DNA of 35,689 nt from the NCBI GenBank assembly GCA_903822595.1, contig CAIJPS010000037.1, positions 1 to 35,689 on the forward strand, read 5' to 3'. Origin of the DNA: an uncultured Chlorobiaceae bacterium (lineage in GTDB: Bacteria > Bacteroidota > Chlorobiia > Chlorobiales > Chlorobiaceae). Made by a program: the position numbers and the translations under genes. The notes under the pieces were generated by a model that was not told the DNA's origin, ran no database searches, and saw only the letters and a program-made list of their open reading frames with translations. This document shows, piece by piece, positions 1-35,689 of this stretch; within the stretch, counting starts at the first letter, position 1, and each line of letters opens with the position of its first letter.

Positions 1-1
1 A

Positions 2-298
2 GCAGGCAATATTCTTGGCGCTATCCTCAACGAAGTGGGTCTTGATCCCGAATCGGTTGGCCATATTTCTATCAATGACAGCTACAGCACGGTCGAACTG
101 CCGCAGGGTATGCCGGACAATGTTTTTCATGAACTGAGAACCGTCAGGGTCTGTGGTCGTCAACTGCGGTTGAGCAAAATGGAAGATCAGGAGCACGATT
201 CACCTTACAGTCCAAAAAAGAGTTTCAAGAAGCCCTTTAAACCGGCAGGAAAAGAGACTGCATTCTTTACAGGCAACAAAAAGAAGCGCAAAGGTTAA
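2..298 (+). CDS. DEAD-box RNA helicase, C-terminal end (5' truncated by window)
   Basis: Only the last 98 residues are present; the frame is open from base 2, so the gene begins outside the window. The segment AGNILGAILNEVGLD, followed by residues resembling ISINDSYSTVELP, matches the DbpA-type RNA-binding domain (an RRM-like fold) that ends bacterial DEAD-box helicases of the DeaD/CsdA/DbpA group. It is followed by a lysine-rich, disordered tail ending in KKKRKG, common in these helicases and likely to bind RNA non-specifically. The helicase core that would unwind structured RNA (ribosome assembly, cold adaptation) is not visible, so the exact subfamily is inferred. A strong terminator follows 24 bases after the stop, so this gene closes its transcription unit. 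Confidence 0.8.
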   Translation, partial: AGNILGAILNEVGLDPESVGHISINDSYSTVELPQGMPDNVFHELRTVRVCGRQLRLSKMEDQEHDSPYSPKKSFKKPFKPAGKETAFFTGNKKKRKG

Positions 299-321
299 TT
301 CCTCTGTTTTTCTGCATTTTT

Positions 322-352
322 AAGGCGGGGAATTTTTTCCCCGCTTTTTTTT
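322..352 (+). terminator. Rho-independent terminator of the helicase gene
   Basis: A GC-rich stem GCGGGG (325-330) pairs with CCCCGC (339-344) across a T-rich loop and is followed directly by a run of eight T. It lies between the helicase stop codon at 298 and the next start at 397. Confidence 0.85.
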
Positions 353-396
353 GTTCGATTTCAGAATGGGTTAAACGGAGTGTCGGGGAGAAAACC

Positions 397-1791
397 ATGG
401 AACTTCAATTTTACGGTGCAACGGAGAGGGTAACCGGTTCTTGTCATATCCTTAGAGTGAAGGAGTATGCGGTTCTTTTGGACTGCGGTCTCATACAGGG
501 CTCACCTCAAGAAGAGGCGCTCAATAAAGAGCCTTTTCCTTTTGATCCCTCTTCCATTGATGCCGTTGTTCTGAGTCATGGCCATATTGATCATTCGGGG
601 CGTCTGCCTTATCTTGTCAAGCAGGGATTCAACGGGACGGTCTACACCCAGCAGGCTACGGTTGATCTTTGCAGAGTGCTGCTGCTTGATTCAGCATCGC
701 TTGCCGAAAGGGATGCCGAGTATCGCCGGAAACACCCGTTAACGCAGTATGATCACCATGCTGAACCGCTCTATACCCGTGAAGATGCTGTTCGCGCGCT
801 TCATACACTGACCGGATTGCCCTACCATGAAAAGCAGGAAATTCTTCCGGGCATTACTATTCGCTTCAGTGATGCCGGTCACATTCTTGGTTCAGCCCTT
901 GTAGAGGTATGGTTGGAAGATGGTGGTCTTAGAAGGAAACTTGTTTTCAGTGGTGATGTCGGGCAGTACGGCTCTCCGATTCTCAATGATCCCGAAACTA
1001 TCAGCCATGCTGATGCGGTCATCCTTGAGAGTACTTACGGAGACCGATTGCACCGGGAACTTAAACTGACCCTTACCGAAATAGGGGAGATTATCCGTTC
1101 AGCCAGTAACGGGAATGGTAACATCATTATTCCTGCCTTTTCGATCGGCAGAAGCCAGGAACTTCTTTATCTTTTTGGTCTCTATTACGAAGAGTGGGGG
1201 CTTGACCGCTGGCAGGTTTATCTTGACAGTCCGATGGCTATCGAAGCGAGCCATATCTACTGGGACTATCCCGAGCTTCACGATGAGGATGCGGTTGCCT
1301 TCCGTCAAGACAAAAACATGATGCCTCGTCTGAAAAACCTTCATTTTACTGCCAAGGTTGAGCAGTCGCGGGCAATCAATGCCATTAAAAGTGGCGCCAT
1401 TATTATTGCCGGAAGCGGAATGTGCAATGGAGGCAGGATACTGCACCATCTGAAGCACCATATACAGCGTCCAGAGTGTTGCCTGATCATGACAGGTTTT
1501 CAGGCTGAAGGAACTCTCGGCAGATCGCTTGTTAATGGTGACCGGGAGGTGGTTATTCACGGCAGAAGTTATCCGGTAAAGGCTACTGTTCACACGATAG
1601 GAGGCTTATCGGCGCATGGCGACCAGAACGACCTCATTCGTTGGATGACCGGGTTCGAGAATACCCCTGACGTTTTTGTGGTGCATGGTGACGAGCCGGT
1701 CAAAAAAATATTCCGCAGTGCGCTGGAAGAACATTTGGGACTGAAGGTGACGATTCCAAAGCCGGGTGAGATTATTTCATTTGGTTCGTGA
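397..1791 (+). CDS. Metallo-beta-lactamase fold beta-CASP RNase (Ysh1/Cft2-type exonuclease family)
   Basis: 464 residues. The zinc-binding motif HGHIDH is at residues 61-66, the third-motif histidine is in DAGHILGS (H162), and the motif-4 aspartate is in FSGDVG (D187). The beta-CASP insert follows (LESTYGDR at about 210-217, IIPAFSIGRSQELLYLF). A C-terminal RNA-metabolising MBL segment carries SAHGD and VVHGDEPV, giving the late conserved histidines. The family consists of cytoplasmic RNA endo/5'-exonucleases related to the CPSF-73/CPSF-100 group; here mRNA turnover or RNA processing is inferred. The start is supported by GGGGAG eight bases upstream of the ATG. All expected metal ligands that I can locate are present, so it should be catalytically active. 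Its particular RNA substrate cannot be read from sequence. Confidence 0.88.
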   Translation: MELQFYGATERVTGSCHILRVKEYAVLLDCGLIQGSPQEEALNKEPFPFDPSSIDAVVLSHGHIDHSGRLPYLVKQGFNGTVYTQQATVDLCRVLLLDSASLAERDAEYRRKHPLTQYDHHAEPLYTREDAVRALHTLTGLPYHEKQEILPGITIRFSDAGHILGSALVEVWLEDGGLRRKLVFSGDVGQYGSPILNDPETISHADAVILESTYGDRLHRELKLTLTEIGEIIRSASNGNGNIIIPAFSIGRSQELLYLFGLYYEEWGLDRWQVYLDSPMAIEASHIYWDYPELHDEDAVAFRQDKNMMPRLKNLHFTAKVEQSRAINAIKSGAIIIAGSGMCNGGRILHHLKHHIQRPECCLIMTGFQAEGTLGRSLVNGDREVVIHGRSYPVKATVHTIGGLSAHGDQNDLIRWMTGFENTPDVFVVHGDEPVKKIFRSALEEHLGLKVTIPKPGEIISFGS

Positions 1792-1972
1792 GTTTGCCGG
1801 TTTATCTGCTCATGCGGATTGTTGCGCTTTTGTAAAAATGATCCCCCCACGGGTTTCAGGTTTTGTATTAATTACTATTTTCACAATGTTTTATAAGTGA
1901 TGGTTATCGACGGCCAACCAGCCACAGGGATGATGATGACGATCGTTTTTTTATGTTACCAACAAGGATGCT

Positions 1973-2452
1973 ATGTCAGTTACTTCGTTCAAAGAGCTTG
2001 TTCCTATTCTTCAAACTGCAATCGGTCCGATGATTCTCATCTCCGGTCTCGGTCTTCTGCTTCTTACCATGACCAACCGACTTGGTCGTATTATCGACCG
2101 GTCACGTTCGCTGCTTGATAATCTGGAGTCTTATCCCGAGACCTATATTATCAGAATAAACAGGGAGGTGGCCATTCTCTGGAAACGGGCACGCTATATC
2201 CGTATTGCTATTCTGTTGGCCTGTATGACTTGCCTGGGGGCATCAATGTTGATCATGTTGCTTTTTCTCAGCGCATTGGTCAATATCGATCTTCCGATGC
2301 TGTTGTCGGCGATCTTTATTATCAGTATGCTCTGTTTGAGTTTTTCACTGCTCTTTTTCCTTGTTGACGTGAATATGACTCTTTCGGCTCTGAAAATCGA
2401 GATGGAGAGCCACGACAAGAAGAGACTGATTATTGAGACAAAGGGATACTGA
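1973..2452 (+). CDS. DUF2721 family membrane protein
   Basis: 159 residues with three hydrophobic segments: about residues 13-33, 75-105 and 108-130. The N-terminal part (LVPILQTAIGPMILISGLGL, then LTMTNRLGRIIDRSRSL) matches DUF2721, a small inner-membrane family of unknown function found in many Gram-negative bacteria. The stretch after the first membrane segment is basic and amphipathic (NRLGRIIDRSR), and a short charged tail ends the protein. An AAGGA sequence lies just upstream of the ATG. It ends 11 bases before the converging xerD gene. No function can be assigned from sequence. Confidence 0.75.
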   Translation: MSVTSFKELVPILQTAIGPMILISGLGLLLLTMTNRLGRIIDRSRSLLDNLESYPETYIIRINREVAILWKRARYIRIAILLACMTCLGASMLIMLLFLSALVNIDLPMLLSAIFIISMLCLSFSLLFFLVDVNMTLSALKIEMESHDKKRLIIETKGY

Positions 2453-2463
2453 GTTGAAACCCG

Positions 2464-3378
2464 TTATCCCCGAGGATGAAAGGTTTTGTGCACCTCTTTG
2501 ATAAATGATCGGTCGATATGTGTGTAGATCTGTGTGGTGACGATGGAACGGTGTCCAAGCATCTCCTGGACTGCGCGAAGATCAGCGCCACCTTCAAGAA
2601 GATGTGTCGCGAAGGTATGGCGAAAGGTGTGAGGGCTGATATTTTTTTCAATTCCGGCCATGATGGCATATTTTCGTACCATGGCAAAGAGAGCCATGCG
2701 TGAAAGCTTTATGCCACGCGCATTGAGAAAGAGATAGTCATCGGAGTTGCGCTGCACCAGTGAAAGCCGAAGTTCCGCTTGGTATCGTTTGACCCATTCA
2801 ATGGCGGAACTTCCGACGGGCACAAGCCTTTCCTTTGACCCTTTACCGAAGATTCTTACAAAACCGGCATCAAGATAGAGACTTTGTTGCCGGATGTTGA
2901 TGAGTTCACTGACCCTGACGCCCGTTGCATACAGAAGCTCAAGCATTGCCTGGTCGCGCAGGTCATATTTGCCGGGAGGGTACAACGCTTTTGGGACTGC
3001 AAGCAGGCGCATGGTCTCATCAACAGTGAGAACGCTCGGGAGGTATTGGGCTTTTTTGGGTTGATGGAGGTTTTCCGCTGGATTTGTGTCGAGAGCGCGT
3101 TCGATTACCAGAAATTTATGAAATGAACGGATTGCGGAGATGTTCCTTGCTATGGAGCTTGCTTCGAGGCCAATAGCGTAAAGCTCGCCTATGAATTCCT
3201 CGACATGGTGGGTTGTTATCTGCTCCATCGCTCTTGAATTGTGCTGCATGAAGAGCAGGTAGCGCTTGAGATCATTGCTGTACGACTCCCTTGTGTTTGC
3301 TGAAAAGTTGCGTTCTATGAGCATATAGTTGAGAAAACTTTCAAGAGTGCTCTGGTAATGTTGATGCAGCGTGTCCAT
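2464..3378 (-). CDS. xerD: Site-specific tyrosine recombinase XerC/XerD
   Basis: 304 residues from the ATG at 3378; a longer reading frame upstream lies inside rsmB and is not conserved in character. An N-terminal SAM-like core-binding domain (about 8-92) is followed by the catalytic domain (about 110-298). All catalytic residues are present: R155 in TGVRVSEL, K179 in GKGSKER, H250 and R253 in HTFRHTFA, H276 in GHRSIVTTQ, and nucleophile Y285 in IYTHID. Xer recombinases resolve chromosome dimers at dif near the division septum. The gene starts five bases after the rsmB stop on the same strand, so the two are probably co-transcribed. XerC and XerD cannot be separated with certainty from sequence; XerD is the better guess from length and the C-terminal TFHPRG ending. 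Confidence 0.85.
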   Translation of the reverse strand: MDTLHQHYQSTLESFLNYMLIERNFSANTRESYSNDLKRYLLFMQHNSRAMEQITTHHVEEFIGELYAIGLEASSIARNISAIRSFHKFLVIERALDTNPAENLHQPKKAQYLPSVLTVDETMRLLAVPKALYPPGKYDLRDQAMLELLYATGVRVSELINIRQQSLYLDAGFVRIFGKGSKERLVPVGSSAIEWVKRYQAELRLSLVQRNSDDYLFLNARGIKLSRMALFAMVRKYAIMAGIEKNISPHTFRHTFATHLLEGGADLRAVQEMLGHRSIVTTQIYTHIDRSFIKEVHKTFHPRG

Positions 3379-3382
3379 GCGA

Positions 3383-4720
3383 CTATACCCTGATTTTGCG
3401 TAAGAGTTGGCAGAAGCCGCCGTCAAAACCAGGATGTTCGCCTGGCAGGGTGAGGATTGCACCCTTTCCCTCATTGCTCTGCCGGAATGGTTCAGGGAGA
3501 TGCTCACCAACAGGAAGAGCAATAAAATCAGGGTGTCTTCTCAGAAATGCATCAATTTGCAAACTGTTTTCCTCAGGTTCAATGGAGCAGGTTGCATAGA
3601 CCAGAACACCATCCTCATTGAGTAGTTCCGCAGCATGATCGAGTAGCTCCACCTGCAGTACCAAGAGCTCACGCAGTGTTTCCGATGTGAGTTTCCAGCG
3701 CAGTTCAGCGCGCCGTCCAAGCACTCCGGTACCCGTACAGGGAGCATCGAGCAGAATGGCATTGGGTCGGATTTCAAGCGTAAAGCTTCGGGCATCCTCC
3801 GCTACGGCTCGGATGATGGTGATGCCAAGAGCCCTGGCATGAGATCCGATTTTTACAAGCTTCTGTTCATAGTGGTCAACAGCGATAATCTGGCCATTGT
3901 TTTCCATGAGCTCTGCCATGAAGGTAGCTTTGCCGCCAGGTGCTGCGCACAAGTCGAGCACATTGCTTCCAGGAGGCGGATTCAGCAGCAGGCATGCCAA
4001 GGCTTGCGTCGGGTTCTGAACGGTGAGGCGGCCGTCGATCACTGCGGGTTCAAAGGCGCTGAAATCCTTTGAGAGAAAGAAGTTTTCAATGCCGCTCTCT
4101 TCATGCATTGAGCCCGCCATTATCGGGTCGGAGAAAAACTGCCTTGCTGAATTTTTCAATCGGTTGATCCTGAATCCAAAAGAGGGGAACTGGTTGTTAT
4201 AGGAGAGGATAGTCTCGCATTTTTCTCTGCCGTAAACCTCGATCCACCTCTCAACGAGCCACTGCGGGTGTGAGTACTTTACGGCAAGCTGTTCTTCAAC
4301 TTTTTTCTCTTTCAGCCACTCCTCAAGGGTTACACTCTCTGGAGTGATTTTTCTCAAAACACCGTTGACCAGTTTCGACATTCGCTCACCCTTGTATTTT
4401 CTGGCAAGTTTTACGCACTCGTTGACGGCGGCCCAGTCGGGAACCTTGCTGAGGAAAAGAATCTGGTAGACTCCGAGACGGAGAATGTTTTTCATGACTG
4501 GCGCGGCCTTTTCGAGGTTATGATGGTAGAACCGTCCAATAATGAAATCAAGCTGAAACCGGTAGCGCAGAACTCCGTTGACCAGCCCTGTGGTGAGTGC
4601 CCGATCAATACGGTTCAATGCAGAGTTCTGCAGAGTCCGATGCAGGATCTGGTCAGATCGCTGTTTTCCGGTTTCAAGTGATTGCAGGACATGCAATGCA
4701 AGTTCTCGAGCTGTGGTCAT
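3383..4720 (-). CDS. rsmB: 16S rRNA (cytosine-967-C5)-methyltransferase RsmB
   Basis: 445 residues. An N-terminal NusB-like RNA-binding domain (about 1-140, with NRIDRALTTGLVNGVLR and DWAAVNECVKLARKYKG) precedes a Rossmann-fold RsmB/NOP2 methyltransferase domain. The SAM site is LDLCAAPGGKA (about 255-265). Two active-site cysteines are visible: C328 in LDAPCTGTG and C378 in VYATCSIEPEEN, the nucleophile and the releasing cysteine of m5C methyltransferases. The enzyme methylates C967 of 16S rRNA during small-subunit assembly. It is the first gene of a probable rsmB-xerD unit and is divergent from the riboswitch-metX region. Confidence 0.93.
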   Translation of the reverse strand: MTTARELALHVLQSLETGKQRSDQILHRTLQNSALNRIDRALTTGLVNGVLRYRFQLDFIIGRFYHHNLEKAAPVMKNILRLGVYQILFLSKVPDWAAVNECVKLARKYKGERMSKLVNGVLRKITPESVTLEEWLKEKKVEEQLAVKYSHPQWLVERWIEVYGREKCETILSYNNQFPSFGFRINRLKNSARQFFSDPIMAGSMHEESGIENFFLSKDFSAFEPAVIDGRLTVQNPTQALACLLLNPPPGSNVLDLCAAPGGKATFMAELMENNGQIIAVDHYEQKLVKIGSHARALGITIIRAVAEDARSFTLEIRPNAILLDAPCTGTGVLGRRAELRWKLTSETLRELLVLQVELLDHAAELLNEDGVLVYATCSIEPEENSLQIDAFLRRHPDFIALPVGEHLPEPFRQSNEGKGAILTLPGEHPGFDGGFCQLLRKIRV

Positions 4721-5187
4721 GGGTAATCATTAATAACAATTAAAATACATTGGCCCTTCAGGCTGCTTGTAAAATACTATTCCCTGTTGTAGATTAATCG
4801 ATATAAATGTTCTTTCGAAGATTTCAAGCTATCATCCAGAAAGGTGGAGGGACTGGCCCTGAGAAGCCTTGGCAACCGTCATTGCCACAATGAGCGGTGC
4901 CAATTCCATCCCGGAATAAAGGCCGGGAGTGATGATGGTATGCATGCCTTTCTGCCGGGTTCATACCTCTCTTCAGATATTTTCCTGTAACTCATTGCTC
5001 GTTAAGGGGTTATTTCTACACTTGCTGGTGGGGCTGTTGCAGTTTCCATTTGGTGTACCAGTATGGCCACAGCTCGCATCCACGGGAGTATGGAGGAGTT
5101 ACTGGCCGTCTGGATCTGCTCTTGCCGAGGATAGAATATATTGATGACAGTCAAGGCTGATTTTGAACAAGCTATTGTAAAACCGAG
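4721..5187. other. 467-base gap: SAM-I riboswitch plus decayed gene
   Basis: This interval holds the 5' side of rsmB (4721-4800, AT-rich, with no clear promoter that I can defend), the SAM-I aptamer (4829-4938), an expression-platform stretch of uncertain structure (4937-5040), and a frameshifted remnant of an O-acetylhomoserine sulfhydrylase gene up to the metX start. In the stretch just after the aptamer, GGTATG (4937-4942) can pair with CATACC (4962-4967). It shares two bases with the last aptamer helix, so the two structures may be mutually exclusive. No T-run follows, so a terminator is not established. Confidence 0.7.
4829..4938 (+). promoter_or_regulatory. SAM-I (S-box) riboswitch aptamer
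   Basis: The conserved S-box core GGTGGAGGGACTGGCCC is at 4843-4859, followed by GAGAAGCC and GGCAACC, and later by GGTGCCAATTCC. Helix P1 closes with CTATCATC (4829-4836) pairing with GATGATGG (4931-4938), eight pairs including one G-U. A P3 stem tip is TCATT/AATGA (4879-4883 with 4889-4893). P4 is CCCGG/CCGGG (4910-4914 with 4923-4927). The class senses S-adenosylmethionine and normally switches off methionine biosynthesis genes. Its target here is metX, 250 bases downstream, which fits. Whether control is by termination or by translation is not clear from this leader. Confidence 0.95.
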
Positions 5188-5191
5188 ATGA
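5040..5191 (+). pseudogene. metY: Remnant of metY (O-acetylhomoserine sulfhydrylase), 3' end only
   Basis: Reading across three frames gives pieces in the order expected for the C-terminus of the PLP-dependent O-acetylhomoserine sulfhydrylase: AST at about 5076-5084; SMEELLAV at 5087-5110; SGSA at 5109-5120; RIEYIDD at 5128-5148; KADFEQAIVK at 5153-5182. These pieces correspond to the family ending HPASTTH...EELLA.GV..G..RLS.GIE.IDDI.ADFEQA. Several small deletions and insertions separate them, and no open frame joins them. The remnant's final TGA (5189-5191) overlaps the metX ATG as ATGA, the usual junction of a metY-metX operon. The upstream piece (5010-5075) contains GGAVAVS but cannot be placed safely. 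No PLP-lysine region is left, so no enzyme can be made from this locus. Confidence 0.78.
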
Positions 5192-6273
5192 AGCGCATGA
5201 GAGCATATACGGAGATCATTTCCGAAAAAACACACTATTTCGACTCAAGTGAACCCTTTGTGACCGAGCTTGGAGGCCGACTCCCTTCGGTGCGGGTGGC
5301 TTACAGGACGTGGGGGAAGCTGAACGCCCGAAAAGACAATGTGGTGCTCATCTGCCAGGCTCTCACTGGTTCTGCTGATGCGGATGGCTGGTGGGAAGGG
5401 ATGTTTTCCCCCGGAGGCGCTTTCGACGAAAGTGTAGATTTCATTATCTGCAGCAATGTGCTTGGCAGTTGCTATGGTACGACAGGCCCGACCTCTCTCA
5501 ATCCTCTTACCAGACGTCATTACGGCCCCGATTTTCCACTGATCACTATCAGGGACATGGTTGAGGTGCAGCGTCTTTTGCTTGTCGGGCTGGGCATTGA
5601 GCGTGTCAAGCTTGTGGTAGGAGCTTCTCTTGGCGGGATGCAGGTTCTTGAGTGGGGAGCCCTCTACCCTGATATTGTTCAGGCTCTTATGCCGATGGGT
5701 GCTTCCGGCCGTCACTCCGCATGGTGCATAGCGCAGAGCGAAGCTCAACGGTGGGCGATTTATGCTGACCGTGACTGGAACGATGGATGGTACATTGATG
5801 GGCATCCTCCCGCAAAAGGGCTTGCCGCTGCAAGGATGATGGCCATGTGCAGCTACCGTAGCTTCGAAAACTTTCAGTCGCGGTTTGGCCGGGAGTTTCA
5901 TCACGGCACAACCTTTAAGGCGGAGAGCTACCTGCACCATCAGGGCCGCAAGCTGGTTGAGCGTTTTGATGCAAATACTTACATCACCCTTACCAAAGCG
6001 ATGGATATGCACGATCTTGGTCGAGGCAGGGGAGTCTATGAGGATGTTTTGCGCTCCATACAGCTTCCGGTGGAAATTCTCTCCATCAATTCTGATATTC
6101 TTTATCCAAAAGAGGAGCAGGAAGAGCTTGCACGGTTTATGCCGAAATCAAGTATTCTCTACCTTGACGAACCATACGGCCATGACGCTTTTCTTATTGA
6201 TGTTGAAAAGGTAAGCCGTATGGTCAGGGGATTTCTGGACGGGAGGGCTTTGCAGGCTCACTCCGCAGCCTGA
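5188..6273 (+). CDS. metX: Homoserine O-acetyltransferase MetX
   Basis: 361 residues, alpha/beta-hydrolase fold. The nucleophile elbow GASLGGMQ places the catalytic serine at S147; the rest of the triad is D303 (INSDILYPK) and H332 (YGHDAF). The segments [13 protein letters not shown] and [14 protein letters not shown] are typical of the MetX family. It transfers an acetyl group from acetyl-CoA to homoserine, the first committed step of methionine synthesis by direct sulfhydrylation. The ATG at 5188 overlaps the stop of the decayed metY (ATGA), and ATG 5197 is a weaker alternative. No good ribosome-binding site precedes either start, consistent with past translational coupling to metY. Expression is probably controlled by the upstream SAM riboswitch. 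Its 3' end overlaps the converging serS gene by 16 bases. Succinyl- rather than acetyl-CoA specificity cannot be excluded from sequence. Confidence 0.92.
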
Positions 6274-7553
6274 GTAATCTCGTCAAACCTTGTGTAGTGC
6301 CGTAAAACCTCCGGAACCATGACAGAGCCTTCCGCAGTCTGGTAGTGTTCAAGCAGGGAGACCATAAGTCGCGAAGTCGCCAGCCCTGAGCCATTCAGAG
6401 TGTGCACGAATTCGGGTTTTGCGTTACTGTCAGGCTTGAACCGGATATTGGCACGCCGTGCCTGGTAATCCTCAAAATTTGAGCAGCTTGATGCTTCAAG
6501 ATATTTTTGTTCAGCCGGTGACCAGACCTCGATGTCATAACATTTTGTTGCATTGGCACTGATGTCGCCGCTGCAGAGCAAAAGCACCCGGTAAGGGATT
6601 TTCAGTGCCGTGAGAATGGCCTCCGCGTTCTCGCGAATTGTTTCAAGCGCTTCGTACGACTCTTCCGGGCGGGTGAATTTTACCATCTCCACCTTGTTGA
6701 ACTGGTGTACCCTGAGGAACCCGCGGGTATCCTTGCCATAACTCCCCGCTTCTCGACGGAAACAGGCTGAGTAGGCTGCATAGGAGATTGGCAGCGCTTT
6801 TGCATCCAGCATTTCTGCACGGTGCAGATTGGTTATCGGCACCTCTGCTGTTGGAATGGCGTAGAGGTCATCCTCCTCCATATGGTAGACCTGATCAGCA
6901 AATTTCGGCCACTGTCCGGTTCCCCTGAGTGACTCTTGATTGACAAAAAAGGGAGGGAAAACCTCGGTATAGCCGTGACGCTCGGTGTGGCAGTCGAGCA
7001 TGAAATTAATCAGTGCGCGTTCAAGACGGGCGCCTTTACCTATATAGACCGGAAATCCTGCTCCACAAACCTTTGCACCCCTTTCAAAATCAAGAATCCG
7101 GAGCGATTTACCCAGTTCAAGATGGTTTTTGACAGGGAAGTCAAGATTGTAGGTAAAGGATACCGGTTCCCCGAAGAGCTGGTTTTCGTCAGCGGAACGT
7201 CCAGCGGGAACTGATGGATGCAGCTTGTTGGGGAGTCCCAGAAGAATTGTTTCAATATCCTCTTCAAGACGGCCAAGCAAAGCATTCATTCCGGTAATTT
7301 CCTCCGAAACTGATTTCATCTGGAGAATAAGCGCTTCAGATGAGCCGACACCACTTTTTTTAATGTCAGCGATCTCTTTTGAAACCTTGTTGCGCAGCGC
7401 CTTCAGATCGTCCGAACGCTGTACAAGCCCCTTGCGCTCCTTGTCGAGGTCAAGAAGCTGTGCGACTTTTGGTTCCTCAGAGGCAAGCTGTCGGTTGTGC
7501 AGAGTGGAAATAATTTCTTCCGGATTCTGGCGTATATAGTTGATATCAAGCAT
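6258..7553 (-). CDS. serS: Seryl-tRNA synthetase
   Basis: 431 residues, a normal length. The N-terminal coiled-coil arm (about 30-105) is rich in charged heptads ([20 protein letters not shown]) and would contact the tRNA variable arm. The class II core shows motif 2 around [20 protein letters not shown] and motif 3 near [19 protein letters not shown], with [10 protein letters not shown] as the serine-binding TxE loop. It charges tRNA-Ser (and tRNA-Sec where present) in the cytoplasm. It lies 18 bases downstream of yqeY on the same strand, a likely two-gene unit. Confidence 0.97.
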
Positions 7554-7571
7554 AATGGTGATAAGAATAAG

Positions 7572-8030
7572 TTAGACTGAAAGCAGTGACTTGACGATCT
7601 CCTGGACTTTTGTCCCGTCAGCCTTGCCCTTGAGCGCTTTCATGGCCTGACCCATCACTTTACCGATATCCTTCATTGATGTCGCACCTGTTTTTGCCAC
7701 AATATCCTCGACGATAGCCCTGAGGTCATCATCGGAAACCGGTTCCGGCAGATACTCTTCGATAACGGTGAGCTCTGCAAGCTCTGTTTCAGCAAGGTCG
7801 GGGCGATTCCCCGCAGTAAACTGCTCAATGGCATCCCTGCGTTTTTTTGCAAGACTGACGAGTACTTCGATCTCCTGTTCGTCGGTCAGCACTCCCTTGC
7901 CGGCAACACGGATGGATACCTCTTTTTCAAGGAAAGTTGCACGGATGGAACGGATGGCGTTAAGCCGGGTTTTATCACCGCTTTTCATCGAATTTTTCAG
8001 ATCCAGGTCTATTTTTTCTTTCAGACTCAT
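7572..8030 (-). CDS. yqeY: GatB/YqeY domain protein
   Basis: 152 residues, the standard length for YqeY. The N-terminus (LKEKIDLDLKNSMKSGDKTRLNAIRSIRA, in part) and the C-terminal helical bundle (GATSMKDIGKVMGQAMKALKGKADG) are diagnostic. It is related to the C-terminal domain of the GatB and GatE tRNA amidotransferase subunits, which binds the tRNA elbow. Stand-alone YqeY is thought to help aminoacyl-tRNA metabolism, but its role is unproven. The position directly ahead of serS fits a translation-linked role. Confidence 0.9.
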   Translation of the reverse strand: MSLKEKIDLDLKNSMKSGDKTRLNAIRSIRATFLEKEVSIRVAGKGVLTDEQEIEVLVSLAKKRRDAIEQFTAGNRPDLAETELAELTVIEEYLPEPVSDDDLRAIVEDIVAKTGATSMKDIGKVMGQAMKALKGKADGTKVQEIVKSLLSV

Positions 8031-8117
8031 GGTTGTTTGTGCTCAAAAGTGTTTTTTAAAGAAGAATGGGAAAATACAGGAAAAAATGCGGCTTTCCCAC
8101 AGGAGCTTTTTGATTTA

Positions 8118-8849
8118 TTATTCATTGATATCGCCGCAAATCGGCCTGAGAACAAGTTCTTCCACCGATGTTCGTTCTGGCATGAAATAGGCGTTGACCA
8201 CAGGCAAAGAAATATCTTCAGGCATCATCATGACGGATTTTATTGTCTCAGGAACTTCACCCCACATTGGCGTGTAAACCGCGCCAGGCATAACATTGGT
8301 AATGCGGACATTGCAGGATTTTGCGTAGAGCCGCATTGCCTCAACCAGCCCTTTTTGTCCAAACTTCGACATGCAGTAGATCGAAGAGCTTTTGAATGCC
8401 GTTTCTGCGGCAATGGAGGTTATAAAAAAAATATGGCCCGACCTCTTTTCTTCCATGACAGAAAAAACTCTCTGTGTAAGAAAAAAAGTGCCCTTGAGGT
8501 TGATCGACATGGTATAGTCAAAATCATCCTCTGTCAGCTCTGCGAGAGGCTTGAACCGCCCGACGCCAGCGTTGTTGACCAGGCAATCGATAGTTCCGTA
8601 GCGCTCAAGTGTGGTGCTGACGAGTCGTTCAATCTGTGCAGTATCGGCAATGTCCACCTGAAAGATATCAGCAACCGCTCCGCAAGATCGGCATTCGGCT
8701 GCAACAGACTCCAGATCCGAAACCGTTCTTGATGCAAGGATCAGAATGGGATCAAACCCTTTCTGCTTTACGGCGGCCTGGGCAAACTCAAGAGCAATGG
8801 CTTTTCCTATTCCTTTGCCGGCACCGGTGATAATGATAACCTGTTTCAT
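8118..8849 (-). CDS. Sepiapterin reductase (short-chain dehydrogenase)
   Basis: 243 residues, classical SDR fold. The NADP(H) site is TGAGKGIGKAIAL (8-20), NNAG is at 92-95, and the catalytic triad is S145 (FFITS), Y158 and K162 (YCMSK). The segments DCLVNNAGVGRF, SSIYCMSKFGQ and PGAVYTPMWG, plus a C-terminus of the form LRPICGDI, agree closely with my recollection of the Chlorobium tepidum sepiapterin reductase. That enzyme reduces 6-pyruvoyl-tetrahydropterin to L-threo-tetrahydrobiopterin, the precursor of the glycosylated pterin of green sulfur bacteria. A PTPS-like gene lies 1.3 kb upstream on the same strand, with csp and radC between. The assignment rests on remembered similarity, but the fold is certain. 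Confidence 0.85.
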   Translation of the reverse strand: MKQVIIITGAGKGIGKAIALEFAQAAVKQKGFDPILILASRTVSDLESVAAECRSCGAVADIFQVDIADTAQIERLVSTTLERYGTIDCLVNNAGVGRFKPLAELTEDDFDYTMSINLKGTFFLTQRVFSVMEEKRSGHIFFITSIAAETAFKSSSIYCMSKFGQKGLVEAMRLYAKSCNVRITNVMPGAVYTPMWGEVPETIKSVMMMPEDISLPVVNAYFMPERTSVEELVLRPICGDINE

Positions 8850-9061
8850 TTTTTTTTGTTAATACTTGTTTTTTCTTTCAATGAGGTGTTTTTTTACATT
8901 TTGTTGAATGATGTTAAGTCCGTAATGCTGTGATGTTTTTGTTGGTTGATGCGAAATATGTGAGAAAAAAATTATATATTTGCAGCATAAATAAACTGCG
9001 GATGCGTCCCATGCCGTGTCGCGTTGCACATCCTCGAAAAATGGTAAATTTCAGGTTTATC

Positions 9062-9316
9062 ATGGCAATAAGTAAAGTTAAATGGTTTGATGGCAAAAAA
9101 GGCTACGGCTTTCTTTTGAATCCAGAGGGGGGAGAGGATATTTTTGTTCATTTTTCCGCCATCCAGTCAGATCAGAACTTCAGGGTACTCAATCAGGATG
9201 CCGAAGTTGATTTCGAGCTCGACAAAACTCAGAAAGGGTTACAAGCGAAGAATGTTCGGGAGATTTCCCTGAACGATTCAGCGAACAGTCAGTCAGCCCA
9301 GATGTCGTTTGGCTGA
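9062..9316 (+). CDS. Cold-shock domain protein (CspA family)
   Basis: 84 residues from the ATG at 9062; the frame is open further upstream, but homology begins at MAISKVKWFD. The RNA-binding motifs RNP1 (KGYGFL) and RNP2 (DIFVHFSAI) are both intact. The protein binds single-stranded nucleic acid and melts RNA structure. It is about 15 residues longer than the usual 66-70, ending in a Ser/Gln-rich tail (NSQSAQMSFG). It lies between two minus-strand genes, and the leader from 8850 is AT-rich and could be a long cold-shock-type 5' untranslated region. No promoter there is clear enough to report. Confidence 0.92.
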   Translation: MAISKVKWFDGKKGYGFLLNPEGGEDIFVHFSAIQSDQNFRVLNQDAEVDFELDKTQKGLQAKNVREISLNDSANSQSAQMSFG

Positions 9317-9327
9317 AGATCCGGGTA

Positions 9328-9996
9328 TCACAGAAGGCCGCTCTCCCGAAAGCTGAACCACCCTGTTTTTCCAATAATGATGTGGTCGAGCAAATCGATC
9401 TGGATGACGGAGCTTGCCTTTTTGAGGAGCTCGGTTACTTGCTTGTCGGCGTTGCTTGGCTCAGTATCGCCCGAAGGGTGGTTATGAACCAGAATGATGG
9501 CGTGAGAGCTCTCTTTTATGGCGGCCTTGAACACCTCCCTCGGGTGAATAAGGGCAGCGTTGAGCGTTCCAACGGAAACAAGCTCGGTTTTGATGATCTG
9601 ATTTTTGGTGTTCAGGTGCAGCACAAAGAGATGCTCCTTCGTTTCATCCGGAACCCTTCCAGCCATGTATTCGAAAATGTCGCTTGCAGCCTGTATTTTT
9701 TTATTCTGGTTACGGCTGTAATGGAGCCGCTTGTTCAGCTCGAAAACCGCAACGATCTGCATTGCCTTGGCCTTTCCGATTCCTTTAACTTCCTGGAGTT
9801 CCTTGATTGTTACATTGGAAAGTTTTTCAAGGGTAAACCTCGCAATGATTTCGTTACAAATGTCAACAATATTGAGGTTTTTTGTGCCGGTGCGCAGGAT
9901 AATGGCAAGGAGTTCAGCCGGGCTTAGTGACGCCGCCCCGCTGAGGAGAAATCGTTCCCTCGGCCTGTTTTCAGGGTCAAAATCGTGGATTCGCAT
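9328..9996 (-). CDS. radC: RadC family JAMM/MPN protein
   Basis: 222 residues from the ATG at 9996 ([16 protein letters not shown]), the usual RadC start; the 23-residue extension upstream is not family-like. A helix-hairpin-helix segment ([21 protein letters not shown], about 67-88) precedes the JAMM metalloprotease-like domain, whose metal ligands are in [14 protein letters not shown] at 171-184. Despite its name, RadC has no proven DNA repair role; the JAMM fold suggests a zinc hydrolase. It converges with csp, with 11 bases between the stops. Confidence 0.92.
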
Positions 9997-10137
9997 TGTT
10001 CGCCCTCTTCTGTTGGCATTAAGCAATTTTGATACATTGCTGCTAAAAAAAGCGTAACAACTCAACTTAAAGAAAAAGAGGAAGAAGTGAAAATGCTCTT
10101 TTTGCTGCGTTGTTCAGGTATTGGATAAGAGAAGAGG

Positions 10138-10566
10138 TTACTCGTCGTCAAAATCAGCCCAATTGTTCGGCGTTTCATACCATCTGAGCAGCTTAAGCAC
10201 GACTCCTTCCGGCAGGCGGTGCCGGATCTGGTTGAACGCCCATTTTGCAAGGCACTCTGCCGTTGGCGGCTCATCGGTAACCAGTACCCGTGAATTGCGT
10301 TTCATGATAAAGTCGAGATCTTCATGATCCTCTTTCCAAACCGCAAAGCCGTGGTCGAGTTTGTCGTGAATCTGCTCTACCATGATTTCCTTCAAAAACT
10401 TGAAATCCATCACCATACCCTCCTCTTCATCATCCCTGCGCTCAATCAACTTACCTTCGACCGTGGCGACAACCACCCCGCGGTGGCCGTGCAACTGGTT
10501 GCAGAATGAAAAGCTGTTCGGAAGCGTATGGCCGTAATCAATCTCGATTTTTCTTGAAATGCGCAT
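10138..10566 (-). CDS. 6-pyruvoyl-tetrahydropterin synthase / QueD family
   Basis: 142 residues from the ATG at 10566 (MRISRKIEIDYGH). A longer frame begins with a TTG inside the end of the upstream ATPase gene and is not family-like. The zinc ligands are H13 (YGHTLPN) and H26, H28 in CNQLHGH; the catalytic cysteine is C22. LDHGF carries D71/H72, and the substrate-binding glutamate is E131 in WYETPNNWADF. The family includes PTPS, which converts 7,8-dihydroneopterin triphosphate to 6-pyruvoyl-tetrahydropterin, and QueD, which makes 6-carboxytetrahydropterin for queuosine. The nearby sepiapterin reductase favours a biopterin role, but the CxxxHGH pattern is also typical of QueD, so either or both is possible. 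Confidence 0.85.
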   Translation of the reverse strand: MRISRKIEIDYGHTLPNSFSFCNQLHGHRGVVVATVEGKLIERRDDEEEGMVMDFKFLKEIMVEQIHDKLDHGFAVWKEDHEDLDFIMKRNSRVLVTDEPPTAECLAKWAFNQIRHRLPEGVVLKLLRWYETPNNWADFDDE

Positions 10567-10690
10567 TATTGTCTCAATAGTCTCTTTACGGGTTTTCTCC
10601 AAGGCACGACAAAGTGTACGCAAAATATTGCTGTTTCGCCAATCCACCGCTTTTTTGCACTCTTTTGCCTTAACTGAGATGCCTTTGCCG

Positions 10691-13354
10691 TTATTGAGAA
10701 AGTTTGACAATGGTATAACCAGCCTCCTTCAGCAAGCGGGGAATATTTTCTGAAACCTGGGAGAGCCGTTTATCTTTTTCCTCTTTTGGCAGTCGTTCCC
10801 AGTCAACGAGCAGAGCGTGGCGCTTTTTCTCTTTGTTGGTCTGAAGGGCAAATATCCACCCATCCTTGAGTTTGGTATCCATCCATCGTTCGTGTTCAAG
10901 TATAGCCATCTCTTTGAGTTCCGGTATCAGGAATTCAGCCGGTTGTTCATTGTTGCGCATAGGAACAATGGCATAGCCAAAGGCAGCAAGTTTATTGGGA
11001 ATATCGCGGACGATGGCACGATTTTTTTCCTTTTTGTGGGCTGAGAGCTCTGTATAGGTTATCAGCGAACTGTGTTTTTTCGGCTCAGCAGTCTCATCAG
11101 TGACATCTCCCCATACATATCCCTGGCTTTTAAGGTTGTTGTAAAACAATTGGTGGTTAAGCTTGGCCAATTTTTCGACCAACTCTTCATTGAGTTCTAG
11201 GTGATGAACCATCGCTATAAAGGAGTGAGGATCAACGTGCAGTTCCAGTTGTTCTTCGGGAGGCAGGTAGGAACGGTTGAAATGTGTTGCTTTACCAAGA
11301 CGGCTCATGGCAACAATTGCCTCCATTGAGCGGGAGCCATGTCGATAGCTCTCAACCCGGAGAAATGCGCGCATGATTCCTGTGTCAATACGGAGTATGT
11401 GATTTTTGTCGAATAGCTGGGGGGTCAGCCGCTCGAACAGTGATCGAAGGAGAAGCGCCCGGCGTACAATGAAATAGGGGTCATCGCGACCTTCAGTGAT
11501 TTGCGGATTTGGCCCAAGCACATTGAGAAAACCCTTTAGTCGGCTCAGGAAGTCCGGGGCTTTGGCTTCAACAAGCTCTCTCTGCTTTTTTGATTTTGTA
11601 AAAGAGTCGAGACTTGAAGAGGTGCCACCTGCAAAAACAAAAATAGCTTTTCCGATTGGATGGGTGAGCTCCCCTTGCTGAAATTCACCATCCTGCATTG
11701 GTGCAAGAAAGAAGCGCAGCCATCCGAGTTTTTTGCCATCAAGTGATGAGTCGAACTCATCCCAGAATGCCAACGGTATTTTACCCGATAAGGCCACATC
11801 ACGAATCTGATGAAAGGCATCGATCAAGTCAGCAGGGCTTTTGAACTGGGAGAGATTAAAGGTATGCGTTTTTTCCGCGATTTTTTTTTCAGGACTGGCT
11901 GCTTTTGCAATTTGTTTGACGGCAAACGATTTGCCTGAACCGGGAGGGCCAAAAACAGCAATTGAAATGGGCCGATCTTCCTGCTGATTGCAATATTCTG
12001 AAATCAGGCTGTGAATACTTCTGAGTGACTCAATCTCCTGACGATCAACGGTGACCAGTTCTCCGAATTCTCCGATGGGAATGTTTTTCAGAGCAGCTTT
12101 TGCTCCCTGAAGGACGATGCGCCGACTTAACTCTTCAAGGTCACCATAATAACGATCCCTGAGGATGGTCCATGATGATGGCTGCGATTGTTGTTCCGTG
12201 TCACGTGTCGGGCACTCGGCAACTGCAAGTGGTATCGTTTTATTCTTCAACTGCATAATGACACTTTCAATCGGAAAGCGAAGACGAGGTGAAGAGTCGG
12301 TACCGCCATCATAGCCGATCTTGTGGAGATGACGCATCGCCAGTATGCCAGCCTGAATTCCTTTCGTGAGATCAGGTTTTTCATTGGAAATGATAATTTC
12401 GCGAACAATAGCTGTTACCAATACCGATGTTTTGCCAATAATCTCTCCTTTTCCTGCAGGCCACTCCCGTTCCATGTGCAGTGGATCAAAAAGGAGTTGG
12501 GGGCGTTCATGTTTTTTAACTCCGGGAAGAAGCAGCGCTCCGGTAGGACCGAATGAAACAACCGTGTAGGCTGAATTGGTCAGGCTGTTAATCATTGGAT
12601 TGTGTGTCAGTTCCCATATAAGTTCCTGGGCTGTTTTTTCCCATGAAATCTGGGCGCTGACCTGAATGGCTGATTCCCGCAAATCGTTAATGCTCAAGAC
12701 AACAATAAGGTGATCAGAAAAGTTGGATAAAAGATGTTCCCATAAGGCACCCTCTGCAATTGGCTGCGACATCTTGACAATAACCCATGGCGCTTTTTGG
12801 TTACTGCCGGGGTGAGTAATCGCTTTTGGCCAGTGAGATGGCTGATCCCGGAAGCCAAGGTTACTGTCATCGATCACGATAATATCCGGATTTTCCGGGC
12901 CAGACAAAGCGTCGTCTACTCCAGATTGTTCCATGGTGATTTTGGAAGAGCGGTCAAGACCGAGAAAGCGTTCAACCCGCCAGATAACGGTTTCGGGAGC
13001 ATCCTTGTCGTGGTATGGAGCCCAGACAGAGTAACAGTGGTAGTAGCCCGGGTCGTATGGATCAATCGTTTTTGCCAGGGTTGTGTGGGTCGTTTTAACG
13101 TCAACAGGAAAAGGCAGTTCGCCTTTGAGTTGAGCGGTCATGGAGGTAATCAGGTCGGCAAGAAGAGCCGCACTGCCATGTTGCCAGCTCATTCGGCACA
13201 GGAGTGCGGCACTGCCATGTTGCCAGTTCATTCGGCAGCTATCTTCACCCGTCCAGTCAGTTAATTCATTTGATTCGCTTGATATATGTGCAATATTCCA
13301 GTCAATTGTAACATCACCGGTAACAAATACCGAGAGGGGATTGTTTTTTTGCAT
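10691..13354 (-). CDS. Large ATPase: PfkB-like N-terminus, AAA+ domain, two RyR repeats
   Basis: 887 residues. The first 350 residues resemble a PfkB/ribokinase fold: VTGDVTIDWN near the N-terminus, IIVIDDSNLGFRD in the middle, and VVSFGPTGALLLPG. However, the normal GAGD anion-hole motif appears to be replaced by GKTS, so kinase activity is doubtful. A central AAA+ domain has Walker A GPPGSGKS at 469-476 and Walker B LAFWDEFD around D532-E533. The C-terminus has two successive RyR-type repeats, about 719-812 (NHQLFYNNLKSQGYVWGD, then KKHSSLITYTEL) and 813-887 (LEHERWMDTKLKDGW, then KKRHALLVDWERLPKEEK). These resemble the repeats of ryanodine receptors, which in bacteria occur in putative nucleotide-signalling and conflict systems. 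No good ribosome-binding site precedes the ATG. I know no experimentally described protein with this full architecture, so the role is open. Confidence 0.85.
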   Translation of the reverse strand: MQKNNPLSVFVTGDVTIDWNIAHISSESNELTDWTGEDSCRMNWQHGSAALLCRMSWQHGSAALLADLITSMTAQLKGELPFPVDVKTTHTTLAKTIDPYDPGYYHCYSVWAPYHDKDAPETVIWRVERFLGLDRSSKITMEQSGVDDALSGPENPDIIVIDDSNLGFRDQPSHWPKAITHPGSNQKAPWVIVKMSQPIAEGALWEHLLSNFSDHLIVVLSINDLRESAIQVSAQISWEKTAQELIWELTHNPMINSLTNSAYTVVSFGPTGALLLPGVKKHERPQLLFDPLHMEREWPAGKGEIIGKTSVLVTAIVREIIISNEKPDLTKGIQAGILAMRHLHKIGYDGGTDSSPRLRFPIESVIMQLKNKTIPLAVAECPTRDTEQQSQPSSWTILRDRYYGDLEELSRRIVLQGAKAALKNIPIGEFGELVTVDRQEIESLRSIHSLISEYCNQQEDRPISIAVFGPPGSGKSFAVKQIAKAASPEKKIAEKTHTFNLSQFKSPADLIDAFHQIRDVALSGKIPLAFWDEFDSSLDGKKLGWLRFFLAPMQDGEFQQGELTHPIGKAIFVFAGGTSSSLDSFTKSKKQRELVEAKAPDFLSRLKGFLNVLGPNPQITEGRDDPYFIVRRALLLRSLFERLTPQLFDKNHILRIDTGIMRAFLRVESYRHGSRSMEAIVAMSRLGKATHFNRSYLPPEEQLELHVDPHSFIAMVHHLELNEELVEKLAKLNHQLFYNNLKSQGYVWGDVTDETAEPKKHSSLITYTELSAHKKEKNRAIVRDIPNKLAAFGYAIVPMRNNEQPAEFLIPELKEMAILEHERWMDTKLKDGWIFALQTNKEKKRHALLVDWERLPKEEKDKRLSQVSENIPRLLKEAGYTIVKLSQ
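13170..13237. repeat. 39-base in-frame tandem duplication inside the ATPase gene
   Basis: The sequence GCACTGCCATGTTGCCAG followed by YTCATTCGGCA occurs at 13170-13198 and again at 13209-13237, with one mismatch and a period of 39 bases. In the protein this doubles the peptide CRMxWQHGSAALL (about residues 40-65). Because the period is a multiple of three, the reading frame is kept. The near identity suggests a recent event. Confidence 0.85.
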
Positions 13355-13356
13355 TG

Positions 13357-13551
13357 TCAGTAAAATTGGATTTTGAAAAAAACTGCCGACCTCAGCGAGA
13401 CATCATCGTTCACATTATTTATCAGCAATGACTCAAAAGTACGGAGCTGCGCGAATAAAAGATCAATATTAAATATTTCGGAAAGTTCAAAAACAAGAAA
13501 AGGTTCAATGTCAGAAAAAGGGTAAAAACACAAAAGCTGAAAGGATATCAT
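13357..13551 (-). CDS. Possible small ORF coupled to the RyR ATPase gene
   Basis: 64 residues from an ATG at 13551; hydrophobic near the N-terminus and rich in Phe and Leu (MISFQLLCFYPF). I recognise no family. Its stop codon is only two bases before the ATPase ATG, which itself lacks a ribosome-binding site, so translational coupling is conceivable. Against it, GACAGG abuts the ATG with no spacing, and the composition looks like translated AT-rich DNA. Confidence 0.2.
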   Translation of the reverse strand: MISFQLLCFYPFSDIEPFLVFELSEIFNIDLLFAQLRTFESLLINNVNDDVSLRSAVFFKIQFY

Positions 13552-13695
13552 CCTGTCTAAAATACTAAATAATCCACAATTAGTTCCATGATCTTCCTCT
13601 TAAGCTTTTTGTAGTATCTCATCTTTAGTGCATAACAGTAGAAGAGGGCTGGTGGATAATGAAGGGCAACCTTGCCTTGCAAAAGGAGTGAAAAA

Positions 13696-13833
13696 ATGGG
13701 TATAGAACCGAGTTTAGAATGTTTTTTTGTTATCCTGTATATTTTACGTACTTTGTTTTTCAGGGGGTGGCTGCTATTGAAAGTTTTTTTACGAAGCCCG
13801 TTTGGCTTCATGTCGGGTTGTAACGGTCGGTAG
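13696..13833 (+). CDS. Possible 45-residue membrane miniprotein
   Basis: The start codon has a good ribosome-binding site, AGGAG, about seven bases upstream. The product begins MGIEPSLECFFVILYILRTL and continues hydrophobic through LLLKVFL, giving one likely membrane span with Arg/Lys on the C-terminal side. No family is recognised. It lies on the plus strand just ahead of the exported histidine-rich protein. The evidence is a start signal and hydrophobicity only. Confidence 0.25.
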   Translation: MGIEPSLECFFVILYILRTLFFRGWLLLKVFLRSPFGFMSGCNGR

Positions 13834-13876
13834 AGTTGCTCAATATTTAGCAAAAAAATTAAACAGGATGATAACG

Positions 13877-14131
13877 ATGAAAAAAAAGATCTGGTTGATA
13901 TTGGGAGTTTCAGGTATGCTTCTCGCTCTCCCGCAAGTCGATGCTCAGGCGGTAGTCAAGGTTCAGATCGGAGCAAGTGCTCATGTCGGGGTTGGAAGGG
14001 CACACCATCATCACAATAATCGCAAATATGTTCAATCCCGTCGATATCGCGATGAAAGACGGCGTCACCGCGACATTGAGTATCGCAGGCATCATCAGCA
14101 ACGTAAAAGTGGTATAACTATAAAATTATAA
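13877..14131 (+). CDS. Small exported His/Arg-rich protein
   Basis: 84 residues from the ATG at 13877; AGGA about eight bases upstream supports this start over two upstream in-frame ones. A clear signal peptide (MKKKIWLILGVSGMLLALP, cleavage likely after VDA at 23) precedes a short hydrophobic stretch with alternating residues (VVKVQIGASAHVGVG). It is followed by a very basic, histidine-rich region (HHHHNNR at 43-49, then many RR, RRR and HH). The mature protein is probably periplasmic. The histidine cluster could bind metal, and the arginine-rich tail could bind acidic polymers; both are inference. It is not assigned to a family. Confidence 0.65.
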   Translation: MKKKIWLILGVSGMLLALPQVDAQAVVKVQIGASAHVGVGRAHHHHNNRKYVQSRRYRDERRRHRDIEYRRHHQQRKSGITIKL

Positions 14132-14370
14132 GTGAATTAATTACCTTTTGCCGTGGGGCTATTTTCGGCCTTTTGTATCATAAGTTATAGACGTTGCTTA
14201 TTCCGGCAACATCGAGCAGGTTTTCCGCACAGAGCAAAAAAGTGTTCAATCTTTTGCGGAATTATTGTTCGACCTTTTCCGGAATATGCAGACGTTTCTG
14301 TTGGAATGGTTTTGCAGGGTTTGATGGTTTGTAACGGTTTTTTCTGATGCTAAAATAAAAGGAGATAATG

Positions 14371-14517
14371 ATGAAAAAGATGCTTCTTGCTGCTCTTGTT
14401 TTTTTGTTTACAGGTTGCGCATCTTATGTGCATGACAATTCCGATCGTGACAAGCGTTCTCCTCATCATGAAGAGGGCAGGGATGGAGGTAACAGGGAGC
14501 ACCCGGGAACAAGGTAA
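14371..14517 (+). CDS. Small putative lipoprotein
   Basis: 48 residues. GGAGA sits about six bases ahead of the ATG. The N-terminus MKKMLLAALVFLFTGC is a typical lipoprotein signal peptide with the lipobox LFTGC (modified Cys at residue 16). The mature part of about 33 residues is short and hydrophilic (HDNSDRDKRSPHHEEG, then Gly/Arg-rich). This resembles the small outer-membrane lipoproteins common in Bacteroidota/Chlorobiota. An extended hairpin follows 23 bases after the stop. No function can be assigned. Confidence 0.6.
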   Translation: MKKMLLAALVFLFTGCASYVHDNSDRDKRSPHHEEGRDGGNREHPGTR

Positions 14518-14540
14518 AGCCGCGTGTTGTCCTGGAAGTG

Positions 14541-14575
14541 CACAAAGCCCCGAGCAACTCTGCCGGGGCTTTGTG
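14541..14575. terminator. Perfect 12-bp hairpin, probable transcript end
   Basis: CACAAAGCCCCG (14541-14552) pairs without mismatch with CGGGGCTTTGTG (14564-14575) around an 11-base loop. No T-run follows on either strand, so it may work as a stabilising 3' end or a factor-dependent terminator. It lies downstream of the small lipoprotein gene (+) and also downstream of the 14742-15089 gene (-). Confidence 0.5.
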
Positions 14576-14741
14576 GTGTGGGTAAGCTGGAAATAACCGA
14601 AGGAAGAGAGTTTGGCGAGGGTATCATAATCATCAGTATCTGATGGCTGTGCCAAAATCTTTCCGGCGGTACCGGGCTTTGAAAAAGTGTTGCCCCCACC
14701 AGGAAGGAAAGGTTTTTCAGGTTGTTCCGCCTGAAAATCAG

Positions 14742-15089
14742 CTATGGACGATTCCAGATAGAGCCGCCAAATCCACCGGTTTTATAGGTGGCGGTAGCCC
14801 TGTTTGGGGTATCCAGACGAAGGATCAAGACACCCTCTGACATGATTGAGCCTTTTGGAACATCAGCCCAACGCAGAATGATCTGGTTACCATCAATATA
14901 GCCTGATGCGACATTAGACCATGAGGGGCCTGTTGGAGTGCGCTCCCCATACCAGAATACCTCTTTTCCGAGCTGTCTTACGTAATAGCTTCCTCCGTCA
15001 TTACAGCTCCATCTCCCTGTAAGATCAGCGAAAGCAAGAGCGGGAAGTGAGAAGATGACAAGAAAGAGCAGGGTTTTCAGTTGTTTCAT
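14742..15089 (-). CDS. Small secreted protein of unknown function (lipocalin-like beta fold suspected)
   Basis: 115 residues. The signal peptide MKQLKTLLFLVIFSLPALAFA is followed by a mature domain of about 94 residues, LTGRWSCNDGGSYYVRQLG, then VFWYGERTPTGPSWSNVASG and ILRWADVPKG. The alternating aromatic/glycine pattern with short turns suggests a small beta-barrel or sheet. I have seen similar short secreted proteins (LTGxWxCxDGGxYYxRQ) across bacteria without assigned function. The start is well set by GGAGG seven bases upstream. A GC hairpin plus T-run lies just 24 bases ahead of the start on the same strand, which could attenuate its expression. Confidence 0.75.
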   Translation of the reverse strand: MKQLKTLLFLVIFSLPALAFADLTGRWSCNDGGSYYVRQLGKEVFWYGERTPTGPSWSNVASGYIDGNQIILRWADVPKGSIMSEGVLILRLDTPNRATATYKTGGFGGSIWNRP

Positions 15090-15112
15090 GATTGCCTCCA
15101 GGGTTGGTGTTT

Positions 15113-15131
15113 AAAAAAGGGGGGATCCCCC
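15113..15131 (-). terminator. Intrinsic terminator-like hairpin ahead of the secreted-protein gene
   Basis: On the minus strand the order is GGGGG, ATC, CCCCC, TTTTTT: five G-C pairs on a three-base loop, followed at once by six T. It ends 23 bases upstream of the start codon at 15089 and ahead of its GGAGG. It would therefore stop transcripts coming from upstream before they enter the gene, either as an attenuator or as the end of a short RNA. Confidence 0.5.
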
Positions 15132-15395
15132 ACTGAAACTCTGAACATAATGATGTAACACTAAGCAACTCAAGCGCAGTCTAATAAATTCGGACATTTT
15201 ACGCAATATTTTTTTTAGGGCACAGTCAGGTCTCTCTCTCTAATCGGCGGAGCTTACCGGTAAATATGATGAGCCAAAACAGGACTTAACTTTATCGATT
15301 TCAAGAGATGGCGATATTTCCTACAGTGTGCGCATTCATTTTTTTACGGGGAGGATTGCATATTTGTGGTAAAAGTGATGGGTAATATATGCAAG

Positions 15396-15423
15396 TGTAT
15401 AGAAAAATGTTATAAATTGGCAA
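15396..15423 (-). promoter_or_regulatory. Candidate sigma-70-like promoter on the minus strand
   Basis: Read on the minus strand: TTGCCA (15418-15423), 16 bases, then TATACA (15396-15401). Transcription from it would run toward the terminator-like hairpin at 15113-15131 and the secreted-protein gene. Judged only by match to the general consensus. Confidence 0.3.
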
Positions 15424-15491
15424 TGGTTGCTGCATCGTTTGTTTGGTAACCCTCATATTTTTTTATCAAAAAGCGCTGCTTGCCAACAAGC

Positions 15492-15512
15492 CAAAAGCCG
15501 TAAAGGCTTTTG
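15492..15512. other. 8-bp hairpin upstream of the tandem-repeat protein
   Basis: CAAAAGCC (15492-15499) pairs exactly with GGCTTTTG (15505-15512) over a GTAAA loop. It sits about 50 bases ahead of the 15562 start, in a gene otherwise lacking a clear ribosome-binding site. It may lie in the leader RNA. Function unknown. Confidence 0.3.
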
Positions 15513-15561
15513 CGGGACAACTGATTACCATCGTTATTTTAATCATCAAACATGATCAGCC

Positions 15562-16131
15562 ATGACAGCCATTGCAAAATCTCAAGTAACTGATCGTACG
15601 AAAGAAATGCTTAAGCAGGTGTTGCAAATTGATAATTTGAGCTTTGACAAGAATTTTGATGATACCCTTGATGGTTTGGGGCTGAATGATAGTCAGATCA
15701 AAAATCTTCCTTCACTTGTTACGCATAATTTTCGTGATTTCACCGCTGTCATTGAGGAAGACGTTATTGTTCAGGCGACAACGGTAAAAGAGTTACGCGA
15801 TAAAATATGGGAAGGGATATTGTCCGGGAACAAAGTGCCATGTATGAGCAAAGATCAGGCTTTAGACCTGACAAAAAAAATGCTGGTTGGTGAACACTTG
15901 GCAATAGCACCGATAAGCTCTCAGTCTCTAAGAGGATCACTGCCAGAGGGATTGCAGTTGAACGATAATCAGATCCGTTGGTTGAAAGACCCCATTGAAA
16001 ATGAATATTTTCATGATGTATGTGCTTTGGTTGATATTGATGATCTGGTCAAAGCCAAAACCGTGAGTGGTTTGCGTGATAAAATCTGGCGCGGAATTCC
16101 TGCCGATAACAAGTGTGCAGGAGAAATTTAA
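15562..16131 (+). CDS. Tandem-duplicated helical protein, acyl-carrier-like pattern
   Basis: 189 residues, no signal peptide. It contains two copies of a unit of about 85 residues: 8-91 and 99-184. Conserved in both are an opening helix (LTKKML-like), the turn LNDSQI (S44) or LNDNQI (N136), a middle aromatic segment, and the ending TVKELRDKIW or TVSGLRDKIW, each followed by a GI and a DN/GN-K. Spacing and pattern (LGLNDSQI..L....F.DF.....D....TTVKELRDKI) resemble acyl carrier proteins, where a DS serine carries phosphopantetheine; here only copy 1 keeps a serine. This is a pattern-based inference, not a family match. The start has no strong ribosome-binding site, and an ATG at 15552 is in another frame. 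It precedes the 16190 barrel protein by 58 bases, so the two may be co-transcribed. Confidence 0.6.
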   Translation: MTAIAKSQVTDRTKEMLKQVLQIDNLSFDKNFDDTLDGLGLNDSQIKNLPSLVTHNFRDFTAVIEEDVIVQATTVKELRDKIWEGILSGNKVPCMSKDQALDLTKKMLVGEHLAIAPISSQSLRGSLPEGLQLNDNQIRWLKDPIENEYFHDVCALVDIDDLVKAKTVSGLRDKIWRGIPADNKCAGEI

Positions 16132-16189
16132 TGTTGAAAGTGCATTTGAAGTAATCGTGTCAAGTATTCCGCAACAAAACGCTATAGTC

Positions 16190-17314
16190 ATGAAACAAAA
16201 AAAGTTTTTTCTGGTTTTGTTTTCTGCTTTTTTTCTCTCACTTACACCCGTCGTCGCTTTTGGTGATCGAACAGTATCCGCACAAAAATTTGCTGATCCA
16301 ACAAGTAAAAAACTGGACAGAAACCGAGCCGCATTTTATTTGATTTTTCGTGATGATGTCCCTGTGAGTAAGCTATCGGATCCGACATCAGGACAGATTT
16401 CGCTGGATACCTTAAGAGTGGTGAGGCTAATGGGAGATGCACTTAATGATTTGGCCGATAAAACTCAAACTGGTCATCCAGCACCCTGGACGTGGGAGGA
16501 GTTGGATAACAGATACCTGGATAAACCTCATCCGCCCTCTCCCGAATTTATTCGTTTGCGTGGAAGCTTTTCAGATCTGAGGGAAAGTGATTTGACGAAG
16601 ACAAAAGGTGCAACTATTGGATTTTCAAACAATAGGTTGCCGGATGGGAAAAATACATGGAATTCCCAGGGAGCACTTGGACTTCCGGTTTCATTTGCTC
16701 ATGGTGAATTTATTCCGGCTCTGACCTGGAATGTAAACAAAGTCGAAGGGATTGCTGCTGATCAAAATACCGAAGAGCTTAATTTCAGTCTGCCTCTTAT
16801 CAAGTATTCGGAGAATGGTCATTTTGTTTACCAGGCAAAACCCTATTTTCAGACCGATTTTTCAATTGATTACAAGGTTTTCGGGGCAGAAGCTGCTGCG
16901 GAATACATTGGTTATCTGCCCGGAAGAGTTCTTCAGTTAGGGGGTTATTACTATATCGGAGATGTGTTGAGGTATCAGGTTCGAATTATTCCGAAAATGG
17001 ATTACAGTTCAACAAATCAGGAAGGTATTCATACCACAAGAAAAAAGGGGGATGACTGGCTGCGTGCAGGTGGATTGACCTCTCTTGATTTTCAATTTCT
17101 GGAACATATTCCATTCACTGTTGGCACTGCATATGAGTTTCTTCAACGTGTGGGCAGAAACGGTACAAATGGCAATGAATTCAGTGCTTATGGTACTTAT
17201 TGGGTGAATGAGAAAAAGAGTGTCGGGTTGACTCTCAAATATTCCAAAGGGAAGACACTTGTGGCTGCAAAAAAAATTGATCTGCTTACTGTCGGGCTTG
17301 AGTGGAAACATTGA
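16190..17314 (+). CDS. Predicted outer-membrane beta-barrel protein
   Basis: 374 residues from the ATG at 16190; the frame extends to 16067, but that part overlaps the preceding gene and lacks a signal peptide. A signal peptide (MKQKKFFLVLFSAFFLSLTP) is followed by an extracytoplasmic N-terminal part (about 25-130) with proline-rich APWTWEELDNRY. After that comes a long run of amphipathic strands of about 10 residues alternating with polar turns (for example GRVLQLGGYYYIGDVLRYQVRI in part, FTVGTAYEFLQRVG, SVGLTLKYS, DLLTVGLEWKH). This is typical of an outer-membrane barrel with about 12-14 strands. The C-terminus ends in KH rather than the usual aromatic. No family is recognised. It converges with tpsB, seven bases apart. 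Confidence 0.65.
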   Translation: MKQKKFFLVLFSAFFLSLTPVVAFGDRTVSAQKFADPTSKKLDRNRAAFYLIFRDDVPVSKLSDPTSGQISLDTLRVVRLMGDALNDLADKTQTGHPAPWTWEELDNRYLDKPHPPSPEFIRLRGSFSDLRESDLTKTKGATIGFSNNRLPDGKNTWNSQGALGLPVSFAHGEFIPALTWNVNKVEGIAADQNTEELNFSLPLIKYSENGHFVYQAKPYFQTDFSIDYKVFGAEAAAEYIGYLPGRVLQLGGYYYIGDVLRYQVRIIPKMDYSSTNQEGIHTTRKKGDDWLRAGGLTSLDFQFLEHIPFTVGTAYEFLQRVGRNGTNGNEFSAYGTYWVNEKKSVGLTLKYSKGKTLVAAKKIDLLTVGLEWKH

Positions 17315-17321
17315 CCAATTG

Positions 17322-19013
17322 TTAAAACTGTTTTACAGCCTGGACAAAAATCATCGGGGTGTCTGTTGGGTTGCTTTCTCCGGCGATTTTCCAGGCTGCC
17401 GTTGCCCGCAGGCTGTAGTTGCTCGCATTAAACCATTTTATACCGAATCCCGCTCCGGTAAGGTTGCGGCTGTTGTTACCGGTGTCGGGAGTGGGGTTTG
17501 TATGAAGGAGCACGTAACCGTGGTCAATAAAAGCGCAGGCCTCCAGTGTTCCCGGGAGTTCTTCGAGAGAGCCAAAAAGGTAGCGCAGTTCAGTTGTGGC
17601 AACAACGCCTTTATCACCATAGGATTCACCTCGTTGCCATGCCCGTACTGCGGAGGGCCCGCCCAGGGAGAGCTGTTCCGAGCTTGTCAGGTTTTTGCTG
17701 GCCCATTGACCGTAGGCGCCGGCATAAAGATATAATGCACGAGAGATGCTCTGGTTTCGTCCAAGAACCATGGTAAACTTTGAATAACCACCGTTGGTGC
17801 GTAACCCGGTTGAAGAGTGGTCGATCAAAAGCATTTCTGAATCCTTGATATCGAGCCATCCTCCTATAAAACCAAAGGAGAGGGATGTTGATCCACCCCC
17901 CGGAACTCTATCGTGTTGTATGCAGGTAATGCCTGCCTGCAAGGATGCGGTGTTGCGTTGATTTCTCGATGATGGAGCACTATTGATCCGGTCGTCAAGC
18001 ATTTTTCCTTCTCCGGCAATGGATGCATTCACGATCAGGTTTCTTTGGCGTATGAGCGGATGGGTAACGGTAAACGTCAGGTTATGGCCATTGCCATCAG
18101 CGTTTAGTGCCTCAAATAATCCTCCCAACTGATAGGCTACATAGTTGTAGTGCACTCCTATTTTGGTTCCGCTGGATGTCACTGGTATTGTATACCCAGC
18201 CTGTACATTCCGCAGATCTCCGGTTGTTGATGTCTGCAGGCGCAGGGTGAACTGATCCCCGAGATGAAGGGGAGAATAGAGATCCATAGTGCCGCCGATG
18301 TGATTCTCGCCTGTGGCATGGTTCCCGTAGTTGTCCATGTCGATTGCAAGGCTGCCGGGTCTGCCTTCGCTGACTTCAAGGGTTGCTTTTGTTGTACCAG
18401 GCCTGGAACCTGGTTCCAGAAGAATACGTGATGAGATATTGGGGAGCTCATTGGTTCTCATGACCATTGAGATAAGGTCGCTCTCCTGAAGGGGTTGATC
18501 CCTGGGCACCTGACGAGCATAGGCTTCAAGGAGTGATTTCCTTGTTCTTGTTGTACTCGGCCTGGTTTCAACCACTATATTTTCCAGGACGCCTTCAATG
18601 ATTTCAATGGTGAGGGGCATTCCTGGTTTTACCGTTTGAGGCGGAAAAAAGGGTGATGCAATGAAATACCCTTTTTTCCGATAAGCGTTTGTTATAGAAA
18701 CGGTTGCGTCGTTTAGTCCGGCAAACGTCATCTCTTTTCCGATGCAGCCATCCATAAGTCGAGAAAGCTCTTCATGGGAAAAGATTGTGTTACCGACAAA
18801 GGTAAAGCCAGTAACCTTTATGATGGGAGCGTCTAACGCGGGCTCTTTTTTCGTTACAGGATTTTGAAAAGTAGGTGGCTCTTTCTGTGGTGCCAGTGAT
18901 GGCGGGGTAGTGCTCTCCTTGAGCAGGCGTCCGGCATCCGGTATATCAGCAGCCAATGTGTTGCCTGCAGTGAAGAGTGAGGTGAACAAAAGTATTTTCC
19001 ATGATGCTGCCAT
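17322..19013 (-). CDS. Two-partner secretion outer-membrane transporter (TpsB, ShlB/FhaC family)
   Basis: 563 residues from the ATG at 19013, chosen because GAGGAG lies six bases upstream; a longer in-frame start at 19034 has no such site. A signal peptide (about 1-22) leads into a proline-rich linker, then POTRA domains (from about 63, IIKVTGFTFVGNTIFSHEEL, and a second one with IVVETRPSTTRT). After these comes the ShlB-type 16-strand barrel (about 200-563). The conserved barrel motif appears as VRAWQRGESYGDKGV, the counterpart of the FhaC VRGY region, and the protein ends in VQAVKQF with a C-terminal aromatic, as barrel proteins do. Its job is to bind the TPS domain of its exoprotein and carry it across the outer membrane. 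The matching exoprotein gene lies directly upstream (86 bases). Confidence 0.9.
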   Translation of the reverse strand: MAASWKILLFTSLFTAGNTLAADIPDAGRLLKESTTPPSLAPQKEPPTFQNPVTKKEPALDAPIIKVTGFTFVGNTIFSHEELSRLMDGCIGKEMTFAGLNDATVSITNAYRKKGYFIASPFFPPQTVKPGMPLTIEIIEGVLENIVVETRPSTTRTRKSLLEAYARQVPRDQPLQESDLISMVMRTNELPNISSRILLEPGSRPGTTKATLEVSEGRPGSLAIDMDNYGNHATGENHIGGTMDLYSPLHLGDQFTLRLQTSTTGDLRNVQAGYTIPVTSSGTKIGVHYNYVAYQLGGLFEALNADGNGHNLTFTVTHPLIRQRNLIVNASIAGEGKMLDDRINSAPSSRNQRNTASLQAGITCIQHDRVPGGGSTSLSFGFIGGWLDIKDSEMLLIDHSSTGLRTNGGYSKFTMVLGRNQSISRALYLYAGAYGQWASKNLTSSEQLSLGGPSAVRAWQRGESYGDKGVVATTELRYLFGSLEELPGTLEACAFIDHGYVLLHTNPTPDTGNNSRNLTGAGFGIKWFNASNYSLRATAAWKIAGESNPTDTPMIFVQAVKQF

Positions 19014-19099
19014 AGTGGACTCCTCTGCAATCAATGAACAAATAATACTGGTCAGGGCGGATTAGAGTTGAAACCGCTAACTCTTTCTGGCTGATTTCG

Positions 19100-22000
19100 T
19101 TATCCGATTTTTACCAGAAGTATTGATCGTCTCTCGCTGCCAAACCTGTCTCTGGAGACAAGTTCGATCCGGTATTCCCCTTTTGCCTCTTTTGGTGCTT
19201 TGCCACTTATTACTTTCAGCTTTGGATCAAACGACAACCAGGATGGTATTGATGAACCATTGACTGAATGAAGTTCAACAGAGACAATCGCATCGGGATT
19301 GCTGTGGCCGAACATACTGACAGGCAGAGGAAAAATGAAAAATGCATCCACGACTTCCGGCACTTCAATCATGTTGCCAGCACTATTCCCCCCTTTTTCT
19401 GGCCTTTTTCCTGCATCATGAACTGATGATCTCTGCTTGATGGTATTGCTCTCATTGACAGTGTCAAATGCCCGATGAAAACTATTGAAAAGGGCTTCGC
19501 CAGTCAGTACTTTACGGCCACTGTGCGAAGCATCGACCTGCCAGCTCACAATCGGGTTGATTCCATCGAAGTTCTCACCTGCGGAGTCATCAGGAATGTT
19601 TATTGATGGCTTTTCAACCCTATAATTGAGTCCGGCACCTGCGGCGAAAGTGAACCCGGCGCTGCTTGATAAACCGCCAGCATAGGTTATCGTATAATTG
19701 CCGATGTTCGAGCTTGCTGTGGGAACTCCGCTGACAAACATTGTGCCCAGAAGGCCAATATTTTCAGCCTTGTCTTCGTTATCGGCAAAACCGCTCAGCG
19801 CGTATCCGAATGTGGCCGTTGGTGTGGTTCCGTAAACGCTGCTTGTGCTGCCGCTGGCCAGTGTTGTGGCGACGGAAAGCAAGTTTGGTGCGCTGGTATA
19901 AATAAAGCCGTTGCCCGATTCACTGATGTTGGGGGGAGGGTAATCGGTATAACCGGCATTGTAGTGACGAAAATCGGATCTCAGCCCGCCTTTGATGGTT
20001 ACGCCTGGAGTGGCCGAATAGACAAGCCAGCGTGCCGTTCCGCTGGTGGAAAGTATTGCTTCCGAGCTGTTGTCGAAATTCTTGCCAGCCAAAATAATGC
20101 TGCTGCCACTGGATGCACTGGCAGTGAGAGTTCCTGAAGCAAGGGTAATGCCTGAGCTGGCTGTTGGCCCATCGTTTATTGCGCTGATGGTGCTGGCGGT
20201 AATATTACGCAAGGTGACTTCGCCGCTCTCCCGGTTGGTATTGCCCATCCCGTCGCGCAGTTCGATTGTGACCTTTCCTGAACCAGCATTGATGGTTGTG
20301 CCTGGGGCCATAGTGATGGTCGCATAGCCAGGGAGACGCCAGCCATTAACGACTCCATTTGCCTGCCTGTCATTGGAAACTATTGTCAGATTGCCGTTGT
20401 CGGTCGTGATATCGGCATTGAGCAGAATGCTTTTTCCTGCCTGTAGTTCAAGATTTCCTCCACTGCCAAGGGGGTTATTGGCAACAATAGATGAATTGAT
20501 GGTGATGTCATTGTTTGCCTTCAGAATTACCTGGTTACCGTCATTGAGCAAAGAGGTTATCTGGTTGGGAGTGAAGGTGTTGTCTCTATCGGGATTGAAG
20601 CTGTACTCCTGTTGTATGGATTCCTGCTCACCTCCTGGTGAAAGAATATCTACCCACCCGGTTGTGTTTGAGCGGTTAAAAGAGCTGACAATAAAACTTC
20701 TGTTCATACTGCCCACGGTGAGCGGTGTAACGCCACCAACGCCGAGTTGATCCTCTTTATTGGAACCCACCATACTGTTCACAGCGCTTATTGTTCCGCA
20801 CGTACTGCCGATTCCATTTAACCAGGTTACCGCTCCGGCATTGGTGAGTGATCCATTATTCCATAAGGGTGAGCAAACGACATAATGACCGTCTGGCAGG
20901 GCAGTGACTGATCCCACCTGATCGCCTGTCTTTGAGCCGACCAGACTGTTGGAGGCGCTTATTGCTCCGACAGTACCACCAAGACCATCTCCCCAGGTTA
21001 TTGCTCCGGCATTGAGCGCGGTTCCCTTATCCCATCCTTTTGAAGAAATGACGTAATTGCCGTTTTGCAAGGCTGTTATTTTATTTGATCCCGAAGCATC
21101 CGACCCTGCGTAGTCATTTTTTGTTGACCCTACCAAACTGTTGGTTTCACTGATCACTCCGACGGTGCCACCGATGCCATTTCCCCAGGTTACTGCACCA
21201 GCGTCAGTGGCTGAACCATTATCCCAGAATGGCGATCCGACTACATAACTACCATTTATAAGAGGTGTTATGTTAAATATTGCACCATCATTTGTTGTCA
21301 AACCAACCAGACTATTGGCTGTGCTGATCACGCCAACGGTACCGCCGGTTCCGTTGCCCCAACTCACCGCACCGACGTCGACGGACGTTCCATTGTTCCA
21401 GTGGGGTGAAGCTACAACGTAATTACCATTGGTCAGTGCGGTTACTGTTGAAGCAAGTCCGTCATTGCTCGAAGAACCAACCAGACTGTTTGCTGTGCCG
21501 ATTGTCCCGACGGTACCGCCGTTTCCATTTGCCCAGGTCACTGCGCCAGCATCGGTGGCTGAACCATTGTTCCAGAGAGGTGAGGCCACCACGTAGTGGC
21601 CATTGGTCAGTGCCGTAACATAAGATGATACAAGGTCATTGGTTGCAGCACCGATCAAGCTGTTCGCTGCGCTGATTGTTCCGACCGTACCGTTGACTCC
21701 ATTTCCCCATGTCACGGCACCTTCGTCAACGGATGTGCCATTGTCCCATGTTGGTGAGGTTACAACGAAGTTACCATTGCTCAGAGCAGTTACCTCTCCA
21801 CCTACCTTGTCATCTTTTTTTGACCCGACCAGGCTGTTTGCCGCGTTGATTGTCCCTACAGCACCAGTAACTCCATTTACCAGGGTTACCATACCTGCAT
21901 TGATGATTGATCCGTTGTCCCAATTTGGTGCACTTATAACAAAATTGCCGTTGGTCAGGGCGGTGACGCTGCCAACCTGATCACCCGTCTTTGAGCCGAC

Positions 22001-24202
22001 AATACTGTTTGTTGTGCTTATTGCTCCGATGGTTCCGCCGAGTCCATTCGACCATGTCACGGCACCGGCATTGGCAATGGTTCCCTTGTCCCATAATGGG
22101 GATGAAACCACGTAGTTGCCGTTACTCAGTGCGGTTACGGTACCAACCTGATCATTTCTTTTGGAACCGGTGAGACTGTTGGTTGCGCTAATTGTTCCGA
22201 CTGTTCCGCCGAGACCATTGCCCCAGGTCACGGCACCGGCATCAGCAGCGGTGCCATTGTCCCAACCTGGAGAGCTGACCACGTAGTGGCCATTTGCCAG
22301 GCTCATCACACGGGACGAAGACCCATCATTGGTCGTAGAACCCACCAGACTGTTGGCTTCCGAAACACTCCCGCTGATCCCAGTTGTTCCATTGATCCAG
22401 GTTACTGCACCTGCATTGGCTTTGCCCGTGTTTGACCATGAGTGTGTTGAGGTAACGGCATTGCTGTTGCCAGTCAGGGTGCTCACCTGTTCGCCTACGA
22501 GGTCATTGGCGGTTGAGCCGCAGAGCATTGAGAGCAGTGTTCCGTCCGGCTTGTAGAGCATGACCGCTCCGGCATCGGTTGCGACAAAATCGTCGAAAGG
22601 ACTGGCAACGATAATATTACCATTCTCCAGTTCCAGGATGTTGCCAGATCCGTGCTGGTCACCTTCTGCAGGGTTTGTATCAAGCAGAGGAATAAGTGAG
22701 AAGAGAGATGGTGTAGCATTGGCATCGATGGTAATATTTTGCGGATCAAGCAGCAGGATGCCGTTATTGCCATGGGGCGCTGTTGTCACGACATGCCCTG
22801 CAATGGAAAGATTTTCATGGCTGGAGACCTCTACCTCTCCGCCGTTTCCACCGTTTGTACCGCCTTTGGCTTCAATGGTTCCAGCAAAGGCAGTAGAGTG
22901 CTCCGACCAGAGCACCACCGTACCGCCGTTGTCGTTGTCAAGAGCGTTGGCTGTCAGTCTGCTGCTGTTCGTTACCCTGGTGTTTGCAGCGTTTGGAAGA
23001 TTGCTATCATTGCCCTGCCACCCGCCACCGATGAGAATTCTCCCACCGCCCCTTTGACCATCAGCCACGATCTCTGCTCCGGCCAGAAGCGTTTGTGGTG
23101 CTGTGATTGTGATTTGGCCTCCTCGTCCTGCGCTGCCGATTGTACTGAGCGTTCCAGAAAGATAAAGGCTCTCTCCTGCGATAAAGTGGATCTTGCCACC
23201 ATCGGCTCCATTAGTCGTCATGCTGCTTGCCGCGGTTTGTATGATGCTGCCTGTCGCATCGATTTGTATGTTACCACCACTTGCATGGTTGTCAGCATTC
23301 CATCTGCCAGCATCGACAAGGTTGTTCCCCTTGGCATTGATGTCAGAAGCGGATAATAAGCCGGTGTTCATGATGGTGCTGCCTTCAATCATGATAGCAC
23401 CGTCATGCTCTGTCATGCTTCCAGCGCGTATTATGCCACTGTTATTTACCACTGATGCAAGCAGTTCGTTAGCCGCTGAAGCGCTTATGACTACCTTTCC
23501 TCCATCGGCTTCAATGATGCCGCTGTTTTCTATATGAGCGTTATAGCTATGCTCGTCTACTTTTATTGCTACCAGTCCGTATGGGTCAATGTTGAGAGTA
23601 ATTTTCTCTCCGGCGGCAATTCCGGTTGTTCCTCCGGTAGTGATAATGTTCCCGGTGTTTGTGGTATTGCCTCCGAGTAGAGCGACAAATCCTCCATTCA
23701 GGTTCCCCTGGTTAACGATCGAACCGTTTCCACCATTATGGAAGAACGAATATTTTTCAGAGAGGAAGTCGCTGTCCCTGATGGCAAGAGTGGATGCCAC
23801 TATCCCTCCAACGTTGACGCTGGCGCCGGGGGCAAACAGCACACCGTTCTGATTCACCAGAAAGAGACGACCGTTTGCCGTAAGCGTACCGAATATTTCA
23901 GAAGGATTGTTGCCTAAAACCCGATTGAGCAGGATGGAGCGGGTGTCAGGCTGGGCTATGTTGACGCTCTCACCTCTGCTGATGCTGAAGGAGTTCCAGT
24001 TAATGATGGCATGGTTGCTCTCCTGTTCGATATGCATCGTTGTTGTCGAAGGTGTGCTGATTGTTGCCTCTCCTGCAGTCACCTCTCCGGCGGTGGGCAG
24101 CGCAGATGCAGGGTACCCCGCAAGCAACGATAATGCTACAATAGCAACAGCAATCCAGATTCCTCTGACATTGCATCTGGTAGAGCGACGGGCGGTGTTC
24201 AT
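19100..24202 (-). CDS. Two-partner secretion exoprotein (TpsA) with about ten 58-residue repeats
   Basis: 1700 residues. A signal peptide with a long N-region (hydrophobic part AIVALSLLAGYPASA, about 19-34) precedes a filamentous-haemagglutinin TPS domain (about 36-290), with INWNSFSISRGESVNI and VNQNGVLFAPGASVNVGG, which TpsB would recognise. Next is a beta-helix region of G/N-rich repeats (about 290-540). Residues 594-1150 hold some ten copies of a unit containing GAVTWGNG, NSLVGS, VTALxNGNYVVxSPxWDNG. An MBG-like domain follows (about 1435-1530), and the C-terminal 90 residues resemble a cadherin-like/putative immunoglobulin domain (SIPSWLSFDPKLKVISGKAP). It should be exported to the cell surface, likely in adhesion or aggregation. 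It is followed by tpsB in the same direction. An inverted repeat upstream may control it. Confidence 0.88.
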   Translation of the reverse strand: MNTARRSTRCNVRGIWIAVAIVALSLLAGYPASALPTAGEVTAGEATISTPSTTTMHIEQESNHAIINWNSFSISRGESVNIAQPDTRSILLNRVLGNNPSEIFGTLTANGRLFLVNQNGVLFAPGASVNVGGIVASTLAIRDSDFLSEKYSFFHNGGNGSIVNQGNLNGGFVALLGGNTTNTGNIITTGGTTGIAAGEKITLNIDPYGLVAIKVDEHSYNAHIENSGIIEADGGKVVISASAANELLASVVNNSGIIRAGSMTEHDGAIMIEGSTIMNTGLLSASDINAKGNNLVDAGRWNADNHASGGNIQIDATGSIIQTAASSMTTNGADGGKIHFIAGESLYLSGTLSTIGSAGRGGQITITAPQTLLAGAEIVADGQRGGGRILIGGGWQGNDSNLPNAANTRVTNSSRLTANALDNDNGGTVVLWSEHSTAFAGTIEAKGGTNGGNGGEVEVSSHENLSIAGHVVTTAPHGNNGILLLDPQNITIDANATPSLFSLIPLLDTNPAEGDQHGSGNILELENGNIIVASPFDDFVATDAGAVMLYKPDGTLLSMLCGSTANDLVGEQVSTLTGNSNAVTSTHSWSNTGKANAGAVTWINGTTGISGSVSEANSLVGSTTNDGSSSRVMSLANGHYVVSSPGWDNGTAADAGAVTWGNGLGGTVGTISATNSLTGSKRNDQVGTVTALSNGNYVVSSPLWDKGTIANAGAVTWSNGLGGTIGAISTTNSIVGSKTGDQVGSVTALTNGNFVISAPNWDNGSIINAGMVTLVNGVTGAVGTINAANSLVGSKKDDKVGGEVTALSNGNFVVTSPTWDNGTSVDEGAVTWGNGVNGTVGTISAANSLIGAATNDLVSSYVTALTNGHYVVASPLWNNGSATDAGAVTWANGNGGTVGTIGTANSLVGSSSNDGLASTVTALTNGNYVVASPHWNNGTSVDVGAVSWGNGTGGTVGVISTANSLVGLTTNDGAIFNITPLINGSYVVGSPFWDNGSATDAGAVTWGNGIGGTVGVISETNSLVGSTKNDYAGSDASGSNKITALQNGNYVISSKGWDKGTALNAGAITWGDGLGGTVGAISASNSLVGSKTGDQVGSVTALPDGHYVVCSPLWNNGSLTNAGAVTWLNGIGSTCGTISAVNSMVGSNKEDQLGVGGVTPLTVGSMNRSFIVSSFNRSNTTGWVDILSPGGEQESIQQEYSFNPDRDNTFTPNQITSLLNDGNQVILKANNDITINSSIVANNPLGSGGNLELQAGKSILLNADITTDNGNLTIVSNDRQANGVVNGWRLPGYATITMAPGTTINAGSGKVTIELRDGMGNTNRESGEVTLRNITASTISAINDGPTASSGITLASGTLTASASSGSSIILAGKNFDNSSEAILSTSGTARWLVYSATPGVTIKGGLRSDFRHYNAGYTDYPPPNISESGNGFIYTSAPNLLSVATTLASGSTSSVYGTTPTATFGYALSGFADNEDKAENIGLLGTMFVSGVPTASSNIGNYTITYAGGLSSSAGFTFAAGAGLNYRVEKPSINIPDDSAGENFDGINPIVSWQVDASHSGRKVLTGEALFNSFHRAFDTVNESNTIKQRSSVHDAGKRPEKGGNSAGNMIEVPEVVDAFFIFPLPVSMFGHSNPDAIVSVELHSVNGSSIPSWLSFDPKLKVISGKAPKEAKGEYRIELVSRDRFGSERRSILLVKIG
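20740..22600. repeat. Array of about ten ~174-base coding repeats in tpsA
   Basis: Each unit encodes about 58 residues, beginning with AGAVTW and including a turn NSLVGS plus NGNYVVSSP and WDNG. Copies are imperfect: one has AGMVTL, one AGAITW, one VGAVSW, and one carries an extra six residues (near SDASGSNK). A more degenerate copy precedes the array around 22560. The in-frame period keeps the reading frame, and divergence between copies shows the array is not very recent. Confidence 0.85.
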
Positions 24203-24250
24203 CGAAAATTAGCGAAATTACCTCTATGCTGCCAAAATGCTACAGGATAA

Positions 24251-24269
24251 TTACGCAATATTGGCGTAA
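24251..24269. promoter_or_regulatory. Inverted repeat upstream of tpsA, possible operator
   Basis: TTACGC (24251-24256) and GCGTAA (24264-24269) form a perfect inverted repeat with a 7-base spacer, 49-67 bases upstream of the tpsA start. The intergenic region also has A/T-rich tracts (24270-24299) that suit a promoter. The same TTACGCAATATT string recurs at 15199-15210. Regulatory role is inferred from position and symmetry only. Confidence 0.3.
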
Positions 24270-24409
24270 ACGCAAAAAAATAAAAAGAAATTTTTTTTGG
24301 CTCTGTGCGGCGTTGATGGTATAAGGGAAGATAAAAACCTGGAGCTGAAGCCCTCTTATGACAGGAACCAACGGGTGGTTATAACCGGCAAAGGGGGCTC
24401 GTCAAGGGT

Positions 24410-25603
24410 TCATGCACGAAAGGTGTTCCGAATATTCTCCCGATAAAGGTCAAGTCTGTGTCGTATTTCTTCAAGATGATCGCCGCCGAGTTTTTCAAGC
24501 AGTGCATTGGCGATGACAGGGGCCAGAACCGCCTCAGCAACCACACCGGCAGCAGGTACCGCACAGGTGTCGCTCCTTTCAAAGCGTGAAGGTGTTGGTT
24601 GCAGGGTTTCAACATCAAATGATTGCAGGGGAGTGACCAGCGAGGAGATTGGTTTCATGGCTGCCCGCAAGTGGATGGTCTGTCCGCTCGACATGCTGCC
24701 TTCGAGGCCACCGGCACGGTTGGTTTTTCTGGTTACACCCTCTTCAGGGGGGAGGTGAAACTCGTCATGCACCTCGGAACCAGGCTTTCCTGCATTTTCG
24801 AAGGCTGTACCGATCTCGACCCCCTTGATGGCCTGGATGGAGATGATTGCGGCTGCAAGTGCGGCATCAAGACGCCGGTCGTGTTGCACATAGCTGCCAA
24901 AACCAAGGGGTACTCCAGTGATGAAAATTTCGATAATTCCGCCCAAAGTGTCACCCCGCTCACTGGTTGCGTCAATGGCCGCAAGAGCGTTGGCTTCTGT
25001 TGTTTTTCCAAGCATGCGAACCGGCGAGAGGTCAGCCTGGCGTGCGACGGCTTCAGCTCCTTCGCGGAGAAGTGCTTCAAGTTGAGGATCCGGAGAGGGA
25101 TCCGCTGCCGCTCCAATGGCTGAGATGTAACTGCCGATTTCAATGCCGAGTGCCTTCAAAAACACTCTTGCCACGGTTCCTGCGGCTACTCTTGCAGCGG
25201 TTTCGCGTGCCGAAGAGCGTTCAATGACCGGACGGATATCGTCAAAGCCATATTTGATCCGTCCAGCCAGATCGGCGTGGCCAGGTCTTGGAATGGTTAT
25301 TTTAGCACATGCTTTATCCGGTTTCTCAAACTGGGCCATGGTGGTTGTCCAGTTTTCCCAGTCGCGGTTTTTGATCACGAGCGAAATAGGGGAACCGATA
25401 GTTTTGCCAAACCGGATGCCGGAGAGCACCTCTGCCTTGTCGCTCTCGATTTTCATGCGTCCTCCACGGCCATGCCCTTGCTGACGGCGGGCCAACTCTC
25501 TGTTGATCTCCTCAAGGGTGATAGGGACTCCGGCTGGCACCCCTTCTACTATGGCCGAAAGTGCAGGTCCATGAGATTCACCCGCAGTAAAGTATCGTAT
25601 CAT
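24410..25603 (-). CDS. aroC: Chorismate synthase
   Basis: 397 residues. The N-terminus MIRYFTAGESHGPALSAIVEG and the motif GRHG-like QGHGRGGRM are typical, as are RPGHADLAGRIKYG, DDIRPVIERSSARETAARVAAG and GGLEGSMSSGQTIHLRAAMKP (parts of conserved FMN- and EPSP-binding segments). It uses reduced FMN to convert 5-enolpyruvylshikimate-3-phosphate to chorismate, the last common step of the shikimate pathway (aromatic amino acids, quinones, folate). Its length matches the long AroC type of many bacteria. It lies 85 bases downstream of hemB on the same strand, perhaps in one unit. Confidence 0.97.
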   Translation of the reverse strand: MIRYFTAGESHGPALSAIVEGVPAGVPITLEEINRELARRQQGHGRGGRMKIESDKAEVLSGIRFGKTIGSPISLVIKNRDWENWTTTMAQFEKPDKACAKITIPRPGHADLAGRIKYGFDDIRPVIERSSARETAARVAAGTVARVFLKALGIEIGSYISAIGAAADPSPDPQLEALLREGAEAVARQADLSPVRMLGKTTEANALAAIDATSERGDTLGGIIEIFITGVPLGFGSYVQHDRRLDAALAAAIISIQAIKGVEIGTAFENAGKPGSEVHDEFHLPPEEGVTRKTNRAGGLEGSMSSGQTIHLRAAMKPISSLVTPLQSFDVETLQPTPSRFERSDTCAVPAAGVVAEAVLAPVIANALLEKLGGDHLEEIRHRLDLYRENIRNTFRA

Positions 25604-25688
25604 TTTTATATACCGTGCAATGCCCGGCTGCGTTATGGATTCTGCCGCCGGGCTTTAATAAAATGGAGTACCCTTTTCAAAGAGAGGC

Positions 25689-26696
<1,008 letters not shown>

Positions 26697-26753
26697 TTAA
26701 AAAAGGCTAAAAATACGAAAATCCATGAACATCACGAAGGATTTCGCTGAGCC

Positions 26754-26785
26754 TCTCTCTTTACTCTTGCAGGAGTGAAGAGAGA
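26754..26785 (-). terminator. Long hairpin ending the mmd operon
   Basis: A stem of about 13-14 pairs (TCTCTCTTTACTC against GAGTGAAGAGAGA, two G-U allowed) with a very short loop starts four bases after the mmdB stop codon. There is no T-run on the minus strand, so it may be a 3' stabiliser rather than a classical terminator. Confidence 0.45.
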
Positions 26786-26788
26786 CGT

Positions 26789-27925
26789 TTACAGCAGGAA
26801 GCTCATCATGATGCCTGCTGCGACGGCTGAACCGATTATACCGGCAACATTCGGAGCCATGGCATGCATGAGCAGGTGATTTTCCGGATCAGCTTTCAGG
26901 CCCTCAAGTTGTACAACCCTTGCGCTTTCAGGCACAGCCGCTACCCCTGCCGCACCGATCAGTGGGTTGATTTTGTTCCCTTTGGAAAGAAAAAGGTTCA
27001 TAAACTTTGCAAAAAGGATTCCCCCGGCCGTTGAGAACATAAATGCCGTTGCGCCAAGAACAAAAATAAGCGCAGAACGGTGAGTCAGAAATGTTGTCGC
27101 CTGGGTTGATGCACCGATCGTGACACCAAGAATGATGGTGACAATATCGACCATGGCATTTTTAGCAGTATCAGCAAGACGTTTTGTAACCATTGATTCC
27201 TTGAGCAGATTACCCAGAAAAAGCATACCAAGAAGCGGCAGGGAACCTGGAGCGATAAATCCGGTCAGGAGCAGGCCGAACACGGGGAACATGACTTTTT
27301 CGATTTTGGTAACCGAACGAGGGGGTTTCATTTTGATTCTGCGCTCTTTCTGGGTCGTCAACAAGCGCATGATTGGCGGTTGAATAAGCGGAACAAGTGC
27401 CATGTATGTGTACGCAGCAATGGCAATGGAACCGATGAGATGCGGAGCAAGCCGGGAGGAGAGGAAGATTGCTGTCGGGCCGTCAGCACCACCGATAATG
27501 CCGATTGAGGCGGATTCGGGATTGGTAAACCCGAGGGAGATGGCGCCGAGATAGGTCATGAAAATGCCGAACTGAGCCGCAGCACCAAGCAGGATAAGTT
27601 TTGGATTTGAAATCAGCGGTGAAAAATCGGTCATGGCGCCGATGCCGAGAAAAATAAGGGGGGGGAAAATCCCTTTGAGCACCCCCTGGTAGAGGTAGTT
27701 CAAAACACTGCCATCCTGATAGATGCCAAGTGCCATTCCGCCATGCTCAATAAACGGGGTATTACCGATCAGAATGCCGAAACCGATCGGAACCAGAAGA
27801 ATTGGTTGATATTCATAGCGAATGGCCAGATAGATGAAGACCATTCCGACAAGAATCATCAACAGGTGTCCCGGTGTTGCATTAGCAAAACCGGAATACC
27901 CGAAAAGCTGTACAAGTCCGTCCAT
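26789..27925 (-). CDS. mmdB: Sodium-pumping decarboxylase beta subunit (MmdB/OadB)
   Basis: 378 residues from the ATG at 27925 (MDGLVQLFGYSG); a TTG at 27940 would add five residues. It has about eleven hydrophobic segments in the inner membrane. The core motif GIIGGADGPTAIFLSSRLAP includes the essential aspartate of GGADGP, which binds sodium in OadB. Further conserved parts are LFLGNLLKESMV and GAAGVAAVPESARV. The subunit decarboxylates carboxybiotin and couples this to sodium export. It is the last gene of the mmdA-D-C-B operon; its start is seven bases beyond the mmdC stop. Oxaloacetate decarboxylase beta is nearly identical in pattern, so substrate is set by the alpha subunit. Confidence 0.92.
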   Translation of the reverse strand: MDGLVQLFGYSGFANATPGHLLMILVGMVFIYLAIRYEYQPILLVPIGFGILIGNTPFIEHGGMALGIYQDGSVLNYLYQGVLKGIFPPLIFLGIGAMTDFSPLISNPKLILLGAAAQFGIFMTYLGAISLGFTNPESASIGIIGGADGPTAIFLSSRLAPHLIGSIAIAAYTYMALVPLIQPPIMRLLTTQKERRIKMKPPRSVTKIEKVMFPVFGLLLTGFIAPGSLPLLGMLFLGNLLKESMVTKRLADTAKNAMVDIVTIILGVTIGASTQATTFLTHRSALIFVLGATAFMFSTAGGILFAKFMNLFLSKGNKINPLIGAAGVAAVPESARVVQLEGLKADPENHLLMHAMAPNVAGIIGSAVAAGIMMSFLL

Positions 27926-27932
27926 AATGGTG

Positions 27933-28352
27933 TTATTCAATTTCTATCAGGATATCACCCTGCATGACTGTGTCGCCTACCGCTACCCTGACCGTCTTGA
28001 CGGTACCGGATTTTTCTGCAAAAATATTGTTTTCCATTTTCATGGCTTCCAGTACCAGAATGGGCTGTTCGCGTTTTACTGTGGATCCAGGCTGAACCAT
28101 AAGGGCAATAATGGTACCCGGCAGCGGTGCCTTTACAATGCTCAGCCCAGGGGTGTTGAGTGGCTGTGGCGGTTTCAAAGGAGTCGGAGGGGTGTAGCGG
28201 ACCAGTTTCGGTGTCTGTGGTCTTTTGATCTCCTGGCCAAGTTCAACCTGATATGAGGTGCCGTTAACTTCGATCTCTGCACTGTTCTCCTCAAGTGATT
28301 TTATCTCAACATTGTAGCGGTTTCCGCTGATCGTAAATTTATATTTCCTCAT
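27933..28352 (-). CDS. mmdC: Biotin carboxyl carrier subunit (MmdC-like)
   Basis: 139 residues. An N-terminal OadA-like beta segment (1-45) is joined by a proline-rich linker (TPPTPLKPPQPLNTP, about 54-68) to a C-terminal biotinyl domain. The biotinylated lysine is K105 in LEAMKMENNI. It swings between the carboxyltransferase (MmdA) and the membrane decarboxylase (MmdB). Its ATG overlaps the mmdD stop as ATGA, indicating translational coupling, with AAGG just ahead. Confidence 0.92.
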   Translation of the reverse strand: MRKYKFTISGNRYNVEIKSLEENSAEIEVNGTSYQVELGQEIKRPQTPKLVRYTPPTPLKPPQPLNTPGLSIVKAPLPGTIIALMVQPGSTVKREQPILVLEAMKMENNIFAEKSGTVKTVRVAVGDTVMQGDILIEIE

Positions 28353-28729
28353 CCTTGAAACCCTTTGAAATTAATAACATTGTAGATTTTTGAATTCCAG
28401 GGCGAGTAGCTTTTGCCGACTTTCCTGATTGTCAGAATTGCAGTTTCCTGATCGTGAAGCTCATCGAGATAGAGCGAGATCGCCATGCCGATTGCTGCAC
28501 TGACCTCTCCGGGAATCATGTTTCCCGCCAGGGCTTTTTTGGTTTCGTCACCCTTATAGTCAAATGTTCTTCTGACATTCCAGGAGAGAATCCTCGGTAT
28601 TACGCTGAAGAGCAGCGCGAGCAGGAAGAATGAAAGAATAACGACACTGTATCCTGTTACAGCCAATACCAGATGCTGACTTTGGATCGCCGAAAGATTG
28701 ACCGGAAAATATTGAATGATCGATGTCAT
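28349..28729 (-). CDS. mmdD: Sodium-pumping decarboxylase small membrane subunit (OadG/MmdD family)
   Basis: 126 residues with one strong membrane segment (about 22-46, VLAVTGYSVVILSFFLLALL), then a cytoplasmic tail with PGEVSAAIGMAISLYLDELHD and VGKSYSPWNSKIYNV. This pattern is that of OadG/MmdD-type subunits in Bacteroidota-like bacteria, which hold the carboxyltransferase to the membrane beta subunit. GGGAA is seven bases upstream of the ATG. It starts 12 bases after mmdA and overlaps mmdC by four. Confidence 0.85.
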   Translation of the reverse strand: MTSIIQYFPVNLSAIQSQHLVLAVTGYSVVILSFFLLALLFSVIPRILSWNVRRTFDYKGDETKKALAGNMIPGEVSAAIGMAISLYLDELHDQETAILTIRKVGKSYSPWNSKIYNVINFKGFQG

Positions 28730-28741
28730 ATTTATTCCCGT

Positions 28742-30283
28742 TTACAAGGGTATGGTCGAATGTTTTTTTGGAGGATTGTTATCTTTTTTTGTCAAGAGTG
28801 TCTGAAGGGCGCGGATTATTCTGAAACGGGTATTGCGCGGTTCGATGATATCGTCGATATAGCCGAATTTTGCCGCCTCATAGGGATTTGAGAATTTTTC
28901 ACGATACTCCGCCGCATTTTCAGCAACAAATCGGGCCCGTTCCTCCAAATCTTCGATGGCATTCAAATCCCTGTTGAAGAGTACCTCAATGGCGCCTATC
29001 GGGCCCATGACAGCAATTTCGGCTGTCGGCCAGGCATAGTTGACGTCACCGCGAAGCTGCTTTGAGCTCATGACGATGTAGGCTCCACCATAGGCTTTTC
29101 GCAGAATAATGGTGATTTTTGGCACAGTCGCTTCTGCATAAGCAAAAATCAGTTTTGCACCGTTGGTGATAATACCGTCAAACTCCTGTGCACTGCCGGG
29201 CAGAAAGCCGGGAACATCAACAAGGGTGACAATCGGAATATTGAAGGCGTCACAGAATCGGACAAACCTTGCCGCTTTGCAAGACGCGTTAATGTCAAGA
29301 CAGCCGGCAAGGTAGTTGGGCTGGTTTGCGACAATACCGGTGGAGATGCCGTTGAAGGTGACAAAGCCGATAACAATGTTTCTTGCATATTGACGTTGTA
29401 CTTCGAGGAACTCTCCGTTATCAGCAATCGAATAGATAATATCCTTGACGTCGTAAGGGATAGATGGCTTTTCGGGTATGATGGAGTTCAGCTTGTCGTC
29501 AAGGCGGTCAGCCGGATCGTCACATACAGCAAGAGGTGGTTCCTCAAGATTGTTCTGCGGAAGGTAGCTGAGCAGCTTTTTGATCAGCAGGATTCCTTCG
29601 GTTTCATCCGCCCCTACAAAATGGGTGACTCCTGATTTTGTAGCATGAACCGAAGCTCCTCCAAGATCCTCGTCACTGATGGTCTCTCCGGTAACGGTCT
29701 TCACAACTTTCGGGCCGGTGACAAACATATGACTGGTTTTTTCGACCATGACCACAAAATCAGTAAGCGCAGGAGAGTAGACCGCACCGCCCGCACAGGG
29801 CCCGAAAATAGCCGATATCTGGGGGATGACTCCCGATGCCATGACGTTTCTCTGGAAAATACTTGCGTAGCCGGAAAGACTTCTTACCCCTTCCTGGATC
29901 CTGGCTCCGCCGCTGTCGTTGATGCCGATGAAGGGCGCACCAACTTTCATGGCCTGATCCATCACCTTGCAGATTTTCAGTGCGTTGGTCTCTGAAAGCG
30001 AACCTCCAAGAACAGTAAAATCCTGTGAGAAAAGATAGACAAGACGACCATCAATGGTCCCGTGACCGGTAATGACTCCATCTGAAAGAAAGTTTTGCTT
30101 GTCAAGACCAAAATCAGTGGTACGGTGCGATACGAACATGTCATACTCTTCAAAGCTTCCTTCGTCAAGTAACAGATTGAGGCGTTCGCGAGCCGTAAAT
30201 TTTCCTTTTTTATGCTGTGCTTCTATGCGTTTTTCTCCACCTCCAAGGCGGGCTTTTTCGCGTTCGGCAATCAAGCGTTTCAT
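28742..30283 (-). CDS. mmdA: Acyl-CoA carboxyltransferase subunit (MmdA/PccB-like)
   Basis: 513 residues with two crotonase-like carboxyltransferase halves. N-terminal half: [21 protein letters not shown], with the acyl-CoA site near [16 protein letters not shown] and [17 protein letters not shown]-terminal half: [12 protein letters not shown] and [17 protein letters not shown], with biotin-side residues. Length and motifs fit methylmalonyl-CoA decarboxylase alpha and propionyl-CoA carboxylase beta, which are close homologues. The neighbours (biotin carrier plus membrane beta and gamma-type subunits, no biotin carboxylase) favour methylmalonyl-CoA decarboxylase, converting it to propionyl-CoA with sodium export. 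It is the first gene of the operon; the gap upstream (30284-30431) holds no promoter I can defend. Confidence 0.9.
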
Positions 30284-30431
30284 TGTGTTTTACGATATTG
30301 ATTAACTAACTTGCCGGGCGAAAGTTTCTTTTCAGGTGTTTCTCCGGGGTTAAGCGGGAGTGTCGCACATGCAGCAATTTCGAACTAAAATACCTTATGT
30401 ACCTTAATATATTCAAAGAAAAGATAAAACC

Positions 30432-31196
30432 ATGACATCTGATCTTCAGCTTGCTATTGAACTGGCTAATCAGGCTGGCCAATTAACCCGTAACTATTTT
30501 TCAAATAAGTCATTGCAGGTCTTCACCAAAAGGGATGCAACCCCGGTAACTGAAGCTGACCGGAAAGCCGAAGAGCTCATACGGGCCGCAATTACCTCCC
30601 GCTATCCGCTGGATGGAGTGCTTGGCGAAGAATTTGAGGAACGTCCGTCCGGCAATAACCGTCGCTGGATCATTGATCCCATTGATGGTACCAAGGCCTT
30701 TATTCACGGCGTTCCACTGTATGGCGTTATGATTGCCCTTGAGATTCAGGGATCTGTCCAGCTTGGAGTCGTTCATTTTCCTGCGCTTGGTGAACTCTAT
30801 TATGCCGAACAGGGATGCGGGGCATTTCTCAACGAATCCCCGATAAGCGTCTCTTCCATCAGCGATGTCAAGGATGCAACGGTTCTCTATACGGAAAAAG
30901 AGTATTTGCTCGACCCGTTATCTCGACATCCTGTAGATCTGCTTCGCCAAACAGCCGGACTGGTTCGCGGATGGGGAGACTGTTATGGCCATATGCTTGT
31001 TGCCTCCGGCAGGGCAGAAGTATCGGTCGATAAAATCATGAGTCCGTGGGATTGCGCGGCACTGATTCCTATCGTGACTGAAGCTGGAGGATGCTGTTTT
31101 GATTACCGGGGGAAGACGACAATATTTGGCGAAGGACTTGTCAGCGCAAACAAGGTTATAGGGACTGCACTTCTTGCATCAATAGAAAATGGATAA
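30432..31196 (+). CDS. hisN: Inositol-monophosphatase family enzyme, probable histidinol-phosphatase
   Basis: 254 residues. The lithium-sensitive phosphatase motifs are present: GEE at 65-67, DPIDGT at 82-87 with a following aromatic and IHGVPLYG, and the C-terminal SPWDCAALIPIVTEAGG. These hold the metal-binding Glu and Asp residues. The form GEEF...WIIDPIDGTKAFIHGVPLYGV matches the HisN group, which removes phosphate from L-histidinol phosphate in histidine synthesis. Broader substrates (inositol or other sugar phosphates) cannot be excluded. It is a single plus-strand gene between two minus-strand operons and converges with hemD. Confidence 0.8.
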   Translation: MTSDLQLAIELANQAGQLTRNYFSNKSLQVFTKRDATPVTEADRKAEELIRAAITSRYPLDGVLGEEFEERPSGNNRRWIIDPIDGTKAFIHGVPLYGVMIALEIQGSVQLGVVHFPALGELYYAEQGCGAFLNESPISVSSISDVKDATVLYTEKEYLLDPLSRHPVDLLRQTAGLVRGWGDCYGHMLVASGRAEVSVDKIMSPWDCAALIPIVTEAGGCCFDYRGKTTIFGEGLVSANKVIGTALLASIENG

Positions 31197-31216
31197 AATG
31201 GACAAGGTGACAAGAG

Positions 31217-31960
31217 TCAATGATTCAGGCCTTCAGCTATTGCTTTTGCGAAGCCGGGTGCATCGAAAGATTCGGGAATAATGTCAACATGAAGGCCGAG
31301 TTTTTTGAGAGCGTTGGCGGTTGTCGTTCCTATGGCGGCAATCTGCACTCCCGAAGGAAGGAGAGTAGTTCCCATAGCCTCAAAAAAATTGATGGCGGTT
31401 GATGGGCTGGTAAATGAGAGACAGGAAAGTTTGCCTTGTTCCAGCAGCGCTTTTATTTTTGCGCTCTCTTCAAGTGATGGGGGAAGGTTTTCGTAAACGG
31501 TCAGCTCAATGCAACTGCCGCCCCGTTTTTTAATTACCTCGGGAACAGTTCCAAGCGAAAGGCTTCCTCTGAGAAACAGAAAAGTATGACCCGCAATGGT
31601 GCTGCTCTCAATCTCCTCCATGAGCGTGACGGCATCGGAAATTTTCGGGAGAGGCTGAGTTTTTACTCCATGAAGGGCAAGATCCTGTGCCGTGGTTTTG
31701 CCGACGGCCCAAACCTTGAGCTGTTGCAGGTTTTTCAGTTCATCCGGAGAATTACGGAGCAACTGTTCCATAAAAAAAGTGACACTGTTGGGGCTGGTGA
31801 AAAAGAGTCCGTCAAAAATGCTGAGGTCAGGAACCTTCCAACCGGAAACCGGCCTGATCTCGATTGTCGGAAAAACAATCGAGTTCAAGCCGTACTCTCC
31901 CAGTTTTTGTACAAATGATGCTGCCTGATCTTTAGGACGGGTAACAAGAACCGTTTTCAT
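31217..31960 (-). CDS. hemD: Uroporphyrinogen-III synthase
   Basis: 247 residues, alternating two-lobed HemD fold. The characteristic segments are [17 protein letters not shown] at the start, [13 protein letters not shown], and near the end [16 protein letters not shown] and [17 protein letters not shown]. HemD sequences are poorly conserved; the position right behind hemC settles the identity. It inverts ring D and cyclises hydroxymethylbilane to uroporphyrinogen III. Its ATG overlaps the hemC stop by one base (TGATG), so translation is coupled. Confidence 0.93.
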
Positions 31961-32901
31961 CAGCGGGTTTTGCGGATTTGCGACAGAATTGCGTCCGCAC
32001 CCTGTTTCAGCAGCTCCTCTGCAAGCGCGATACCAGCCTCTTCAGCCTGTTCGGGTGAAGTCAGTCCGGTTTTCGTGATTTCGTTATGCAAACCTACTTT
32101 GCCATCAACCGAGCCGACATAGGCAAGCAGTTTCAGTGTGCCATTTTTAAACGAGCCGTAGGCACCAATGGGAATCTGGCAACCACCCTGAAGATGGCGG
32201 AGCAGTGCGCGTTCAGCCCTGCAGCAATATTCTGTTGTCGAGTGGTTCAGGATTCTGACAATCTCTCTTGTCTGCTCATCGTCAACACGGGTCTCAATAC
32301 CGAGAGCACCTTGACCGACTGCGGGAAGCATAACTTCATGCGGAAGAATTTCTGAAATGCGATCGCTGAAATTGAGGCGGAAGACACCTGCATAGGCGAG
32401 CATCATGGCGTCGAATTCCCCGTTGTCAAACTTCTGGAAACGGGTATTGAGATTACCCCTGATATCGCGGATGTCGAGGTCAGGACGAAGACTCAGCAAC
32501 TGTGACATACGGCGAAGGCTGCTTGTGGCCATTTTGGCGTTCTGTGGCAGATCTTTCAGTTTGACACCGTTTTTTGAAATGATGACATCCCTCGTATCCT
32601 CGCGTTCGGTGAAAGAGGTGATAATAAGCCCATCAGGGGTGCTCGTCGGAACGTCTTTCAGACTGTGAACCGCCAGGTCGATCTCTTTGGTAATCAGATG
32701 TTTCTCAATATCCTTGGTAAAAAGGCCCATATCCCCGATTTTGGAGAGGGGCGAGTCGAGAAGGACATCACCGGTTGTTTTAACCAGTTTGAGTGTGATA
32801 TCGAGTTCGGGAAAGTGTCTGGACAGTTCCGCCTTGGTAAATTCTGCCTGCCACAAAGCGAGCGGGCTGGATCTGGTACCGATGATAAGCTGTTTTTTCA
32901 A
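31960..32901 (-). CDS. hemC: Porphobilinogen deaminase (hydroxymethylbilane synthase)
   Basis: 313 residues. The start [20 protein letters not shown] is the standard HemC beginning, but the codon at 32901 is TTG; no ATG or GTG in a better place exists in the gap. Catalytic aspartate D83 is in HSLKDVP; the dipyrromethane-cofactor cysteine is C241 in [13 protein letters not shown]. It polymerises four porphobilinogens to hydroxymethylbilane. It lies 19 bases after hemA and overlaps hemD by one base, so hemA-hemC-hemD form one unit. Confidence 0.96.
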
Positions 32902-32920
32902 AGCAATTACGGATTTTTAT

Positions 32921-34198
32921 TTAGTGTGACTGATTTGGTTCTTCAAGATCGAAAACGTTGCGGACAAGGTCGACTCTGCTCGGGATCGAGTCAGTCGTGT
33001 CAATCGGCGCCTTGAGCATTTTAATGGGGTGGTGCAGGATTTTTTTCAGGATACGGTCTGTCAGGTGTTCCATTCTCTGAAGCTCTTCCTCGCTTACTTT
33101 ATAACGGTATCGTTCCAGCTCTTTTTCCTTGATCTCAATGAACTTCGACTGAAGATCTACGATGGTTGGTCGTACTTTCAGCGTATTGATCCACTGTCCG
33201 AAAGCGATAAGTTCCTCTTCAATAATGGCATTGACTTTTGGAAGTTCGCGGCTCCGTTTTTCAAGGTTCTTGTCGATGATATGCTTCAGTGCATCAATGT
33301 CCTTGAGGAACATGTTCTGCAACTTCGCAATGTCAGGGTCGACGTTTCTTGGCAATCCGAGGTCAAGAATAATGACCGGTTTCAATCGGCGTTTGATCAT
33401 GCTTTGGTGCATCTCAGCTTCACTGAGCACATACTCTTTGGTGCTGATGGCCGTTATGATGATATCGAACTCGTGCAAATGCTCCTTGAACGATTCGTAT
33501 GGCAGAACCTGGTTGGTACCAAGCTCTTCGGCCAAAGTTTCGGCTTTTGAGAGTGTCCTGTTTGTAATAACGATATTGCGGGCATTTTTCTGAAACATGT
33601 GTTTCGCCGCCAGTTCGCCGGTTTCACCCGCCCCGACAAGCAGCACCTTTTTCATCGAAAGGTTAGAGAAAATCTTCTGGGCAAGTTCAACGGCAGCATA
33701 ACTGACTGAAACGGCCCCCTCCATGATCTTCGTCTTTGTCTTGACCTTCTTGGCGACACTGAATGCGGTGTGGCAGAGACGAGTGAGAAGGATACCTGCG
33801 GACTGTGTTTCGGCAGCAATACGGTAGGCGTTTTTAACCTGACCGAGAATCTGCCCTTCACCAAGGACAAGCGAATCAATAGCGCTTGCTACCTCAAAAA
33901 TATGGCGTGCTGTACCGCAGTAAAAACGGCTGAAAAAATGTTCGGGGCGTACCTCTTTGCGTGCATCCTTGAAGGAGATCAGATACTCCTTGAGATACTC
34001 TCCCGTCACCTCATGCATTGCAGGAACAACATACAGCTCAGTACGGTTACAGGTCGAAATGACCATGGCTTCATGGGCAAGTCCGCTGGAAATGAGACCG
34101 GTAATGAACTCCTTGTTTTGAACTTCTGAAAGGGAGATTCTTTCGCGGATTTCAATAGGTGCGGTTTTGTGATTGACACCAACTGAAATGATGTTCAT
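32921..34198 (-). CDS. hemA: Glutamyl-tRNA reductase
   Basis: 425 residues. The N-terminal catalytic domain contains [14 protein letters not shown] and the active cysteine C50 in [10 protein letters not shown]. The NADPH domain has [14 protein letters not shown], and the C-terminal helical dimerisation domain runs from about 310. The segment [14 protein letters not shown] is also diagnostic. It reduces glutamyl-tRNA to glutamate-1-semialdehyde, the first C5-pathway step that supplies 5-aminolevulinate. In phototrophs this is a main control point for bacteriochlorophyll. A candidate promoter lies in the gap upstream. Confidence 0.97.
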
Positions 34199-34274
34199 GG
34201 CAGGGTTGTTTAAGTGAGCTTATGACGTACAATCAACAGAAAACGATGTGACCGGAACAAACCGATTATCCTCA

Positions 34275-34302
34275 AATATATTTAAAATGCCAGTATTTTC
34301 AA
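34275..34302 (-). promoter_or_regulatory. Candidate promoter for hemA
   Basis: On the minus strand: TTGAAA (34297-34302), 16 bases, TATATT (34275-34280). It lies 77 bases upstream of the hemA start in the 116-base gap after the hemX-like gene. It would give hemACD its own transcript besides any read-through. Judged by consensus match only. Confidence 0.4.
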
Positions 34303-34314
34303 AGAACCGGCGAT

Positions 34315-35160
34315 TTAAAAGGTGAGTCCATGGAATGTTGGTGAAAAAAAGGTCATCAACACGATCAATATGGTGATAAAGACAAAGAGAAAAATGAAGA
34401 GATAAGCCATATGCTTGATATCCCAGCCGATGATCGGCTTGATGAAGATCCCTGTGCCGTAAAGCAGCCAGATGACCACCAGGGTGACAAGCTTTGGTTC
34501 AAGGAGTTTGATCGCCTCTCCCGAAGCCCTCTGCTCAACCATTCCGGCGAACAGGGTAATTGAGAGAAAAAGAAATCCAAAAGCCACGGCATGCATGGTA
34601 AGTTTTTCAAGCACCTCAAGGTTCGGTAGTCGCTGAAAAAGCAATTCAAATCGGTTCTGCTCTATCTGGCGGAAGAGCAACAGGTAGAGGATGCTGTACA
34701 GGCCCGCAATGGCTATGGCACTGAACCCGAAAATCGCGGCAATAAGGTGTACGCCAATACCGATACCGCTGAAGGTCATTCCGGTATTTGAGATCTGTGC
34801 CGTCAGAATTGAGGAGATAAGCTGCGCATCGGCGGCAAACGAGATGACAAAAAATCCTGTTTTGTCACTTTTGGTCGTAAACTCTATAAACAGGTAGGTG
34901 ATGGTCAGGGTGAGCCCAACCATGGTCATGAGGTTCACCGTCGAATAGTTGATCTTGTAGCCCTCAATGGAGGTAAGCAGTCCAAGGTAGACCACATGCG
35001 CCAAGACAGTCAAGACCAGGATCGGCTGCTTATATTTTTTTGCAAACTGGTTATCCTTGAAAAAATGGGCGCCATAAAGAAACGTCGTGATCAGGTAAAA
35101 AAGTGATACAAGCTGATTGAGGACAAGCAGCGGAAGATTATTGTATAATATATTGTTCAT
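34315..35160 (-). CDS. CcsA/HemX-like cytochrome c assembly membrane protein
   Basis: 281 residues from the ATG at 35160 (MNNILYNNLPLLVLNQL); the frame continues 75 residues upstream without family resemblance. It has eight predicted membrane segments, with the conserved parts HLIAAIFGFSAIAIAGLYSI, HAVAFGFLFLSITLFAG, and GWDIKHMAYLF near the end (the CcsA/CcmC-type WD...H region). Histidines in the loops are suited to haem handling. Such genes often sit directly before hemA (as HemX) and may control HemA level or handle haem for cytochrome c; which applies here is not known. Same strand as hemA, 116 bases apart. Confidence 0.82.
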   Translation of the reverse strand: MNNILYNNLPLLVLNQLVSLFYLITTFLYGAHFFKDNQFAKKYKQPILVLTVLAHVVYLGLLTSIEGYKINYSTVNLMTMVGLTLTITYLFIEFTTKSDKTGFFVISFAADAQLISSILTAQISNTGMTFSGIGIGVHLIAAIFGFSAIAIAGLYSILYLLLFRQIEQNRFELLFQRLPNLEVLEKLTMHAVAFGFLFLSITLFAGMVEQRASGEAIKLLEPKLVTLVVIWLLYGTGIFIKPIIGWDIKHMAYLFIFLFVFITILIVLMTFFSPTFHGLTF

Positions 35161-35331
35161 TGTCTGGATTAAGGGAATGAATAGCAATGAAATTCGTTGC
35201 TTTAGCCCTGTGAGTCGGTGGGTACGCACCAATCCCCAGTCCTTTGCAAAGATTGTGCCATAATTACAAAGAAAAAATGTATATTCCGCCCGATACGAAG
35301 CACAAATATACTTATTTACAAGGATAAAAAG

Positions 35332-35689
35332 ATGAGTTTGACAAAGAATATCAGAAATATAGCCATTATCGCGCACGTTGATCATGGAAAAACAACGCTT
35401 GTTGATTCAATTTTTCAGAAAACAGGCGCTTTCAGGGAAAATCAGCAGGTAAACGTTCGGGTACTTGATTCTAATCCCCAGGAAAGAGAGCGGGGTATTA
35501 CTATTTTTTCAAAAAACGCTGCGGCGGTATACAATGATCACAAGATCAATATTGTCGATACACCGGGTCATGCTGATTTTGGTGGTGAGGTTGAACGTAT
35601 TTTACAGATGGTTGACGGTGTGCTGCTTCTCGTGGACGCTTTCGAAGGGCCTATGCCGCAGACCAAGTTTGTGCTGCGCAAAGCCCTTG
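35332..35689 (+). CDS. typA: Translational GTPase TypA/BipA (3' end outside window)
   Basis: The first 119 residues are present. P-loop [13 protein letters not shown] (14-26), switch [13 protein letters not shown], and switch [17 protein letters not shown] (75-89) identify a translational GTPase. The combination [34 protein letters not shown] and [12 protein letters not shown] is typical of TypA/BipA rather than LepA or EF-G. It binds the ribosome and supports assembly and growth at low temperature or stress. AAGGA lies eight bases upstream of the ATG. It is divergent from the hemX-like gene, with a 171-base shared upstream region. The remainder lies beyond the window. Confidence 0.93.

Follow-up and report, generated by a model that had tools for sequence, protein, structure and literature searches.

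The closest described relative of the leader analysed here is the SAM-I (S-box) riboswitch (Rfam RF00162). SAM and SAM-Chlorobi motifs are both listed in PMC3766115, whose main text names neither metY nor metX, and we found no papers on a riboswitch-metY-metX operon in Chlorobium. Among Chlorobiaceae relatives such an operon is present at loci L078 and L074, where the riboswitch is followed by a metY of about 1.3 kb and then by metX. L088, from another family of the order, shows this order of parts as well, as did the ancestral form of our locus. Beyond the genus, several families of the order have the riboswitch a short distance upstream of metY, and metX is sometimes found on another contig, from which metY is probably the older partner of the riboswitch.

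The window, a stretch of 35,689 nt (contig C37, CAIJPS010000037.1), comes from the genome of an uncultured Chlorobiaceae bacterium (G000, GCA_903822595.1; 3.04 Mb, 97.6% complete). Its locus has the order of parts and the metX start region of L078 and L074. In contrast, metY is reduced to about 110 nt, and the distance from the GGCAACC motif to metX is 317 nt versus 1477 nt in the intact sister. The riboswitch of this locus has thus outlived the first gene of its operon. A preliminary description made from the DNA letters had come to this view; its observation was right and its interpretation mostly so.

The aptamer is located at 4829–4938 (this and the following features of the window are on the plus strand, except indicated otherwise). 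It matches RF00162 over the full length of the model with 86.9 bits, well over the gathering score of 44.4, and stands before methionine genes, as other members do. By sequence and structure score it is an intact member of the family, as had been claimed, and SAM binding is predicted from this match. What sets it apart is that a relic stands in the place of the first gene. Across the order, the aptamer passed the RF00162 threshold in 27 of the 31 genomes.

The aptamer is followed by a conserved hairpin, GGTATG...CATACC (4937–4967), which folds in nearly all relatives, with intact metY as well as with relics, and is the probable expression platform. Its first two or three bases also belong to the 3′ strand of the aptamer helix P1; RNAalifold chose P1 and left the hairpin unpaired. 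The likely switch, we infer, would be a competition of this hairpin with P1. The textbook S-box arrangement was not recovered for the readout hairpin and terminator of the window. Among the leaders of relatives no strong universal terminator was found, U-tailed and possibly terminator hairpins being present in some species only. A leader hairpin located about 110–135 nt past the GGCAACC motif shows a compensatory change between L101 and L102, its arms being GTCAGG/CCTGAC at one of these loci and GTCAGC/GCTGAC at the second.

Between the hairpin and the relic lies a spacer (4968–5081). In alignment with the intact L078 and L074, its first part matches the former leader of metY as far as roughly the lost start; beyond that point it becomes unalignable, and it holds the deletion scar. 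The metY relic itself (5082–5191) measures about 110 nt and represents the final ~35 codons of a gene for an O-acetylhomoserine sulfhydrylase of 430 aa, with one 1-nt insertion; it ends at the old stop TGA. Local DNA alignment of the last ~120 nt of the L078 metY with positions 5082–5187 gave a score of 95, compared to a maximum of 26 in 1000 dinucleotide shuffles and a best score of 26 in samples taken elsewhere in the window. The tblastn comparison with MetY proteins, which the preliminary description had suggested as a check, was marginal (best E 0.14, not significant alone) and looked weak although the claim of a remnant is right by DNA alignment; the proof of the relic therefore rests on this alignment and on synteny.

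The frameshifted 3′ remnant proposed earlier is thus real, but it runs through two frames instead of three: translation of the relic gives REYGGVTGRLDLLLPRIEYIDD, followed by the insertion near 5150 and by a second frame to the old stop. The peptide SMEELLAV, previously taken for a piece of MetY, is read in a frame which is not that of MetY, the homologous reading being REYGGVTGRLDLLLPRIEYIDD. About 90% of metY is missing which, together with the frameshift, breaks the enzyme reading frame. Being homologous to the intact metY that sister species carry at this position, and lacking an enzyme frame, this stretch is a pseudogene. Comparable relics could be aligned in three sister species (L103, L079 and L090). 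An assembly error was rejected as the cause, since four species share comparable scars and a further thirteen carry different ones.

The metX gene (5197–6273) is intact and encodes a homoserine O-acetyltransferase of 358 aa (NCBIfam NF001209, 392 bits, cut-off 331; 433 bits with the stricter TIGR01392, under its cut-off of 500). Its identity across the genus is 71–92%, and its genus-wide neighbours are rsmB upstream and serS downstream, both on the opposite strand to metX in the window. The old metY stop (TGA, 5189–5191) overlaps an ATG at 5188, as in L078 and as noted in the preliminary description. However, this ATG is less likely the start than that at 5197, which appears to be the conserved one (ATGAGAGCATAT in most members of the genus).

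Translational coupling of metX to a translated metY is indeed lost in the window. The same cannot be said of the ribosome-binding context, whose loss had also been proposed: the ~35 nt before the metX start carry about 3 differences from the intact sister, and a strong Shine-Dalgarno was found in neither of them (−3.5 and −3.2 kcal/mol). The stretch before metX (5155–5196) has been retained and is a probable translation-initiation region; in the four-species clade of the window, 29 of its 42 columns are invariant versus 53 of 167 in the spacer (Fisher p 1.5e-5).

Instead of a dead gene, the interval between riboswitch and metX might be a functional leader peptide or a small coupling ORF. A 15-codon ATG ORF (5144–5191) ends in the window at the old metY stop, and in L084, where metY has been cut to a 5-codon frame (ATG AGC AAA GGC GCA TGA), the stop overlaps the metX ATG. 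Nevertheless, the window ORF is a frameshift product that exists solely through the 1-nt insertion; it is not shared by the three sister species with relics and is probably accidental. Moreover, no ORF ending near the metX start was found in the relic loci L103, L079, L093 and L101, and coupling is thus apparently not required. We regard a functional peptide or ORF as very unlikely. In L072, L087 and L097, a 2-nt deletion fuses the reading frame of metX to the tail of metY (e.g. FEQALQNDMKRMR), possibly giving an N-terminally extended MetX.

The state of metY was compared across the family, using genomes which are nearly all metagenome assemblies. Among 31 distinct Chlorobiaceae loci, metY is intact in 13 and a relic in 17, and the remaining one (L095) breaks off at its contig end; metY is also intact in L088 and L089, from another family of the order. 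Both aptamer and metX are kept in all 17 relic loci. In L078 (genome G009), whose MetX is 90% identical to that of the window, a complete 430-aa metY lies in the same place between riboswitch and metX, consistent with the former arrangement proposed from the window. On a tree of rsmB, serS and metX, the relics require five changes (the window clade, a ten-species clade, L084, L085 and L101), a count which leans partly on weakly supported deep branches, namely that of L085 and those which set how the clades of the genus core branch off.

Since most species of the genus core carry a relic, one could imagine that metY was lost only once, long ago, and that recombination restored it wherever it is now present. 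The scars argue otherwise, as the deletion ends differ between clades: the metY remnant is about 110 nt in the window clade and about 35 nt in the ten-species clade, while in L084 only a few bases remain besides the start codon (the 5-codon remnant above) and L101 carries a different scar again. AU tests rejected both the grouping of all relics in one clade (p-AU 0.0002) and that of the window clade with the ten-species relic clade (p-AU 0.0013). The MetY gene tree, weakly resolved in the genus core, recovers the supported groups of the three-gene tree; it is compatible with L078 and L074 at their genome positions and gives no sign that L078 regained metY from elsewhere. Loss followed by regain thus appears very unlikely. 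Rather, we consider it likely that four or five independent deletions in Chlorobiaceae left riboswitch and metX in place, with both the switch and the start region of metX untouched, and that SAM control was repeatedly narrowed to the acetyltransferase, with sulfhydrylation falling to paralogues without that riboswitch.

We then compared divergence along the leader. In the four-species clade of the window, it amounts to 0.058 for the aptamer and 0.075 for the hairpin, versus 0.386 at metX fourfold sites (codon alignment); the spacer diverges by 0.32, with 12.7 indel columns per pair. An aptamer divergence of about 6% compared to 39% at fourfold sites indicates that the riboswitch is still under selection, which now presumably acts for metX. 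In the larger clade, a comparison of four close species showed conservation along the entire leader (6.5% in the spacer and 7.6% in the tail, compared to 29% at fourfold sites). Conservation of both the leader and the metX-proximal tail is expected if the leader controls metX and the metY end doubles as the metX start region.

The riboswitch could alternatively be a leftover with no effect on metX, which would be expressed from its own promoter or constitutively. Such a reading is favoured by the disappearance of metY, the gene linked to the riboswitch in much of the order, and by the free drift of the spacer in the window clade. It is difficult to reconcile with a divergence of 6–8% for aptamer and hairpin against 39% at fourfold sites, or with the aptamer surviving in 17/17 relic loci. 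In addition, no promoter-like site was detected at 4700–5260, in a crude scan which found none upstream of the aptamer either. We therefore judge an idle riboswitch unlikely, and control of metX by the spared leader remains the preferred reading.

As anticipated in the preliminary description, the genome encodes other candidate sulfhydrylases: two MetY paralogues, both intact, encoded on contigs C2 and C64 (590 and 616 bits, respectively, with TIGR01326, cut-off 495), and two proteins of MetB/CGS type. The C2 and C64 proteins belong to the family of the lost gene's product and presumably catalyse the same reaction. They differ from it in being only about 50–55% identical, in lying at other loci and in having no detected SAM riboswitch in front; this low identity led us to reject a move of metY elsewhere in the genome. 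The C2-type gene lies near cysK and cysE and is present in 18 of 19 genomes of the genus, the exception being a genome 85% complete. The C64 type (G000:C64:18091-19401) is rare: it is present in G000, G012 and G014, fragmentary in G002 and G006 and apparently decayed in G010. A link between metY loss and the C64 type was not clean, since the gene is whole in G000 and G012, which carry relics, but also in G014, where metY is intact. One of the two MetB/CGS-type genes, resembling MetB/cystathionine gamma-synthase (C43:23104-24237), is preceded by a second SAM riboswitch with a weaker score (G000:C43:22804-22948, 145 nt, 52.9 bits), which is found in most of the genus. Import of methionine, the alternative suggested earlier, need not be invoked: the genome has metH, and a search of it for the MetQ lipoprotein family found no member, so that methionine is probably made rather than imported.

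Taken together, these results give us high confidence that metY was lost by deletion, that the spared riboswitch leader most likely still controls metX and that homocysteine presumably comes from a MetY paralogue. The ancestral operon was SAM-I riboswitch-metY-metX. As alignment with the intact sister shows, an internal deletion of about 1.2 kb in the ancestor of the four-species clade removed metY from near its start up to roughly the final 35 codons. It spared the aptamer, the downstream hairpin and ~40 nt before metX, parts which, as their divergence shows, remain under purifying selection. At high S-adenosylmethionine the leader would most likely lower metX expression, as expected from its family, and may thus now govern a single gene, the one for O-acetylhomoserine synthesis, which is the committing step. 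The C2-type paralogue, whose gene is present, would supply homocysteine, possibly helped by the second MetY (C64) or by the MetB-type enzyme (C43) with its own SAM riboswitch, genes that are likewise present and whose activities are predicted from their families. Redundancy of the riboswitch-linked metY would explain why it was lost about five times.

The loss of metY is in itself ordinary gene decay, of interest for its recurrence and for the consistent survival of the switch. It also carries two warnings: labelling this leader as a metY switch would be wrong, and so would calling these bacteria unable to make homocysteine. The Chlorobiaceae loci form a natural series of one operon with and without its first gene, in which one can see the parts that persist once a riboswitch has been deprived of its principal target, namely the aptamer, the hairpin that follows and the region where translation of the downstream gene starts.
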